64,000 bases of DNA. Source: Bacteroides ovatus (lineage in GTDB: Bacteria > Bacteroidota > Bacteroidia > Bacteroidales > Bacteroidaceae). This document shows positions 1-64,000 of this stretch, one piece after another. Under the pieces are notes generated by a model that was not told the origin of the DNA, ran no database searches, and saw only the letters and a program-made list of their open reading frames with translations. Position 1 is the stretch's first letter, and each line of letters begins with the position of its first letter. The position numbers and the translations under genes were made by a program. The DNA lies in assembly GCF_001314995.1 (NCBI RefSeq), contig NZ_CP012938.1, positions 1,922,001 through 1,986,000 of the forward strand. The letters are read 5' to 3'.

Positions 1-526
1 CCTTACGGATGGTCTTCAGAGGGAACGTGGCCACAATGGGCTGAACATTGGAGTTCAACACTGCCTGATACAACCCCAGCGTATCGGCCGAATGTTCCAG
101 ATAGGAAATCTCACGCACGAACAGTTTGTCGCCACGTCCTTTCTCGAAACGGATGACTTCGTCGCTGATGTAATCGCCCGGATAGCCGACTTTACGTTTC
201 TGCGCGTCTACCGGTGCTTTTACCACCCGGTTGACAATCAGTACATCACGCCCGAAAAGAGAGTCGGCTATTTCAAAGAAATATTTACCCTCTACGTAGT
301 GTACCTTGAAAAAGCCGTCCATTGTTTTGGCTTTGCCGGTGATTACTTTTGCATAAGGTTGCAGCGCATCTTTCTTGCTCTTGGCGATGGAGTCAGCTTT
401 TGCCTTATCCACTGCTTCCGTCTTGCTTTTCTTTTTCTTCTTTTTCTTGAAGATGTCCGTCGATTGCGCTCCGGCCAATGGAACGATCATTGCCAGAATC
501 ATCAGAATTGAAACTAATTTCTTCAT
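1..526 (-). CDS. Zinc-dependent metalloprotease (DUF5117/DUF5118 type), N-terminal part
   Basis: Only the first 175 codons lie in the window; the rest runs off the left edge. The start is the ATG at 526, followed by a signal peptide (MKKLVSILMILAMIVPLAGA). Directly after it comes a lysine run (FKKKKKKK). The segment around residues 70-150 (GFFKVHYVEGKYFFEI, LFGRDVLIVNR) matches in order the N-terminus of the full-length metalloprotease at 51996-54629, which has an HEVGH zinc site. The catalytic region is not visible here, so activity is inferred from that relative. It is the last visible gene of the SusC/SusD operon beginning at 8728, 42 bp after the fimbrillin-like gene, which suggests a secreted or surface peptidase working with the uptake pair. 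Confidence 0.85.
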   Translation of the reverse strand, partial: MKKLVSILMILAMIVPLAGAQSTDIFKKKKKKKSKTEAVDKAKADSIAKSKKDALQPYAKVITGKAKTMDGFFKVHYVEGKYFFEIADSLFGRDVLIVNRVVKAPVDAQKRKVGYPGDYISDEVIRFEKGRGDKLFVREISYLEHSADTLGLYQAVLNSNVQPIVATFPLKTIRK

Positions 527-568
527 TTTTTCTTTTTTAATATTTATATACAGATACAAAGATAATAA

Positions 569-1540
569 TTATTCGATAGCGGTAATATCTTTCATATTCA
601 GGTTGTTATCCGTTGACCAGAAGCCTGTTTTGGGTTTGCCTGAAGTCGTATATTCCCGTCCGTCGATTGTCAGCGTAAATTTATAGGTATAATTCATTCC
701 TTTTTCAAAAGGAACGGCAACCATCATATAAGCGGTTTCCAGTGAAGACGGAAGTCCGAAAGCCGGCATTCCGGCATTTACTACCAGTCCGTCGGGAATG
801 TTGTAAGTGATGCTATTCAAAGGGGTACCGCTGATTTCACCCGTTGCCAGGTTAACGGTGGCTCCGTCTGCATAAGACAGGGGATGTTCGTCACAAGTTA
901 CTACAATTTTAGTACAGGTTTTGTTGGCCAAAGCATCCGGACATTCCAACGCGGGCAAGGTGAGCTGGGAAAACAAAGGTTTGAATTCTCCTAAAGAAAC
1001 CGTAGCTGCCGAATAACTGGAAGTGGTGGCCGAAGCGTATGCGAAGCCATATTTACGATTGGGCACAAATTCCGATGCATAGTGTTCCTGCACCGAAATG
1101 TTTGGAAGGGCTACTGTTTTGTAATCCTGCGAGGCGGCACTATAAGGGGTGTATGCGTAAATGGTATGATCGCCGCTTTTAAATCCTGCGGATAGTTCCG
1201 AAGAGGGATTCAAGGTCACTTCGTCGGTCACATGATCTTCATTGTCATAGGTGATATATGTCTTACCTTCATATTCCATCACAGTAGCTTTGGCTACTTC
1301 CGACGGGGCGTACGGCAAGTTATCCTGCGATTTGCCATCGGACAACACATATATTCCTATCTTGTCCGCTTCAATCCATCCCTGACTTCCATGGGAGTAC
1401 ACATTATAAGCACCGGAAACGGCAATTTTCCCCACCACGGGAATGTCTACATCTTCATCTTCACCATCATCACTACTGCAACTAACTGAAGATAACGCCA
1501 AAGCCACACAAGCGGCAAAATAAAAAAGTCTATTTTTCAT
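569..1540 (-). CDS. Fimbrillin-like (Mfa-type) lipoprotein
   Basis: A 323-residue exported protein. The N-terminus has a lipoprotein signal ending at Cys21 (LSSVSC) and then an acidic linker (DDGEDEDVD). The body has features of the Bacteroidetes fimbrillin/Mfa-like family: an early 'IGIYVLSDG' strand, the 'HTIYAYTPYS' motif near residue 127, and a C-terminal 'NYTYKFTLTIDGREYT...W' segment. Such proteins are surface lipoproteins, some of which form pilus stalks or tips. Its position within a SusC/SusD operon, 94 bp after the PKD-like lipoprotein, suggests a surface ligand-binding role instead of a pilus role. The family call is by pattern; a generic surface-binding lipoprotein is the alternative. 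Confidence 0.7.
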   Translation of the reverse strand: MKNRLFYFAACVALALSSVSCSSDDGEDEDVDIPVVGKIAVSGAYNVYSHGSQGWIEADKIGIYVLSDGKSQDNLPYAPSEVAKATVMEYEGKTYITYDNEDHVTDEVTLNPSSELSAGFKSGDHTIYAYTPYSAASQDYKTVALPNISVQEHYASEFVPNRKYGFAYASATTSSYSAATVSLGEFKPLFSQLTLPALECPDALANKTCTKIVVTCDEHPLSYADGATVNLATGEISGTPLNSITYNIPDGLVVNAGMPAFGLPSSLETAYMMVAVPFEKGMNYTYKFTLTIDGREYTTSGKPKTGFWSTDNNLNMKDITAIE

Positions 1541-1634
1541 ACTTTTCTCGTTTAAATGATTAATTATTTACTGATAGATTATTTTCTTGTTTCTAATATT
1601 CTTCTTTTCATTTCTTACCTTTTCCTTCCTGTTC

Positions 1635-3275
1635 CTAATATTCTCCTTCATAGTTCGTGCACCACACCACGCCTTTCACATCGCCAAACCCGCTGAACGT
1701 CTGCAATTCCAGATCGGGAGCAAAACCTTCGAAGAGGCGTACCATCTGACTCCTGTTTACGTCGATTATGGCGATCTCTCCATTTTCCTGCGAAAGTGCC
1801 AGCCGGAAGTTCGGATCAGTACTATTTCCTCCATAGCCATAGAACTCGCAAACGACGGGGCTTCCACTGATACCGATGATACGACTGCCGGCTGTATAAG
1901 CTAGCATGTGGCTGCGCATCTGCATACTGTATATATAGAGATTTTTGTCTCCATCGGTAAAGTAGAAATAAGGATTCTTTTCAAAGTTGGAGGACATCTT
2001 GATGACACTTTGCGAGGTCAATAAGGAGCCGCCACTAAATCCGTATTGTTCTGTACCGGTTATCAGGTGAGAATTATTATCCATTCCTTTGACGGCAAAC
2101 TCATGCAAATTATAATTCCCGGTGCCCTGCACGTCGATCAACGATACATAGTTTGCCCAGAAAGTCACTCCGCCGTTGGAGGCTACATCTATCTTTTCGT
2201 AAGCACCGATTGCCAGACAGCGGGTTCCCGCTCCCATGTCGTTCACCCGCAACACACCGGAAGGCACTTCCAAATCCTGATCGTATGTTTCGAAGTAGAC
2301 AATGGCGGGGGTATAAGCTGTTCCCCACTGCGTATAGTCCGTGATACCGATAAAACGGGCGTTCTGCTCATCATACAAGATACAGCGTTCTTCATCGGCA
2401 CACCAATAAGTAACGTTATGAAACGGTGCGAAACAGGTAATGCGACTGCCTCCCTCAAACTCATACGGCATGGCACTATACTTTCCATAATATGGAATTT
2501 CTTTATTGTCACTGCCTACGGCACGGATATACACGTCTCCCTGTTCGGAACAAATCACGTAATATTCTTTTTTGAACGCGAAGTTCATCATCCGCAAATC
2601 TTCCGGCTCTTTACGGTTCTCGAATTCGTCGGCAAGCCACATATCCTTTTGCAACGAATTGCCATCCAGCGTGACACTTCCACTGCCCTGATTAATCAGG
2701 ATTTTCGGTAAACCTGATACGTAGGAACCGGAGATGGAGCCTAATACATAATAGTAATAGATTCCGCGCGGGTCTGTGCCCAAGCCGTCTTCGATGGTGC
2801 TTTCTACATCGTGCGTAGCCCGGAGGCTGGGATTGATGAAAGATAGGGAGGATTTTCCGTCTCCTTTGTCGGAAAGAATCATCCATCCCCAGTCGAAACT
2901 GTTCTTTCCCGTCAGGGTATATTTATTGCTGATATAAGTTTCATTCGTTTCTTTATTGATGACTTTCAGTATCAGTTCGTACGTTCCGCCTTTCTCGAAC
3001 TGGTATTTCAGATGATAACCAGTGTAAATCAGTTCACGGTTCAGATACCATTGAACGGTAAATAGTTCATCTACATTGCCGATGTCCGTTGAGAAATTGA
3101 TGGGAGCATCCATCTCGAAAAGGGTTCCTACCATAAATGTGTAATCCGACGAAGCGGAATTCACAAAGGAGACTTTGGCAGAGTCGGTATAGTCATAGTT
3201 TCCCAAATCGTCATAGCAGCCGGTTATCACGAGAAGCTGCAGGATTGAAATGAATAATATTGTTTTTCGCTTCAT
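1635..3275 (-). CDS. PKD-like family lipoprotein
   Basis: A 546-residue surface lipoprotein with a signal peptide and lipobox ending at Cys20 (LLVITGC), followed by YDDLGNYDY, which is typical of the PKD-like lipoproteins that accompany SusC/SusD/DUF4843 sets. An immunoglobulin/PKD-like beta domain appears at about residues 30-125 (FTVQWYLNRELIYTGYHLKYQFEKGGTYELILKV). The rest looks like a beta-propeller-type body with repeated Y-Y-rich strands. It lies 9 bp after the DUF4843 gene, so translation is probably coupled. Its likely role is binding substrate at the cell surface next to the SusCD complex; the substrate is unknown. Confidence 0.8.
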   Translation of the reverse strand: MKRKTILFISILQLLVITGCYDDLGNYDYTDSAKVSFVNSASSDYTFMVGTLFEMDAPINFSTDIGNVDELFTVQWYLNRELIYTGYHLKYQFEKGGTYELILKVINKETNETYISNKYTLTGKNSFDWGWMILSDKGDGKSSLSFINPSLRATHDVESTIEDGLGTDPRGIYYYYVLGSISGSYVSGLPKILINQGSGSVTLDGNSLQKDMWLADEFENRKEPEDLRMMNFAFKKEYYVICSEQGDVYIRAVGSDNKEIPYYGKYSAMPYEFEGGSRITCFAPFHNVTYWCADEERCILYDEQNARFIGITDYTQWGTAYTPAIVYFETYDQDLEVPSGVLRVNDMGAGTRCLAIGAYEKIDVASNGGVTFWANYVSLIDVQGTGNYNLHEFAVKGMDNNSHLITGTEQYGFSGGSLLTSQSVIKMSSNFEKNPYFYFTDGDKNLYIYSMQMRSHMLAYTAGSRIIGISGSPVVCEFYGYGGNSTDPNFRLALSQENGEIAIIDVNRSQMVRLFEGFAPDLELQTFSGFGDVKGVVWCTNYEGEY

Positions 3276-3284
3276 AGTTTATTG

Positions 3285-4010
3285 TCAGTTATCGAGAATT
3301 GTTTCATACAGGGGTGTCACTCCGTCTGCATCATAATACTGGTAATTACCTTGCTGCCACTGGTTTTTCCACCAGGTCTTGAAGTCGGCTATCAGGTTGA
3401 TAAACTCAAGACCGGTGTATTTATCCAATGATTCGAGTATCTCGCCATCCATGAAAATGATAAAAACGCGGTATTTCATATCCGAGTATACTCCCAGATT
3501 GGCCGCTGAACTCTGGCTCCACCACACAGGGCAGGAAATCCGGTCGGTCACTTGAATCGTGACGTATTGATATTCTGCCGGGCCTACCAGACAGTTTTCC
3601 ACTGCATCCAGCGAAAGGGTAAGTGTATATTCTGTGTTGAGCAGTGCTTCATTACGATAGACGGTGACTTCGTAGGTGTCTTCTGCCAGTCCTTTATGGA
3701 AGATGCCGGAAGTCAAAGGGGCATAATCGATGCCGGAACGGGCGGTGCTCTTCTCTCCCACTGCGGAAATATCACAGGTAGCATTTTCTTCGAGCAGGTA
3801 GCCAAGAAGTGTCATTTTCACTTTCACGGTTCCTTCCCGAAGCAAGGGTGCATCCGTAGCAAAATTGAATGTTATTTTCTGGGGAGACTTATCGTTCATG
3901 TAAGTAAAATAGACGTAGTTGTCTCCATGATAAACTTCCAGTTGCTCTTCGCTGCAGGAGGCGAAAACAAGCAGCAGGCAGAAGGTGGTATATGTCAATA
4001 TTCGTTTCAT
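3285..4010 (-). CDS. DUF4843 surface lipoprotein
   Basis: A 241-residue lipoprotein with the lipobox at Cys19 (LLVFASC). The opening 'EEQLEVYHGDNYVYF' and the Calx-beta-like stretch 'VKMTLLGYLLEENATCDIS...LAEDTYEVTVYRN' are typical of DUF4843 proteins, which are nearly always encoded between SusD and a PKD-like lipoprotein, as here. It begins 12 bp after the SusD gene and ends 9 bp before the PKD-like gene. Function is not established for the family; the setting suggests an accessory surface-binding protein of the uptake complex. Confidence 0.8.
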   Translation of the reverse strand: MKRILTYTTFCLLLVFASCSEEQLEVYHGDNYVYFTYMNDKSPQKITFNFATDAPLLREGTVKVKMTLLGYLLEENATCDISAVGEKSTARSGIDYAPLTSGIFHKGLAEDTYEVTVYRNEALLNTEYTLTLSLDAVENCLVGPAEYQYVTIQVTDRISCPVWWSQSSAANLGVYSDMKYRVFIIFMDGEILESLDKYTGLEFINLIADFKTWWKNQWQQGNYQYYDADGVTPLYETILDN

Positions 4011-4022
4011 ATTATCCGGGGA

Positions 4023-5582
4023 TTAGTTCGTTGTTTCACTTGCAGGCAATGGAAGTACATAGGAACCGGCCATGTTGATTTCTCCTTCCTCGTCAGAGTC
4101 GGGTACGGTGGAGAGGTTCATCCGTTTGTAGGTGTAAAAGGTGCCGCCTTCACCTATCATTTCTTTTCGTATATCGAGCAGTATCTCGGCATCCAGTTGT
4201 TCACGGGTACTGACTGTCAGACTAAGGGTACGCTCGGCTCCACGGGCTTTCCTGACTGTTTCGAGGTAGTTGATGCCGTCGGTTATTTTGCCATTATAGC
4301 TGCTTATTTCCGCCAGGATATGGCAGATTTCGCTAAACCGGATCACGGGAATCATCGGATTCTCCATCGCTTCTACCACCGATTCTACCGAAGGGTTATA
4401 CTTGAGGGTGTAGTACTTAGACTGGGTTTCATTGGTGGTCCCAATCAGGTAAGTCAGCCGGTAGTCGGTATATACCCCAGTGTTGTCCGAAGCAAACAGG
4501 GAAGGGATGTTCGCCAACGGCAGACGGGTGGTAGACGAAGAGGAGGAAGAACCCCATACAGCCTGTTCATAATCCGTTGCCAACTGTTTCTTGTACAATC
4601 CGAACAAGATGTCATGGGAGACTTTCGTGTATCGGGAATTGAGATTGCAAGTGATGTTTTCTCCTTCTGTAAAGCCTATCCATCGCTTCTGCAAATAATA
4701 GGTGTTGTAGAGTTCTTTGGCGGCTGTTTCTGCATTTCTGTAGTAGGCAGGGCCGGCATAGATGCAGACACGGGCTTTCAACCCCAACAATGCCAGATAG
4801 TTGATACGGATGCCGCGATACCAGAAAAATGCGCCCATATCGTCTATATAGGAACCGGAATTGAAGCGGTAACGGGAATTCCATTCGGGAGTAGGTTCGT
4901 ACATTTGTGAAGCATACATTGCTTCGGGATGGTATTCGGTGTCAAACTTACGCAGAATGTCTTCCGCTTCCAGCAGGTCTTTCAGGATTTTCTCGATAAA
5001 ATCGGTAACGGTGCTCTTTTCTATCACAGCGGCTTCATATTTATCACGGTAAGGAAGATAAGTGCCGGAAGGGTTGGTTGCCGGCGCAGGAGCAAACAGG
5101 CGGAGCAGGTCAAAATGCATCATCGCCCTTAATGACAAAGCTTCCGCATAAATGAGTTTTTTCTCTTCTTCACCATATTCGAACAAAGAAATGTCCGTCG
5201 GCAGAATGTTCTCGATGAGCTTGTTCAGGTTGGCTATTACTTTATAACCTTTCTCCCAAATAGCGGTCACGACGGGTTCGGTGTCGACCGTGTTATAGAT
5301 AAGTTCGGAAGCATCGGCATACATCGGAGAGATGGTTCCCACTTTTTGATTGTATTGTTGGGAGATGGCGCTTAGAAATCCCCAACTAAGTTGCTTACCG
5401 TAGAGTTCGTCGGACGCCAAGTTGGTGTAAATGCCGTTTAGCGCGTTCCGGTAGCCGAAACCGGTGGAAAACAGATCGTCGTCGGCAATCGCATTGTCGG
5501 GCGTTACGTCCAGCCAGGCATTGCAGGAGACTGTTAATATTCCTGCCAGGGCTATTAGTATATGGTTGATTCGTTTCTTCAT
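4023..5582 (-). CDS. SusD/RagB family nutrient-binding outer membrane lipoprotein
   Basis: A 519-residue lipoprotein (lipobox at Cys20, GILTVSC) that starts with the usual SusD opening NAWLDVTPDNAIADDDLF. The N-terminal SusD-like helical region carries 'GYRNALNGIYTNLAS' and 'YAEALSLRAMMHFDLLRLFAP', the TPR-like signature of the family. SusD proteins lie on the outside of the outer membrane as a lid on the SusC channel and bind the substrate. It is 8 bp downstream of its SusC partner. A run of serines near residues 344-352 (WGSSSSSSTTR) is a local low-complexity stretch. Confidence 0.95.
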   Translation of the reverse strand: MKKRINHILIALAGILTVSCNAWLDVTPDNAIADDDLFSTGFGYRNALNGIYTNLASDELYGKQLSWGFLSAISQQYNQKVGTISPMYADASELIYNTVDTEPVVTAIWEKGYKVIANLNKLIENILPTDISLFEYGEEEKKLIYAEALSLRAMMHFDLLRLFAPAPATNPSGTYLPYRDKYEAAVIEKSTVTDFIEKILKDLLEAEDILRKFDTEYHPEAMYASQMYEPTPEWNSRYRFNSGSYIDDMGAFFWYRGIRINYLALLGLKARVCIYAGPAYYRNAETAAKELYNTYYLQKRWIGFTEGENITCNLNSRYTKVSHDILFGLYKKQLATDYEQAVWGSSSSSSTTRLPLANIPSLFASDNTGVYTDYRLTYLIGTTNETQSKYYTLKYNPSVESVVEAMENPMIPVIRFSEICHILAEISSYNGKITDGINYLETVRKARGAERTLSLTVSTREQLDAEILLDIRKEMIGEGGTFYTYKRMNLSTVPDSDEEGEINMAGSYVLPLPASETTN

Positions 5583-5590
5583 TGGTATTG

Positions 5591-8500
5591 CTAGAATATG
5601 ATGTTAGTAGTCAGATTGAATGAACGTGAGTAAGGATAATCCAGTCCCCGCTCCTGGCGGATGGTAGACCAATAGAACAAGTCGTTCATCGTGAACGAAA
5701 AGCGCAGGCCGGACAGACGTAGTTTCCTCAATTGTTCCGGACGGAAATTGTAGCTCATTGTCAATGAACTCCATTGCAGGGTATTGTTCTTCTGTACAAA
5801 ACGCGAAGAAGCACCGGTAGTGACATTACGGTCACGAATATCTTTCATCGTAGTTATATCTCCCGGCCTCTGCCAACGGTCGAGCAGTACCCGCTTATCT
5901 ACATTGTCATTCTTAATATCAGCATTTTCTACATAAGAGACGAGGGTATTGTTGTAAGCATCGCCGCCAAAGGTATAAAGGAAAGAGGCAAACATGGACA
6001 ACTGTTTATAAGACAGGGTGTAACCGAACGAGCCTTGTCCTTTGGGGGCTGTATCGCCAATGATGGTCCATTCGTCGGCAGACCATACATCGGTAACATC
6101 ACCATTACGGCGAAGATAGATTTCTTTGCCATTTGTGGGGCTGATTCCCAATGACTTCATTCCGTAGATGGAGGTCAGAGAAGCTCCTTCATAATACTTC
6201 AGATATGTTTGAGCGTATTTCGAATCAGAGCTGCTTTCGGGGTTATATCCGCTGAACAGTTCTTCTACCCTTTTATTATAGTCACGCATTGCCTGGGAGA
6301 TTTCGACAATCGTATCTTTGTTTCTTGCAAAGCTGCCGTAGAGTTGCAAGAGCCAGTTTCTATCGCTGTAAAGCCTCATCCGCAGTTCCAGTTCGACACC
6401 GGTATTTTTCACTTTTCCCATATTCTCTTTGTAGGAGGTGAATCCGGTAGAAGAAGGGATGGTGTAATCGGTTATCAGGTCGATAGTACGTTCATCATAG
6501 GCAGAGGCTTTCAGATAGACTTTATCATGCCATAGCCCGATTTCAATTCCGTAATCGAGCGTGTATTTGCGTTCCCATTTCAGGTTCGGATTTCCCATCT
6601 GATAGAGGAATACGCCGTACCCTGTGGGGTACCAGCTGTCTGTCTGCAACTGATACATATCTTTAGCCGAATAGAGGGAGAAGTTGGTCTTTCCGGTCAG
6701 CCCGTAGGAGGCACGGAACTTCAGCATGGAGAAGAGTTCGTTCGACTTCATAAAATCATAATTATGAATATTGATTCCTGCTCCTGTCGACCAGAACATA
6801 GACCATCTTTTATCGGAACCGAACTCGGAAGAGCCGTCGATACGTCCTGTAAGGTCTGCCAGATAGATATTGTTATAAGTATAGTTGGAAGTAAATAAGG
6901 CTCCTACCAGACGGGTGGTATTGTCTGAACTGCTGGGCTTGCCATACACTTCTGCCGCATAGTTTGATGAGACAAGATCGCCACCCGGAAATCCCCGGTA
7001 ATGTGTTTCGGAAGCTGTGCTCTGCGTCTGTCTCATGCTAGAGGATAAGCAGATGTTCAGGTTGTGTCCCCTGAAAGTATTGTTGTACATGAGTGACAGG
7101 CTTCCGTCTATCACTGTCCGCTTTTGCGTGGATTCCGTTTTTTCACCGTTAATGCTGCCTGTACTGGCTGAATAACTGGCAGAAGCGGGATCTTTGTATA
7201 AATCACCGGTCGAGTTTCTCATCAGGACAGAGAACTGTCCGCGCAGACGCAAACCGTCAGTGATGCGCCAGTTCAGACTAAGGTCATCGGTTACTTCGTT
7301 ATAACCGGAACGATCGAAGCTGTTGTAGAAATTGATTTCGTACAGTGGATTTACTTGTGTACTGCTGGCACCGTCGAACTTTTCGAGACGACGGACATAA
7401 TCGCCATTCTCATCATACAGGCGCATATAGGGAAGTAAATGGGAATAGTCGCTGAATGAATTGAAGGGGACATCTGTACTTTTATTATAAGTATAGGTCA
7501 CTTTGTTCTTTATTTGTAATCCGCCAATACGGTAGTCTACATAAAAAGCGGCATTGGCATTTTTACGGGAAGAGTGTTTCATCACTCCTTCTGTTCCTCT
7601 GAATCCCAGTTCCACGCCCCAACGCACATCGTTTTCTCCACCGTCTATGAAGACGGAGTGTTTGTTGTTTAAAGCTGTGCGCAGTCCTTGAGAAAGCCAG
7701 TATGTATCGACACCCGTCAGTACATTATTGAGGCGTTGATAGTAACCGTTGGTATAGGGGGCTATTTCCGGCGTGTTACTGTCATATAGTCCTGCCAAAC
7801 GTTCTGTTTCTAATTTCTCACGGGCATTCATCAGATTGTAAGAAGATAAATCCGGCAGTTCGGCAGACAGTACTCCGGAGTACTGTACGCGAAACTTTCC
7901 GGCTTCCGGTGCACGCCGTTCAACTACAATGACTCCGTTAGCCGCACGCGAACCATACATGGCAGTAGCGGCAGCATCTTTCAAAATATTGATACTGTGG
8001 ATGCTATTCATATCGAGGTCGTATATCTTTTCTACATCGACTTCAAAACCATCCAGGATAAAGATAGGCAGATTGGAGTTACCGCTCAAGACTTCCCGGG
8101 AGATGGAGGAGGTAGAAGTCTGTCCCAGTGTCGTTTGTCCGATACCGGTCTGACCACGCAAGACAAACTGGGGCAGGCTGTTGGGATCGGACCCCGCTGC
8201 CAGATTCTCCTGTATCCTGAAAGAGGGATCGAAGGTTTGAATAGCTGAAATCAGGTTGTTAGGATTCACTCTCAACAGGTCTTCTTTTTCTATCTTTGTC
8301 GTATTTCCAGTGAAGCTTTCTTTCTGTATGGAGTTGTAGCCGGTCACAATCACTTCCTGAATACTTTCAGTGGCTTCTACCATTAGTACATCGACTTTCT
8401 GCCTGGAAGTGGTTTTGATTTTACGGGTTTCGAAACCGATATAGGAATAGATGACCAAACCGCCCTCTTCGGGCAGGGTCAACACGTAGCAACCGTTTAT

Positions 8501-8728
8501 ATCGGTAATTACACCATTGGAATGACCATCCAGACGAATCGTCACCCCTACCATCGGTTCATTGGAGAGTTTCTCAATCACCCGGCCATAAACATAATTT
8601 CCCTGCGGAGGAAGATTGTATGTTTCTTTTAAATTCTTTTTGTTTTGGGCTATTGCATTCGTAGATAGTGATAAAATATATACAAATAGTAAGATTCTAT
8701 TCAAAGCCCCGGAATTTAGCTTTTGCAT
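5591..8728 (-). CDS. SusC/RagA TonB-dependent outer membrane transporter
   Basis: A 1045-residue TonB-linked channel. The order is: signal peptide (residues 1-28), carboxypeptidase-regulatory-like domain (about 46-115, GRVIEKLSNEPMVGVTIRLDG), TonB-box-like EVIVTGYN, plug domain ending in the diagnostic AAATAMYGSRAANGVIVV stretch (about 252-270), and a beta barrel ending in a C-terminal phenylalanine. It imports an unknown ligand across the outer membrane with its SusD partner. It heads an operon SusC-SusD-DUF4843-PKD-fimbrillin-metalloprotease. A good Bacteroides promoter lies just upstream. No FecR-like domain or anti-sigma pair is seen nearby. Confidence 0.95.
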   Translation of the reverse strand: MQKLNSGALNRILLFVYILSLSTNAIAQNKKNLKETYNLPPQGNYVYGRVIEKLSNEPMVGVTIRLDGHSNGVITDINGCYVLTLPEEGGLVIYSYIGFETRKIKTTSRQKVDVLMVEATESIQEVIVTGYNSIQKESFTGNTTKIEKEDLLRVNPNNLISAIQTFDPSFRIQENLAAGSDPNSLPQFVLRGQTGIGQTTLGQTSTSSISREVLSGNSNLPIFILDGFEVDVEKIYDLDMNSIHSINILKDAAATAMYGSRAANGVIVVERRAPEAGKFRVQYSGVLSAELPDLSSYNLMNAREKLETERLAGLYDSNTPEIAPYTNGYYQRLNNVLTGVDTYWLSQGLRTALNNKHSVFIDGGENDVRWGVELGFRGTEGVMKHSSRKNANAAFYVDYRIGGLQIKNKVTYTYNKSTDVPFNSFSDYSHLLPYMRLYDENGDYVRRLEKFDGASSTQVNPLYEINFYNSFDRSGYNEVTDDLSLNWRITDGLRLRGQFSVLMRNSTGDLYKDPASASYSASTGSINGEKTESTQKRTVIDGSLSLMYNNTFRGHNLNICLSSSMRQTQSTASETHYRGFPGGDLVSSNYAAEVYGKPSSSDNTTRLVGALFTSNYTYNNIYLADLTGRIDGSSEFGSDKRWSMFWSTGAGINIHNYDFMKSNELFSMLKFRASYGLTGKTNFSLYSAKDMYQLQTDSWYPTGYGVFLYQMGNPNLKWERKYTLDYGIEIGLWHDKVYLKASAYDERTIDLITDYTIPSSTGFTSYKENMGKVKNTGVELELRMRLYSDRNWLLQLYGSFARNKDTIVEISQAMRDYNKRVEELFSGYNPESSSDSKYAQTYLKYYEGASLTSIYGMKSLGISPTNGKEIYLRRNGDVTDVWSADEWTIIGDTAPKGQGSFGYTLSYKQLSMFASFLYTFGGDAYNNTLVSYVENADIKNDNVDKRVLLDRWQRPGDITTMKDIRDRNVTTGASSRFVQKNNTLQWSSLTMSYNFRPEQLRKLRLSGLRFSFTMNDLFYWSTIRQERGLDYPYSRSFNLTTNIIF

Positions 8729-8755
8729 AACGGATATATATAGTTATTACATCTG

Positions 8756-8786
8756 CAAAAGTATCTTTATAGAATAGACTGGACAA
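8756..8786 (-). promoter_or_regulatory. Bacteroides-type promoter of the SusC operon
   Basis: On the minus strand a TACTTTTG (-7 box, TAnnTTTG) occupies 8756-8763 and a TTG (-33 box) occupies 8784-8786, 20 bp apart. The start codon at 8728 lies about 28 bp downstream of the -7 box, giving a short leader. Confidence 0.65.
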
Positions 8787-8884
8787 TCACGGATTTTAGG
8801 TATTTTATACAACTATTATACCAATACATTATTAAAGCGGATATTTTTTGCTTCCGTTTAGGTATTAACTAATAGCAAAACAAA

Positions 8885-8929
8885 CAACTGCATCATTTAT
8901 CCTCTATCAGAAGACAAATGATGCAGTTG
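8885..8929 (-). terminator. Hairpin terminator after the alcohol dehydrogenase
   Basis: A perfect 14-bp stem (CAACTGCATCATTT and its complement) with a 17-nt loop. Read on the minus strand it is followed by TTTGTTTTGC, and it begins 19 bp after the dehydrogenase stop codon. Confidence 0.8.
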
Positions 8930-8948
8930 CTCGTTATATCTGTTTTCC

Positions 8949-10121
8949 TTATAATGCCAGACGGTAAATCTCTTTACTATCCTTTTTCGTTAATTTGACA
9001 TAGTTGCCAACCAACTCGCCTTTATTCCGGTGAAGGCTATCCGCAAGACGGTCGATATCCGGATTTTCAATACCGAGTTCCTTGAAAGTAACAGGTAGAC
9101 CGATGGAAGTAAAGAAGGTCTTCAGGCGGGAAATTCCTTCAAGGGCCACCGCCTTTTTATCAGCTGAATCTGCCACTCCCCACACGCGGATTGCATATTG
9201 GGCTATCTTATCTACATTATGTTCTGTCATCCATGTCATCCAGGCAGGGAAGATAACGGAAAGTCCCGCACCATGAGTTACATTGTAAATCGCACTGATT
9301 TCATGTTCAAGGAAGTGAGAAGCCCAGTCTTCTTCACAGCCTACGCCACAGGTTCCGTTATGGGCAATCGTTCCGCACCACATCAGATTGGCACGGGCTC
9401 CGTAGTTTTCAGGGTCTTTCATGACGGTGGTTGCCTCTTTGATGATGGCAAGCAGGGTACCTTCGCACAGGCGGTCGCCTATTTCTACTTCTTTGGTATT
9501 GGTGAAATAGCGTTCCATGATGTGCGCCATCATATCGGCAACGCCGCAAGCGGTTTGAAAAGGAGGAAGTGTGTAGGTCAGTTCCGGGTTCATCACGGCG
9601 AAAACGGGACGCAATACAGAGGGAGCACGGAGACTTAATTTCTGCAATCCATCGACTTTGGTGATTACAGTGTTACCGGAGCCCTCGCTTCCGGCTGCAG
9701 GAATCGTCAATACAACAGCTACTTTCAGTGCTTCCGCAACAACGGCTTTTCCGATGTAGAAGTCCCAAAAATCTCCGTCATAAGGAACTCCGGCTGCAAT
9801 GGCTTTTGCCGTATCGATTACGGAGCCACCACCCACGGCAAGCATCATGTCTACACTTTCTTTCCGGCAAAGGTCGATTCCTTCGTACACTTTCGTATCT
9901 ATCGGATTAGGCTGTACACCGCCCAGCATACAATAGGGAATGCCTACTTCCTGCAATGATTTCTCTACACGAGCCAACAAGCCGCTACGTATCACAGAAC
10001 CGCCACCATAAACAATCATGACTTTACGTGCACCGTATTTCTGTACTAATGCACCAGTCTGCGCTTCCGTATCCCGACCGAACACAAATTCGGTAGGGCT
10101 GTAAAAGATAAAATTATTCAT
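8949..10121 (-). CDS. Iron-containing alcohol dehydrogenase (YqhD/BdhA-like)
   Basis: A 390-residue NAD(P)H-dependent alcohol/aldehyde oxidoreductase. The N-terminus NFIFYSPTEFVFGRDTE and the nucleotide-binding GGGSVIDTAKAIAAG stretch (about residues 97-111) are typical of group III iron-type dehydrogenases. The metal-ligand region is present: DMMAHIMERYF (about 195-205), HNGTCG, and HGAGLSVIFPAW near residue 285. The usual length of the family is 380-390. The likely job is reducing aldehydes in the cytoplasm, as butanol-dehydrogenase-like enzymes do; the physiological substrate is not evident. It stands alone, with a terminator downstream and a possible TATATTTG -7 box at 10169-10176. Confidence 0.92.
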   Translation of the reverse strand: MNNFIFYSPTEFVFGRDTEAQTGALVQKYGARKVMIVYGGGSVIRSGLLARVEKSLQEVGIPYCMLGGVQPNPIDTKVYEGIDLCRKESVDMMLAVGGGSVIDTAKAIAAGVPYDGDFWDFYIGKAVVAEALKVAVVLTIPAAGSEGSGNTVITKVDGLQKLSLRAPSVLRPVFAVMNPELTYTLPPFQTACGVADMMAHIMERYFTNTKEVEIGDRLCEGTLLAIIKEATTVMKDPENYGARANLMWCGTIAHNGTCGVGCEEDWASHFLEHEISAIYNVTHGAGLSVIFPAWMTWMTEHNVDKIAQYAIRVWGVADSADKKAVALEGISRLKTFFTSIGLPVTFKELGIENPDIDRLADSLHRNKGELVGNYVKLTKKDSKEIYRLAL

Positions 10122-10260
10122 TATCGTTTTCTTTATAGGTCTTTTCGTAAGTCTTTTCTATATAGATCCAAATATAACTCCTTTTGCAAACGAGCCTTTC
10201 TATAAATCCTTTGATGGATTCTTTCATAGAAGGACTTATAGGTCAGACAAAGTTATAAAT

Positions 10261-11271
10261 TTAAGCAGAATATTTTTCTTTTGATTGTTTAAAATTTCCT
10301 ACTTTCATAAGTGCAAGGCCGATTACAATCCAGACCATCTCGCGTACCCGGGTAATCAAAGCGGCATAGACTCCGTAAGCTCCGGAAAGGGAAAGACCTC
10401 CCACAGCGAGGGCAAAACCTCCTTCACGACCTCCCAATTGCATGGGTAAAAAAAACAGAAGATTGGCAAGTAAAGAAGAAAAAGCCGCAATCAGACAGCA
10501 GTCGGCAAAGCTGACATTAGTAGTCAGTACGTTCAGTATCAGCCATATTTCAAGACAACTGACTACACGGGCGGTATATTCCAACAAAAGGGCACTATAA
10601 AAGGTTTGTTTCTTTTGTTGGTGGAGAAGGGCGATTTGTTTGTCTATATTTTCCAACTTCTCTTTATGCACGCTTGCAAAGTGAAGGACTTTCTTTTTCA
10701 GAAAAGGGATGCGACTACCCATACGGACAACAGCCACAGCCATCCCATGCCGATAACCTTTTATAAAAAGAGTAGCAATCAGCAGGCAAAAGACAGTAAT
10801 GGCTCCCAGAATGATTCCCATCACCCACCCCACCGGATACAGACAAACGTAAAGTAACACCGAACTTAACCAAAAGCAAAAGTGGGAAAAGATATGCATC
10901 ATCACATAAAGAATCACGGAAGAAGTGGCACGCTCTATTCCGATATAGGGTTTCAACTCCATAATGCGGTATGGCTCGCCACCCATCAACCCGACAGGAG
11001 TCACGTAATTAAGTGCAAAACCTGTTACTGTGAATTTATAGAGCCGAGCAAATGAAAAACCGGTCTTGCCACTACTGCGGATGATTATGTACCACGATAC
11101 TGTATTGATAAGATAGACAAATAGCCACAGCAACAAAACCAAAGGCAAATATACCCCTGCACGCTTCAGATTCGCCCAAAGCTCCTGATAATCCATATCG
11201 AAAGTGAATATCATTATCAGGACGGCGATAATACCAAAGGCGAGGAATATATTTCGGTACTTGTTCTTCAC
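10261..11271 (-). CDS. Flippase-like membrane protein (lysylphosphatidylglycerol synthase TM family, UPF0104)
   Basis: A 336-residue integral membrane protein with about eight hydrophobic segments. The family signatures are FALNYVTPVGLMGGEPYRIMELK (seen from about residue 94) and LPMQLGGREGGFALA near the C-terminus. Relatives include the membrane domain of lysyl-phosphatidylglycerol synthase/flippase and are presumed to move lipids or lipid-linked molecules. It is the last gene of the inositol-lipid cluster, 127 bp after the PAP2 gene, so moving an inositol lipid between leaflets is a reasonable inference but is not shown by sequence. The C-terminus is lysine-rich (KVGNFKQSKEKYSA). Confidence 0.8.
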   Translation of the reverse strand: MKNKYRNIFLAFGIIAVLIMIFTFDMDYQELWANLKRAGVYLPLVLLLWLFVYLINTVSWYIIIRSSGKTGFSFARLYKFTVTGFALNYVTPVGLMGGEPYRIMELKPYIGIERATSSVILYVMMHIFSHFCFWLSSVLLYVCLYPVGWVMGIILGAITVFCLLIATLFIKGYRHGMAVAVVRMGSRIPFLKKKVLHFASVHKEKLENIDKQIALLHQQKKQTFYSALLLEYTARVVSCLEIWLILNVLTTNVSFADCCLIAAFSSLLANLLFFLPMQLGGREGGFALAVGGLSLSGAYGVYAALITRVREMVWIVIGLALMKVGNFKQSKEKYSA

Positions 11272-11321
11272 TATTTTGTAGGACTTATATCTATTTTATA
11301 TAGGTATATATCTGCTTTTAT

Positions 11322-11365
11322 ATGAGTATATAGTTACTTCTTAGATGAGTATATGCTTACTTCTT
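11322..11365. repeat. Tandem 21-nt direct repeat upstream of the flippase gene
   Basis: Two copies, 11322-11342 and 11345-11365, read ATGAGTATAT-nn-TTACTTCTT and differ only at the two middle bases. They lie in an AT-rich gap between the PAP2 and flippase genes. They could be regulator sites or simple slippage; nothing more can be said. Confidence 0.6.
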
Positions 11366-11398
11366 GATGGATATATATCACTCTATTCACATATAACC

Positions 11399-12334
11399 TC
11401 ACTTTATATACGCATAATATCTTTCGAAAAATCTTTTGAACGCCGGGATTCTCATCAATACATACTCAAATACCAGCCAGCCGATTAATGCGCAAGAGAT
11501 GCCAAGTAATACATCAATGATATAATGATGGCAGGAATAAATAGCTGTTCCCCAAATGCCGACCATGATAATGGAGAAGAGGGTAATCACATACCATCTG
11601 CATTTACCAATAATGGCATACACTAATGCAACTACCATATAGGCCGCGTGCAGTGAAGGCACTGCCGCAAATACATTTGCATTACGCCCGTAGATTGAAT
11701 CAAAGATAGTCACTCCAAAGAATGCATCAAAGCGACCCAATCCTGCAACATTGCCCGGTGTGTTCAATATCGGTTCGAAGCCGTAGTTGATGGCATACCA
11801 GGGCGGAGCAGCCGGATGAATGTAATAACCGGCAAAGCCAATCAGATTGACGAACAAAAATACCAACGCAAAACGAAGGTAGGTTTTTCTTTCCTTCTTA
11901 AAATACAGGCAAAGACCGAACAGGATAGGAACGGGAACCCAACAAAGGTAGAAGATTCCGGCAAAAACGTCCGCTATCGGCCAGTTGTGTGCAGCGAAGT
12001 ATTCGCAAGGAGTAACCAGAAGACCATTATCCATTACTCCGAAAAGGGACTTTTCGAGATGATACAGTCCGGCCACGTCAATCGGGTTCACCTCGTAGTT
12101 AGGGCAAATACGCATCCAGTCATACGAAATTCCAAAAATGGCGAAAGGTAGCAGGGCTACTGCCAGCTTACGAGTAGGCAATCCGGCAAAGAATAAAACT
12201 AAATAGAGTACCGCCATCAACAGATGCTCGGAACGAAGTCCGATGAAGATACCTGTCAATAAAAGGAAAAGAGCCATAATGACTACCACAGTCAGGGTTT
12301 CTCTTTTCGACGGCATTTGAATGTTCTTTATCAT
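11399..12334 (-). CDS. PAP2-superfamily enzyme, likely inositol phosphosphingolipid synthase (AUR1-like)
   Basis: A 311-residue polytopic membrane protein. The PAP2 catalytic motifs are visible: AAVPSLHAAY (about residue 226, PSxHA) and YSCHHYIIDVLLG (about 267-279), with six or so hydrophobic segments. The same arrangement occurs in inositol phosphorylceramide synthases, which transfer phosphoinositol from phosphatidylinositol to ceramide. The neighbours (inositol-3-phosphate synthase, CDP-alcohol phosphotransferase, PgpA-like phosphatase) match the B. thetaiotaomicron BT_1522-BT_1526 cluster reported to make inositol lipids, in which the PAP2 member corresponds to the sphingolipid step. A plain lipid phosphatase is the alternative. 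Confidence 0.8.
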   Translation of the reverse strand: MIKNIQMPSKRETLTVVVIMALFLLLTGIFIGLRSEHLLMAVLYLVLFFAGLPTRKLAVALLPFAIFGISYDWMRICPNYEVNPIDVAGLYHLEKSLFGVMDNGLLVTPCEYFAAHNWPIADVFAGIFYLCWVPVPILFGLCLYFKKERKTYLRFALVFLFVNLIGFAGYYIHPAAPPWYAINYGFEPILNTPGNVAGLGRFDAFFGVTIFDSIYGRNANVFAAVPSLHAAYMVVALVYAIIGKCRWYVITLFSIIMVGIWGTAIYSCHHYIIDVLLGISCALIGWLVFEYVLMRIPAFKRFFERYYAYIK

Positions 12335-12363
12335 TATAACGTTTTGATTAGACGATTAGACTA

Positions 12364-12434
12364 TTTACTATTGGACTATTTACGATGTACTATTTAGGAT
12401 GTACGATGTAAATAGTAAATCGTCCAATAGTAAA
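12364..12434. repeat. Imperfect inverted repeat between PAP2 and CDP-alcohol phosphotransferase genes
   Basis: A 13-bp perfect arm TTTACTATTGGAC at 12364-12376 pairs with its complement at 12422-12434. The interior is filled with partial copies of TATTTAC and GATGTAC. It is a compact AT-rich dyad, of the kind often seen between Bacteroides genes; it could act as an attenuator or stabilise mRNA. Confidence 0.6.
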
Positions 12435-12439
12435 TTAAT

Positions 12440-13090
12440 TCATTCTTTCATCGCTTTATAGCAATGTCTCACTCGTGCAAAAGCCGTGATATTGGCAAAT
12501 ACAGCAACAAAAGCCAGAGGAACAATCAGAATCAGGATTGGTTCGAAAGCGGTAATATCTTTAAAAACACCACAGAACAAAGCTCCGAGACTGGTCAGTA
12601 CTACACGCTCCGGGCGCTGCATGAATCCTACTTTACATTCGATTCCCAAGCCTTCGGCACGGGCACGCACGTAGCTTACCATCAGCGAACCGATGAGTGC
12701 CACGAAAGCAATGAGTGCATAAAGGAAATAATCTTTCATTGATAAATAGTAACAGATACCGAAGAAAGTCATCAATTCACTGTAACGGTCGAGTACCGAA
12801 TCGTAAAGCGCACCGAACTTGGAACTCATATTGCCCAGGCGAGCCACACGCCCATCCATCATATCGAACAATCCGGCAAACAGAATCACACCTCCTGCCC
12901 AGCCGATAATGGCCAGATCGTTTTGTCCGCCATAAATGCCGGCATACACAAACATACCTGCCGCTACTACATTGAGCACAAATCCGGTAGTGGTGATAAA
13001 GTTGGGAGTGATCCCTATTTTAATCATTCCGCGTATCAGGGGATTGATAATCTTATAAATCAGCTGTTGTAAATAATCTCTGTAATTCAT
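12440..13090 (-). CDS. CDP-alcohol phosphatidyltransferase, likely phosphatidylinositol-phosphate synthase
   Basis: A 216-residue membrane enzyme with the complete CDP-alcohol phosphotransferase motif D-x2-DG-x2-AR-x8-G-x3-D-x3-D, visible as [12 protein letters not shown]...GALYDSVLD at about residues 75-101. Such enzymes exchange CMP of CDP-diacylglycerol for an alcohol. With an inositol-3-phosphate synthase and a PgpA-like phosphatase in the same cluster, inositol phosphate is the likely acceptor, giving phosphatidylinositol phosphate. The inositol specificity is inferred from context and from the similar B. thetaiotaomicron cluster. About five membrane segments flank the motif. Confidence 0.88.
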
Positions 13091-13184
13091 CTGTTTAAAT
13101 CTGTTTATATCTAAATCTTCTGTTTTTTCAATCTGTATATATCTAATTCTTTCGTTTTTTCATCAGTCTTTTCAATCCGTTTTT

Positions 13185-13682
13185 TCAGTTTCTTTTTCCG
13201 AATAAACTTCTGATATCTATATTCCGGTAAACAAAAAAGCGCTGCATATTATAATTCCAAAACAGTGCCACGATGATTGCCACTACCACTTTAGGGATAA
13301 TGAAGAAATCTCCGAAATACAGGCTAAGTGTGTTGCGTACCCAGGGAATCTTCGCCAATGATTCCGTCAGTGCATACGTTCCCCACGTATTGAGCCAAAC
13401 GCTGCAAACCCATACAAGGACAAATTTTACGGCAACGTGTGTTTTCTTTCCTTTCGATTTAAAAGTCCATTTATAGTTGATAACACAATTAACGATTCCT
13501 CCATAGATAGCCCCCGCCAGGGTGGCATATACATAGTAGACATCAAACAGCCTGACTAGAAGAATCGTAACGAGAAAGTCTGCAATAGTTGCCATTTGAG
13601 CAGAAAGCTGCGCCCTCAAGAACATGAAGATGCCGCCTTTCTGGGAAATCATCCGTGCAACTTTTTTCAGCCAATCACCCAT
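13185..13682 (-). CDS. GtrA-like four-helix membrane protein
   Basis: A 165-residue protein with four hydrophobic helices. It has GtrA family features: FLRAQLSAQMATIADFLVTILL at the start and 'GGIVNCVINYKWTFKSK' after the second helix, then a second pair of helices ending in WNYNMQRFFVYRN. GtrA proteins are thought to help move lipid-linked sugars. It overlaps the 3' end of the PgpA-like gene by 16 bp, so the two are co-expressed. Its role in the inositol-lipid cluster is unknown; handling or flipping a lipid intermediate is a guess. Confidence 0.8.
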   Translation of the reverse strand: MGDWLKKVARMISQKGGIFMFLRAQLSAQMATIADFLVTILLVRLFDVYYVYATLAGAIYGGIVNCVINYKWTFKSKGKKTHVAVKFVLVWVCSVWLNTWGTYALTESLAKIPWVRNTLSLYFGDFFIIPKVVVAIIVALFWNYNMQRFFVYRNIDIRSLFGKRN

Positions 13683-14146
13683 CTCGCTCCCACTAACAAA
13701 ATAAAACTATACACTCCCGCCAAAACATCGTCCATCATCACACCTACTCCACCTTTCAGGCTTTCCATACGGCGTATGCCCAACGGCTTGGCTATATCAA
13801 AGATACGGAACAGGGCAAAAGCCGCAATCACATACCAGAACCAACGATCGTCATTGGGAACAGCCAACAACGGTATCCACACTCCCACCATCTCGTCCAC
13901 TACCACACGCGAAGGATCTTCCCCCCAATAAGTTTCCAGTTTATTGGCAGCCCAAATGCCGGCGAATGTAAATACAATCACCAAAGCGGCAGTCAGCCAT
14001 AATACCCAAGAGAAAGGAAGGAGAAAATAAAGTGCAATCCAAATGATAGAAGCCAGTAACGCCCCAGCCGTGCCGGGAGCAAAAGGAGAAAAACCGGAGC
14101 CAAAGCCCGTGCCTATAAAAACAGGTAGAAAGGGAGGACGCTTCAT
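13667..14146 (-). CDS. PgpA-like phosphatase, likely phosphatidylinositol-phosphate phosphatase
   Basis: A 159-residue membrane protein of the phosphatidylglycerophosphatase A family. Diagnostic segments are GTGFGSGFSPFAPGTAGAL (about 12-30), VVVDEMVGVWIPLL (about 80-93) and FRIFDIAKPLGIRRMESL followed by GGVGVMMDDVLAG. In E. coli PgpA dephosphorylates phosphatidylglycerophosphate. Here the gene lies next to an inositol-3-phosphate synthase and a CDP-alcohol phosphotransferase, so dephosphorylation of phosphatidylinositol phosphate is more likely; a PgpA role cannot be ruled out. It overlaps the GtrA-like gene downstream. Confidence 0.88.
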   Translation of the reverse strand: MKRPPFLPVFIGTGFGSGFSPFAPGTAGALLASIIWIALYFLLPFSWVLWLTAALVIVFTFAGIWAANKLETYWGEDPSRVVVDEMVGVWIPLLAVPNDDRWFWYVIAAFALFRIFDIAKPLGIRRMESLKGGVGVMMDDVLAGVYSFILLVGARWVIG

Positions 14147-14232
14147 TTATTACTAATTACTAATTACAAACTACGAGTCGGTTGTGTCACGAGTCCCCCA
14201 ACGAATGGGGAATTTGTACAATAAAAAAGTAA

Positions 14233-14289
14233 AAGTTGAGGTTGAGCATCCACCAGTCTTTATAGGATGGTAAATCTCAATCTCAACTT
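14233..14289 (-). terminator. Long hairpin after inositol-3-phosphate synthase
   Basis: A 14-bp stem (AAGTTGAGRTTGAG against its complement, one wobble) at 14233-14246 and 14276-14289 with a 29-nt loop. On the minus strand it starts about 19 bp after the stop codon at 14308 and is followed by TTTACTTTTTTATT, as expected for an intrinsic terminator. It would separate the synthase gene from the rest of the inositol-lipid cluster or attenuate read-through. Confidence 0.75.
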
Positions 14290-14307
14290 ATTATTTGGGG
14301 TTACTGA

Positions 14308-15597
14308 TTAAGCTAAGTAATCAGGTTCTTTTTCACCAATCATGTTACGCAATGTCTGTTTTACCATTCTCCATTGTGTAAACAAGTCGTGTTCGGGCTG
14401 ATGTTCGAAATCGTGCATCGGGCTCTTGCAGAAGAATGACAACCAAGTCTGGATGCCACACATACCTGCACGCATTGCCAAGTCGCTGAACAACACAAGG
14501 TCAAGAGCGATAGGAGCTGCAAGGATAGAGTCGCGGCAAAGGAAGTTCACCTTGATTTCCATCGGGTAGCCCATCCATCCGAAGATGTCGATGTTGTCCC
14601 ATGCTTCTTTGTTGTCTTTGCGGGGAGGATAGTAGTTGATACGTACTTTATGATAAACATCTCCGTAGAGATCCGGATATTTTTCTGGTTCGAAGATAGT
14701 GTCGATTACAGACAGCTTGCTGACTTCTTTTGTCTTGAAGTTGTCCGGATCATCAAGCACTTCACCGTCGCGGTTACCGAGGATATTGGTAGAGAACCAA
14801 CCGTTCACACCCAGCATACGGGTTTTGAACATCGGAGCCAATACGGTTTTCATCAATGTCTGACCACTCTTGAAGTCTTTACCGGAGATAGGTACATTCT
14901 TTTGTTTAGAGAATTCCCACATAGCAGGAGTATCCACACACAAGTTAGGAGCACCCATTACGAACGGAGCGTCTTCTGCAATCGCAGCATACGCGTAACA
15001 CATACTCGGAGAAATCACGTCTGTATTGTTTTCCTTCATTGCTTTCTCTAAAGCAGCGAGTGACATGTGTTCGTCAGACAGCGGAATGTAAATTTCAGTA
15101 CTTGCAGCCCAAAGCACCACTACGCGTTCGCAGTTGTTAGCAGCCTTGAAGTCGCGGATATCCTGACGAAGTTGTTCTACCATTTCCCAACGGGTAGCGG
15201 CCTTCTTCACGTGTGTACCGTTCAGACGTTTTGCCCAGTTGTGATCGAAAGCAGCCGGCATCGGTTTGATAGCTTCCAACTCTTCTTTTACTCCATTCAG
15301 GTCTTTTTCTTTCAAAACCTCGGCGTACATAGCAGCTTCGTATGCGTTGTCCGGGAAAATATCCCATCCTCCGAAAACAATGTCTTCCAAATTCGTCAAA
15401 GGCACAACGTCCTTGATGAGTTTTTCTTCGTTGTTCTCCATGCGCATTGTGGCTAACTGTGTAATAGATCCTATCGGTTTTGCCAGTCCCTTGCGAGAGG
15501 CTAGTGTACCTACAATCATCGTGGTAGCTACCGCACCACCCACTCCAACTACCAGTACGCCAAGACGCCCGGTAGCGGGTTTAATTTCTTGTTTCAT
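14308..15597 (-). CDS. Inositol-3-phosphate synthase
   Basis: A 429-residue enzyme that converts glucose 6-phosphate to myo-inositol 3-phosphate with NAD. The Rossmann start is GVLVVGVGGAVATTMIVG (about residues 13-30). The family's catalytic region is visible as SGQTLMKTVLAPMF, GVNGWFSTNILGNRDGEVL and KVRINYYPPR, and FLCRDSILAAPIALDLV near residue 352. Length is that of bacterial synthases of this type. It supplies inositol phosphate for the lipid genes downstream. A TATTTTTG box at 15631-15638 could be its -7 promoter element; no clear -33 is seen. A terminator hairpin follows the gene, so it may also be made separately from the lipid genes. Confidence 0.93.
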   Translation of the reverse strand: MKQEIKPATGRLGVLVVGVGGAVATTMIVGTLASRKGLAKPIGSITQLATMRMENNEEKLIKDVVPLTNLEDIVFGGWDIFPDNAYEAAMYAEVLKEKDLNGVKEELEAIKPMPAAFDHNWAKRLNGTHVKKAATRWEMVEQLRQDIRDFKAANNCERVVVLWAASTEIYIPLSDEHMSLAALEKAMKENNTDVISPSMCYAYAAIAEDAPFVMGAPNLCVDTPAMWEFSKQKNVPISGKDFKSGQTLMKTVLAPMFKTRMLGVNGWFSTNILGNRDGEVLDDPDNFKTKEVSKLSVIDTIFEPEKYPDLYGDVYHKVRINYYPPRKDNKEAWDNIDIFGWMGYPMEIKVNFLCRDSILAAPIALDLVLFSDLAMRAGMCGIQTWLSFFCKSPMHDFEHQPEHDLFTQWRMVKQTLRNMIGEKEPDYLA

Positions 15598-15705
15598 TTC
15601 TATTCTATTAAAATTAAACTAAAATTGATGCAAAAATAAGATTAATTAATTACTAATACGGTCTTTATTTGTCATATAAACATTGCAATTAGCAGGATTT
15701 AACTT

Positions 15706-18258
15706 TTAAAAGGTCATGTGGAGACTTATTCTCAAGCCTGATCTGTCAATCCCGGGCGAATCACGATAAGTGAGCCTCCAGATATAGTCCAAACGTAACA
15801 CCTTGAAAATGTTTTCAATACCGACACCCGCCTCCACATAAGGTGTTTTTCCCATTGTTTGTGTGTTCTCTATCGGAAAAGCGAACAAACCGTCGCTCAA
15901 AGCCGGGTTGTTTTTATCGCTCAAATGTCCATATAATCCACGACAGGAAACTATTTCTCTCCATTTAAGTTTTTTCAACAACGGTACCCGGTTGAACAGC
16001 CATCCGTTGAGGAAATAAGTAACATCCCACGAGAAATATTCATCGTTCATAAACTCCATCGCATTCATCAACGAGTAAGATTCCGGTTGGATGGTATAAG
16101 AAAGGTTGGCATTAGGCATGATAAGCAACGGAAAAGGTACTTTATCCCACACTTTACCTGCTTTTAGTATAACGTCCGTATAGCCGAACGCGGAAAACCA
16201 GAAGCGTTTCTGAATACCGGCTTCGGTATGATTGTAAGTGTAATCGCTGCCCAACACTCCTTTTCCGGCAATGGTATGCGACAAGGTAAACACCGGTGCA
16301 TCCAACGATACGGGAAAACGGTTCCATTGGGTCTGGAAGAATTTCTCATTCGAAGCATAACGCAACTTCAACTCTGCGGCACTGATAGAGAAATCTTTTA
16401 CCGGGGTGTAGGTATCTCCTTCTTTCTTTAAAAAAGGAATCAGGTAGGAGGACTCATCTTTCCGTGTACGTGCTGTCAACTGGAAAGAAAAGCCGGAATA
16501 AAACTCATTGGTATAGGTCATCTCCGCCTGCCGGAAATAGCCGATACGGTCGTCCTTCTCACGTTTCAAGGCCAGAAACACATTGTCTTTGCTTGTATAC
16601 AGGTAATTTTGTCCGTACTGGTTCACATCTGATTCGTAACGCAATTTCAATGAATGGATGGGAAATTCGTTGGCGTATTCTTTCTTCTTCTTGAAAGAAT
16701 ATTCCAGTTCCGCCAATCCTTTCACTCTTTCATCTTTAAACCCGTAAGCCACATATCCTTTGCCAAACAGGTGCGGATTGAGCCAGGCGGTAGTCATACC
16801 TCCGGCACGGATACGGGGACCTTCCAATGTGTTACCGCTGATAGTGGCATTCATCGGGCCGATATAGAAAAGCGGCGCTTCTTTGGAGGTAGGAATATAT
16901 CCCGTAAAGAGAATGGAGAGTACTTTCTCCGTCCAGTAATATACCGGATAACTGCGTAATTGTGTCATCAGGCGGTCTACCGAGTTTTCCTGCTGGGAGA
17001 TAGCGGCTTGCGGACGATTCTCCGCCCAGAATGTTTCGGGACGCGACAGGGCTTCCGTCTCTTCAATAATACGTTCGGGTTTGGTGAAGGCTTTGTCGGC
17101 TTCGGCAGTCGGCGTAAAGGTGTAGTTGCTGTAATCCGCTACACGGCGGGCAAAAATACCGTCCTGTCCTTCGGTCAGTTTAAACTCAACAGTGATACTT
17201 TCATGATCGAGCAGACGTGTGCCGTCTTCAGCGCGCTTAAATTCCTGTTCGAGCAACATGTAGTCTACAAAGTTCAGGTTTATCTTTTTGGAAAAGTTGA
17301 ATACGGCACGTTTAACAAAGTAAGTAGAGTCGAGCGTCACATACAGGTGTCCGTTGAAACCGAAAGACTCGGAATTAAAAGGTGTGAAAGCAAGGTCTGC
17401 ACAAGGCTCTCCAGCAATCTGCAACGTGTCCATCAGGTAATATTTATAAAAGCCTGTGCCGATACGGGACAAGGGACTGACAAACTTATTTGTAAACAGG
17501 GAAATGTTGTTTTCGTAGATATCGACGTCTTTAAAGACTTCATTGATGGCTGCCTGCATCCCTTGTTTAGAAAGAAACTCATCGACACCGGCCTGTTTGC
17601 GCCCTTTCACCCATTGCTTCTCGGAACGGGGAGATTTCCGGTAATAGTCTGTGGCAAGCAGTTCACGGGCTGATACCGTCAGAATCGGTTTACCGGTAAC
17701 AGCAGAAGTATCTACATATTCCGTCAGGAAATCAAATTTACGATATAGCCATTTTTTCTGTTTCTCTTCATCGAAGTTATTCAACGCAAAGGTGGTCTTT
17801 TCATAACGTTCGCGTTGCCAGAAGTCTTTCTCGTAGGGAGAGTAGTTGTCACGGCTTTCAATCATACGGCGGACAAATTCTACGGCGGGATTATCTTTCT
17901 TCCGGTAGTGCTCACGTTTGGGTTTGACTACCACTTCACCAAGCGCGTATTCGGTAGGCGCAAGTGCTACTTTATAGGATGCATTACGGGCAGGGCGAAT
18001 GGTGCGGACATAGTCATTATATCCGATTACAGAGATTACAAGCACTGCTTCGGAGCGGTGGGTTTTGAAGTAAAAGCGTCCGTCGCTTCCGGTAGTAGTT
18101 CCTTCGGTCGTGTCTTTTAAGCGTACAGATGCATAAGGCAAAGGTTCTTTGGTCAGAGAATCAGTCACCACCCCTTGTACCACATACTGCGCACTGAGCG
18201 GAATACTGATAGCCAATAAAAGAAAGAGCGTCAATGTGCCTTTTTTCATTAATCTCAT
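15706..18258 (-). CDS. DUF5686 outer-membrane protein with carboxypeptidase-regulatory-like domain
   Basis: An 850-residue exported protein. A signal peptide (MKKGTLTLFLLLAISIPLSAQ from Met4) is followed by a carboxypeptidase-regulatory-like beta sandwich at about residues 26-100 (GVVTDSLTKEPLPYASVRL, TGSDGRFYF). The remaining 700 residues match the pattern of DUF5686, with beta-barrel-like strands rich in aromatic residues and ending in RISLHMTF, typical of an outer-membrane barrel with a terminal phenylalanine. Function is unknown. It has its own -7 box (TACCTTTG, minus strand) at 18287-18294, 97 bp after the sensor kinase gene, so it may be separately expressed. Confidence 0.8.
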   Translation of the reverse strand: MRLMKKGTLTLFLLLAISIPLSAQYVVQGVVTDSLTKEPLPYASVRLKDTTEGTTTGSDGRFYFKTHRSEAVLVISVIGYNDYVRTIRPARNASYKVALAPTEYALGEVVVKPKREHYRKKDNPAVEFVRRMIESRDNYSPYEKDFWQRERYEKTTFALNNFDEEKQKKWLYRKFDFLTEYVDTSAVTGKPILTVSARELLATDYYRKSPRSEKQWVKGRKQAGVDEFLSKQGMQAAINEVFKDVDIYENNISLFTNKFVSPLSRIGTGFYKYYLMDTLQIAGEPCADLAFTPFNSESFGFNGHLYVTLDSTYFVKRAVFNFSKKINLNFVDYMLLEQEFKRAEDGTRLLDHESITVEFKLTEGQDGIFARRVADYSNYTFTPTAEADKAFTKPERIIEETEALSRPETFWAENRPQAAISQQENSVDRLMTQLRSYPVYYWTEKVLSILFTGYIPTSKEAPLFYIGPMNATISGNTLEGPRIRAGGMTTAWLNPHLFGKGYVAYGFKDERVKGLAELEYSFKKKKEYANEFPIHSLKLRYESDVNQYGQNYLYTSKDNVFLALKREKDDRIGYFRQAEMTYTNEFYSGFSFQLTARTRKDESSYLIPFLKKEGDTYTPVKDFSISAAELKLRYASNEKFFQTQWNRFPVSLDAPVFTLSHTIAGKGVLGSDYTYNHTEAGIQKRFWFSAFGYTDVILKAGKVWDKVPFPLLIMPNANLSYTIQPESYSLMNAMEFMNDEYFSWDVTYFLNGWLFNRVPLLKKLKWREIVSCRGLYGHLSDKNNPALSDGLFAFPIENTQTMGKTPYVEAGVGIENIFKVLRLDYIWRLTYRDSPGIDRSGLRISLHMTF

Positions 18259-18286
18259 ACCTTAAATCCTATTGAATTGAGCGGGG

Positions 18287-18294
18287 CAAAGGTA
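18287..18294 (-). promoter_or_regulatory. Possible -7 box for the DUF5686 gene
   Basis: TACCTTTG on the minus strand fits TAnnTTTG and lies about 29 bp before the start codon. No well-spaced -33 TTG is seen. Confidence 0.4.
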
Positions 18295-18355
18295 GGAGTG
18301 ATTTCAAGACAAAAAAAGGTCTATTTGACGGAAGAAATGTTCTTATTTGACACAA

Positions 18356-19648
18356 TTAGGGGAAAGTAATACGAAATCGGGTCAGTCCGTCGGCATAGGT
18401 TCGCAAAGAGAATGTGCACCCATGACGCATCAGTACTTCGCGAATAAAGATGAGTCCGATTCCCTGACCGTTCGGTTTGGTAGAGAAGAAAGGACTGAAC
18501 AGTTTAGCTTCTGTTTCTTTGCTGATTCCCTGACCGTTATCTATCACTTCAACAGTGGCCGGAGCGAGGGTGCGGACTATTATTTCCCCATCGGCTTCAA
18601 TGCTTTCCGCTGCATTTTTGATGATATTTACGAGTACTTGCTCAAACAAAGCGGCATCCAGCATCACATCTTTCAGACTTTCGTCTATTTCCATGCGGAG
18701 TGTAATGCGACGGTCATTACACATTCCTTCCATAAACCGCTTGCAGGTGAAAACCAAATCATTCAGATTGACAGAAGAGAGTGTCGGTTCGGGGATTTTC
18801 ACCACATCGGCAAAACGGGTGATGAAACGACTCATCGAGAAACAACGGTCGGTACATACACGCATCACGTCGCAGATGTCTTCCATTCCTTCTTCGCTGG
18901 AAAGGGCTTGTTCTACCGTATCCAGTGTGGAAGTAATGCCGGCAGTCGTGTTGTTCACTTCGTGGGCAATCATGCGAATCACTTTCTCGTATGCTTTCTT
19001 TTCCGCTTTCATCACTTCGTCGGTGAGAGTTTCTACCAAGTAGAAAGGATGCTGAAATCCACGATCAATGAAAGAAGAATGAGTACACCGGTAGATATTC
19101 GAGTCGTTCAGACGGACGGTTACCTTCTCTCCTTTCGGGAGGTTAGCCAATTCCACCGCTAACGGAGAATCGATCTCTTTCATCTTCTTGCCTTGTACGT
19201 CTTCCAAACGAACACCCAGCATTTTCAAAGCCATCGGATTCAATTCCGAAAGGTCTTCATCAAGGGAAGTTATAATCACTCCCATCGGAGAAGCTTTAAT
19301 CAGCAAATCAAGAAAATTATTCTGTTCACGCAGGCGGAGACGTTCATTCTTGAGCTGTTCCATCATGCGGTTGAAGATATTCACCACACGATCGGCCTCA
19401 TATTGACCTATAGGGCTAAGACGGCTACTGAAATCCTGCTCACGCAACAGTTCCATACCGCTTCCGATTGTATTCAACGGCTTCACAATCTTACGATAGA
19501 AAAAGGTCAGATAAATGAGGATGAAAAGTATCAGCCCCTCCCCTATGTAGAAAAAGATTGTATTCAGTTGACTGGAAAGGAACAGCAATACACTACCTAA
19601 TGCCAGCAGCAGAAAGACTAGTATGTAAAAGAATCCTTTTATACGCAC
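18356..19648 (-). CDS. Sensor histidine kinase, partner of the NtrC-type regulator
   Basis: A 430-residue kinase. Two hydrophobic helices (about 6-26 and 32-50) are followed by a HAMP-like linker, a PAS-like domain (about 105-190, LLIKASPMGVIITSLDED), a phosphoacceptor helix with IRMIAHEVNN (His229) and an ATPase domain (VLVNIIKNAAESIEADGE, VEVIDNGQGISKETEAKLF, and NGQGIGLIFIREVLMRHG). The short loop between the helices gives little room for a periplasmic sensor, so it may sense the membrane or cytoplasm. It starts 54 bp after the response regulator gene; the two form a pair. Together with the TolC/ABC genes upstream it probably responds to an envelope stress or a toxic compound. Confidence 0.92.
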   Translation of the reverse strand: MRIKGFFYILVFLLLALGSVLLFLSSQLNTIFFYIGEGLILFILIYLTFFYRKIVKPLNTIGSGMELLREQDFSSRLSPIGQYEADRVVNIFNRMMEQLKNERLRLREQNNFLDLLIKASPMGVIITSLDEDLSELNPMALKMLGVRLEDVQGKKMKEIDSPLAVELANLPKGEKVTVRLNDSNIYRCTHSSFIDRGFQHPFYLVETLTDEVMKAEKKAYEKVIRMIAHEVNNTTAGITSTLDTVEQALSSEEGMEDICDVMRVCTDRCFSMSRFITRFADVVKIPEPTLSSVNLNDLVFTCKRFMEGMCNDRRITLRMEIDESLKDVMLDAALFEQVLVNIIKNAAESIEADGEIIVRTLAPATVEVIDNGQGISKETEAKLFSPFFSTKPNGQGIGLIFIREVLMRHGCTFSLRTYADGLTRFRITFP

Positions 19649-19681
19649 GTTATCTGTGGTTAACGGTTAATCTTAATATTA

Positions 19682-19697
19682 TTAGGCACGTGCCTAA
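19682..19697. repeat. 16-bp perfect palindrome between regulator and kinase genes
   Basis: TTAGGCACGTGCCTAA is a loop-free perfect palindrome in the 54-bp gap between the response regulator stop and the kinase start. It could be a regulator site that tunes kinase expression or an mRNA processing signal. Confidence 0.6.
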
Positions 19698-19702
19698 ATT
19701 TA

Positions 19703-21052
19703 TCACATTGTTATATTATATTTTTCGAGACGGCGATAGAGTGCTGCACGGCTGATACCCAATGCCGTAGCTACCTGACTCAAATTTCCTTTGTAACGGT
19801 CCAACGCCTGGAGAATGGTCTGGCGTTCTATTTCATCCAAAGTCATACCAGCCAGAGCTGCGCCTTCGGTCACTCTTGCGTCATCGTGGCGAATATACTG
19901 CGCATCAAAATCGGAAGCATCAAGCAGCGGTTTACCACTTACCAGAATGGTACGTTCCACCAAGTTCTTCAATTCACGAATATTCCCCGGATAGGGCAAA
20001 CGGCTCAAGAATTGCAGGGCATCGGCAGAGAACTCCGTACGGGGCAATCCGTTGGTTACCGCCTGACGGTCGGCAAAATGACGTGCCAGCAAGGGAATAT
20101 CTTCGCGACGTTCGCGCAAGGCCGGCAGTTTCACTGTTATCAGATTGATACGATAGAAGAGGTCTTCACGAAAAGTACGTTCGCCTACCATTTTGCGCAA
20201 ATCGGCATTGGTGGCTGATACTACCCGGATATCCGTTTTTCGAGGACGGCTGTCGCCGAGCACTTCAAATGTCTGATCCTGCAATACACGCAGTAACTTC
20301 ACCTGGCACGAAAGGTCGAGATCACCTATTTCATCCAGGAAAATCGTCCCTTTGTTTGCCATTTCGAAACGTCCGATACGGTCTGCGGAAGCATCGGTAA
20401 AAGCTCCTTTCTTGTGCCCGAACATTTCACTTTCGAACAGGCTTTGAGAAATACCTCCAAGATTCACTTTCACAAAGGGGTGTTTGGCTCGCTGACTGTT
20501 GATATGAATGGCCTCGGCTATCAATTCCTTACCTGTTCCGCTTTCCCCTGTAATGAGGACAGAGGCATTGGTCTTTGCTATGCGGGCAATCGTGTTCAAC
20601 ACATCCATCAATCCCTGGCTACGTCCGATGATGTGGCTGCGGTCGAAAGAATCGCTCTGTTCCTGCGTTGGTTCCTGTGGAGTGCCCGAAAGTTGGAGTG
20701 CCGTTTCAATGCGTTGCAACAAGGCGGCATTATTCCAGGGCTTCGTTATGAAATCAAAAGCTCCCGCCTGCATTCCTTGCACGGCAAGTTGGATACTTCC
20801 CCAAGCGGTCATCAATATCACCGGTGTTTCGGGACGGAATATTTTTACTTGTTTGAGTAGGGTCAAACCCTCCTCACCCGTTGTAGAAAGAGTGAAGTTC
20901 ATATCCATCAGGATTAAATCCGGAGCTACGGAACGTACTACTTCCATAGCTTCCCGTGGACCGGGAACGGTCTGTGCTTCATATCCTGCCCGCTTCAACA
21001 TGAAGCTAAGCGAAGAACGCACTGCGCTGTCGTCATCAATTATCAGAATCAT
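19703..21052 (-). CDS. Sigma-54-dependent NtrC-family response regulator
   Basis: A 449-residue activator. The receiver domain has the acidic pocket DDD (6-8), phosphoacceptor Asp50 (LILMDMNF) and a TAWGS switch. The AAA+ domain (about 140-375) has Walker A GESGTGKE, the sigma-54 contact loop as GAFTDA (consensus GAFTGA, with D in place of G), and GTIFLDEIGDLDLSCQVKLL. The C-terminus is a Fis-type helix-turn-helix (LSQVATALGISRAALYRRLE). It is paired with the kinase 54 bp downstream. It is the natural candidate to bind the GTGTCC-N6-GGACAC dyads ahead of the TolC and adaptor genes. Its own gene is served by a canonical housekeeping promoter. Confidence 0.95.
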   Translation of the reverse strand: MILIIDDDSAVRSSLSFMLKRAGYEAQTVPGPREAMEVVRSVAPDLILMDMNFTLSTTGEEGLTLLKQVKIFRPETPVILMTAWGSIQLAVQGMQAGAFDFITKPWNNAALLQRIETALQLSGTPQEPTQEQSDSFDRSHIIGRSQGLMDVLNTIARIAKTNASVLITGESGTGKELIAEAIHINSQRAKHPFVKVNLGGISQSLFESEMFGHKKGAFTDASADRIGRFEMANKGTIFLDEIGDLDLSCQVKLLRVLQDQTFEVLGDSRPRKTDIRVVSATNADLRKMVGERTFREDLFYRINLITVKLPALRERREDIPLLARHFADRQAVTNGLPRTEFSADALQFLSRLPYPGNIRELKNLVERTILVSGKPLLDASDFDAQYIRHDDARVTEGAALAGMTLDEIERQTILQALDRYKGNLSQVATALGISRAALYRRLEKYNITM

Positions 21053-21101
21053 AGTTATATTTGAGTTTTACCCAGTCAATTAACAACTTTGTCTCACACT
21101 C

Positions 21102-21131
21102 CAAAGGTACTAATAAATAGTTTGCTACCAA
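21102..21131 (-). promoter_or_regulatory. Bacteroides-type promoter of the NtrC-type regulator gene
   Basis: On the minus strand a TACCTTTG -7 box (21102-21109) and TTG -33 box (21129-21131) are separated by 19 bp, matching the Bacteroides consensus. The start codon is at 21052, giving a leader of about 45 nt. Confidence 0.75.
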
Positions 21132-21283
21132 ATGATTGATATATAAATCACGGAATGCACGCTTCAATAATACAAGTTACGTAATAAAGCTGTTTTCTTA
21201 TTATTGTATTTAAGATTTTCCACTGCACTAAATAAAGATTTTCAGTACAGTAATTTATAATTGTTTATGCAGTCGAGTAATTA

Positions 21284-21359
21284 TCCCGTTATAACGGGAC
21301 AATAGTCACCTTATAGAGTGATAAATATCATCTTATAAGATGACTATTGTCACTTTATA
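21284..21359. repeat. Cluster of palindromes and four RTCAYYTTATA boxes upstream of the regulator gene
   Basis: The 443-bp gap between TolC and regulator genes holds a perfect 16-bp palindrome (TCCCGTTATAACGGGA, 21284-21299). It overlaps an 18-bp-arm inverted repeat at 21298-21315 and 21334-21351 (one mismatch). Within this, RTCAYYTTATA occurs at 21305-21315, 21327-21337, 21334-21344 (opposite strand) and 21349-21359. It sits about 155-255 bp upstream of the mapped-by-eye promoter of the regulator gene. It may be an operator array or part of a terminator after TolC. The rest of the gap is AT-rich with no gene I can support. Confidence 0.7.
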
Positions 21360-21495
21360 ATATGACCACCTGTCTCCGAAAGGATTAAAACTCTTAAGAT
21401 ACGAAATTAATTCGTAAAAAGCAAGAACGGAATAGAAAATAATACTATTTACAGCAAGTTCCTCCATAAGATTCAAAAGCTTTTTCCTACCCTTT

Positions 21496-22974
21496 CTATT
21501 GCCGGATAATTTCATCAAAATCAGCTTCAAGTTCGGTATTGGTACGAAAATCCCATAGCGTCAGACTGCGAATCTGATAATAGTAATACCAATAATAATA
21601 GAGTTCGGAAATATGTTTCTGTCTTGCCTCATCTTTAGAGTTCTGCGCATCATTCAGGTCTAAGGTATTAATTTTGCCTATCAGGAAAGTTTCAATACTT
21701 GTTTTATATCGTTGCTGGGCTATCGCATCGGCTTCTTTGGCTATGTCCAACTGTTGTGCCTGATTATTGAAATGCTCCACCAACAGAAAAATGTCCTGAT
21801 TGAAGTTTATCTGTTCCTGACGAATCTTTGAAAGCACTACATCCCGGTTGCTCTTGGCTACCCGGACTTTCCCACGGCGTTTTCCCCAATCGAGAATCGG
21901 AATCTTAACGCCTACCTGAACAATCTGATTGTCCTGCAAGTTCCTGTAAACGGCCGGAAAATTCCGGTTCTCACCCGTATATCCTACGCTTGCAAACAAA
22001 TCGACACTACGCAAATTTCCGCGTGCAGTAGCTACTTCATAATCGGCTTCCAACTGGCGGCGACGGATATTCTGTGCAAAAGAATTACGTTCCAATGCTT
22101 TATTTAACACCTGATTGTACTCCATCCTCGGGCCATCCACAGCTTCGGGAAGAACCGGGTTTAGTACTTCATCCTCTCCCACTCCCAAAAAAGCACGGAG
22201 CTGGAACATCTTGGCATTGAGATCACTCTCTGCTTCCGTCAATGCTGCTTTCGCATTCAAAGCGGAGAGTTTCAACTGCAAGAGTTCATTCTCGGAAATC
22301 TGCCCCATTTTGCGTTTGGCAAGGGCTACTTCATAAAGGTGGTCGGCGTTTGTCTGGTTCTGTTTCGCCGTGCCAAGATTTTCTTTTGCCAACAAAAGAT
22401 TAAAGTAATAAGTGATGGCACGCATCGTCACTTCTTCGGTAGCAGTGATAAAAGCTGCTTTCGCTTCGGCATAACGAACCGGTTCGATGCGTCTGTTCCA
22501 CTTTATATTATTGACTCCAAAGATGGGTTGTGTAAGTTGTAATGTGACAGGAACCGACATAAAATGCCGGTCTCCTCCGGCTCCCAATTGCTTGATATAG
22601 TCGAGAGAGGAAGTCAGCGAAAGTTTACCACCGGTAAGCCAGATGTTTTGATCGATAGAAAGATCACCGGTAAGCCCCAATGTGTTATTACGGACGAAAC
22701 CGTAAGAACCGTCCGAATTTTGATAGGAACTATACGATTTGTTATAATTGGGCAGGGTTCCGGTCAAGTTGACTTCCGGCAGAAGATCAGCACGAAAGGT
22801 ACGAAATTCCCAATAGGCCGTTTTCAATTCATTCAAGGCAACAGCAGCGTCAACAGATTGAATACGCGCCATAGCAATAGCTTCATTCAAGGTTATTTCC
22901 CTTTCCTTCTGTGCCGACAATGCCAACGGCAGGCAAACGGCAGCAAGAGCAAACAATATACTTTTCTTTTTCAT
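21496..22974 (-). CDS. TolC-like outer membrane efflux channel
   Basis: A 492-residue outer membrane factor. A signal peptide (FALAAVCLPLALSAQ) is followed by the two repeated OEP halves, each with long coiled-coil helices (ISENELLQLKLSALNAKAALTEAESDLNAK; VLSKIRQEQINFNQDIFLLVEHF, quoted in part), and a C-terminal DLNDAQNSKDEAR segment common in Bacteroides TolC proteins. It would form the trans-envelope duct for the ABC pump encoded at 25798-33631. It is the first gene after the extra sensor kinase and has its own candidate sigma-54 promoter, so channel and pump can be induced together although they are 10 kb apart. Confidence 0.92.
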   Translation of the reverse strand: MKKKSILFALAAVCLPLALSAQKEREITLNEAIAMARIQSVDAAVALNELKTAYWEFRTFRADLLPEVNLTGTLPNYNKSYSSYQNSDGSYGFVRNNTLGLTGDLSIDQNIWLTGGKLSLTSSLDYIKQLGAGGDRHFMSVPVTLQLTQPIFGVNNIKWNRRIEPVRYAEAKAAFITATEEVTMRAITYYFNLLLAKENLGTAKQNQTNADHLYEVALAKRKMGQISENELLQLKLSALNAKAALTEAESDLNAKMFQLRAFLGVGEDEVLNPVLPEAVDGPRMEYNQVLNKALERNSFAQNIRRRQLEADYEVATARGNLRSVDLFASVGYTGENRNFPAVYRNLQDNQIVQVGVKIPILDWGKRRGKVRVAKSNRDVVLSKIRQEQINFNQDIFLLVEHFNNQAQQLDIAKEADAIAQQRYKTSIETFLIGKINTLDLNDAQNSKDEARQKHISELYYYWYYYYQIRSLTLWDFRTNTELEADFDEIIRQ

Positions 22975-23002
22975 TATACACAGTATTTTCCACTATGAGA
23001 GA

Positions 23003-23018
23003 ATCAAACGATGTGCCA
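23003..23018 (-). promoter_or_regulatory. Candidate sigma-54 (-24/-12) promoter of the TolC gene
   Basis: On the minus strand TGGCACATCGTTTGAT fits the sigma-54 layout: the -24 TGGCAC is perfect, GG and the -12 G are 10 bp apart as required, and only the last base of TTGC differs (TTGA). It ends 29 bp before the start codon. No TAnnTTTG box is present in this gap, which supports a non-housekeeping promoter. Confidence 0.65.
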
Positions 23019-23062
23019 AAAAAGTAAAGTTTTTATTATCAACAGATTAGAAAATAAGAAAA

Positions 23063-23080
23063 GTGTCCATTTTCGGACAC
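23063..23080. promoter_or_regulatory. Regulator dyad upstream of TolC promoter
   Basis: GTGTCC-N6-GGACAC (minus strand GTGTCCGAAAATGGACAC). Fifteen of 18 bases match the dyad at 33736-33757, and both lie 44 bp upstream of a TGGCAC -24 box. It is likely an activator binding site for the NtrC-type regulator. Confidence 0.7.
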
Positions 23081-23103
23081 TATGCCCAAAAGTGAACGTT
23101 CGA

Positions 23104-25713
23104 TTATTCGCAGTAGTTAGGAAGGCGCACAGTGAAACGAGTGCCTTTACCTACTTCGGAGGTGACGGAGATGGTACCATTCAGACGTTCGATGATGGTC
23201 TGACAAATACTTAATCCCAAACCTGCTCCTTGGGTGAAATTATCGACTTTATAGAATCGTTCGAATATATGACGGATACCTTCTTCAGAAATACCGACTC
23301 CGGTATCCTCCACAAAGATGCGGGTGTAGCCGGGAACCTCATCGTCTTCATAGCCGAAAGTAATGAAACCGCTACTCGTAAATTTAGCAGCGTTATTTAT
23401 CAGATTATTCACGACTTGCTGCAAGCGTACATTATCTGTCGTGAGATATTTCTTATCACTTTCGGGCATACGCAACACCAGTTCTACTCCCGGTGGCATA
23501 TTCAAGCGTTGAGAATCATGGACGGTCTTTAATAACAGCGGCAGGTTATGCTCGGCGAACATAAATTCCATGGTTCCCGATTCGATACGTGACAAATCAA
23601 GAATATCATTAATCAAAGCCAGTAACAGGCCGCAATTTTTATTAATGGTTCCGATAAACTGGGCAATCTCTTCGCTTGTAAAACCACTCGTATCGCTTAG
23701 CAAATCGGAGAAACCTACAATCGCATTCAACGGAGTCCGAATCTCGTGACTCATGTTGGCAAGGAACGCCGATTTCAGTTTGTCAGCCTGGAGGGCTTTA
23801 TCACGAGCCTCTCTCATCTCCTGCTCGGCAGTCTTATATCGCTGGATACTCTGGCAAACACCTAATATATTGTACAATGAATCTTGTGTCAATCCCGTGA
23901 TTACGGAAGAACGATATTCCCACCATTCATACTCTCCGTTGACATTCCGCTGACGGAAATTCAGACGGGTATTAGAATCTTCTCCTGTCAATGCTCTATT
24001 AAATAACGGACTTATTTCCTTCAAATCATCAGGATGGATAGTGCGATCCATTTCATCACGGGAGATGGTAGTAACCGATTCATCGTATCCAAGACGTTTC
24101 AAGAAACCTTGCGGGAAAATGAAACAGTTGGTTTCCATATCAAACTGCCACGGATAGATGGAGCTTTCGTCTACTGCCATATCAAAGAAACGCTTCTGCA
24201 TTTCTTCATTCGAAATATTCCGTGCGGAAAGTGCCATACCGGTAATCGTATCCTTTGAACGGATCGGGACTATTTCCCCCGACACCGGGAAGTATTTATC
24301 ACTATGCACTTCTTTCATGAAAGCTCCCTGGGGTATCTTCACACTTTCTCCTTTTGAAGCTACCTGCTTCAGCATAGAATGAAGAATATCCTGACCGTTA
24401 TAATATATCTTGAAGATGCTGCCTGCCATCATTCCTTCATAAAAACGGCCCCCTGACTCATACGGCAAATGCAGCATTTGTAATAAGGAGCGGTTTGTGA
24501 AATGAATGTGCAAATCGGTATCATACGTTATCACACCATCACGGATGGAATGAAATACATTATCAAACTCATTACGCTGTTCCACAAGTTTATTCTGCAC
24601 GAGCAGACGGGTCTGTGCCTGAATCCGTCGTTTGGACTCACGCCGGTTGGCACGCATCAACCACACGATAGAAGCTATCAGCAACGCCAGGATAGACGGA
24701 TAGAGCAGTATAAAAAGGTATTTATATTTTTCCCAATACGGTTCGTTGACGATGGTTCCGCTAGAGGATACTTTATCAGGGTCAATATGAAAATAATCCA
24801 ACTGTTTATAGTCATAGATGAATCCCTGCGTGATTTCTGTCACTCCTATTTCTTGGGGAGATGTACCTTTTAAGACTAAAGCAGCCCTTTGAGCTGCCGA
24901 TAATGCTGAAGCATAACTATCGGAATCGTATGCACAGAATACGCCATTAGTTAACCCCACATTCTGACTCGAAAATACGGGAGCTTTTGAGTTTTTGCCA
25001 ACGAATGAAAGGAAAGGCGACCATTTAGGAGCAACCACCAGACGTTCGTAGCTGTTACGAGGGTAACAAATAGCAGCAATGATGTGACTCGTTGTATGAT
25101 TTTGGGTATTATAGACTTTCATTCTATAATCCGGATTGTCTTTTTGAAAGATTTTCCACTCTTCTTCAAAATCTTCAAGGCCTTTGTTACTCAAAAAGCT
25201 GTTATCTATCACACATACCACTTCTTTCCGCTGGGGAAATATCTTTTGCGCCTGACGCAATATGACATCAAAATCCGGATTGGCAGTGAACCCGCAAACA
25301 TTGGGATGAGTAGCAATCAGCTCCATATCAGGATACTTAATGCCGAAAAACACGACCGGTATCTGCAAAGGCAACGAATCTCCACAGGCAAAAAGAGTAT
25401 AGAAAGCTTCATCACTTGCTGTTATAATCAAATCGGTCTGCCTGTCACGGGCACGCTGACAAAAACGACGCATAATTACTTTCTCGGAGTTGAATGCCCA
25501 AAAATCGGCATCAAGATACTCCGTTGTTATATTCACCTTCAGGCCACTTTCTTTAAATCCTTTGACCAACCCCTGATTAAGGTCGCTATGCCAAGGAGTC
25601 TGTGAGGTGTATGACTGTATAAACAGGATATTGTATGTACGTTCCGCTGCTGCCGCCTGAATAAGAACAGCAAAAAACAGAACGATAAGCAAACAATAGT
25701 AGCGTCGATTCAT
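23104..25713 (-). CDS. Membrane sensor histidine kinase with periplasmic substrate-binding-type domain
   Basis: An 869-residue kinase; the start chosen is the ATG at 25713 because a signal peptide follows (MNRRYYCLLIVLFFAVLIQA), 22 codons inside the longest frame. The periplasmic part (about 25-310) resembles ABC-type solute-binding proteins (YNILFIQSYTSQTPWHSDL). A transmembrane helix (about 330-350), two PAS-like domains (about 375-480 and 510-630), a phosphoacceptor helix (NMSHEIRTPLNAIVGFSDLL, His656) and an ATPase domain (GAGLGLSICQTIIERLNG) follow. There is no receiver domain and no adjacent regulator of its own. It lies between the permeases and TolC and has its own promoter. It may feed the NtrC-type regulator or an unlinked one. 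Confidence 0.9.
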   Translation of the reverse strand: MNRRYYCLLIVLFFAVLIQAAAAERTYNILFIQSYTSQTPWHSDLNQGLVKGFKESGLKVNITTEYLDADFWAFNSEKVIMRRFCQRARDRQTDLIITASDEAFYTLFACGDSLPLQIPVVFFGIKYPDMELIATHPNVCGFTANPDFDVILRQAQKIFPQRKEVVCVIDNSFLSNKGLEDFEEEWKIFQKDNPDYRMKVYNTQNHTTSHIIAAICYPRNSYERLVVAPKWSPFLSFVGKNSKAPVFSSQNVGLTNGVFCAYDSDSYASALSAAQRAALVLKGTSPQEIGVTEITQGFIYDYKQLDYFHIDPDKVSSSGTIVNEPYWEKYKYLFILLYPSILALLIASIVWLMRANRRESKRRIQAQTRLLVQNKLVEQRNEFDNVFHSIRDGVITYDTDLHIHFTNRSLLQMLHLPYESGGRFYEGMMAGSIFKIYYNGQDILHSMLKQVASKGESVKIPQGAFMKEVHSDKYFPVSGEIVPIRSKDTITGMALSARNISNEEMQKRFFDMAVDESSIYPWQFDMETNCFIFPQGFLKRLGYDESVTTISRDEMDRTIHPDDLKEISPLFNRALTGEDSNTRLNFRQRNVNGEYEWWEYRSSVITGLTQDSLYNILGVCQSIQRYKTAEQEMREARDKALQADKLKSAFLANMSHEIRTPLNAIVGFSDLLSDTSGFTSEEIAQFIGTINKNCGLLLALINDILDLSRIESGTMEFMFAEHNLPLLLKTVHDSQRLNMPPGVELVLRMPESDKKYLTTDNVRLQQVVNNLINNAAKFTSSGFITFGYEDDEVPGYTRIFVEDTGVGISEEGIRHIFERFYKVDNFTQGAGLGLSICQTIIERLNGTISVTSEVGKGTRFTVRLPNYCE

Positions 25714-25750
25714 ATAATTAAAGCCTGCGGTGTTTTCAATATTATGCCGA

Positions 25751-25779
25751 CAAAGATACGTTAAATCTATTGAAAACAA
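25751..25779 (-). promoter_or_regulatory. Bacteroides-type promoter of the extra sensor kinase
   Basis: TATCTTTG (-7 box) at 25751-25758 and TTG at 25777-25779 on the minus strand, 18 bp apart. The kinase start codon at 25713 is about 38 bp downstream, which supports that start over the longer frame beginning at 25779. Confidence 0.6.
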
Positions 25780-25797
25780 ACAGATAGCCCAAGTTTT

Positions 25798-27051
25798 TTA
25801 TTCTTCGCGCAACGCCTCGGCAGGGTGTATGCGAATTACCTGACGAGCAGGAAACCAAATGCCAACGAGAATCATTAAAGACATCAGGAAATAGGTTATG
25901 ACAAATGTAATAAGAAAACGCACTACTCCCCACTCCATATACCCTTCAGTCAACTCCAGATGGCCGATATTATAACAGATGACGGCGGCAGGCAAAGCAG
26001 CCAGAGTCAATAATAGCAATCCTTCTTTATTTAAACGTTGCCAAAGCTGCATCCGGCTGGCCCCGACTGCTATACGAAGCGCAGACTCGGCACGACGGTG
26101 CTGCGTACGGAACCAGAAGGTGCCGACAATGCCCAACAGGATATTAAGCAATAAGAAGCCCATCATCCAGAAACGTACCTGTACCTGATTATAACTTCCT
26201 TGCTGGAAGTCATTCCGCAGATCTTCATAATCATGCACTTTCAGGATGAATAAGTTACCGACACTCAACTGGTTGGCGGACAATTTCATCAAATGTTCCG
26301 CAAAGTCTCTGGAAGTCCCCGGTTTCACCCGCAGACAAACTTCTACACTCGAAGGATAAAGTTCATCGTCAAGTTCGACCATTATCTTTTCAGTAAGTTC
26401 AATGGCTACATACCGGTCACTGTAGTTAGGCCAAAAGTCATTGTAACGCACTTTCTTCGAAACTCCCCCTATCTTGTACACTTTCGTAGAATCATCCACA
26501 TCGACCATTTCTTTACCCAACAGCGTACGATCGCCTTTATAATCTTTGGGCCAGAAATTTTCACCAACAACTACATTGCCATTCTTTAAAGCTTGCACCA
26601 ACGGCTGATAACCACGCCCATCAGCACTTTGATAACGGAAGACCTGAAAAAAGTCAGGGGTTACCGAACGTCGTAGCGGACTACTAACCAATGTATCGAT
26701 ACGCAACATACTACCGGAATTACTCCCGATATAGGGACGCGCATTATTGGATATTGAAACGGCCTCCACTTCCGGCAATCTCCGGAGACGATTGGTCAAC
26801 TCGATAATATCTTGTCCTAAAGATGTACTCTTTTGCTCTTTCGAAAGATAAGAATTACTCTTGTCGTTTTTCAGGCTTAGCTCCAAATAATACGTATCGG
26901 TAATATCAAATCCTACCGGTTCGTAATAAGTACGCGCTGTCACATACGTCCAGTCGACCACATACCACAGGACCACAAAAACAATTAATAGTTCTGACCA
27001 CAACCATCCGTTTGACCGGCGCTCGTTCCATATTTGTTTTAATAGTTGCAT
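25798..27051 (-). CDS. FtsX-like ABC permease, type A (second copy)
   Basis: A 417-residue MacB/FtsX-type permease: one N-terminal helix (about 19-39), a large periplasmic domain, and three C-terminal helices with the family's RTQHRRAESALRIAVGASR and FPARQVIRIHPAEALREE segments. Its N-terminus (LLKQIWNERRSNGWLW.ELL.VFVVLWY) is very close to that of the permease at 28403-29671, while the neighbours at 27081 and 29673 form a second subtype. The order B-A-B-A shows that a permease pair was duplicated. It works with the ATPase at 31701-32366. The gene ends 85 bp before the extra sensor kinase starts. Confidence 0.9.
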   Translation of the reverse strand: MQLLKQIWNERRSNGWLWSELLIVFVVLWYVVDWTYVTARTYYEPVGFDITDTYYLELSLKNDKSNSYLSKEQKSTSLGQDIIELTNRLRRLPEVEAVSISNNARPYIGSNSGSMLRIDTLVSSPLRRSVTPDFFQVFRYQSADGRGYQPLVQALKNGNVVVGENFWPKDYKGDRTLLGKEMVDVDDSTKVYKIGGVSKKVRYNDFWPNYSDRYVAIELTEKIMVELDDELYPSSVEVCLRVKPGTSRDFAEHLMKLSANQLSVGNLFILKVHDYEDLRNDFQQGSYNQVQVRFWMMGFLLLNILLGIVGTFWFRTQHRRAESALRIAVGASRMQLWQRLNKEGLLLLTLAALPAAVICYNIGHLELTEGYMEWGVVRFLITFVITYFLMSLMILVGIWFPARQVIRIHPAEALREE

Positions 27052-27080
27052 TTTCTTTAGAATTTAGATGAGTTGAAGAA

Positions 27081-28370
27081 TTATCTTTCGTTGATGGCAT
27101 CCACAATATTGGTGCGAGTTACTCTCCATGCCGGAATGGCGGCACTTAATAAATTGAGTAGGAAGCAAGCCAGAAATGCCAGCAGGAATACGGTAGGATC
27201 GAACAGTAAGTCGACACACATGGTCCGCAAATCTTCCACCCCATTGGATACAAAGTCTACGGAGAAAAGCATTCCTCCCAAAAGGAAAGCGGCGACATAA
27301 CTTAATACCAGTCCGAGAATTCCTCCGAACAGGGAATAAAGCATATTTTCGGATAGTACCTGCATCATAAGCTCCCGTCTGGGGGCACCAAAGGCTTTTC
27401 GCACTCCTATTTCGGAGATACGCTTACGCATGCGTGACAAAGTAAGTCCGGATAAGTTGACGGCAGGAACAATCAATAAGACAAGTAATGTCAGTATGTA
27501 TTGCCGTACTGCTTCTTTCACAGCAGGAGGATTGTTGGCGGAATAGCGTTGCGCGGCTACGAAATAAGTATCAGGCTGTCCGCGATAGAGTAAATCGAAA
27601 TTGGGATGCCCTGCCATAAAGATAGCCCGCAAGCGGTCTGCCTCCTGACGAATAGCCGGAAAATCGTCTCTCGATTTAGCCAGTATATAGACGGCAGTCA
27701 TACCCATGATATTGTCATCGCCCCAAGTGGCTGTGAAGGCACTTGTTGAACTCAAAGGAATCCAAACTTGCGCATAGGCGTATTTCGCCAGTTTAGAGAC
27801 CGGACGTACCACTCCGCAAACAATATAAGCCGAATGATTCAGAAGGAATGTTTTTCCAACCACTTCTGATGTTCCGAACAAACGGCGAGCCATATCTTCG
27901 GAAATCACAGCTTTTGCTGCTCCGGCATCAAAATCGGCATTATCATACGGTTTACCAGATAGAAACTCAAATTCAAATATTTTCCAGAAAGCATCGTCTG
28001 TTTGCAACACACTACAACTTTCCATCTCACCTGCCGGTTTAGCAGCCAGCATTGTTTCCTGCCAGATATTGGTTATGGAAACAACTTCGGGAATTGTCAT
28101 TGCTTTGAAACAAGCCTTTGCCGTATTGTATCCGATAGGGCCATTGCTTTGCCAATTCACGTTGGACTTACTTTGAAGTCCGGCAAACCGGAAAATAAGC
28201 ATCCGGTCACGATGGGTTTCCGGTGCAAAGGGAGCAATAGTCGCACGTAAAGTAATCACAATTACCATTATCATAGCAATAGCCAAAGCTGTACCAATAA
28301 TGGAAATAGAAGAAAGCAGTTTATTTTCTCCCAACAGATGGAATGCTTGTTTAAAATAGAGTTTTATCAT
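27081..28370 (-). CDS. FtsX-like ABC permease, type B (second copy)
   Basis: A 429-residue MacB/FtsX-type permease. One N-terminal helix (ISIIGTALAIAMIMVIVITL, about 21-40) precedes a periplasmic MacB-like domain, and the C-terminal half has three helices with the conserved LSRMRKRISEIGVRKAFGA motif at about residue 312 and IPAWRVTRTNIVDAINER at the end. It is closely similar in layout to the permease at 29673-30950 (same KQA...ENKL/RLIS start and LSRMRKR motif). It follows the type A gene upstream by 32 bp, consistent with one transcript. Confidence 0.9.
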   Translation of the reverse strand: MIKLYFKQAFHLLGENKLLSSISIIGTALAIAMIMVIVITLRATIAPFAPETHRDRMLIFRFAGLQSKSNVNWQSNGPIGYNTAKACFKAMTIPEVVSITNIWQETMLAAKPAGEMESCSVLQTDDAFWKIFEFEFLSGKPYDNADFDAGAAKAVISEDMARRLFGTSEVVGKTFLLNHSAYIVCGVVRPVSKLAKYAYAQVWIPLSSTSAFTATWGDDNIMGMTAVYILAKSRDDFPAIRQEADRLRAIFMAGHPNFDLLYRGQPDTYFVAAQRYSANNPPAVKEAVRQYILTLLVLLIVPAVNLSGLTLSRMRKRISEIGVRKAFGAPRRELMMQVLSENMLYSLFGGILGLVLSYVAAFLLGGMLFSVDFVSNGVEDLRTMCVDLLFDPTVFLLAFLACFLLNLLSAAIPAWRVTRTNIVDAINER

Positions 28371-28402
28371 GATCGTTACCAGTATAAAGTTCAGTATATT
28401 TC

Positions 28403-29671
28403 TTACTCGTCTCTTAGTGCTTCGGCCGGTTGCACTTTCATTGATTGCAGAGCCGGATACAACACGCCAAGAATAATCATTATCGCCATCAAGAGATATG
28501 TCAGTAAAATGGCTATCAGGAAACGGGGTACTGTAAATGCCATTTGTGATATATCCACTAGTTCAGTATATCCAATATTGAATGCAATCAATACGGCAGG
28601 AAGAGCCGACATGCTTAACAGTAACAAACCTTCCGTAATCAAACGATAGAATATGTTTTTCCGGTTAGCTCCCATTGCCATGCGTAAAGCAACTTCTCCC
28701 CGGCGTTGCTGGGTACGGAACCAGAAAGTGCCGATCACTCCCAGAAAGATATTCAACAACAGGAAAAAGAGAATACAGAACTGGGTACGTAATTCATTAT
28801 CATTGTCTATCTCACTGGCTGTCCGGACTTTGCTTAATGGAGTGACATCAAGTATATAAATATTCCCTACCTGATAGATACGGTCGGCATCATTCATAAG
28901 ACGTTCCACAAAGCCATCGTCTACACCTTCGCGGACACGCAGACTTAATTCGAGATAGGCTACGTTTTCGACTGTTTCCATTTGTTCGTCAGAAAGGTAA
29001 GTGCCGATATAGGTTCCGGTAAAAGGTTTTCCGGCAATGTTATAACGATCGTAGCGAACGGGCTCTGTTAAAGCTGCAATACGAAAGTTGGTATCACTCA
29101 TGCGAACTTCTTTACCCAAAAGGTCTTTTCCGTGGAAAGTAGCATCCGGATAATAGTCTGCAACATCGACAGGAACGATTATTGTATTTTTCTCCAAAGC
29201 TTTCACCAGACTTTCATGACCGGAACCATCGATATTCCGGAAACGAAACACCTTATAATATTCAGGAGTCGTCCAACGATCCATCGTACTTATCCAAACC
29301 GTGTCGTTATCCGGAAAACGGAAACTCGCTCCACTGCACCCTTCATTGTATGGAATACTGTTTTGAGAGATACAGACAGATTCAACTTCCGGATGACGGG
29401 ACAAACGTCCGGCTATTTCCCTTAAAGCAGTCATATCATCTTTAACAGTCAGCTCCGGATTGAAATCGGTAGATTTATCGGTAAGACGGTTCATACGTAA
29501 TACATACGTATTTTCTATATTAAAGCCCATTGGCTGATAATAGATATGCAAAGTGACATAAACCAAATCAATGATATACCACAATACGACAAACACCAAC
29601 AATAGCTCAATCCATAGAAAAGCATTGCTCCGGCGCTCATTATATATTTGTTTCAATAACTGTTTCATCAT
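28403..29671 (-). CDS. FtsX-like ABC permease, type A (first copy)
   Basis: A 422-residue permease with the same layout as the one at 25798-27051: N-terminal KQLLKQIYNERRSNAFLW, one helix, a periplasmic domain, then RTQQRRGEVALRMAMGANR and a C-terminal YPALQSMKVQPAEALRDE. Only one base separates its start from the stop of the upstream type B gene, so the pair is tightly coupled. It is likely one half of a heteromeric permease with the type B protein. Confidence 0.9.
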   Translation of the reverse strand: MMKQLLKQIYNERRSNAFLWIELLLVFVVLWYIIDLVYVTLHIYYQPMGFNIENTYVLRMNRLTDKSTDFNPELTVKDDMTALREIAGRLSRHPEVESVCISQNSIPYNEGCSGASFRFPDNDTVWISTMDRWTTPEYYKVFRFRNIDGSGHESLVKALEKNTIIVPVDVADYYPDATFHGKDLLGKEVRMSDTNFRIAALTEPVRYDRYNIAGKPFTGTYIGTYLSDEQMETVENVAYLELSLRVREGVDDGFVERLMNDADRIYQVGNIYILDVTPLSKVRTASEIDNDNELRTQFCILFFLLLNIFLGVIGTFWFRTQQRRGEVALRMAMGANRKNIFYRLITEGLLLLSMSALPAVLIAFNIGYTELVDISQMAFTVPRFLIAILLTYLLMAIMIILGVLYPALQSMKVQPAEALRDE

Positions 29672-29672
29672 T

Positions 29673-30950
29673 TCATCTTTGGTTTATTGCATCTACAATG
29701 TTCATTCTCGACACTCTCCAAGCCGGAATTCCGGCACTCAATAGATTTAATAACAGGCAGAAACAGAATGCAACGAGAAACGTCAACGGACTGAACAGCA
29801 TATCAGTGGAAAGAGAAGTTTCCCCGGCAAGACCTGCATTCTCACTGTTATCAAAAAGGAATGAGTTTAACAGGAAAGTAGCTGAATAGCTCAATATCAG
29901 TCCCAGTATTCCCGCAAGCAGTGTCAATATCAGATTCTCCCAGAATACCTGTCGCAACAATTCGTTGGCAGTAGCACCGAATGCTTTCCGGACACCGATT
30001 TCCGTCATACGCTTCCGCATGCGGGATAAAGTCATACTACTTAGGTTGATAGCTGGAACCAAGAGGAGAATCACAATGATAAGAATGAATCGCCTGACAA
30101 TGTGTTTCATATCCAAGTCTGTCCCCCAATGGCGGTAAAGGTAGGCAAATTGAGTATCCGGCTGACCACGATAAATCAATTCCATATCCTTCAGCTTACT
30201 ATTGTAGACCTGACGATATTTTTCGACTTCAGCACGAATAGCCGGAAAATCGTCGGACGAACGTGCAAGGATGACCGCCCGCATAGGTCCCATCAGATTT
30301 TCTCTCCACGAGAAAGAAGCCAAATCAGTTGATGTATAGGGAATCCAGACCTGTGCATAAGAAGCTGTCGCCAACTTTGATACGTCTTTCACTACTCCTG
30401 TAATGGTATAATCCGCTTTATTTAATTGGATGGTACGCCCTACCACGTCAGTTGTACCGAACAGGTGGCGTGCCACACTGGCAGAAACCACTGCCTTGGA
30501 CAGCCCACTCTCAAAATCGGCTTTCGTATATGGTTTGCCACACAAGAATTCAAAGCAAAAGACTTGCCAGAACGCTTCATCCGTTTCCATTTCATCTACA
30601 CTCATCCTGCCTCCTCCGGGAAGAGAAGCACGCATCTTATTATTAACGGAAGTAATGGTAACCGCTTCAGGTATTGTCAACGTCTTAAAGCATTCACGGG
30701 CAGTCGTGACGGACATCTGGCTGCTGGCAGCATTATTGTGTTGCTCTTTATGCCGGGACGTCATTGCCTTGACATACAATGATCGTGAACGGTTAACTTC
30801 CGGCACGCAGTCTTTTATCCGTATCTGCAATGTCAGCACGATCACCATTATCATGCAAATAGCCAAAGCTGTACCTACCATACAGACAATACTAATAAGC
30901 CGGTTCTCTTTCAACTGGTAAAGAGCTTGCTTTATGTATTGCTTCCACAT
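29673..30950 (-). CDS. FtsX-like ABC permease, type B (first copy)
   Basis: A 425-residue MacB/FtsX-type permease: N-terminal helix at about 20-42 (GTALAICMIMVIVLTL), periplasmic domain, and three C-terminal helices with LSRMRKRMTEIGVRKAFGA and IPAWRVSRMNIVDAINQR. It is the first of the four permeases transcribed, 56 bp after the GIN-domain gene. The ATPase in the same run is the only nucleotide-binding subunit, so all four permeases would have to share it or act as two alternative pumps. Confidence 0.9.
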   Translation of the reverse strand: MWKQYIKQALYQLKENRLISIVCMVGTALAICMIMVIVLTLQIRIKDCVPEVNRSRSLYVKAMTSRHKEQHNNAASSQMSVTTARECFKTLTIPEAVTITSVNNKMRASLPGGGRMSVDEMETDEAFWQVFCFEFLCGKPYTKADFESGLSKAVVSASVARHLFGTTDVVGRTIQLNKADYTITGVVKDVSKLATASYAQVWIPYTSTDLASFSWRENLMGPMRAVILARSSDDFPAIRAEVEKYRQVYNSKLKDMELIYRGQPDTQFAYLYRHWGTDLDMKHIVRRFILIIVILLLVPAINLSSMTLSRMRKRMTEIGVRKAFGATANELLRQVFWENLILTLLAGILGLILSYSATFLLNSFLFDNSENAGLAGETSLSTDMLFSPLTFLVAFCFCLLLNLLSAGIPAWRVSRMNIVDAINQR

Positions 30951-31006
30951 CTTCTTATTCTTTTTTTGATTTGATTCTACAGGAGTTCACAGAAGAATGT
31001 TCTACA

Positions 31007-31633
31007 TTAGATATTCCAACCTTTCTTTGTTACGTCTTTACACTTCAGGTTTTTGGAGTTGATTTTACCAACGCCATCCCGCTTAAAGAAAGCTGCATCC
31101 GCTTTACCGGATACAGTGATATTTCCTACTCCATCCACTTTAGCTTTGATAGTGCTGCAATCAACATTCAACTTCATATTGCCTACTCCGTCAACATCTA
31201 GTTTCAACTCATCGCAATATAGACTTTTCACGTTACAGTTGCCTACTCCATCAAGTTCGAAAGCTATATTTTTAAGTTTTAGTTCTTCTTTTGCATCGAA
31301 GTTCCCTACTCCATCAATTTTCACTTTACTCAAATCGGGAGCAGTAATATAGCAAATAAGGTTCTTGATATTCCTCGCATTCCTATCTTTATACGAGATA
31401 ACCAAAGTTCCGTTTTTCACTGTCACCCTTGTTTTTTCTACAAATTCAGAAGGACCTTCCAAACGGCAGGAGCATCCTGCCGATTGAGTAAAAATAATAT
31501 TCCCGACAGATTGCAGGTTTATGGCAGAAAACTCGTCTACATTATAATCTTTACTCACATTTTGTGCCGATAGCGAACAGAAAGCAACACTTAACAGGAC
31601 AGCTATCGCAACGATGAAAATATTCTTTGTCAT
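31007..31633 (-). CDS. Secreted GIN-domain (DUF2807) protein
   Basis: A 208-residue exported protein with a signal peptide (IFIVAIAVLLSVAFCSLSAQ). The body is a right-handed beta-helix type repeat: the motif DGVGN/K occurs five times, about every 20-25 residues (KIDGVGNFDAK, ELDGVGNCNVK, DVDGVGNMKLN, KVDGVGNITVS, KRDGVGKINSK). This is the putative auto-transporter adhesin head (GIN) domain. In Bacteroidetes such proteins are often encoded beside ABC permeases and envelope stress genes; function is not settled. It lies inside the efflux operon between ATPase and permeases, which suggests a periplasmic or surface accessory role. Confidence 0.85.
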   Translation of the reverse strand: MTKNIFIVAIAVLLSVAFCSLSAQNVSKDYNVDEFSAINLQSVGNIIFTQSAGCSCRLEGPSEFVEKTRVTVKNGTLVISYKDRNARNIKNLICYITAPDLSKVKIDGVGNFDAKEELKLKNIAFELDGVGNCNVKSLYCDELKLDVDGVGNMKLNVDCSTIKAKVDGVGNITVSGKADAAFFKRDGVGKINSKNLKCKDVTKKGWNI

Positions 31634-31700
31634 GATGATTTTTAATTTAGAGATACATTAATCAATTTTTCCATTTAGTTCTAATCGTAAGAGGCCGTTT

Positions 31701-32366
31701 CTATTGTACCTGGCGTCCATCGAAGAAACGAATAGTGCGCGAAGTCTGCTTCGCCTGTTCTTCATTATGGGTAACCATCACGATAGTACGTCCGTCTTCC
31801 TTATTCAACCGATGAAGCAGTTCCATTACTTCAGCTCCCATCTTTGAATCCAAGTTACCTGTCGGCTCATCGGCAAGGATTATTTCGGGATTACCAATAA
31901 TCGCACGGGCAATAGCTACACGTTGGCACTGCCCACCGGAAAGTTGTGTAGGAAAATGTCTCATACGATGGCTTAATCCTACTTTTTCCAATACCTCTTG
32001 TGCCAACCGTTTTCGTTCACTACCAGCCATACGTCGATAAAGCAAGGGGAGTTCTACATTATCCATCACATTCAACGAATTAATCAAATGAAAAGACTGA
32101 AATACAAAACCGAGCGTTTTATTACGAAAAACCGCCAGTTCCTTGTCTTTCATTCCTTCGGTACGTATTCCGTTGATTTCCACCATTCCCATTGTAGGTG
32201 CATCAAGCAATCCCATTATGTTCAGCAGGGTGGATTTTCCGCATCCGGAAGGTCCCATTATACTTAGAAATTCTCCACGTTCTACCGTCAGATTTACATT
32301 CTCCAATGCTACCGTCTCAATCTCGTCCGTACGATAAATCTTAGAAAGAGAGTTCAATGTTATCAT
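31701..32366 (-). CDS. ABC transporter ATPase (MacB/LolD type)
   Basis: A 221-residue nucleotide-binding subunit with Walker [10 protein letters not shown] (about 38-46), Q-loop region [14 protein letters not shown], signature [15 protein letters not shown] (about 142), Walker [13 protein letters not shown] and the switch histidine VTHNEEQA. This matches the LolD/MacB/FtsE subgroup that works with FtsX-type permeases. It starts 17 bp after the adaptor gene and precedes the GIN-domain protein and four permeases. It would power export of a compound from the periplasm or inner membrane through TolC. Confidence 0.95.
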
Positions 32367-32383
32367 AACTTCTAGTATTTAGT

Positions 32384-33631
32384 TTATTTAATTTTCAACT
32401 TATTCTTGTTCTTATAAGCACTCATATCGCTTACTACTACTTTATCACCCGGTTGCAATCCGCTCAACACTTCTACATATTCAAAATTAGAATCTCCTAA
32501 CTGTATTTTACGTTTTACCAGTTCATTATCCGAATTGCAGACAAAAAGTTCATATTCACCGCGTCCCACATAGAAAGAGCCATTGGCTATGCGCATTACA
32601 TCTTCCTTCACAGCATTCATCACATAAACATCTGTCTTTAGTCCGGAACGTAAGCGGCGGTGATTATCTTCTTTCAACTGAACGGTAAATGATATCACAC
32701 CATTCTTGGATAGTGGTGTAACACTGCTAACTGTCCCTTCCAGTTTGTCGCTCCCTATCTTAACAATTGCTTTTCCTCCGGCTGCTACACGATCACCGTA
32801 CGTATCCGCAATCTCGCCTTCCACTTTAAAATGGCTCAAATCAGAAATGATAGCTACCTGTCCGCCTTCGGAAATCTGTGCACCAATTTGGTTATTAATA
32901 TAGGTAAGAATAGCTTTACGCGGGGAACGGATTTGTGCATCATCCAACGTACGTTTCTTTTCGGAAAGGCTCTTGCGAAAGATATTAAAATCAAGCTCCT
33001 GAACTTTCAATTCGGCAGCAGCTACTTCCTTCTCATTTTTATATTGTTGCTGAAGTTGTTCGTACTCTAATTGAGCCACATTATAGCTCAATTCGGCCTG
33101 GCGTACTTTATCTGTTGTTCCTGCACCGAGGCTGTCCAGATAGTGTTCATTTCTCAACTCCACTTTCATCCGACTCAATTTCATTGCCGACACTTTAATC
33201 TGCATTGCCATATCGGAAAGTTTCGTCTGATTATTGACGCGAAGCTGATCAAGCTTATACTGGCGCATTTGTTCCTCGTCCAGCAACTTCTTATATTCAA
33301 TTTCCGTACTCTGAAGGTCCAGTTTCAGAATCGGAGTACCTACGTCTACGCTATCTCCCCCTTTTTTATAGACTTCAATAATACGACTGTTGATCGGAGA
33401 ATTGATAATTTCTTCAAAAGCAGGGACAACCTTACCGGAAGCACTGACACTTACCTCAATCACCCCTTTATCGACTGTGGAAAAGACAAGATCCTTTGCC
33501 TCCACTCCTGCCCTTAATACAGATATAAGTACACCGATGGCAATAATACTTGCCACTCCAATGGATGAATAACGAATTATCTTCTTATTACGTTCTTTTT
33601 GACGTACCTCTTTAGGAATTTCTCTGTCCAT
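32384..33631 (-). CDS. Efflux periplasmic adaptor subunit (HlyD/MacA family)
   Basis: A 415-residue membrane-fusion protein: short cytoplasmic N-terminus rich in charged residues, a helix (about 23-41, YSSIGVASIIAIGVLISVL), a lipoyl-type domain (VPAFEEIINSPINSRIIEVY... and QIGAQISEGGQVAIISDLS), a long alpha-helical hairpin (about 110-230) and a beta-barrel plus membrane-proximal domain ending LQPGDKVVVSDMSAYKN. It bridges the ABC permease to TolC. It is the first gene of the efflux operon and carries a candidate sigma-54 promoter with an upstream dyad. Confidence 0.93.
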   Translation of the reverse strand: MDREIPKEVRQKERNKKIIRYSSIGVASIIAIGVLISVLRAGVEAKDLVFSTVDKGVIEVSVSASGKVVPAFEEIINSPINSRIIEVYKKGGDSVDVGTPILKLDLQSTEIEYKKLLDEEQMRQYKLDQLRVNNQTKLSDMAMQIKVSAMKLSRMKVELRNEHYLDSLGAGTTDKVRQAELSYNVAQLEYEQLQQQYKNEKEVAAAELKVQELDFNIFRKSLSEKKRTLDDAQIRSPRKAILTYINNQIGAQISEGGQVAIISDLSHFKVEGEIADTYGDRVAAGGKAIVKIGSDKLEGTVSSVTPLSKNGVISFTVQLKEDNHRRLRSGLKTDVYVMNAVKEDVMRIANGSFYVGRGEYELFVCNSDNELVKRKIQLGDSNFEYVEVLSGLQPGDKVVVSDMSAYKNKNKLKIK

Positions 33632-33677
33632 ATCCGATCATTTACTATTTTATGATGTATCAATTCGGTACTTTATA

Positions 33678-33693
33678 TACCAAATCTGTGCCA
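33678..33693 (-). promoter_or_regulatory. Candidate sigma-54 (-24/-12) promoter of the efflux operon
   Basis: On the minus strand TGGCACAGATTTGGTA: the -24 TGGCAC is perfect and shares the flanking TTGGCACA with the TolC promoter. The -12 box (TGGT) is weaker but keeps the G at the right spacing. It ends 46 bp before the start codon at 33631. No TAnnTTTG box is found in this gap. Confidence 0.6.
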
Positions 33694-33735
33694 AAATCGT
33701 AAATGGTTGATAAATAGAAGATAACAAAAAACAAA

Positions 33736-33757
33736 GGGTGTCCGATATCGGACACCC
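33736..33757. promoter_or_regulatory. Perfect 22-bp palindrome, regulator dyad of the efflux operon
   Basis: The core is GTGTCCGATATCGGACAC with GGG/CCC outside it, a perfect palindrome with no loop. Its 18-bp core ends 44 bp upstream of the TGGCAC box, the same distance as for the related dyad at 23063-23080. Confidence 0.75.
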
Positions 33758-33812
33758 TGTACGAATTTACCGTTCAGAATAGCATCTATCATCCTGTCGA
33801 CAGGAAGCCTGT

Positions 33813-35189
33813 CTACTTGGATGATGATGTAATTGAGGGGTTCTTTTCCTCTTGTACCAGTTCTTTCCCCCAATGGGTAGTTTCCTCCACCTTTTCACGA
33901 TCACGAATCTCTTTTGCTTTACGGGCATAGACAATCATACGCATAGACTGATCGTAAGTGAAATAATTCCATACCCAATTCAAGAGTACAATAACCTTAT
34001 TGCGTACCCCAAGAATAGAGCGCAGATGAACAACCAGCCACATCACCCAGGCAAACCATCCCTGCATCTTTACTTTACTAAACTCTGCCACGGCACGATT
34101 ACGTCCTACAGTCGCCATCGAACCCAAATTACGGTAATGGAAAGGTTTCATCTCCCGTCCTTTCTCCATACGTACTAGATTCTTTGCCAGCAATTCCCCT
34201 TGCTGGATAGCCACTTGCGCTAATTGAGGATGTCCGTTCGGGTAATCTTCATCAGCAACCTGAATACATTGGTCGCCAATAGCAAACACATTATTCATCC
34301 CCTCTACACGGTTAAATGAATCGACCTTAATACGGCCTCCACGCCCAATCAGAGAGGCATCCAGATTTCCGATAGTCACACCGGTGACACCACTCACCCA
34401 AATAAAAGTACGCGTGGCAATCTCTGTACCATCTTCAAGTACTACTTTATGGTCACGATAATCCACAACACGTTTATTCAACAGGATATTTACTCCCATT
34501 TCACGGAGAAACTGTTCAGCATGTGCAGATGATTCTTCCGACATTCCGGCAAGCAATCGCGGCCCGGCTTCAATCAAATAGATGTGCATCAGACTGCTGG
34601 GCATATCAGGATAATCATTCGGCAAGACAAATTTCTTCATCTCGGAAAGTATTCCGGCTACTTCTATCCCGGTAGCTCCACCTCCCACAATTACAATATT
34701 CAATAACTCTTGTTGTTCCTGCTTCGTTGAACAGGTCAGCGCTCGTTCCAGATTAGCCAGAAGAGCGTTTCGCAATCCCATCGCTTCTGACACATTTTTC
34801 ATCGGCATGGCTTCCTCTTCGATATGTTTATTACCGAAATAGTTGGTTGTAGTACCTGCTGCTAACACCAGATAGTCATATTCTGCTTTTCCGATGGAAG
34901 TCTGTATCATATTCTTTTCCGGGAAAATGGCACGTACTTCCGCCATACGGAAATAGAAATCTTTCCGATGCTGGAATATTTTACGGAAGGGGAAGGATAT
35001 GGAAGTTGGCTCCATACCAGCCGAAGCCACCTGATAAATCAAAGGAGGAAACTGATGATAGTTGTTTTTATCTATCAATACGACTTGAAAGCCTGACTTT
35101 TTCAGCTTGTTAGCCAGTTTCAAGCCACCGAAACCACCGCCTACTATGACGACACGTTTCTTATTACTTTTTGCAATGTTTAGACTCAT
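33813..35189 (-). CDS. Type II NADH:quinone dehydrogenase (NDH-2)
   Basis: A 458-residue flavoprotein. The FAD site is VVIVGGGFGGLKLANKL (about 13-29) and the NAD site is IVIVGGGATGIEVAGIL (about 171-187); 'FAIGDQCIQV' near residue 308 is the second FAD contact. The segment YHQFPPLIYQVASAGMEP is typical of NDH-2. It transfers electrons from NADH to menaquinone without pumping protons. The C-terminal 90 residues include a hydrophobic stretch (MQGWFAWVMWLVVHL) for membrane attachment. It follows the glucosaminidase gene by 81 bp; shared transcription is possible. Confidence 0.93.
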   Translation of the reverse strand: MSLNIAKSNKKRVVIVGGGFGGLKLANKLKKSGFQVVLIDKNNYHQFPPLIYQVASAGMEPTSISFPFRKIFQHRKDFYFRMAEVRAIFPEKNMIQTSIGKAEYDYLVLAAGTTTNYFGNKHIEEEAMPMKNVSEAMGLRNALLANLERALTCSTKQEQQELLNIVIVGGGATGIEVAGILSEMKKFVLPNDYPDMPSSLMHIYLIEAGPRLLAGMSEESSAHAEQFLREMGVNILLNKRVVDYRDHKVVLEDGTEIATRTFIWVSGVTGVTIGNLDASLIGRGGRIKVDSFNRVEGMNNVFAIGDQCIQVADEDYPNGHPQLAQVAIQQGELLAKNLVRMEKGREMKPFHYRNLGSMATVGRNRAVAEFSKVKMQGWFAWVMWLVVHLRSILGVRNKVIVLLNWVWNYFTYDQSMRMIVYARKAKEIRDREKVEETTHWGKELVQEEKNPSITSSSK

Positions 35190-35270
35190 ATTCTAATCAT
35201 GTTTTATCAAGATAATAACACATGAATGAGTCATTAAGTTTCCGAAATTCGAAACTTTTGAGAGAAGTCT

Positions 35271-36176
35271 CTACCGCAGACGCAATCTATCTCCGATTTC
35301 CGGAACATACTCACCATCCTTACGATTCATCTTATACAGATTTTTGAGGCGGATACCATATTTTTGAGAGATGCCATGCATGGAATCTCCATCTTTCACA
35401 ACATATACAGTATAAGGTTTGGAAGCCTTTTTCTTCTTGCTCTTCAGATAGATGATATCTCCTTCCATCAAGGTATAATCACGCTGCAAGTCGTTGTACT
35501 TCACAAGTTTCTTCCAACTAATATCAAATTCGTTACCTAAATCTTTAAAGGTATCACCGTTGCGGGCTACCACATAAGCAATATCATTAGCGATATACAC
35601 CTGATGCGGGCTCATCAACCAAGGATTCTTTTTCAGTTTCCGTTCCGAATATACCCCCTTACGGTCGTATTTATACAAGTCATAATCTTCGATAATTGTA
35701 ATCAGACGATTAGCATAAGAAGGATCGGTAGCATAGCCTGCTTTTTTCAGTCCACGCGCCCATCCTTTATAATCGGTGATATCCAGTTTGAAAAGAAAAG
35801 CGTAACGGGCACCTCTTCTAAGGAAGTCGGAATGATCTTCGTAAGAGTCACGCGGATGCTTATAAGCACGGAAACATTCGTTGCGCGCATCATCATCATG
35901 ACGAACCGTACGTCCCCGCCAACTGCCACCACATTTAATACCAAAGTGGTTATTACTCTTTCGTGCCAACTGGCTGTATCCGGCACCGCTTTCCAACAAT
36001 CCTTGCGCCAATGTAATACTCGCCGGAATCTTATGAAGCTTCATCTGTTCAACAGCCAAATCACTATACTTATTTATATACTCGACGTAACGGGCATTCC
36101 GTTTCTGTGCCTGCACTCCTACGGCAAAGAAAAAAATAACGGTTAAAAAGATAAGTCTATGCAGTTTATTCTCCAT
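35271..36176 (-). CDS. LysM glucosaminidase (peptidoglycan hydrolase)
   Basis: A 301-residue exported hydrolase. After a signal peptide (FLTVIFFFAVGVQA) comes a glucosaminidase domain (about 30-165) with ASITLAQGLLESGAGYSQLA, SNNHFGIKC and 'CFRAYKHPRDSYEDHSDFL'. Two LysM modules follow at about 200-250 (YVVARNGDTFKDLGNEFDIS) and 255-300 (YVVKDGDSMHGISQKYGI). It should cleave N-acetylglucosamine linkages in peptidoglycan, with LysM holding it to the wall. It is divergent from the cytidine deaminase gene, 110 bp apart. Confidence 0.92.
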   Translation of the reverse strand: MENKLHRLIFLTVIFFFAVGVQAQKRNARYVEYINKYSDLAVEQMKLHKIPASITLAQGLLESGAGYSQLARKSNNHFGIKCGGSWRGRTVRHDDDARNECFRAYKHPRDSYEDHSDFLRRGARYAFLFKLDITDYKGWARGLKKAGYATDPSYANRLITIIEDYDLYKYDRKGVYSERKLKKNPWLMSPHQVYIANDIAYVVARNGDTFKDLGNEFDISWKKLVKYNDLQRDYTLMEGDIIYLKSKKKKASKPYTVYVVKDGDSMHGISQKYGIRLKNLYKMNRKDGEYVPEIGDRLRLR

Positions 36177-36221
36177 TTTTATTCAGATGTGAATTAGATG
36201 GCACAAAAATCTGAAAAATAA

Positions 36222-36251
36222 TTGGGATTATCAATCTCTTTCCTAACTTTG
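36222..36251 (+). promoter_or_regulatory. Bacteroides-type promoter of the cdd operon
   Basis: TTG at 36222-36224 and TAACTTTG at 36244-36251 with a 19-bp spacer match the consensus exactly. The cdd start codon is at 36287. Confidence 0.75.
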
Positions 36252-36286
36252 TAACATTAATTGTAGAAACCAATACCCTAACGTAT

Positions 36287-36769
36287 ATGAGAGACCTCAC
36301 AATTACCGCTATTATTAAAGTATATCAATATGATGAGTTGAATGAGGCCGATCGGGCACTTATGCAGACTGCCATGGAGGCAACAGCTCGTAGTTATTCT
36401 CCGTACTCCCATTTCTCCGTAGGTGCCGCTGCGCTATTGGGCAACGGGACAGTAGTGACAGGAACCAATCAGGAAAATGCGGCCTATCCGTCGGGGCTTT
36501 GTGCAGAACGTACTACCCTATTCTATGCCAACTCCCAATATCCCGACCAACCGGTTGTCACTCTTGCCATCGCGGCACGAACGGAAAAAGATTTCATCGA
36601 CCAACCGATTCCTCCCTGCGGCGCTTGCCGGCAAGTGATTCTGGAAACGGAAAAGCGTTACAAACAACCCATCCGCATCCTATTATATGGCAAAGAATGT
36701 ATCTACGAAGTAAAAAGTATAGGCGATCTACTGCCATTATCATTTGACGCATCAGCAATGGAGGATTAA
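36287..36769 (+). CDS. cdd: Cytidine deaminase
   Basis: A 160-residue tetrameric-type deaminase that converts cytidine/deoxycytidine to uridine/deoxyuridine in pyrimidine salvage. The zinc site is complete: LCAERTTLF (about 70-78) and PCGACRQVI (about 108-116). SPYSHFSVGAAAL and GTNQENAAYPSGLCAER are typical substrate-site segments. The 25-residue N-terminal extension before the core is slightly longer than usual. It is followed after 2 bp by an AraC-type regulator, so both are on one mRNA. Confidence 0.95.
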   Translation: MRDLTITAIIKVYQYDELNEADRALMQTAMEATARSYSPYSHFSVGAAALLGNGTVVTGTNQENAAYPSGLCAERTTLFYANSQYPDQPVVTLAIAARTEKDFIDQPIPPCGACRQVILETEKRYKQPIRILLYGKECIYEVKSIGDLLPLSFDASAMED

Positions 36770-36771
36770 TT

Positions 36772-37611
36772 ATGTTACAACAATATCACACGAAACTAAA
36801 AGGAACACTCGCACTTACAGACTCTTATCTGACAGAAAAAGCACTGCAAAAAGAAAAAGGGCTTTATAAATTTATATGGGTACGCAGCGGAAGCATTACA
36901 GTAGAAATCGATCATCAGGAAATGATGCTTACCAAGGATGAAGTGATTTCACTCACCCATCTGCAACACCTCGAATTTAAATCGATTGACGGCGAATACC
37001 TGACTTTGCTGTTCAACAGCAATTTCTATTGCATTTATGGCAATGACCATGAAGTGTCGTGCAGCGGTTTCCTGTTCAACGGTTCTTCTCACCTGATCCG
37101 TTTTACCCTGAATGAAAAAGAACGTAAAGAGCTCGACACCATTACCGAAGCACTGGAAAACGAGTTTACCGTTTCCGACAGCCTGCAGGAGGAGATGCTA
37201 CGCATCCTGCTGAAACGCTTCATCATTCAATGTACCCGTATTGCACGTCATCGCATGAATATCACCCGTGAAAAAGAATCCGGTTTCGAGATTGTCCGCC
37301 AATACTATAACTTGGTTGACGAGCATTATCGGACAAAGAAGCAGGTACAGGACTATGCCGATATGCTACACAAATCTCCCAAGACACTATCGAACATCTT
37401 TTCAACCTGTAAACTGCCTTCGCCACTCCGGGTAATCCACGAACGGGTGGAAGCGGAAGCCAAACGCCTTTTGCTTTACAGCAACAAAAGTGCTAAAGAA
37501 ATTGCCGATATTCTTGGATTTGAAGACCAGGCCTCTTTCAGCCGTTTCTTCAAAAATATGACCGGACAGAGTGCCGTACAATTCAGAAACACACAGGAAG
37601 GGAAAAATTGA
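36772..37611 (+). CDS. AraC-family transcriptional regulator
   Basis: A 279-residue regulator. The N-terminal half is a cupin-like sensor (VRSGSITVEIDHQEMMLTKDEVISL). The C-terminal 100 residues form the double helix-turn-helix of the AraC family: KKQVQDYADMLHKSPKTLSN and SAKEIADILGFEDQASFSRF. Bacteroides AraC proteins of this shape often control a neighbouring redox or metabolic locus. It lies between cdd and the DUF417/RclA genes, in the position of RclR in E. coli, but I see no proof that it senses oxidants; two cysteines (YCIYG, VSCSG) occur in the sensor half at about residues 83 and 91. Confidence 0.9.
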   Translation: MLQQYHTKLKGTLALTDSYLTEKALQKEKGLYKFIWVRSGSITVEIDHQEMMLTKDEVISLTHLQHLEFKSIDGEYLTLLFNSNFYCIYGNDHEVSCSGFLFNGSSHLIRFTLNEKERKELDTITEALENEFTVSDSLQEEMLRILLKRFIIQCTRIARHRMNITREKESGFEIVRQYYNLVDEHYRTKKQVQDYADMLHKSPKTLSNIFSTCKLPSPLRVIHERVEAEAKRLLLYSNKSAKEIADILGFEDQASFSRFFKNMTGQSAVQFRNTQEGKN

Positions 37612-37635
37612 CAAGGCATACGGAAGTATTGCTAT

Positions 37636-37665
37636 TTGGGGGGTAGTGGAAATGGACGACCTTTG
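37636..37665 (+). promoter_or_regulatory. Probable promoter of the DUF417 gene
   Basis: TTG at 37636-37638, 19-bp spacer, and GACCTTTG at 37658-37665 (first base off the TAnnTTTG consensus). It lies 34 bp before the DUF417 start codon and would allow expression apart from cdd-araC. Confidence 0.45.
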
Positions 37666-37699
37666 CAACATAAGATAAACCAATTAAAACCCCAACAAA

Positions 37700-38281
37700 A
37701 TGAAAGAGAAATTGATCGCTTTACTGACCTTCACTTCAAGTCTGAAAAGTTTTGGTATGAAATTTATCCGCGTTGCCATCCTGGTAGTATTTGTATGGAT
37801 AGGCGGATTGAAGTATTTCCATTATGAAGCCGACGGGATTGTTCCGTTTGTTGCCAACAGTCCTTTTATGAGTTTCTTCTATGCTAAAGGTGCACCCGAA
37901 TACAAAGAACATAAAAATGCGGAAGGTGCTTTTGTCCCGGAAAATCGTGCATGGCACGAAGCAAACCGCACTTATACTTTCTCTTACGGACTGGGAGCTC
38001 TTATTATGAGCATCGGCATACTGGTATTTCTGGGAATCTTTTTCCCAAAAGTGGGATTGGCAGGCGACACCCTCGCCATTATCATGACGCTCGGCACACT
38101 TTCTTTTCTTGTCACCACCCCGGAAGTCTGGGTTCCCGACTTGGGAAGCGGAGAATTCGGTTTCCCATTACTATCCGGTGCAGGGCGGTTGGTGATTAAA
38201 GACATTGTGATCCTGGCCAGTGCCGTAGTGTTATTATCCGACTCGTCACAACGCGTACTCAAAACACTTAAAAAAGACTAA
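37700..38281 (+). CDS. rclC: DUF417 inner membrane protein, RclC-like
   Basis: A 193-residue membrane protein of the DUF417 (YkgB/RclC) family. It has four hydrophobic segments, starting with FIRVAILVVFVWIGGLKYFH (about 23-42), and the conserved loop YEADGIVPFVANSPFMSFFY. In E. coli RclC belongs to the reactive chlorine resistance operon rclABC. Here the next gene is an RclA-like flavoprotein and the previous one an AraC regulator, so the same locus type is likely. The RclB periplasmic protein is not present. The molecular role of DUF417 proteins is not known. Confidence 0.85.
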   Translation: MKEKLIALLTFTSSLKSFGMKFIRVAILVVFVWIGGLKYFHYEADGIVPFVANSPFMSFFYAKGAPEYKEHKNAEGAFVPENRAWHEANRTYTFSYGLGALIMSIGILVFLGIFFPKVGLAGDTLAIIMTLGTLSFLVTTPEVWVPDLGSGEFGFPLLSGAGRLVIKDIVILASAVVLLSDSSQRVLKTLKKD

Positions 38282-38380
38282 GACAACCACTAAAGAGGAT
38301 TCTGACTTCTTGCCATTGCGGAACAAATCGTATTTTCAGACTGTTATATAGTCTCATACGAATCGTTAATACAAGAAGTT

Positions 38381-39754
38381 ATGAAACAATATGATGCAAT
38401 TATTATAGGATTCGGCAAGGCAGGGAAAACCCTGGCTGCCGAACTTTCCAACCGCGGATGGCAAGTGGCCATCGTAGAACGTTCCAACATGATGTATGGA
38501 GGAAGCTGTCCGAATGTAGCCTGTATCCCAACAAAGACGCTGGTGCATGAAGCCGAGGTTTCCGCTTTGCTTTACCACGATGATTTTCCGAAGCAGACGA
38601 ATATGTACAAACAGGCCATCGGCCGAAAGAACCGCCTCACTTCCTTTCTTAGGAATGATAATTACGAAAGACTAAGTAAACGTCCTAATGTGACTATCTA
38701 CACCGGGATGGGTTCTTTTATATCCGCGAATACTATAAAGGTAACACTACCTGAAGGATATATCGAGCTGCAAGGAAAAGAGATTTTTATCAATACGGGG
38801 TCTACTCCTATTATCCCGGCAATAGATGGCATTCAGCAAAGTCAGCATGTATATACCAGTAGCACGCTTCTGGATCTAAGCGTACTTCCTCATCACCTGA
38901 TTATCATAGGTGGAGGATATATCGGACTGGAGCTCGCTTCTATGTATGCCGGTTTCGGCAGTAAAGTGACGATACTCGAAGGAGGAAACAAATTTATGCC
39001 TCGTGAAGATCGGGATATTGCAAACAGCGTCAAAGAAGTGATGGAGAAGAAAGGTATTGAAATCCATCTGAACGCTCGTGCGCAGTCTATCCATGACACG
39101 AATGACGGAGTGACACTGACTTACTCGGACGTATCCGACGGTACTCCTTATTATGTAGATGGAGATGCCATTCTTATCGCAACGGGACGTAAACCGATGA
39201 TTGAAGGATTGAATCTGCAAGCAGCGGGTGTAGGAGTTGATGCTCACGGAGCTATCATCGTAAACGATCAGTTACGCACTACTGTTCCTCATATATGGGC
39301 AATGGGAGATGTGAAAGGCGGATCGCAATTTACATATCTCTCACTGGATGATTTCCGGATTATCCGTGACCAGCTCTTCGGCGACAAGAAACGTGATATC
39401 GGAGACCGTGATCCTGTGCAATATGCAGTGTTTATTGATCCGCCATTGGCGCATATCGGAATCAGTGAAGAAGAAGCTCTGAAAAGAGGATATTCATTTA
39501 AGGTTTCCCGGTTGCCGGCATCCTCCATCGTCCGTACCCGTACATTGAGGCAGACTGATGGTATGCTAAAAGCTATCATCAATAATCATAACGGGAAGAT
39601 TATGGGCTGTACTCTATTCTGCGCCGATGCTTCAGAAATCATCAATATCGTAGCTATGGCGATAAAAACAGGGCAAACCTCTACATTCTTGCGCGATTTT
39701 ATCTTCACGCATCCCAGTATGAGTGAGGGATTAAATCAACTGTTTGATGTATAA
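38381..39754 (+). CDS. rclA: RclA-like pyridine nucleotide-disulfide oxidoreductase
   Basis: A 457-residue flavoenzyme of the disulfide reductase family. It has the FAD site IIIGFGKAGKTLAAEL (7-22), the redox pair Cys43-x4-Cys48 in GGSCPNVACIPTKTLVHEAE, the NAD(P)H site IIGGGYIGLELASMYAGFG (about 172-190), and IWAMGDVKGGSQF near residue 306. The Pro-Asn between the cysteines and the PTKTLVHEAE tail resemble E. coli RclA, a Cu(II) reductase tied to hypochlorite resistance, and MerA-like enzymes less so. It is 100 bp after the DUF417 gene. The partner C-terminal residues are FTHPSMSEGL, where disulfide reductases have HPTxSE. Confidence 0.88.
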   Translation: MKQYDAIIIGFGKAGKTLAAELSNRGWQVAIVERSNMMYGGSCPNVACIPTKTLVHEAEVSALLYHDDFPKQTNMYKQAIGRKNRLTSFLRNDNYERLSKRPNVTIYTGMGSFISANTIKVTLPEGYIELQGKEIFINTGSTPIIPAIDGIQQSQHVYTSSTLLDLSVLPHHLIIIGGGYIGLELASMYAGFGSKVTILEGGNKFMPREDRDIANSVKEVMEKKGIEIHLNARAQSIHDTNDGVTLTYSDVSDGTPYYVDGDAILIATGRKPMIEGLNLQAAGVGVDAHGAIIVNDQLRTTVPHIWAMGDVKGGSQFTYLSLDDFRIIRDQLFGDKKRDIGDRDPVQYAVFIDPPLAHIGISEEEALKRGYSFKVSRLPASSIVRTRTLRQTDGMLKAIINNHNGKIMGCTLFCADASEIINIVAMAIKTGQTSTFLRDFIFTHPSMSEGLNQLFDV

Positions 39755-39786
39755 GAATAAGAAAGAGTATAACTCACTTCTAAAAC

Positions 39787-39860
39787 AGAGCCTCTGAATA
39801 GGGTAAACAGAGGCTCTATTTGGAGTAATCGGAGGCTCTGAATGAGGTAAACGGAGCCTC
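39787..39860. repeat. Two tandem hairpins after the RclA-like gene
   Basis: The first hairpin has a perfect 10-bp stem (AGAGCCTCTG, 39787-39796 with 39808-39817) and an 11-nt loop. The second has gaggctc/gagcctc arms at 39832-39838 and 39854-39860. The two units are direct repeats of each other (ctctgaatRgggtaaac-like core), so one hairpin copied to give two. The first could end the RclA transcript, though no T-run follows. Confidence 0.65.
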
Positions 39861-39919
39861 TAAATAAATGAAATTCATTCTTTTTCAGTCTTAATAGAGT
39901 GAAATCTAATAGAAAGTGT

Positions 39920-39927
39920 TATCTTTG
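39920..39927 (+). promoter_or_regulatory. -7 box of the ABC-F gene promoter
   Basis: TATCTTTG fits TAnnTTTG. No clear -33 TTG is seen. Transcription from here would give an untranslated leader of roughly 200 nt before the ABC-F start codon at 40131. Confidence 0.5.
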
Positions 39928-39956
39928 CAGCCAAGTTAAACTATATACCTACCACA

Positions 39957-40051
39957 ATGAGAATTACTAAGTAAGACAACACTTCTAAGTAAACATCACT
40001 TTTCTTATATGCTTTTTCTATTTTGTTAAGCATCACGAAATCCGTGTTGTT
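39957..40051 (+). promoter_or_regulatory. Possible attenuator leader of the ABC-F gene
   Basis: The leader contains two tiny reading frames, MRITK (39957-39974) and MLFLFC (40009-40029). Around them acaacac (39976-39982) is complementary to gtgttgt (40044-40050), while CACG (40034-40037) can pair with CGTG (40043-40046), which uses part of the same strand. These are mutually exclusive pairings. Ribosome stalling on the small frames could decide between them, as in leaders of antibiotic-resistance ABC-F genes. The rest of the 39755-40130 gap has no gene. Confidence 0.45.
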
Positions 40052-40130
40052 TAGCCAGTATTGTGTTTGTCGTTCCCCTATCCTGTGATTTTTTTCACTC
40101 TATTTTCAACCTCAAACCCAATAGATCATC

Positions 40131-41765
40131 ATGTCTATCAGTATCCAACAAATCAGCTATATCCATCCGGATAAAGAAGTATTATTCAGTGACCTCAATT
40201 TCGCCATCAGTAAAGGGCAGAAACTAGGATTAGTCGGTAACAATGGTTGTGGCAAGTCTACTTTGCTACAAATTATTGCCGGACAGTTATCACCCTCTTC
40301 CGGTGTCATTGTCCGCCCGGACGACCTATATTATATCCCGCAACATTTCGGGCAATATGATTCACTGACCATCGCACAAGCTCTTCAAATAGAGCGTAAA
40401 CAGCAAGCTCTGCACGCTATCCTGGCAGGAGATGTCTCAAACGAGAATTTCACCATTCTAAATGATGACTGGAATATCGAAGAACGTTCCATTGCCGCTC
40501 TCGATTTATGGGGATTAGGACAGTTTACGCTATCCTACCCGATGAATCTGCTTAGTGGCGGCGAAAAGACCCGCGTATTCCTGGCAGGTATGGACATTCA
40601 TCATCCATCTGTCATACTTATGGATGAACCGACCAATCATCTCGATTCTTCCGGCAGACAACGTTTATATGACTGGGTAGAAAAATATCGTTCCACCCTG
40701 TTGGTGGTAAGTCATGACCGTACCCTGCTCAATCTTCTCCCCGAGATTTGCGAATTGGAGAAGCATCAAATCAATTATTATGGCGGAAATTACGAATTCT
40801 ACAAAGAACAAAAAACGCTGATGCAGGAAGCATTGCAACAACGTATTGAAGAAAAAGAAAAGGCACTAGGTATTGCCCGTAAAGTGGCTCGCGAAACGGC
40901 CGAACGCAGGGACAAACAGAATGTACGCGGCGAAAAGAGTAATATAAGAAAAGGAGTTCCACGCATTGTATTGAACGCACTCCAAGGGAAATCCGAGAAG
41001 AGCACTAGTAAACTGACTGGCGTCCATCAGGAAAAAGCCGAGAAGTTAACAAATGAACGTAACCAGCTTCGAGGTTCGCTCTCTCCGACTGCGGCATTAA
41101 AAACCGATTTCAACAGTTCCTCGCTTCATACCGGGAAGATATTAGTGACAGCAAAAGAGATTAACTTCAGTTATCATTCCAATTCGATTAACAATGATAT
41201 TCAGGAAAATAGCATCTCAAAACAACAGCTTTGGCAAGCTCCTGTCAGCTTTCAGCTAAAGAGCGGAGACCGCCTCCGTATAGAAGGAGCCAACGGTAGC
41301 GGAAAAACAACTCTATTGAAATTAATCACTGGCCAACTTCAACCACAGGAAGGAACCCTGACACGAACGGACTTTAGCTATGTCTATTTGAATCAAGAGT
41401 ATTCGATCATTGACGACCGGAACAGTATTCTTGAACAGGCTTACGCTTTCAACAGCCGGAATCTGCCGGAGCATGAAATAAAGATTATTCTAAACCGTTA
41501 CTTGTTTCCTGCATCCGAATGGGACAAATCCTGCCGGAAACTTAGTGGTGGTGAGAAAATGCGTCTCGCTTTCTGCTGTCTGATGATTAGTAACAATACC
41601 CCTGATATGTTTATCCTGGATGAACCTACCAACAATTTGGACATACAAAGTATTGAAATTATCACTGCTACTATAAAAAATTATGCAGGTACTGTGATAG
41701 CAATCTCACACGACAATTATTTTATTCAGGAAATTGGTGTCGAACAATGCATTTTATTGAGTTAG
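40131..41765 (+). CDS. ABC-F family ATPase
   Basis: A 544-residue protein with two ATPase domains and no membrane helices. First domain: Walker A GNNGCGKST (36-44), LLSGGEKTR, VILMDEPTNHLD. Second: Walker A GANGSGKTT (about 381-389), LSGGEKMR, MFILDEPTNNLD. The linker (about 235-330) is lysine/arginine-rich and helical, as in ribosome-binding ABC-F proteins. Such proteins act in the exit site of the ribosome; some protect it from lincosamides, macrolides or pleuromutilins, others tune translation. The long leader with mini-frames hints at an antibiotic-responsive resistance type, but the sequence alone does not decide. Confidence 0.9.
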   Translation: MSISIQQISYIHPDKEVLFSDLNFAISKGQKLGLVGNNGCGKSTLLQIIAGQLSPSSGVIVRPDDLYYIPQHFGQYDSLTIAQALQIERKQQALHAILAGDVSNENFTILNDDWNIEERSIAALDLWGLGQFTLSYPMNLLSGGEKTRVFLAGMDIHHPSVILMDEPTNHLDSSGRQRLYDWVEKYRSTLLVVSHDRTLLNLLPEICELEKHQINYYGGNYEFYKEQKTLMQEALQQRIEEKEKALGIARKVARETAERRDKQNVRGEKSNIRKGVPRIVLNALQGKSEKSTSKLTGVHQEKAEKLTNERNQLRGSLSPTAALKTDFNSSSLHTGKILVTAKEINFSYHSNSINNDIQENSISKQQLWQAPVSFQLKSGDRLRIEGANGSGKTTLLKLITGQLQPQEGTLTRTDFSYVYLNQEYSIIDDRNSILEQAYAFNSRNLPEHEIKIILNRYLFPASEWDKSCRKLSGGEKMRLAFCCLMISNNTPDMFILDEPTNNLDIQSIEIITATIKNYAGTVIAISHDNYFIQEIGVEQCILLS

Positions 41766-41919
41766 TCTATTGATATTTTATCCAGGGCAACCGCACCAAT
41801 ATTTAATTCATATCCGCACAGTTTTGAATAAAATAATGGAGTATTCTGGAAACGTTGTGGTAAATCTGAAAAAGATGATTGAGTTTTTAAGATTCCCCGT
41901 TATCTTTTTATTATAAGAT

Positions 41920-42058
41920 ATGGGTCAAAGGTGAGGGTTGGTGAGGGTAGATTTATAACCTTTTATTTTATTATTTTCTATACTATCTCCTTTTTTATTT
42001 ATAAAAAAAAATACGAAAGTTATAAATCTACCCTCACCAACCCTCACCCTTGACCCAT
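41920..42058. repeat. 40-bp inverted repeat with GGTGAGGG doublets
   Basis: Arms at 41920-41959 and 42019-42058 match at 39 of 40 bases when one is inverted (outer end ATGGGTCAA). Each arm holds a doubled GGTGAGGG. The 59-bp loop is AT-rich and has no reading frame. It lies between ABC-F and NudC genes, together with the next repeat, and could be a non-coding mobile element (MITE-like) or a strong mRNA hairpin. Confidence 0.85.
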
Positions 42059-42173
42059 TCATTAGCGCACCGTTTAACTCGTTTCAGTACAGTTCTTAAT
42101 TAAATGGGAATTTATCGGTTAAATGGGAATTTTGCAGTTAGGCTGAAAGCCTTACAATTATATATTTATTGGG

Positions 42174-42353
42174 GTGCCCTGAAAGGGCTTAATTATATAG
42201 CGTAGGGCAACGCCCTACGAAAAAAACACACCAGCCACAAGCCCTGAAAGGGCGGAACCGTATACAATTATGCCCTTTCAGGGCGCAAATTCAGATTGTC
42301 GTTTTTACGTAGGGCGTTGCCCTACGCTATATAATTAAGCCCTTTCAGGGCAC
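42174..42353. repeat. 46-bp perfect inverted repeat with nested palindromes
   Basis: The arms at 42174-42219 and 42308-42353 are perfect reverse complements. Each contains a GCCCTGAAAGGGC-type and a CGTAGGGC...GCCCTACG palindrome. The centre contains the pair GCCCTGAAAGGGC (42241-42253) and its inverse (42272-42284). The whole is about 180 bp without coding capacity, and looks like a REP/MITE-type genome repeat. Together with the previous repeat it explains most of the 730-bp gap before NudC. Confidence 0.85.
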
Positions 42354-42463
42354 TCCGCAAAATTATCATTTAGCTCATTTCTGCACGGTTATGAATCAAA
42401 TTTTGGTGCAGTTGCCCTGTATTTTATCTGATAAGTCTAAATATCAATCTAGTTTTTTTATAA

Positions 42464-42478
42464 CTTCGCAGCGCGAAG
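42464..42478 (+). promoter_or_regulatory. Small hairpin just upstream of nudC
   Basis: CTTCGC-AGC-GCGAAG, a 6-bp perfect stem 20 nt before the NudC start codon. It overlaps a weak -7-like TAACTTCG. It could shield the ribosome site or mark the 5' end; evidence is slight. Confidence 0.35.
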
Positions 42479-42497
42479 ATCAAGAATTAGAATTAAA

Positions 42498-43286
42498 ATG
42501 AATCAGACAGCACAATCATGGTGGTTTATCTTTTACAAAGACCAACTGCTTCTTGAGAAAAAAGAGGATGGCATATATGCCATCCCGTGTGAAGAAAGCT
42601 CTCCTATTGTTATTAAAGAAAAAACAACCGTACACAATATCACTACACTAGAAGGGAGAAACTGCAAGACTTTCTCCCTCTCCTCTCCCATTGAAGAATC
42701 GGAGCAATGGATCATGACAGGGCTTCGTGCCTCCTATGAATATCTTCCTTTGTCTCATTATCAGACAGCAGGAAAAGCACATGAGATTCTGCATTGGGAT
42801 AGAAACAGCCGCTTTTGTTCCGCCTGCGGCACGCCTATGGAACAGAAAGAATCTATCATGAAGCGTTGTCCGAAATGTGGCCGGGAAGTATATCCTTCCA
42901 TTTCCACAGCGATTCTTGTATTAGTGAGAAAAAAAGATTCACTACTCTTAGTGCATGCCCGCAATTTTAAAGGAACATTCAACAGTCTCGTTGCCGGATT
43001 TCTGGAAACCGGAGAAACGCTAGAAGAATGTGTAGCACGTGAAGTGAAAGAAGAAACCGGACTGGAGGTAAAAAATATCACTTATTTCGGTAATCAGCCC
43101 TGGCCTTATCCCAGCGGACTAATGGTCGGCTTTATTGCCGATTATGCCGGAGGAGAAATCAACCTCCAAGATGAAGAATTGAGTTCGGGAGACTTTTATA
43201 CAAGAGACAATTTACCCGAACTTCCCAGAAAACTTAGTCTTGCCCGAAAGATGATTGATTGGTGGATAGAGCATCCAAATGAATAA
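42498..43286 (+). CDS. nudC: NAD(H) pyrophosphatase / NAD-RNA decapping Nudix hydrolase
   Basis: A 262-residue Nudix enzyme. A zinc ribbon (CSAC about 108-111 and CPKC about 126-129) is followed by the Nudix box GFLETGETLEECVAREVKEE with TGLEV, and the NudC-specific GNQPWPYPSGLMVGF, corresponding to SQPWPFPxS. It cleaves NADH to NMNH and AMP and removes NAD caps from RNA. Length and domain order are those of E. coli NudC. It overlaps the next gene by 8 bp. Confidence 0.95.
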   Translation: MNQTAQSWWFIFYKDQLLLEKKEDGIYAIPCEESSPIVIKEKTTVHNITTLEGRNCKTFSLSSPIEESEQWIMTGLRASYEYLPLSHYQTAGKAHEILHWDRNSRFCSACGTPMEQKESIMKRCPKCGREVYPSISTAILVLVRKKDSLLLVHARNFKGTFNSLVAGFLETGETLEECVAREVKEETGLEVKNITYFGNQPWPYPSGLMVGFIADYAGGEINLQDEELSSGDFYTRDNLPELPRKLSLARKMIDWWIEHPNE

Positions 43287-43857
43287 ATCAAACATGGAAA
43301 ATATCATCAAAGGAATCCGTCAGTATTATCCGGTATCCGACAGTTCTTTGGAAGTACTCTTCAGTTATATGAAGAAAATGGAGCTTCCCAAAAAACATTT
43401 ACTGATACACGGTGGAGTACTAGACCGCCACGTCTACTTTATTGAAAAAGGATTTTGCAGGTCCTATTGTTTACGTGACGGAGAAGAAATCACGATCTGG
43501 TTTTCACGCGAAGGTGATATAACCTTTGCCATGAAAGATTTATATCATAATCAACCAGGATACGAATATGTAGAATTACTGGAAGATTGTGAATTATATG
43601 CCATACGTATTGAAGATTTAAATCAGATTTATGAAACTAATATAGAAATTGCCAACTGGGGACGTGTCATTCATCAGGAATGTTTGTAGTACATGGATAT
43701 TCACCATATCAACCGATTGTATCTTCCGGCTAAAGAACGTTATGAACAACTTTTACGTGAGCAACCCGATGTCATTCACCGTGCCCAATTGGGATATATA
43801 GCCTCCTTTCTAGGCATGACTCCCCAACATCTTAGCCGCCTACGCTCCGAATCTTGA
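43279..43857 (+). pseudogene. Crp/Fnr-type regulator interrupted by an in-frame amber codon
   Basis: The gene starts at 43279 inside the NudC end (or at the ATG 43294). The first 136 codons encode a cyclic-nucleotide-binding-type sensor domain (KHLLIHGGVLDRHVYFIEKG, IWFSREGDITFAMKDL). A TAG at 43687-43689 interrupts it, but the same frame continues for 55 codons to a TGA at 43855-43857 and encodes the rest of the domain and a helix-turn-helix (AQLGYIASFLGMTPQHLSRL). The join reads VIHQECL-stop-YMDIHHINRLYL, as expected for a single base change from Leu TTG or Ser/Leu codons. The full-length form would be a normal 192-residue regulator. Confidence 0.85.
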
Positions 43858-43899
43858 ATCTTTTTAATCTATGTGAATTTTTATATCACAAGAAAGCAG

Positions 43900-43907
43900 T
43901 ACTTTTG
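43900..43907 (+). promoter_or_regulatory. -7 box upstream of the acyltransferase gene
   Basis: TACTTTTG fits TAnnTTTG. It lies after the TTG at 43854 that would open the longest frame, and 37 bp before the GTG at 43944, and so favours the GTG as the real start. No clear -33 box. Confidence 0.45.
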
Positions 43908-43943
43908 TCAGCGAATACAAAAAAACTGATAAGGATAAGTATC

Positions 43944-44993
43944 GTGATTAACACATTAACTTCTTTACGAATATTATTTGCCTTGATGGTATTCGGGGCA
44001 CATTGTTATGTTCTGGATCCGAGCTTCGACACTCACTTCTTTAAAGAAGGATTTGTTGGAGTCAGCTTTTTTTTCATCCTTAGTGGCTTCATTATTGCCT
44101 ATAATTATGAAGAAAAGTTATTGGAAACGACCACCACCAAACGTACCTTTTGGGTAGCACGCATTGCCCGCATTTACCCCCTCCATCTACTTACTCTATT
44201 AATTGCCGCATGTATAGGAGGGTATGTTCAATACAACGATACGACAGACTGGATAAAACACTTCGCCGCTTCCACTTTTTTATTGCAACCATTCTTCCCT
44301 TCTGCAGATTATTTTTTCTCATTCAATAGTCCTTCGTGGAGTCTGGGCTGCGAACAGTTATTTTATTTCTGTTTCCCCCTCATCATTCCTTTCTTAAATA
44401 GTAAACGGAATCTATGTATCACTCTTTTCATCTGCCTGCTGATTATGCTGACAGGTATGCATCTGACTGCTGAAGAACAAATTAAAGCATACTGGTATGT
44501 AAATCCAATCACCCGCCTGCCGGACTTTTTTGTAGGTGTTTTACTTTATCAGTTTTATCGGTCGATATTCAACAAAAAGATTTCTTATTCCACCGGAACA
44601 CTATTAGAAATAGGAATAGTCATTTTATTTTTTGTTTTCTATTTTTGTGCCGCAGACATTCCCAAAGTATACCGCTATTCTTGTTACTACTGGCTACCCG
44701 TTTCTTTGGTGATACTTATCTTTGCCTTACAAAGAGGGTATATATCCCGGTTACTATCCAATCGGGTCTTAGTGATAGGAGGAGAAATCAGTTATAGTTT
44801 CTATCTGATACATTTATTTATTATACTCACATACCTCCAAATGGCTACTCTGTATCAATGGCACATACATTGGATGATAAGTGTCCCCGTCATTTTTTGC
44901 ATCACTATTGCGCTTAGCTTACTTTCTTATTATTATTTTGAAAAGCCTGCCAATAGATGGGTAAAACGAATACTAACTAAAAAACAATCATAA
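43944..44993 (+). CDS. Acyltransferase 3 family membrane protein (OafA-like)
   Basis: A 349-residue membrane protein from a GTG start preceded by AAGGATAAG. About ten hydrophobic segments are seen, with the family hallmarks TSLRILFALMVFGAHC, a GFVGVSFFFILSGFIIAYNY segment, RIARIYPLHLLTLL and SPSWSLGCEQLFYFCFPLI. Acyltransferase-3 proteins O-acetylate sugars of lipopolysaccharide, capsule or peptidoglycan at the membrane. The longer frame from 43854 adds 30 residues that look unlike the family and overlap the regulator's stop. Its target is unknown. The DUF418 gene follows after 9 bp. Confidence 0.88.
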   Translation: MINTLTSLRILFALMVFGAHCYVLDPSFDTHFFKEGFVGVSFFFILSGFIIAYNYEEKLLETTTTKRTFWVARIARIYPLHLLTLLIAACIGGYVQYNDTTDWIKHFAASTFLLQPFFPSADYFFSFNSPSWSLGCEQLFYFCFPLIIPFLNSKRNLCITLFICLLIMLTGMHLTAEEQIKAYWYVNPITRLPDFFVGVLLYQFYRSIFNKKISYSTGTLLEIGIVILFFVFYFCAADIPKVYRYSCYYWLPVSLVILIFALQRGYISRLLSNRVLVIGGEISYSFYLIHLFIILTYLQMATLYQWHIHWMISVPVIFCITIALSLLSYYYFEKPANRWVKRILTKKQS

Positions 44994-45002
44994 ATTAGCC
45001 CC

Positions 45003-46178
45003 ATGGAATTATCAACAAAAACACCCCGAATTGAAGTAGTAGATGCTCTTAGAGGATTTGCTGTAATGGCCATCCTTCTGGTTCATAACCTGGAGCATTT
45101 CATTTTCCCCGTATATCCGGAAAGTTCTCCTGAATGGCTTACCATTTTGGATGCCGGAGTATTTAATGCGACATTTTCACTGCTTGCCGGAAAGTCTTAT
45201 GCCATATTCGCTCTGCTTTTCGGATTCACTTTCTATATCCAGTCGCACAACCAGCAGTTGAAAGGAAAAGATTTTGGTTACCGCTTTTTATGGAGAATGA
45301 TATTGCTGGCAGGATTCGCCACTCTGAATGCCGCTTTCTTCCCGGCAGGAGATGTCCTGCTTCTGTTTGTTGTAGTCAGTCTTGTACTATTTATCGTACG
45401 TAAATGGAGTGACAAAGCGATTCTAATCACCGCCATCTTGTTTTCACTGCAACCGATTGAATGGTTTCATTATATAATGAGCCTTTTCAATCCTGCCTAT
45501 ACCCTACCCGATTTGAATGTCGGAGCCATGTATGCTGAAGTAGCGGAATACACCAAAGCCGGAAGCTTTTGGGATTTTCTGATAGGTAATGTTACGCTGG
45601 GACAGAAAGCAAGTCTGTTTTGGGCTATCGGTGCCGGACGTTTCTTGCAGACTGCCGGACTTTTCCTGTTTGGCTTATATATCGGACGCAAAGAATTGTT
45701 CGTTACTACCGAATCTCATTTGAAGTTCTGGATGAAAGCACTTATTATTGCAGCTATCAGTTTCGCGCCACTGTATTCTCTGAAAGAACAGATCATGCAA
45801 AGTGACAGCAGTTTAATTCAGCAAACGGTAGGTACTGCCTTTGATATGTGGCAGAAATTTGCATTTACGATTGTACTTGTTGCTTCTTTCGTGTTGCTTT
45901 ATCAGAAGGATCAGTTCAAGAAAACTGTATCTAATCTGCGATTCTACGGAAAAATGAGCTTGACCAATTATATTTCTCAATCTATTTTGGGAGCCATTAT
46001 CTATTTCCCATTCGGATTCTATCTTGCTCCTTACTGTGGATATACTCTTAGCCTGATTATCGGTATTATTCTTTTCCTGGCGCAAGTTAGGTTCTGCAAA
46101 TGGTGGCTGTCTAAACATAAACAAGGACCATTGGAAACAATATGGCATAAATGGACTTGGATAGGCACGAAGAAATAA
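45003..46178 (+). CDS. DUF418 membrane protein
   Basis: A 391-residue polytopic protein. The start (PRIEVVDALRGFAVMAILLVHNLEHF) and the C-terminal DUF418 block (KMSLTNYISQSILGAIIYFPFG) are typical of the DUF418/YeiB family, related to acyltransferase-3 and HGSNAT-like proteins. Its function is not known. It is coupled to the acyltransferase gene, so both may modify a cell-surface polymer. Confidence 0.88.
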   Translation: MELSTKTPRIEVVDALRGFAVMAILLVHNLEHFIFPVYPESSPEWLTILDAGVFNATFSLLAGKSYAIFALLFGFTFYIQSHNQQLKGKDFGYRFLWRMILLAGFATLNAAFFPAGDVLLLFVVVSLVLFIVRKWSDKAILITAILFSLQPIEWFHYIMSLFNPAYTLPDLNVGAMYAEVAEYTKAGSFWDFLIGNVTLGQKASLFWAIGAGRFLQTAGLFLFGLYIGRKELFVTTESHLKFWMKALIIAAISFAPLYSLKEQIMQSDSSLIQQTVGTAFDMWQKFAFTIVLVASFVLLYQKDQFKKTVSNLRFYGKMSLTNYISQSILGAIIYFPFGFYLAPYCGYTLSLIIGIILFLAQVRFCKWWLSKHKQGPLETIWHKWTWIGTKK

Positions 46179-46478
46179 CAGAAAAAAAAGAAATAGCACT
46201 GACTGAAAAATAGACTAAGAAAGCAGGCCACGAAATACACATAACTACAAACGAACAACTTACGAATATGAAACTGAACGTATCACTCTAAAGCATCAAC
46301 AAAACATGTGTATCCGCAGCCTGCGGGTTGAAATTGAGATGATGTCAATACAACAAGATTCTCGCAAGAAGGATTAGCAAGTGGACTTAAAGAATGCAAA
46401 GGAAATGAAAGAACTGTGCCAAGTTGGGGAAAAAGCCCGAAAATAGGCAGAATCAGGGCTATGTATAGAGAAAAAGAA

Positions 46479-46514
46479 GCGCCTCCATAATCTTCGAAAA
46501 GACCATGGAGGCGC
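46479..46514. terminator. Bidirectional hairpin between DUF418 and phosphoglucomutase genes
   Basis: GCGCCTCCAT (46479-46488) pairs perfectly with its complement at 46505-46514, loop 16 nt. A purine-rich AGAAAAAGAA precedes it and TATTTATTATTTAT follows it, suiting termination in both directions between the convergent genes. The rest of the 389-bp gap (46179-46567) shows no gene or repeat that I can support. Confidence 0.75.
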
Positions 46515-46567
46515 TATTTATTATTTATCTTTCGTTATCTATATCTGAAATTTCAGAAGAAACAAAA

Positions 46568-48313
46568 TCAGATACCCAATGATTTCTTCACTGCTTCAAT
46601 CTTTTCCATTGCGGCAGATTCGGCAGAAGCATAACAATTGCGGCAACCCATTTCACCCTGAACTTCCATATAGAACTTAATCTTAGGTTCTGTACCTGAA
46701 GGACGAACGGAAACTTTGCTACCGTCTTCAGTGAAATATTGAAGTACGTTAGATGGTTCCGGCATATCGATTGCAGTTACGTTACCTTTATCATCTGTCT
46801 GTTTCAGTGTCTTATAATCTTTGCTCAAGATCACTTTAGAGCCACCCAATTCTTTCGGAGGATTGGCACGGAAGTTCTCCATCATAGCTTTGATTTCTTC
46901 TGCACCACTCTTACCCGGTTTCACTACGTTTACAGTAAACTCTTTAGAGAATCCGTATTCTACGTAGATATCCAGCAACAACTGATACAAGGATTTTCCA
47001 TTATCTTTTGCCCATGCAGCAACTTCAGCAATCAAACAGCAAGCTGATACGGCATCTTTATCGCGAACGAAATCTTCGGCAAGGAATCCGTAGCTTTCTT
47101 CACCGCCACCGATATATTTCTGTTTGCCTTCACGCAGACGGATTTCACGGGCAATCCATTTAAATCCGGTGTAGCAGTCAAGCATTTCGATATTGTTCTT
47201 ATCTGCGATTTTCTTGATTAGTTCAGTTGTAACGATTGTCTTCACGCAGAACTCGCCACCTTTAATCTTACCCAGTTGTTTGTACTGTGTCAGAATATAA
47301 TAAAGGTACATCATACAAGTCTGGTTACCGTTAATCAGTACCCATTCGCCTTTATCATCCTTACAAGCAATACCCACACGGTCAGCATCCGGGTCGGAAG
47401 CCATAACGAGGTCAGCATCAATTTCTTTGGCAAGGTTTACAGCCATAGAAAGAGCTTCCGCGTTTTCCGGGTTCGGAGATACGACAGTCGGGAAGTTACC
47501 GTCCTTAATCATCTGTTCGGGCACAGTAAATACGTTTTCAAATCCCCACATTTTCAATGCACGAGGAATCAACATCATACCTGTACCGTGGATCGGAGTA
47601 TAGACAATCTTCATGTCTTTGTGACGGGCGATAGCTGCCGGATCAATAGAAACAGTTTTCACCATATCCAAATAAATCTTATCGATGTCTTCACCGATAA
47701 TCTGAATCAAATCCGGATTTCCCTGGAATTTAATATCGGCAGCAGAAGCAATTGCATTCACTTCGTCGATGATACCTTTATCGTGTGGAGCCAATACCTG
47801 TGCACCATCGTCCCAATATGCCTTGTAACCGTTGTATTCTTTCGGATTGTGAGAAGCAGTCAGAATGATACCGCTCTGGCAACCGAGGTGACGGATGGCG
47901 AAAGACATTTCCGGTGTCGGACGCATGTCGTCAAACAGATATACTTTGATACCATTGGCAGAGAAAATATTAGCAGAAGTCTCCGCAAACAAACGGCTGT
48001 TGTTGCGGCAATCGTGACCTACTACTACAGAAATCTGCGGCAGGTCTTTGAAGTTCTTTTTCAGATAGTTGGAAAGTCCTTGAGTGGCAGCACCTACCGT
48101 ATAGATATTCATACGATTGCTACCTACACCCATAATACCACGCAGACCACCAGTACCAAATTCAAGATCTTTGTAGAAAGCTTCAATTAGTTCGGTTTTA
48201 TCATCGTTTTCCAACATACGCTTCACTTCAGCCTGGGTTTCAGCATCATAAGCCGGGGTTAGCCATTTTTCGGCTTTTTCAGTGACCTGTTTAATAAGTT
48301 CCTGATTTTCCAT
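46568..48313 (-). CDS. Phosphoglucomutase / phosphomannomutase
   Basis: A 581-residue alpha-D-phosphohexomutase. The active-serine loop is TASHNPKEYNGYK (about 152-164), the metal loop DPDADRVGIA (about 306-315), the sugar loop GGEESYGFL (about 400) and the phosphate loop RPSGTEPKIKFY (about 541-552). The size is that of the larger PgcA-type enzymes that interconvert glucose 1- and 6-phosphate. A TACATTTG box at 48368-48375 may be its -7 element. Confidence 0.95.
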   Translation of the reverse strand: MENQELIKQVTEKAEKWLTPAYDAETQAEVKRMLENDDKTELIEAFYKDLEFGTGGLRGIMGVGSNRMNIYTVGAATQGLSNYLKKNFKDLPQISVVVGHDCRNNSRLFAETSANIFSANGIKVYLFDDMRPTPEMSFAIRHLGCQSGIILTASHNPKEYNGYKAYWDDGAQVLAPHDKGIIDEVNAIASAADIKFQGNPDLIQIIGEDIDKIYLDMVKTVSIDPAAIARHKDMKIVYTPIHGTGMMLIPRALKMWGFENVFTVPEQMIKDGNFPTVVSPNPENAEALSMAVNLAKEIDADLVMASDPDADRVGIACKDDKGEWVLINGNQTCMMYLYYILTQYKQLGKIKGGEFCVKTIVTTELIKKIADKNNIEMLDCYTGFKWIAREIRLREGKQKYIGGGEESYGFLAEDFVRDKDAVSACCLIAEVAAWAKDNGKSLYQLLLDIYVEYGFSKEFTVNVVKPGKSGAEEIKAMMENFRANPPKELGGSKVILSKDYKTLKQTDDKGNVTAIDMPEPSNVLQYFTEDGSKVSVRPSGTEPKIKFYMEVQGEMGCRNCYASAESAAMEKIEAVKKSLGI

Positions 48314-48472
48314 TTCGATTGTTATTTATTGGTTAATGAATTATTTATTATCAATTTCTTGAGCACACAAATGTAAAATAATAAGTTTATAATTCCTATT
48401 CTTTTAATTGAAATTTGAGAATTAAGAATTAAAAAGCGATATACTTAATACCTAATATCTCATACTTAATAT

Positions 48473-50116
48473 CTATTCTTGTGGCACTTTATATCTGTCA
48501 CCAGTCTGCTTGACATATTCCTGCAAGAATTCTTTCGGATATCCGGGACGCATCACTCCGGCAGGTTGTCCAATAGAATTACGCTCAAACTGACCGTCTT
48601 TAACACGTTTCACCACTCCATCATTGTACTTCACAATCAAGAATGTACCCAATTGTTTCCAAGTATCGAAAGTGCTCTGTGCGGTCATATTTGTATAGTT
48701 TGTCAGAAAGTCAACCGCTGCGTTCTTATCTTTTGCCAGCAGTTTGGCAGCCATTTCTTCAATGCCTTCCTGTGCATTGTTGAAAGTAGTTTCCATTTCT
48801 TTCTGCGCTTCCCGTACATCACCGATCATCAAATCATAACGCGGATAGACCATATTAGATACCCAGTTGAAAATCCAGAAAGCAGAATTCCAGGAGAAAG
48901 TAATATAATCGGCCCCATCTACACGGGTATAACATACCGGCACTTTAGTAGCACAACAATAAACCGGGGTAAATACAGCCATGTTCGCATCATCCACACC
49001 AAACCAAAGTACACCGCCTATCGGGTCCGGCTTATGAGCCCGCATTTGTGCAACAAATACAAACCCGCTTTGTTGAGTGGAAATCGGACGTTCGTTGAAA
49101 TATTCCTGGCCATCTACCTTGAAGTTCAGAGGAGAAAGACGGTAAGGTGTCTTATAAGGTCCGGCTCCAAAATCATTGGAGATGTCAAGGGGCGTTCCTT
49201 CATAATGGTCGCGCATCATATCTTTCACATCTTGCACGGATAACTTATGTTTCGGTTTCACAAAAAGAGGCATCGGCGTATTGGTCTTTCCCTCAATGTA
49301 AGGAAGATAATCTTTTCCGTTATCTGTGAACTTATTAAAATAGCTCCACACACGAGCCTCACAGAAACGGCGGGCACCAAAATCAAGAGGCGCATAGGCT
49401 AATGAGAAGCTAAAGTCTTTGTTTACTCCATTAAAATATCCCTTCTCGCGGGCAAAAGAAACGACATCCGGAGAGTACATGCAGTTTTCCTTGTCGTTCA
49501 TATCAAACTGGTGGATACGTGACTGGTTGGCATGGGCCGAAATGCAATCATCGGGCACACGTACAGCTACCCAAACTGCTCCACGGATGCCGGGACCTTT
49601 ACCAATCATTTCCATAATCCATATTTCGTTCGGATCGGCAATAGTAAAGGATTCTCCTTCGCTATAATAGCCGTATTGCTGCACTAAGTCGGTCATGATC
49701 TTAATTGCTTCACGGGCAGTGCGCGAACGTTGCAAACCGATATAAATCAGACTTCCGTAATCGATAATCCCTGTAGAATCGGCCAATTCCGGACGTCCGC
49801 CAAAAGTTGTCTCACCAATGGTAACCTGATATTCATTCATATTACCGACTACATTGTAAGTCTGGCGTGCCTGCTCTATTTCTCCCAGATACTTGCCGGT
49901 ATCCCATTCATAAACTTTCAGCATCGTACCTTTTGGATAGGTAGCAGCCGGATAATGATAAAGTTCTCCGAATAAGCCATACGAGTCGGCAGAATAGGAA
50001 ACAATCGTCGAGCCATCGGCAGACGCATTTTTTCCGACAATCAGGTTGGTGCAGGCGAAGGTGTTCGCCACAGCCGCCATCAATACGGCGGCACAAAGAA
50101 TAATTCTTCTCTTCAT
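48473..50116 (-). CDS. C69-family dipeptidase
   Basis: A 547-residue N-terminal-nucleophile hydrolase; the start at 50116 is chosen because a signal peptide follows (MKRRIILCAAVLMAAVANTFA), 23 codons inside the longest frame. Removal of the signal would expose Cys22 (CTNLIVGKNASADGSTIVSY), the family's catalytic nucleophile. GESFTIADPNEIWIMEMIGKG and ISAHANQSRI are other C69 segments. It should cut dipeptides in the periplasm or outside. It begins 28 bp after the M23 peptidase gene, so the two are one operon. Confidence 0.92.
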   Translation of the reverse strand: MKRRIILCAAVLMAAVANTFACTNLIVGKNASADGSTIVSYSADSYGLFGELYHYPAATYPKGTMLKVYEWDTGKYLGEIEQARQTYNVVGNMNEYQVTIGETTFGGRPELADSTGIIDYGSLIYIGLQRSRTAREAIKIMTDLVQQYGYYSEGESFTIADPNEIWIMEMIGKGPGIRGAVWVAVRVPDDCISAHANQSRIHQFDMNDKENCMYSPDVVSFAREKGYFNGVNKDFSFSLAYAPLDFGARRFCEARVWSYFNKFTDNGKDYLPYIEGKTNTPMPLFVKPKHKLSVQDVKDMMRDHYEGTPLDISNDFGAGPYKTPYRLSPLNFKVDGQEYFNERPISTQQSGFVFVAQMRAHKPDPIGGVLWFGVDDANMAVFTPVYCCATKVPVCYTRVDGADYITFSWNSAFWIFNWVSNMVYPRYDLMIGDVREAQKEMETTFNNAQEGIEEMAAKLLAKDKNAAVDFLTNYTNMTAQSTFDTWKQLGTFLIVKYNDGVVKRVKDGQFERNSIGQPAGVMRPGYPKEFLQEYVKQTGDRYKVPQE

Positions 50117-50144
50117 AATAAATATATGATTCACTTTTAATAAT

Positions 50145-51800
50145 TTACCAAACAAAGCTTTCACGGGCCACTGTTTCATTCCCACAATAGTCGGTCACTG
50201 TAAATTCAACAGTATGCTTGCCTCCTTTCTTTACGCGTTTGGGGTCCAACGTACATTCCCAGTATGATTTCACAATATTGGGACGTCCGAAAAGCGCATA
50301 CTTTCCGTCAATCGTTCCACGATAGGAAGCAATTCCCGCGCCCTGATCTTTCAAACGATAGACAATTTTTCCGTTTCTTCCCCACTGATTCTTGTTGACA
50401 GGGATAATCTCCGGCGGGATGGTATCGATGGCAACAGTGTAAGTTCCCAACTCCCGGATAGATGCTTTCATGTATCCGTCTTCATACTTTCCGCCTACGC
50501 TGTACTTTCCTCCTTTTGGAGTTATGCGGGCCACATAATATTTCGTCGTATCGGCAATTGGTTTTCTACGCAACCCGATACACAGTTCACAAGCTGCATG
50601 CAGCGGAACCGCCTTATCATTCAGTTGATAAGTAAAAGCAACGGCACCACTATCCGCCTTCACCTGATAATTGAGGGGAACATCATCATACAACATTCCT
50701 TTCGGAACAACCAAGTTCAATCCCGGTTCTTGCAGATAATTAGTCTTATTCCAGGTAAAATAATATTTCTCCCGATGATTCAACGGTTCAATCGGCAGTT
50801 TCCGCCCCCGTACGGTGAAACTATATTTGGAAGTGTTTCCAAAAGCATCTTTTAATGTATATAAGAACTGATAGTCCCGTTCCTCATCAATCGTCACCAA
50901 GCCACGGTTATCATTCGATGCTTTTAGCAGACGCAAAGTGTTGCCCGGATCAATGAATGATTTCATATATTGCCCATAAGTCCAGGAATTAATCATCCGG
51001 TTCTCTTCCTGCGAGAAGCGATCTACGGTGCTACGAAATATTTCATTGCCATCTACTGTAAGCACAACCGAATAAACTCCATAATGGTTATTCACTCCAT
51101 CCATGTAATCGTATGCTTTGATCCCCACGCCTATCACTCCCCATGCTTCCACCGGACGCTCACTATTGGGAAGGATGGTTTTATTCTCTTGCTTTCCATC
51201 CACTACTCCTTTACCCAGTTGTGGAAAAAATAGGATACCATCCGCTTTCGGAGCACGCGTATCTTTTATTTTCGATTGAAAGAAAGGCATAGGGTCAATA
51301 TAATCTCCCGATTCCGTTTCAAATACATCCAGGTGAAGATGCGGACCGAACGAATATCCGGTGTTTCCGCTCCATGCGATCTGCTGGCCTCCTTTTACCG
51401 GATATTCTCCCGGTTCGGGAACAATCTCTACTTCCCAGCTTTCTTCTTCATATTGAAGTTTCTCCACCCTTTCGGCAATGGGAGAAACAAAACCACTCAA
51501 ATGGCGGTTGATCGTTGAATAGCCATTGTGATAACAGACATCAAGTACATATCCCGAACCATTCGTGACGCGAATACGCGAAATATAGCCATCAGCGAGA
51601 GCACGAACGGGTTTACCGATAACTCCGCCTGTCTTAAAATCCAGTCCGCCGTGGAAGTGATTGGAGCGGATTTCTCCAAAGTTCCCACTCAATGTAAGAG
51701 GAAAGTCAAAAGGAGGTACAAAGGTTACTTGCTTCTTCTCTTGTCCATACCCTCCGATGCAGCAAGCCAGCATCAAAGCAGTGATATATCGTCTCATCAT
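50145..51800 (-). CDS. M23-family metallopeptidase
   Basis: A 551-residue exported protein; the start at 51800 gives a signal peptide (MMRRYITALMLACCIGGYGQ). The LytM/M23 domain is near the N-terminus (about 30-170), with zinc ligands in HFHGGLDFKTG and SFGPHLHLDVFE. The remaining 380 residues are beta-rich Ig-like modules (VGVGIKAYDYMDGVNNHYGV; VKKGGKHTVEFTVTDYCGN). It likely cleaves peptidoglycan cross-bridges or acts as an amidase activator. It is divergent from the metalloprotease operon, with a possible TACATTTG -7 box at 51823-51830. Confidence 0.92.
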   Translation of the reverse strand: MMRRYITALMLACCIGGYGQEKKQVTFVPPFDFPLTLSGNFGEIRSNHFHGGLDFKTGGVIGKPVRALADGYISRIRVTNGSGYVLDVCYHNGYSTINRHLSGFVSPIAERVEKLQYEEESWEVEIVPEPGEYPVKGGQQIAWSGNTGYSFGPHLHLDVFETESGDYIDPMPFFQSKIKDTRAPKADGILFFPQLGKGVVDGKQENKTILPNSERPVEAWGVIGVGIKAYDYMDGVNNHYGVYSVVLTVDGNEIFRSTVDRFSQEENRMINSWTYGQYMKSFIDPGNTLRLLKASNDNRGLVTIDEERDYQFLYTLKDAFGNTSKYSFTVRGRKLPIEPLNHREKYYFTWNKTNYLQEPGLNLVVPKGMLYDDVPLNYQVKADSGAVAFTYQLNDKAVPLHAACELCIGLRRKPIADTTKYYVARITPKGGKYSVGGKYEDGYMKASIRELGTYTVAIDTIPPEIIPVNKNQWGRNGKIVYRLKDQGAGIASYRGTIDGKYALFGRPNIVKSYWECTLDPKRVKKGGKHTVEFTVTDYCGNETVARESFVW

Positions 51801-51949
51801 TCCGTTCACTTTTTTACTCCCGCAAATGTACACTATTCCCACTAAACTATGAAATATCCGAGGAGAATGATGACCGTAGATACTAGTTAATATTTCTTTT
51901 TAATGTTATATTCATTGCAAATTAGTAGTCATTATGTTATTTATATTAG

Positions 51950-51957
51950 TACTTTTG
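51950..51957 (+). promoter_or_regulatory. -7 box of the metalloprotease-SusCD operon
   Basis: TACTTTTG fits TAnnTTTG, 38 bp before the metalloprotease start codon. No -33 TTG at the usual distance. Confidence 0.5.
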
Positions 51958-51995
51958 TAGCCGTTTTTTAATTATAATTAAAAGTTAGAAACTCA

Positions 51996-54629
51996 ATGAG
52001 AATGTATGTAAAAGTAATGGCAGCGGTCATTGCATGTATATTGCTGAGTGGAGAAGCGCTCTCGGCATTTGCAACTACCCCCGCTACAGAAAATCTGAGT
52101 TGGTTTAAAAAGAAAAAGAAAAAACCAGAAGAGAAAGAAGAGAAGAGTAAAAGCGACTACGAGAAATTAGTGGAAGACAGTAAAACGACCAAAGGGATGT
52201 TTGCTGTACATCAAAAGAAGAATGATTATTATTTTGAAATTCCCACCTCACTTTTGGGACGTGACTTATTAGTTGTCAATAAGCTGCAACGAGTTCCTGC
52301 CGAACTTAATGATGCGGGTGTAAACCGCGGAGTAAACTATGAAAACCAGATGGTTTGCATGGAATGGGACAAAGCGACGGGCAAACTAATGTTACGCCAA
52401 CAACGTCCATTACCTCTGGCCCCCCAAACGGACGCTATCTTCCGTTCGGTAAAGGATAATTTTATCTCTCCGCTGATTGCCGCATTCAAGATCGAAGCAG
52501 TCAATGCAGATTCTACGGCATTAGTAATCAAGGTGAATGATATTTATGATGGTACGGAAACCAGTATCAATAACGTATTTACCAATATTAATCTGGGTAC
52601 TTCGGCTATCAAGAATTTATCACGTATTCTATCCATCAAATCCTTTTCAAACAATGTCGTGGCAACTTCCGAGTTGACTACCCGGGTAACGGAAGGTACT
52701 ACTACTGTTTATGTAACGGTGGAAGTTAGTTCTTCTATTCTCTTATTACCCGAAAAGCCGATGATGGGACGGTTCGACAATCAGAAGGTCGGTTATTTCA
52801 CGAATCCGTTATTAAGTTTTAGTGATGCGCAGCAGCGTACGGATAAGACACAGTATATCACCCGCTGGCGTATGGAACCCAAACCGGAAGATCGGGAGGC
52901 TTATCTGAAAGGTCAGATGGTGGAACCTGCCAAACCGATTGTCTTCTACATTGATAATTCAACGCCTTACCAATGGCGTACGTACATTAAGAAAGGTATT
53001 GAGGACTGGCAGATTGCTTTTGAAAAGGCTGGTTTCAAGAATGCGATTATCGCCAAGGAAATCACGGACAGTATGCATGTAGATATGGACGATGTCAACT
53101 ACTCCGTACTGACTTATGCAGCTTCAGAAAAGAAAAATGCAATGGGACCTTCTCTGTTAGATCCACGTTCCGGAGAAATTCTGGAAGCTGATATTATGTG
53201 GTGGCACAATGTGCTTTCTATGGTACGTGAATGGATTACTGTCCAGACCGGAACAGTGTGTCCGGAAGCACGTAATGTACAATTGCCTGATGCTTTGATG
53301 GGAGATGCCATTCGATTCGTTGCCTGTCATGAGGTAGGCCACTCTCTGGGACTCCGCCACAATATGATGGGTTCATGGGCTTTCCCGACAGATTCATTAC
53401 GTTCCGAAGCATTCACTTCCAGAATGAACTCTACCGCTTCATCTATCATGGATTATGCACGATTCAATTATATCGCACAGCCTGGAGATGGCGTGAAAGT
53501 TCTTTCTCCGCATATCGGTCCATACGATATGTTCGCTATCGAATATGGATATCGTTGGTACGGAAAGAGTACTCCGGAAGAAGAAAAGGATATTTTATTC
53601 GATTTCTTGAGCAAACATACTGATCGGCTTTATAAATATAGTGAAGCACAGGATGTCCGCGATGCGGTAGATCCACGTGCACAGAACGAAGATTTAGGTG
53701 ATGATCCGGTTCGCTCTTCTTTACTTGGCATTGAGAATCTGAAACGTATCGTTCCACAAATTCTTCAATGGACTACTACCGGTGAGAAGGGACAAACTTA
53801 TGAAGAAGCATCTCGCCTCTACTACGCTGTAATCAACCAATGGAACAACTATTTATATCATGTCCTTGCCAATATTGGCGGCATCTACATTGAAAATACA
53901 ATTGTAGGAGACGGCGTTAAAACTTATACATTCGTAGAGAAAGAGAAACAACAAGCTTCACTGAAATTTCTGATGGATGAAGTTTTGACATACCCTAAAT
54001 GGCTGTTTGACACGGAAGTGGGGCAATATACTTATCTACTTCGCAATACTCCCATCGGAAAACAGGAAAATGCTCCTACACAAATCTTAAAGAACGCCCA
54101 AGCCTATATCCTTTGGGATTTACTTGGCAATACTCGTTTGATGCGTATGATAGAGAATGAATCTGTCAACGGAAAGAAAGCCTTTACAGTAGTGGAACTT
54201 ATGGACGGACTTCATAAGAATATTTTCGGTGTTACCGAACGCGGTGGTATCCCTAATGTTATGGAACGTTCTTTGCAGAAAAACTTCCTCGATGCATTAC
54301 TTACAGCCGCTGCAGAACCGGAAGCCGTTAAAATCAACAAGAAGATTGCAAACGAGCATTTCTTGCTTGACCACGCTACTCCTTTCTGTAGCTGTTACGC
54401 TGCCGAACAACGTGCACTTCGTCAGGAAGACCGGATGGGTGCTCCACGTGTGCTCAATTTCTATGGCAGTCAGCTCAACCGTATTTCAGATGCTATCTCT
54501 GTGAAACGCGGTGAATTATTACGTATCAAGAAGTTGTTGCAGAACCGTCTCGGAACTTCCGATACTGCTGCACGCTATCATTATGAGGACATGATTCTAC
54601 GTATTAATACTGCTTTAGGAATCAAATAA
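51996..54629 (+). CDS. Zinc-dependent metalloprotease (DUF5117/DUF5118/DUF4953)
   Basis: An 877-residue exported protease. A signal peptide (VMAAVIACILLSGEALSAFA) is followed by a lysine-rich tract (FKKKKKKPEEKEEKSKS), the DUF5118 domain (about 45-95), the DUF5117 domain (about 100-290), and a metzincin-type catalytic region with HEVGHSLGLRH (His445, Glu446, His449, His455) and a Met-turn-like SSIMDYARFNY. The partner gene cut off at the left edge has the same N-terminal layout. It opens an operon with SusC and SusD. It may process protein or peptide ligands for the uptake pair; the substrate is unknown. Confidence 0.92.
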   Translation: MRMYVKVMAAVIACILLSGEALSAFATTPATENLSWFKKKKKKPEEKEEKSKSDYEKLVEDSKTTKGMFAVHQKKNDYYFEIPTSLLGRDLLVVNKLQRVPAELNDAGVNRGVNYENQMVCMEWDKATGKLMLRQQRPLPLAPQTDAIFRSVKDNFISPLIAAFKIEAVNADSTALVIKVNDIYDGTETSINNVFTNINLGTSAIKNLSRILSIKSFSNNVVATSELTTRVTEGTTTVYVTVEVSSSILLLPEKPMMGRFDNQKVGYFTNPLLSFSDAQQRTDKTQYITRWRMEPKPEDREAYLKGQMVEPAKPIVFYIDNSTPYQWRTYIKKGIEDWQIAFEKAGFKNAIIAKEITDSMHVDMDDVNYSVLTYAASEKKNAMGPSLLDPRSGEILEADIMWWHNVLSMVREWITVQTGTVCPEARNVQLPDALMGDAIRFVACHEVGHSLGLRHNMMGSWAFPTDSLRSEAFTSRMNSTASSIMDYARFNYIAQPGDGVKVLSPHIGPYDMFAIEYGYRWYGKSTPEEEKDILFDFLSKHTDRLYKYSEAQDVRDAVDPRAQNEDLGDDPVRSSLLGIENLKRIVPQILQWTTTGEKGQTYEEASRLYYAVINQWNNYLYHVLANIGGIYIENTIVGDGVKTYTFVEKEKQQASLKFLMDEVLTYPKWLFDTEVGQYTYLLRNTPIGKQENAPTQILKNAQAYILWDLLGNTRLMRMIENESVNGKKAFTVVELMDGLHKNIFGVTERGGIPNVMERSLQKNFLDALLTAAAEPEAVKINKKIANEHFLLDHATPFCSCYAAEQRALRQEDRMGAPRVLNFYGSQLNRISDAISVKRGELLRIKKLLQNRLGTSDTAARYHYEDMILRINTALGIK

Positions 54630-54659
54630 AACCACTTATTACTTTAACTATCTACATTA

Positions 54660-57600
54660 ATGAGAAAAAAATACTTGTGCATTCTTATATGCCTCTTTGC
54701 AAATGCGCTGGCCTTTGCCAGCGCTGCTAATCGTACAATCACCGGAGTCGTTATATCCGGTGAAGATAATGAACCTCTGATCGGTGCTTCCGTATATGTT
54801 AACGCAGATGACTTGAAAAAGGCCGGAGCATCACAGACTTCTCTAGGTACTATCACTGATATGGATGGTAAATTCTCCATTTCCATTCCGGAAAAGGTGA
54901 CTAGGTTACATTGTAGTTATATAGGATTTGAAGAACAAGACATCGTTTTGCAAGCAGGAAAAGATACTTATCGTATTGTACTTCAAGCTTCATCACACAC
55001 ATTAGGAGACGTAGTAGTAACTGGTTATCAAGAACTGGAACGTCGTAAACTGACTGCTGCCATTGCCAAAGTAGATGTTACAGATGGAATGGTAGGTGCT
55101 GCAAAAAGTATCGATCAGGCGTTAGCAGGACAAATCGCCGGTGTAGCTGTTACGACAACTTCTGGTGCACCGGGAGCTCCAGCACGTATTCGTATTCGTG
55201 GTACGGCTTCATTAAATGGAACACAAGACCCATTATGGGTATTGGATGGAATACCTTTGGAGGGGACAGATATTCCAGAGATTAACAAAGATAACGATAA
55301 TGACATTGTAAATATGTCACAATCTTCTATCGCAGGTTTGAGCCCAAACGACATTGAAAGCATTACGATATTAAAAGATGCAGCTGCTACTGCCATTTAT
55401 GGCGCACGTGCTGCAAATGGTGTAATTGTGGTAACAACCAAAAGAGGAAAAACCGGAAAACCTGTTATTAACTTCAATACTAAATTGACTTATACTCCAA
55501 ATCTCAATACTTCACGACTCAACTTACTAAACTCGGAAGAGAAAGTCGATTTGGAACTTCAATTATTAAAAGAAGCACGGTTTGACATATTATGGGGATT
55601 AACAGATCCGATACCGGTATTTCCTGAAAAAGGAAAAGTTGCTGCTATCATGAAACAATATAACTTAATAGACATCTATAAAGAACAGGGGTGGAACGGA
55701 CTGACACCTGAAGCCCAAAATGCTATAAACAAACTGAAAACAATCAATACAGACTGGAATGATATATTATTCAGAGATGCTTTCACGCAAGAATATAACT
55801 TTAGCATTTCCGGTGGTAGCGAAAAGGTTACTTATTACAACTCACTTGGTTATGTCAAAGAAAACGGAAATGTACCAGGTGTAAGCATGAGCCGTTTTAA
55901 TCTGACCAGTAAAACGTCTTACCAAATCAACAAAATATTAAAAATTGGAATGTCTATTTTTGCCAACAGACGCAAGAATAACACATTTATGACTGATACT
56001 TACGGACTTATTAACCCTATATATTATTCACGTATCGCCAACCCTTACTTTGCTCCGTTTGACGAACAAGGAAACTACCTTTACGATTACGACGTAGTCA
56101 GAAGTAATGAAACAGATGAAAAGCAAGGCTTTAATATATTCGAAGAACGAGCAAACACCAATAAAGAATCTGTCACCACAGCCATCAATTCTATCTTTGA
56201 TGTTCAGCTACGTTTTAACGATCAGTGGAAAGTTTATTCACAGATTGGTGTGCAATGGGATCAATTGTCGCAAGAAGAATATGCCGGGATAAATTCATAT
56301 AATATTAGGAATATACGTGAAACCAATAAATATTGGAAAAATGGTGTACAAACCTATCTTATACCAGAAGGAGGCATGCTTAAAACAACTAATAGTACAA
56401 CCTCACAACTCACATGGAAAATCCAAGGAGAATACAAAAACACATTTGGGGATATACATGACATACAAATAATGGCTGGTTCGGAAATTCGCAAAAACTG
56501 GGTAGACAACCAAGCCTCAACCGGATACGGATATGATCCCAAGAAACTAACATTCCAGAATCTCATATTTAAAGATGAAGCACAAGCCAATGATTGGAAT
56601 CTAAAAACTAAATCGTACAAGGAAAACGCTTTTGCTTCTTTCTTTGCCAATGGTTCATATACTTTAATGAATCGTTATACATTGGGAGGAAGTGTGCGCA
56701 TGGATGGTTCTGATTTATTCGGAGTAGATAAGAAATACCGTTTCTTACCAATCTATTCGGTAAGTGGTCTATGGCGTTTATCAAATGAGTCGTTCATTAG
56801 ACAATACAAATGGATTGATAATTTAGCTCTTCGCCTTTCTTATGGTTTACAAGGAAATATTGATAAGGGAACCTCTCCATTCCTAGTCGGAAAATATGAT
56901 AATGTGAATATTTTACCTGGTTACAGTGAAGAAAATATTATTATCAATAGTGCTCCCAACAGTAAATTACGCTGGGAAAAAACTGCATCTTACAATCTAG
57001 GAATAGATTTTTCTGTACTCAATCAAGCCATCAATCTTAGTGTAGATTACTACTATAGAAAAGGAACAGACTTAATTGGTTCTAAAGCATTAGCTTTAGA
57101 AAATGGATTCACTAATATGTCTATAAACTGGGCTAGTATGGAAAATAAAGGTGTAGAAATAAACCTGCAGACACGTAATATCACCACTAAAAATTTCTCT
57201 TGGTACACTACTTTCAACTTCGCATATAATCAAAATAAAGTACTAAAAGTACTTACAGATAAAAGCCAAGTGACTCCTAGTCTGGAAGGATATCCTGTAG
57301 GTGCAATCTTTGCACTAAAAACAAAAGGTATAAATCCTGATACAGGACAAATCTATCTTGAGAATAAAGAGGGAAAAGCTGTCACTGTAGAAGAGTTATT
57401 CAGAATGACATCGAATGAAGATGGTCTTGGCACTTACCAAATAGGACCAAGTACTGAAGAACAAAGAGACTTTTACAGCTATGTTGGAACGTCAGATGCT
57501 CCCTACACGGGCGGTTTTCTAAATACGTTCAATTACCGAAATTGGGAACTGAATCTGAATTTTTCATATAATTTTGGAGCACACGTAAAAACAACTCCAA

Positions 57601-58007
57601 GTTATAATGTATCCGACTTAGACCCAGGGCGCAATATGAATAGAGACATACTGGATAGATGGACACCGGAAAATACAACAGGAAAGTTCCCTGCATTAGC
57701 AACGTACAATTACAATCCGGCCGACTACTACTTGTTCAGTACTCGAAATGACATTTACAGATCACTGGATATCTGGGTAAAAAAGCTAAGCTTTGTACGT
57801 CTACAAAATATACGTCTTGCTTACCGGGTTCCATCCGAATGGCTTCATAAACTAAGTATCGGCGGAGCAACTGTAGGATTAGAGGCTCGTAACCTATTCG
57901 TTATCAGCTCTAATTATGATAATTATATGGATCCGGAGTCAATGGGCAACTTATACTCTACCCCAGTTCCCAAATCCATTACCTTCAATCTAAGTCTTAA
58001 CTTTTAA
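54660..58007 (+). CDS. SusC/RagA TonB-dependent outer membrane transporter
   Basis: A 1115-residue transporter. Signal peptide (LICLFANALAFASA), carboxypeptidase-regulatory-like domain (about 26-110, ITGVVISGEDNEPLIGASVYV), TonB-box-like DVVVTGYQ, plug domain with IRIRGTASLNGTQDPLWVLDG and the diagnostic AAATAIYGARAANGVIVVTT, then a beta barrel ending in NLSLNF. It starts 30 bp after the metalloprotease gene and is followed after 10 bp by SusD. A peptide or protein-derived ligand is a fair inference from the linked protease, but not shown. Confidence 0.95.
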   Translation: MRKKYLCILICLFANALAFASAANRTITGVVISGEDNEPLIGASVYVNADDLKKAGASQTSLGTITDMDGKFSISIPEKVTRLHCSYIGFEEQDIVLQAGKDTYRIVLQASSHTLGDVVVTGYQELERRKLTAAIAKVDVTDGMVGAAKSIDQALAGQIAGVAVTTTSGAPGAPARIRIRGTASLNGTQDPLWVLDGIPLEGTDIPEINKDNDNDIVNMSQSSIAGLSPNDIESITILKDAAATAIYGARAANGVIVVTTKRGKTGKPVINFNTKLTYTPNLNTSRLNLLNSEEKVDLELQLLKEARFDILWGLTDPIPVFPEKGKVAAIMKQYNLIDIYKEQGWNGLTPEAQNAINKLKTINTDWNDILFRDAFTQEYNFSISGGSEKVTYYNSLGYVKENGNVPGVSMSRFNLTSKTSYQINKILKIGMSIFANRRKNNTFMTDTYGLINPIYYSRIANPYFAPFDEQGNYLYDYDVVRSNETDEKQGFNIFEERANTNKESVTTAINSIFDVQLRFNDQWKVYSQIGVQWDQLSQEEYAGINSYNIRNIRETNKYWKNGVQTYLIPEGGMLKTTNSTTSQLTWKIQGEYKNTFGDIHDIQIMAGSEIRKNWVDNQASTGYGYDPKKLTFQNLIFKDEAQANDWNLKTKSYKENAFASFFANGSYTLMNRYTLGGSVRMDGSDLFGVDKKYRFLPIYSVSGLWRLSNESFIRQYKWIDNLALRLSYGLQGNIDKGTSPFLVGKYDNVNILPGYSEENIIINSAPNSKLRWEKTASYNLGIDFSVLNQAINLSVDYYYRKGTDLIGSKALALENGFTNMSINWASMENKGVEINLQTRNITTKNFSWYTTFNFAYNQNKVLKVLTDKSQVTPSLEGYPVGAIFALKTKGINPDTGQIYLENKEGKAVTVEELFRMTSNEDGLGTYQIGPSTEEQRDFYSYVGTSDAPYTGGFLNTFNYRNWELNLNFSYNFGAHVKTTPSYNVSDLDPGRNMNRDILDRWTPENTTGKFPALATYNYNPADYYLFSTRNDIYRSLDIWVKKLSFVRLQNIRLAYRVPSEWLHKLSIGGATVGLEARNLFVISSNYDNYMDPESMGNLYSTPVPKSITFNLSLNF

Positions 58008-58017
58008 AAAATATATT

Positions 58018-59355
58018 ATGACAAAGAAAATATATTATATATTCACATTAATAGGAAGCCTGTTATTATCTTCCTGTGATAGTTATTTGGACATACAACC
58101 AGTAGGCCAAGTAATTCCCAATACGCTAGCTGAATACAGAGCTTTATTCACAACAGCTTACAATACAGCACTCAATGACAGAGGAATATGCGAAATCAGA
58201 ACAGATATCGCAACCATATTACAGTCTGATGCCACTTCCAAAAATTCTTTAGGAGATGTTGAAAAATGGAATGATGTTAATCCGAATGCAAGTACGAGAC
58301 AATTTGGATGGGCGGCCTATTATACCAATATCTATTATGCCAACGCAATCATCGATAAAAAAGATGAAATATCAGAAGGAAGCCAAGAAGATATTAATCA
58401 ATTAGTTGGAGAAGCTTACCTCATGAGAGCATATATGCATTTCATATTGGTCAATCTTTATGGACAACCTTATACAGCTACCGGAGCATTAGAAACCAAA
58501 GCAGTTCCTCTAAAACTCAATACTGATTTAGAAGAAATACCATCAAGAAATACTGTAAAGGAAATATATACCTCTATTTTATCTGATATAGAAACAGCAC
58601 GGAAACTGATTAATAAAAAAGAATGGGAAATTCAATATTCATACCGTTTTTCAACATTATCAGTAGATGCTATGGAATCACGGGTATATTTATACATGGG
58701 TGAATGGAGCAAATCTTATGAAGCTTCGGAACGTATATTAGCCGGAAAATCGACATTGGTAAACCTAAATGATGAAGGAGGCAAACTTCCTAATGAATTT
58801 ACATCTGTAGAAATGATCACTGCCTATGAAGTTTTTCCAAATAGCGATTATGCCGGATCACTCTTACTTTACCCTTCATTTTTACAAGAATATGAGGAAG
58901 GAAAAGATCTACGTCCAAACAAGTATTATCAAGCAAATAAAAATGGAAATTATACTTCCATCAAAAGTGGTGAATCTAAATTCAAATGTACTTTCCGCAC
59001 CGGAGAGCTTTATTTAAATTCAGCAGAAGCTGCTGCACATTTAAACAAATTACCTGAAGCACGTACCCGGCTCTTGAAACTAATAGAGAATCGTTATACA
59101 TCAGAAGGTTATGAGCAGAAAAAGAATGAAATAAATGCGATGAGCCAAGAAAAGCTAGTCACAGAAATTCTGAAAGAACGTGCTCGCGAGCTTGCTTTTG
59201 AAGGCCATCGCTGGTTTGATTTACGCCGAACTACCCGACCGGAAATCAAAAAAGAAATTGAAGATGTAACCTACACACTTGTACAAGATGATTCCCGTTA
59301 CACATTGCGTATTCCACAAGATGCAATTGATGCTAATCCCGGACTTTTAAACTAA
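58018..59355 (+). CDS. SusD/RagB family nutrient-binding lipoprotein
   Basis: A 445-residue lipoprotein with the lipobox at Cys20 (SLLLSSC) and the opening DSYLDIQPVGQVIPNTLAEY. The TPR-like QLVGEAYLMRAYMHFILVNLYGQPY and the C-terminal RARELAFEGHRWFDLRRTTRPE are SusD hallmarks. It is the binding partner of the SusC at 54660-58007. At 445 residues it is shorter than many SusD proteins. A terminator follows 46 bp later. Confidence 0.95.
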   Translation: MTKKIYYIFTLIGSLLLSSCDSYLDIQPVGQVIPNTLAEYRALFTTAYNTALNDRGICEIRTDIATILQSDATSKNSLGDVEKWNDVNPNASTRQFGWAAYYTNIYYANAIIDKKDEISEGSQEDINQLVGEAYLMRAYMHFILVNLYGQPYTATGALETKAVPLKLNTDLEEIPSRNTVKEIYTSILSDIETARKLINKKEWEIQYSYRFSTLSVDAMESRVYLYMGEWSKSYEASERILAGKSTLVNLNDEGGKLPNEFTSVEMITAYEVFPNSDYAGSLLLYPSFLQEYEEGKDLRPNKYYQANKNGNYTSIKSGESKFKCTFRTGELYLNSAEAAAHLNKLPEARTRLLKLIENRYTSEGYEQKKNEINAMSQEKLVTEILKERARELAFEGHRWFDLRRTTRPEIKKEIEDVTYTLVQDDSRYTLRIPQDAIDANPGLLN

Positions 59356-59401
59356 TAACCAAGCATTTTTCATAGAAACAAACCGCCTGACATCATAGAC
59401 T

Positions 59402-59441
59402 AAAAAGCTCCCTTTACCTAAAGCGTAAAAGGAGCTTTTTT
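59402..59441 (+). terminator. Terminator of the metalloprotease-SusCD operon
   Basis: AAAAGCTCC pairs with GGAGCTTTT, extended inside by CTTTAC/GTAAAAG; a T-run (TTTTTTT) closes it on the plus strand. It lies 47 bp after the SusD stop. Confidence 0.85.
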
Positions 59442-59515
59442 TAATCTATCTACTAGCCATTTCTCATTTTGTACACCTACCTCATTCACCATTAAATCTT
59501 TATCCCCTAAAAGCA

Positions 59516-59545
59516 TTGTTCTTTAACAAGAAATCCGTATCTTTG
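59516..59545 (+). promoter_or_regulatory. Strong Bacteroides promoter of the structured RNA
   Basis: TTG at 59516-59518, a 19-bp spacer and TATCTTTG at 59538-59545: a full match to the Bacteroides consensus. Transcription should start near 59550-59556. Confidence 0.8.
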
Positions 59546-59549
59546 TAGC

Positions 59550-59746
59550 GACTTATTACGATTAATAACGTAGAAGCGTTTAGAATATTATCTCTATTCA
59601 GAATCTGGTAAATTCTTTAATTGGGGAGATAATGGCAACTAAGCGTTCACGTCTTTGTTATATGCAAGGGCGTGGACTCTGTTGTTCATTTCCCAATAGG
59701 TTTACCAGAGCCTTGAATAGAATGAACTAACGACGTCCACGCTTCT
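59550..59746 (+). ncRNA. Structured non-coding RNA, possibly 6S RNA
   Basis: Almost the whole 175-200 nt between promoter and 59746 folds. In one fold the ends pair (AGAAGCGT 59572-59579 with ACGCTTCT 59739-59746). Inside lie CTATTCA with TGAATAG, CTGGTAAA with TTTACCAG and ATTGGG with CCCAAT, topped by a hairpin of 59645-59653 with 59669-59677. In a second fold the 3' half forms its own hairpin: GCGTGGAC (59670-59677) with GTCCACGC (59735-59742) and GTTCATT with AATGAAC. A closed rod with an internal bubble, about 180 nt, driven by a strong promoter and able to rearrange, is the shape of 6S RNA. A regulatory leader for the WG-repeat gene is the alternative. No T-run follows. Confidence 0.55.
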
Positions 59747-59795
59747 CTTGTATATATATGGTATCCGGACGCTTACCACACAAACAATAAAGGTA

Positions 59796-60479
59796 ATGAG
59801 CAGCACTATTACAAAGTTCTTCGCTTCTTTTTTAGCTTATGGGGTAGCTAATAAGAAAAAGCGCTTCTCGGCAATTGGCCGTTTCTCCGAAGGATTGGCT
59901 CCGGTAAAAGGAAAAATCCAATGGGGATACATTAATAAAGAGTATGACATTGTCATTCCTCTAATGTATGAACGGGCTTTCTCGTTTAAAGAAGGATTAG
60001 GGATGGTAGTACTCAATTCTCAATACGGATTCATCGACCATACCGGACAAATACGGATTCCGTTTAAATACGCAGCCGCTCACTCGTTTGAGCAAGAATG
60101 TGCACGAGTATGTCACGATGGATTATGGGGACTGATTGACAGACAAGGAAACTACATTCTTCCACCGACTTACAGTCAAATGGAGCAATTCGCGGAAGGA
60201 TTAGCCCTCGTCTCACTACACAACAAAGTAGGATTCATTAATAAGAAAGGAGAAGTTGTCATTCCGCTGGAATATGATAACGGATGCTCTTTTTCCGAAG
60301 GATTGGCTGCTGTTTGCATTGAAAGCCAGTCATCCAAGTGGGGATACATAAACAAAGATAATGAAGAAGTACTTCCTTTTAAGTACGATATTGCAGAACC
60401 CTTTTATAACAACATAGCTCGAGTGGGTCTCTATGGAAAAAGCATGAAAATCAACAAGCAGGGCAGTGAATGTCTATAA
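59796..60479 (+). CDS. WG-repeat protein
   Basis: A 227-residue protein made of about five WG (tryptophan-glycine) beta repeats: WGYINKEYDIVIPLMYERA, YGFIDHTGQIRIPFKYAAA, WGLIDRQGNYILPPTYSQM, VGFINKKGEVVIPLEYDNG and WGYINKDNEEVLPFKYDIA. The start at 59796 is chosen for its close AAAGG ribosome site; the frame runs 16 codons further up into the structured RNA. There is no clear signal peptide, so it may be cytoplasmic. Its function is unknown. Confidence 0.85.
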   Translation: MSSTITKFFASFLAYGVANKKKRFSAIGRFSEGLAPVKGKIQWGYINKEYDIVIPLMYERAFSFKEGLGMVVLNSQYGFIDHTGQIRIPFKYAAAHSFEQECARVCHDGLWGLIDRQGNYILPPTYSQMEQFAEGLALVSLHNKVGFINKKGEVVIPLEYDNGCSFSEGLAAVCIESQSSKWGYINKDNEEVLPFKYDIAEPFYNNIARVGLYGKSMKINKQGSECL

Positions 60480-60538
60480 AACAACCACTCTACGCATTTA
60501 TTCATCTCAACACGCGAAGACATTCTGTTCTAAAACAT

Positions 60539-60570
60539 CCCCTTACGAACAACAACGTAAGGGGATTTTT
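60539..60570 (+). terminator. Terminator after the WG-repeat gene
   Basis: CCCCTTACG (60539-60547) with CGTAAGGGG (60556-60564), an 8-nt loop, followed by ATTTTTC. Confidence 0.85.
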
Positions 60571-60609
60571 CGTACTTTCGAACATGTTAAATCTTTAATA
60601 CGCAACATT

Positions 60610-61716
60610 ATGATTATCGGAGTACCAAAGGAAATCAAAAACAATGAGAACCGTGTAGGCATGACACCTTCGGGAGTGGCTGAAGTGGTAAAACAAGGGC
60701 ATCGGGTATTTATCCAACATACAGCGGGAATAAATAGCGGTTTTCCGGATGAAGCATATCAAGCTGTCGGCGCACATATCCTGCCAACAATAGAAGATAT
60801 TTACGCCACTGCCGAGATGATCGTAAAGGTGAAAGAACCGATAGTCACCGAATATAACTTAATCAGAAAAGGACAGTTACTATTCACTTATTTCCATTTT
60901 GCTTCCGACCGGGAGTTAACCCTCGCCATGCTCTCCAACAAATCAATATGCCTGGCTTATGAAACTGTAGAAGAAGCAGACCACTCATTACTTTTATTAA
61001 TTCCCATGAGTGAAGTTGCCGGACGTATGTCTATCCAGGAAGGCGCCCGTTTTCTGGAAAAACCGCAAGGCGGAAAAGGTATCCTTTTGGGAGGTGTACC
61101 AGGTGTTAAACCGGCTAAAGTATTAATTTTAGGAGGTGGAGTTGTAGGTAGCAATGCCGCACAAATGGCTGCTGGAATGGGGGCAGATGTCACTATTACA
61201 GATATAAATCTGGCACGTCTGCGCTATTTGAGCGAGACACTGCCGAAGAATGTAAAGACATTATACGCATCCGAACTAAGAATCAGAAAAGAATTGCCGG
61301 ATGTAGATTTAGTTGTCGGCTCTGTACTGATTCCCGGTGATAAAGCACCACATTTGATTACCAAAGAGATGCTTTCAATGATGCAGCCCGGCACAGTATT
61401 AGTAGATGTAGCAATCGATCAGGGAGGATGTTTTGAAACCTCTCACCCGACCACTCACAGTGCACCGACCTATATTGTAGATGGAATCGTTCATTATGCA
61501 GTAGCTAACATTCCGGGAGCTGTACCTTACACTTCCACCCTTGCACTGACCAATGCTACCCTCCCCTATGTGATCGCTTTAGCAAATAAGGGATGGAAAA
61601 AAGCCTGCAAAGAAAATACAGCATTAGCACTCGGATTAAATATCGTAGAAGGAAAAATCGTTTATAAGGCCGTAGCCGACGTATTTGGTTTAAAGTACGA
61701 TCCTATCAGCCTATAA
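60610..61716 (+). CDS. ald: Alanine dehydrogenase
   Basis: A 368-residue NAD-dependent enzyme that interconverts L-alanine and pyruvate plus ammonia. The ATG at 60610 (MIIGVPKEIKNNENRVGMTP) is the family start; the longer frame from 60466 crosses a terminator. Key regions: KVKEPIVTEYNLI (about 75), FTYFHFASDRELT (about 95), the NAD site VLILGGGVVGSNAAQMAAGMG (seen around 171-190) and DQGGCFETSHPTTH (about 271). The length equals that of other alanine dehydrogenases. A TACTTTCG sequence at 60573-60580 may be its -7 element. Confidence 0.95.
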   Translation: MIIGVPKEIKNNENRVGMTPSGVAEVVKQGHRVFIQHTAGINSGFPDEAYQAVGAHILPTIEDIYATAEMIVKVKEPIVTEYNLIRKGQLLFTYFHFASDRELTLAMLSNKSICLAYETVEEADHSLLLLIPMSEVAGRMSIQEGARFLEKPQGGKGILLGGVPGVKPAKVLILGGGVVGSNAAQMAAGMGADVTITDINLARLRYLSETLPKNVKTLYASELRIRKELPDVDLVVGSVLIPGDKAPHLITKEMLSMMQPGTVLVDVAIDQGGCFETSHPTTHSAPTYIVDGIVHYAVANIPGAVPYTSTLALTNATLPYVIALANKGWKKACKENTALALGLNIVEGKIVYKAVADVFGLKYDPISL

Positions 61717-61739
61717 CTATGCATTTTCACCATACAGTA

Positions 61740-61842
61740 ACACAAAGCCTTGCAGAGTTTTTTCTTTTTCCAAATAAGGCCATCTCAATGTCTTACGCCT
61801 TCGATTGATGATCTTTTAAAAAAACTCTGCAAGACTTTGTAT
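61740..61842. repeat. Long inverted repeat between convergent ald and FabK-like genes
   Basis: acaaagYcttgcagagtttt-type arms of 22 bp (61742-61763 and 61819-61840) match with one transition, extended outward by AGTAAYAC. The mismatches become G-U pairs in the minus-strand RNA. The 55-bp loop has no coding capacity. T-runs on both strands suit a bidirectional terminator, though the loop is unusually long. Confidence 0.7.
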
Positions 61843-61864
61843 TACTCTGTGGTGAGCTATATCT

Positions 61865-62809
61865 TTAAAATAAATAATCTTTCTTTGCCGCCCGTTGATA
61901 AGCCGCTACCAATTCGTTCATTACTTCTGCCACAGACTGCCGACGGGATATGATTGCCGAAACTTGTCCGATCTCCAATTCCCCTTCTTCCAGATCACCT
62001 TCGAAGATTCCTTTTTTAGCACGCCCCCGTCCTAATAAAGTTCTCAAATCTTCAGCACTAGCTCCACTATCTTCAGCCTTCTCCACCGCTTCGCGGAAAG
62101 CATTCTTTACCAAACGTGTCGGAGCCAGCTTTTTCAACAACAACTTAGTATCCCCTTCTCTGAGACTCAAGCAATAATCTTTAAATACCGAACTCGCTGA
62201 ACTCTCTTCAGTAAGAGCAAAACGGGTTCCTATCTGCACCCCTTCGGCTCCCAACACCATAGCAGCCAATACTCCTTCCCCTGTGCCGACACCTCCTGCA
62301 GCTATCAAAGGTAATGTTGTTGCCTCACGTACAGCCGGAATCAAACAGAAAGTCGTTGTTTCTTCGCGTCCATTATGCCCTCCGGCTTCGAACCCTTCTG
62401 CCACTACCGCATCTACTCCAGCCTCCTCACATTTTACAGCAAAACGGGAAGAAGAAACAACATGAACAACCGTTATTCCACGCTCTTTCAACCACCCAGT
62501 CCACGTTTTCGGATTTCCGGCAGAGGTAAAAACAATCTTCACTCCCTCTTCCACCACAATATTCATAATCTCTTCTATCTGGGGATACATCAAAGGAATG
62601 TTTACACCAAAAGGCAATTTTGTGGCCGCATTACATTTACGGATATGCTCGCGTAAAGTGTCCGGATGCATGGAACCGGCACCTATCAATCCCAGTCCAC
62701 CGGCATTGCTCACAGCAGAAGCAAGACGCCAACCGCTGCACCACACCATACCACCTTGAATAATAGGATACTGAATACCCAGAAGAGAAGTAATTCTATT
62801 CATAACCAA
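61865..62809 (-). CDS. FabK / nitronate monooxygenase-like flavoenzyme
   Basis: A 314-residue FMN-binding TIM-barrel protein. QGGMVWCSGWRLASAVSNAG, PFGVNIPLM, IVFTSAGNP, VVAEGFEAGGHNGRE, IAAGGVGTGEGVLAAMVLGA and GVQIGTRF follow, in order, the pattern of streptococcal FabK enoyl-ACP reductases, with which it also shares length. The nitronate monooxygenase family uses the same fold, so oxidation of nitronates is the alternative. As FabK it would do the last step of fatty-acid elongation. ATGs at 62809 and 62803 are both possible starts. It stands alone. Confidence 0.85.
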   Translation of the reverse strand: MVMNRITSLLGIQYPIIQGGMVWCSGWRLASAVSNAGGLGLIGAGSMHPDTLREHIRKCNAATKLPFGVNIPLMYPQIEEIMNIVVEEGVKIVFTSAGNPKTWTGWLKERGITVVHVVSSSRFAVKCEEAGVDAVVAEGFEAGGHNGREETTTFCLIPAVREATTLPLIAAGGVGTGEGVLAAMVLGAEGVQIGTRFALTEESSASSVFKDYCLSLREGDTKLLLKKLAPTRLVKNAFREAVEKAEDSGASAEDLRTLLGRGRAKKGIFEGDLEEGELEIGQVSAIISRRQSVAEVMNELVAAYQRAAKKDYLF

Positions 62810-62972
62810 TAATTTATCTATGAGTTAATATACTAAGATACCAATAATAGCGACAGAGCTATATAACAATGCGCCAACATAACAACACACAAATATACTA
62901 ATTATTCAATTACAAACATTCTCTAGTCAGTACATTAGCGCATTGCTACATCAACACATCATTATAACGCCT

Positions 62973-63698
62973 TCAACGGGCAATCTGTTCGATTGGTTTA
63001 TTTATCAACACAGTGGTAGAATCTCCATAAGTTCTCAACACTTCCAATGTGCGGGCACGGTTATCCCGTCCCGTCTTATTCCAGAAATCTTTTGTAAAGA
63101 CAGCCATCAGGTCAAGTCCGCCGATAGTTCCACCATTGATATACACTCCACTCCCACTAAACAAGGGAATAGGTGCATCCATCACTACCGTGTTCACCAT
63201 CATTCCGTTAGCACGTTCACCCAACTGACGGAAACGCACCCCACTCGCCTGTATCTCATCCAACGACTTACGCATTCCTTTTGCCATCGGATTGCGTGCC
63301 CAGTTTGAATAAGATCTTTGATGGCGTATCTCGTAGAAAGGATCACCCCGCCAGGTATTTTTATCGATCTTTATCTTCTTCTGATAGATGGGATCCCAGT
63401 TATAGCGGGTATTCGCTTTATATGGCATCAGAGTCAACATCACTTTCGGTTTAGGCAACGCTTCAGGAAGCGATTCGTCAGGCATCATCCAGCTTTTCTC
63501 CTCCGACATCCGGGGAGTACCCACTGCGCTTCCGAAATCAATCGACTTCACAGCATCCATATTTAAATGCAACTCCTGGTCACTCTCCAGCAATTTCTTC
63601 AAATGCAAAGAATCTTGCGCCGTCCATACTTGCGAATATGCAAATACAGCGGTCAGGCACAGTGCCATCGTTGTTATAACCCGTTTTAATCCATCCAT
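62973..63698 (-). CDS. DUF4858 secreted protein
   Basis: A 241-residue exported protein. The start at 63698 gives a signal peptide (VITTMALCLTAVFAYSQ) 12 codons inside the longest frame. The body (VMLTLMPYKANTRYNWDPIY, SGVRFRQLGERANGMMVNT, GSGVYINGGTIGGLDLMAVF) matches the DUF4858 pattern known from Bacteroides. No function is known. The tail DSTTVLINKPIEQIAR ends 160 bp before the FabK-like gene. Confidence 0.75.
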   Translation of the reverse strand: MDGLKRVITTMALCLTAVFAYSQVWTAQDSLHLKKLLESDQELHLNMDAVKSIDFGSAVGTPRMSEEKSWMMPDESLPEALPKPKVMLTLMPYKANTRYNWDPIYQKKIKIDKNTWRGDPFYEIRHQRSYSNWARNPMAKGMRKSLDEIQASGVRFRQLGERANGMMVNTVVMDAPIPLFSGSGVYINGGTIGGLDLMAVFTKDFWNKTGRDNRARTLEVLRTYGDSTTVLINKPIEQIAR

Positions 63699-63847
63699 TC
63701 TTTTTACTCTTTCATTACCTATATTTCGGAGCACTTCATATACATTTGTACGTATAAGAGGCTATCTTTTGAGCGTAATAATCCCCCTGTCAGCAGCAAA
63801 AGACTACTGATACAAACAAATATTCCCACATGAATGTTTCCTATTTT

Positions 63848-64000
63848 TTACTTTCCGAAGGCTCCTCCCCCTTTATTACCACCAACGATAACCCGATCCG
63901 CAAAGCGGCTCATCGTAGCACGGATCAATTGTCCATCTCGTTTTCGGATATTGGCGTTCTTCCCACCAACTACGATAACAAGCGGCTGCATCGAGTACTT
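63848..64000 (-). CDS. Unidentified protein, C-terminal 50 residues
   Basis: An open frame enters from the right edge and ends at a TAA (63848-63850). It reads MQPLVIVVGGKNANIRKRDG, then LIRATMSRFADRVIVGGNKG and GGAFGK. The composition is that of a real protein and the frame is open throughout, but I do not recognise the family. The glycine-rich last 15 residues are notable. The 149 bp between it and the DUF4858 start hold no other gene. Confidence 0.5.
   Translation of the reverse strand, partial: KYSMQPLVIVVGGKNANIRKRDGQLIRATMSRFADRVIVGGNKGGGAFGK

Follow-up and report, generated by a model that had tools for sequence, protein, structure and literature searches.

The succession of activator site, IHF site and sigma-54 promoter is already known from the orp promoters of Desulfovibrio vulgaris. 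In that orp1/orp2 system (DVU2106, IHF, sigma-54), the IHF site lies between the palindrome and the -24/-12 sequence, and the parts of the two papers compared place the orp2 elements at -88 (palindromic activator site), -43 (IHF site) and -11 (promoter) (PMC3897727, PMC4641369). From the same parts of these papers, one activator serves two operons with cell-division genes as targets, the activator site of orp1 lies at -131, and deletion of one ihf-alpha gene left orp expression unchanged (PMC3897727, PMC4641369). A second related system is QseF/GlrR at glmY, for which the portion of the source compared describes a TGTC...GACA palindrome (consensus TGTCN10GACA), predicted IHF and sigma-54 sites, and a response-regulator activator (PMC8745638). 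Little on sigma-54 control in Bacteroidota was found in the literature searched. Such control of COG0577 (FtsX-type ABC) permeases in Bacteroidia was predicted earlier, in a study whose main text contains neither the word IHF nor the word TolC; a palindrome, a cognate activator and a spacing rule are absent from the text of it that was compared (PMC12316311). On the export side, MacAB-TolC and DarBCD each combine an adaptor, an ABC ATPase, an FtsX/MacB-type permease and a TolC-type channel.

We analyzed a window of 64,000 nt from Bacteroides ovatus (GCF_001314995.1, NZ_CP012938.1, 1,922,001-1,986,000); all coordinates are positions in this window, and all features described lie on its minus strand unless stated otherwise. 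The pump operon opens with an HlyD-type periplasmic adaptor gene (32384..33631, Pfam PF13437), followed by genes for an ABC ATPase (31701..32366, Pfam PF00005), a DUF2807 protein (31007..31633, Pfam PF10988), and four FtsX-type permeases spanning 25798..30950 (29673-30950, 28403-29671, 27081-28370, and 25798-27051), three of which also match the MacB periplasmic domain. HK1 (23104..25779), a histidine kinase whose N-terminal part resembles substrate-binding proteins, comes next, and then the TolC-family outer-membrane channel (21496..22974, Pfam PF02321), which starts ~10 kb from the start of the pump operon. As the earlier note had described, an NtrC-type gene (19703..21052) comes after tolC; the two genes share a strand and are 443 bp apart. 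HK2 (18356..19648), the predicted cognate kinase, has profile matches to HAMP and HATPase and no HisKA match at 1e-3. By Pfam matches, the MacAB-TolC-like set of adaptor, ABC ATPase, MacB/FtsX permease, and TolC is encoded together, as in the two known exporters, yet unlike them this locus lines up four permease genes together with a DUF2807 gene. The equivalog models place it in neither family: the MacA score was 33 of 342 bits, the ATPase reached 214 of 966 bits against the MacB model, and its best NCBIfam match, DarD, stayed under the curated cut-off (250 of 375 bits). HK1 is probably a neighbour and not a core part of the system, because it is kept in two species in which the pump, tolC, the activator, and HK2 are absent from the stretch examined. 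The scan with HK1 gave 10 loci, two of which (L073 and L074) were kinase matches only and were excluded afterwards.

Upstream of both tolC and the pump operon lies the same module. The dyads GTGTCCGAAAATGGACAC (site A, 23063..23080, the predicted activator site of tolC) and GTGTCCGATATCGGACAC (site B, 33738..33755, that of the pump operon) share 15 of 18 bases, as had been claimed. They are followed by the -24/-12 sequences TGGCACATCGTTTGA (23004..23018) and TGGCACAGATTTGGT (33679..33693), respectively. The earlier note was right that the spacing is equal at both sites, while its figure of 44 bp was not: the gap to TTGGCACA (TTGGCAC) is 43 bp, and its proposed search pattern, N44-TGGCAC, is correct since 44 bp separate each dyad from TGGCACA. 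At -12, site A reads TTGA and site B reads TGGT, and both keep the G in the GG-N10-G register. With this element and one rpoN gene in the genome (PF04552), both sites classify as predicted sigma-54 promoters. The suggestion that the activator site lies nearer the promoter than usual was only partly right, as its predicted centre of about -79 compares with -88 in D. vulgaris orp2 and with a usual separation of 100-140 bp, in the parts of the sources compared (PMC3897727, PMC7962754).

The genome scan that had been named beforehand as a check found the exact dyad at 2 places in 6.47 Mb, both of them here, with 0 places for the reversed control pattern and 0 occurrences in 40 order-3 Markov windows. 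Once up to 3 mismatches are allowed, the dyad by itself loses its specificity, with 183 places in the genome vs 150 for the control. A relaxed composite with a spacing of 43-45 bp matched sites A and B and one third site, while its control gave 0. A chance origin of the paired modules was rejected on these genome scans and on the fixed spacing in relatives described below, in agreement with the earlier view that identical spacing would seldom arise by chance.

Comparison with relatives, also proposed beforehand, covered 84 pump regions (83 from relatives plus the window) and identified 88 modules in 69 of them. In all 88, the dyad core lies 43-45 bp from TGGCA and the module points toward the pump. 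When TGGCA was sought 0-149 bp behind each dyad, 88 matches fell at 43-45 bp on the pump strand, and the other strand and the reversed word both gave 0. There were 115 such dyads in 1.41 Mb, comprising 88 in modules, 18 second dyads, and 9 that were neither. The first ORF downstream, tallied for 85 of the 88 modules, was an adaptor in 54, a permease in 11, TolC in 9, ABC in 9, and unassigned in 2. Column, IHF, and second-dyad counts were made on 64 nonredundant modules. Two columns that the search did not constrain, T+11 and the -12 G (G+13), were present in 64/64, while the C following the -12 G was found in only 27/64 and is missing from both window sites. The -12 boxes that had been called imperfect are thus the usual form in the family. 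Against the model, seven loci were followed up at TolC, and in six of them the DNA examined contained the activator but no module.

Between the activator site and the promoter sits a stretch resembling the IHF consensus, for which we used WATCARNNNNTTR with nine specified positions. Site B matches at 9/9 (TATCAACCATTTA, 33700..33712) and site A at 8/9 (AATAAAAACTTTA, 23025..23037), with a 9/9 match on the opposite strand of site A at 23037-23049, read by eye. At one fixed offset, 53/64 modules match at 8/9 or better; the maximum in 500 shuffles was 2. A second dyad 19 bp upstream occurs in 25/64 modules vs 0.04 expected. Site A has a degenerate copy (8/10, 23083..23098), and site B has none. 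This absence, and the match of only 8/9 on the coding strand at site A, count against the module model. Genuine IHF subunits are described for Desulfovibrio in the parts of the sources compared, whereas no protein of this genome reached the IHF cut-off (PMC3897727, PMC4641369). Its six full-length HU/IHF-type proteins all fall under both the HU and IHF cut-offs, and a pair encoded side by side, at genome positions 917469-918035, has IHF alpha as its best-scoring model. If the arrangement functions as predicted, it would suggest an IHF-like role in sigma-54 control for the phylum, from HU/IHF proteins that stay below that cut-off. The earlier note had overlooked the IHF-like stretch, the second dyad seen at many sites, and the terminator look of both dyads.

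The candidate activator matches PF00072 (receiver), PF00158 (AAA+), and PF02954 (Fis-type HTH), with the motifs GESGTGKE and GAFTDA. Its AAA+ domain with Walker A, GAFTGA-like loop, and Fis-type HTH mark it as a predicted NtrC-type activator. The loop reads GAFTDA, not GAFTGA, as it does in DVU2106 (PMC3897727, PMC4641369), and GAFTDA is counted among the variants keeping activity, in the part of the source compared (PMC4641369). The rpoN gene was found in 290/301 family genomes, and its presence is therefore non-discriminating; one module-bearing adaptor genome, G594, which is 72% complete, gave no rpoN match. We consider it very probable that both modules are sigma-54 promoters and that the activator encoded behind tolC co-induces the channel and the ABC pump operon, a prediction built on elements, conservation, spacing, and co-occurrence with the activator gene that were all observed directly. 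The genome scan and the relatives support the link of TolC and pump through one activator and two modules that had been put forward. HK2 would phosphorylate the activator, whose dimers would bind the dyad centred at about -79 and, at many sites, also the second dyad, which lies upstream by about two helical turns. Judging from the consensus, an IHF/HU-type protein may bend the DNA at about -40, and the AAA+ ring would then contact RpoN polymerase at -24/-12, a contact that is established for this activator family. The nearly constant spacing of 43-45 bp suggests a loop of fixed geometry.

As in Desulfovibrio, one activator is proposed for two operons, but the spacing differs between orp1 (-131) and orp2 (-88) and is nearly fixed here, and the target is a pump instead of cell-division genes (PMC3897727, PMC4641369, parts compared). 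Within the literature covered by the search, the rigid spacing, the targets, and the phylum appear to be new. Membership in the QseF/GlrR regulon was rejected, since the palindrome here is TGTC-N8-GACA and the activator scored 329 bits against a GlrR cut-off of 763.

Both dyads also resemble intrinsic terminators on the minus strand, with 8 and 10 pairs and T-rich sequence after them, and they lie 24 bp behind the stop codon of HK1 and 57 bp behind that of an NDH2-like gene. They could on this account be only terminators of these upstream genes and bind no activator. T-richness after the dyad was higher where the upstream gene is co-directional (mean 7.7 vs 4.8 of 14; 62 vs 13 modules; one-sided p=0.0003), a post hoc value obtained after five loci of one genus, close relatives, were reassigned by homology; before reassignment, the same test gave p=0.12 (67 vs 8 modules, 13 unclassified left out). 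A terminator alone, however, needs no second dyad at 19 bp, and it leaves the half-site letters conserved beyond pairing and the fixed distance to the sigma-54 sequence to be accounted for. Modules also occur with a divergent upstream gene, for example at five loci where that neighbour is the activator gene, and terminator-like sites are not enriched in the region overall (12 vs 9.5 in shuffles). We therefore regard a terminator-only role as very improbable. The dyads may nevertheless terminate the upstream gene as well as bind the activator. It is a tentative and rather doubtful idea that the palindrome has a dual use: in the DNA it would serve as enhancer of the pump genes, kept at one helical distance from the sigma-54 promoter by an IHF-like bender of Bacteroidota, and in the RNA as intrinsic terminator of the upstream gene, so that one inverted repeat would both insulate and activate the exporter.

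Another sigma factor or another activator could also be considered. The TTGGCA could be a -33-like box of ordinary sigma-ABfr promoters, whose boxes include TTTG in the part of the source compared (PMC7366714), and TTTG does stand at the -12 position in many modules. The GG-N10-G element is invariant, however, and TAnnTTTG is absent from the dyad-to-start-codon stretch of both window sites (0/2), as had been noted; it occurs anywhere near the module in 7/64 and in the TTTG register in 0/64. This reading was rejected on register, and its chance of being correct is slight in the extreme. Sigma-54 promoters driven by a different activator of the genome are improbable, too. The genome has eight strong activator matches, and six loci with an orthologue had no module detected. 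Yet the best paralogues are ~38-44% identical (six of the eight compared, own copy included), an orthologue at least 54% identical is found in 63/84 pump regions, and where genomes with modules lack a local activator, an orthologue was present elsewhere in 13/13, vs 0/10 controls. Co-induction by the activator behind tolC remains our preferred reading.

Every component, from activator and kinase through the palindrome, predicted bending site and promoter to the targets, is available at this locus for testing, and the set is conserved across a large part of the family. If the prediction is true, it would provide a way to learn the inducer of a conserved gut-bacterial pump, and a rule for finding further members, with a DUF3836 gene as first candidate. 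In an order-wide search, the loose composite matched in 40/393 genomes with scattered gaps. Nine loci from other genomes with a gap of 44-45 were examined; six precede an adaptor or ATPase gene (ORFs were listed for three, the others read by eye), and three have no obvious adaptor/ATPase gene downstream. A search for plasmid relatives of site A gave no match. The strict phylum pattern, searched without the dyad, matches neither site A nor site B of the window, which counts against the model. It gave 10 matches in 9/395 genomes, with 0 for the reversed control, and 5 of the 10 lie, together with a dyad, before pump or DUF3836-like genes.

As sequence architecture, the loci make a strong case for a sigma-54 regulon in which a nearly invariant activator/IHF-like/promoter geometry links a TolC gene with its pump operon; its function is predicted. 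The pump genes, encoding an HlyD-type adaptor, an ABC ATPase, a DUF2807 protein, and four FtsX-type permeases, run from 33631 to 25798 on the minus strand. They are followed 3', on the same strand, by genes for a histidine kinase (HK1), TolC, an NtrC-type activator, a second histidine kinase (HK2), and a DUF5686 protein, in that order, so the earlier note's placement of an NtrC-type activator next after TolC was borne out. Site A, before tolC (dyad at 23063–23080), and site B, before the pump operon (33738–33755), both carry the dyad as that note described it on the minus strand, with a gap to TTGGCAC of 43 bp rather than 44. With the 16-bp dyad core and TGGCA taken as end points, the convention for module gaps below, the gap is 45 bp at each site.

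Within the genome, a single contig of 6.47 Mb, sites A and B stand out from chance matches. The exact dyad occurs at two places genome-wide, both in the window (reversed pattern, 0), and a scan with a relaxed form of the composite suggested in the earlier note returned sites A and B plus one third place, with none in the control. With three mismatches, the dyad alone was unspecific across the genome (183 places vs 150 for the control). Searching for the IHF stretch and sigma-54 sequence without the dyad, at up to two mismatches, gave 14 places vs 2 in the control; the four best were site B with no mismatch and site A, the third site, and a place lacking GG with one each. The third module (G000:C1:3262628-3262693; L166, L226) lies 150 bp before a DUF3836 gene and combines the dyad TGTTC-N6-GTACA, an IHF-like stretch meeting 8/9 positions, and a full TGGCACG-N4-TTGCAT sequence. 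A different Bacteroides genome (L203, L227) likewise carries a module, its gap being 42 bp, at the gene for a similar DUF3836-like protein.

To follow the module across the family, we searched 301 genomes with the adaptor, obtaining 84 matches at 1e-40 with the window's genome counted. The resulting 84 regions, several of them short, comprise the window and 83 loci from other genomes. With the dyad relaxed to TGTYC-N6-GRACA and gaps of 43–45 bp, 88 modules were found in 69 of the 84 regions. The first ORF downstream of 85 first-pass modules encoded the adaptor in 54 cases, a permease in 11, TolC in 9, an ABC protein in 9, and was unassigned in 2. Of the 60 regions without TolC immediately before the adaptor, 59 have a strict module there, and the sole miss (L110) has a dyad with one mismatch. 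In the 22 regions with TolC directly upstream, no module stands before the adaptor itself; nine have a module elsewhere in the region and 13 have none. Seven of these 13 contain the activator, and further upstream DNA revealed a perfect module at TolC in one of the seven and none in the other six. Two regions are truncated on the upstream side of the adaptor, one of them with a module elsewhere.

Comparison with close relatives, also proposed earlier, supported the pairing: five with the whole locus (L065, L067–L070) carry both modules at gaps of 44 or 45 bp, and a sixth locus (L072) has the TolC module, its adaptor start lying beyond the stretch compared. The nearest named locus, from Bacteroides xylanisolvens XB1A (L065), has TolC and activator proteins 99.6% identical to the window's. 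It has two permease genes, equivalents of the window's third and fourth, vs four in the window (25798–30950), so permease number differs between near relatives. The 22.6-kb stretch covered in B. finegoldii (L066) and B. bouchesdurhonensis (L071) contains no pump, TolC, activator, HK2, or module, and HK1 adjoins DUF5686 there.

Module anatomy was evaluated in 64 modules, 24 of the 88 being left out as at least 75% identical; the dyad and TGGCA were fixed by the search and all other columns were free. Counting from TGGCA, the free columns T+11 and G+13 were present in 64/64 modules (TGGCAYRNNNNTTGH); only 27/64 have the C that completes a classical -12 GC. The -12 boxes that the earlier note called imperfect do lack this C, yet are usual for the module set. 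The IHF consensus WATCARXXXXTTR (partial texts of PMC7962754 and PMC3897727) falls at -19 to -7, with 9/9 positions met in 29 modules, 8 in 24, 7 in 9, and 6 in 2. At least eight positions were thus met in 53/64 modules; 500 shuffles averaged 0.12 such modules and never gave more than 2. Common descent alone would be a poor explanation of this conservation, because several columns between the elements hold only 0.1–0.3 bit. A second dyad (at least 8/10) lies 19 bp upstream in 25/64 modules (expected 0.04), with three and five cases at 21 and 22 bp; site A has one at 8/10 and site B has none. Overall, 115 dyads were counted in the 84 regions: 88 within modules, 18 second dyads, and 9 neither.

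The activator was found to accompany the module. An orthologue at least 54% identical to the window's is encoded in 63/84 regions, and all 13 module genomes without one in the region encode it elsewhere (68–87% identity). Ten control genomes were compared, five matching the adaptor but with a module-less region and five lacking any adaptor match; two of the ten had only a 41–44% paralogue and eight no match at 1e-100. The window's activator has the AAA+ loop GAFTDA, as does DVU2106; region activator ORFs have GAFTDA (46), GSFTDA (10), GAFTGA (5), or GSFTGA (1). GAFTDA is counted among variants that would retain activity in the portion of PMC4641369 available.

Across 395 genomes of the phylum, a strict IHF stretch plus sigma-54 sequence, with no dyad required, gave 10 matches in 9 genomes (reversed control, 0); sites A and B themselves fall outside this strict pattern. 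Judging gene kinds by eye, five matches (L203, L204, L205, L208, L211) lie before adaptor, ATPase, or DUF3836-like genes, with a dyad further upstream. The remaining five stand before different ORFs, lack such a dyad, and may be targets of other activators, or chance. In the sole genome from another order (L208, L211), both pump-module dyads are separated from TGGCA by 65 bp, some two helical turns more than elsewhere, a distance known from these two sites in one genome.

BHFa is an IHF-like Bacteroides host factor, and the word did not appear in the results of a literature search on it. Of 26 PF00216 matches in the genome, six are full-length, and none of these six reached an HU or IHF cut-off. 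An adjacent HU/IHF-type pair (G000:C1:917469-918035; L186, L187) scored best as IHF alpha, at 57 and 56 of 111 bits, below the cut-off, and these are candidate bending proteins. IHF is mainly confined to Proteobacteria, yet present in some other clades, according to the available part of PMC7962754.

We compared these results with partial texts of PMC12316311, PMC3162934, PMC7962754, PMC4641369, PMC3897727, PMC12596196, PMC7366714, PMC8745638, and PMC5985334. In PMC12316311, COG0577 permeases of Bacteroidia are predicted to be under sigma-54 control, and this is termed first evidence, so on the portion available this link was already known as a prediction. PMC7366714 does not use the word RpoN, and PMC12596196 mentions neither sigma-54 nor TolC; among the papers listed by the literature searches, none was described there as treating, for Bacteroidota, this activator, its palindrome, an IHF site, or co-regulation of TolC. 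The kind of system is already known; the rigid spacing, phylum, and targets look new in the literature covered.

Both dyads also resemble intrinsic terminators on the minus strand (23062–23081; 33735–33758), 24 bp past the HK1 stop at site A and 57 bp past that of an NDH2-like gene at site B. T-richness after the dyad was higher with a codirectional upstream gene (one-sided p=0.0003, 13 modules excluded, five reassigned loci all from one genus); a cruder first version of this orientation test gave no significance. This hints at a dual use of the dyads that would include termination. The tolC–activator gap (21053–21495) has a TAnnTTTG box at about 21109–21102, so the activator gene may have its own predicted sigma-ABfr promoter. 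Imperfect inverted repeats, judged by eye, were also observed in this gap.
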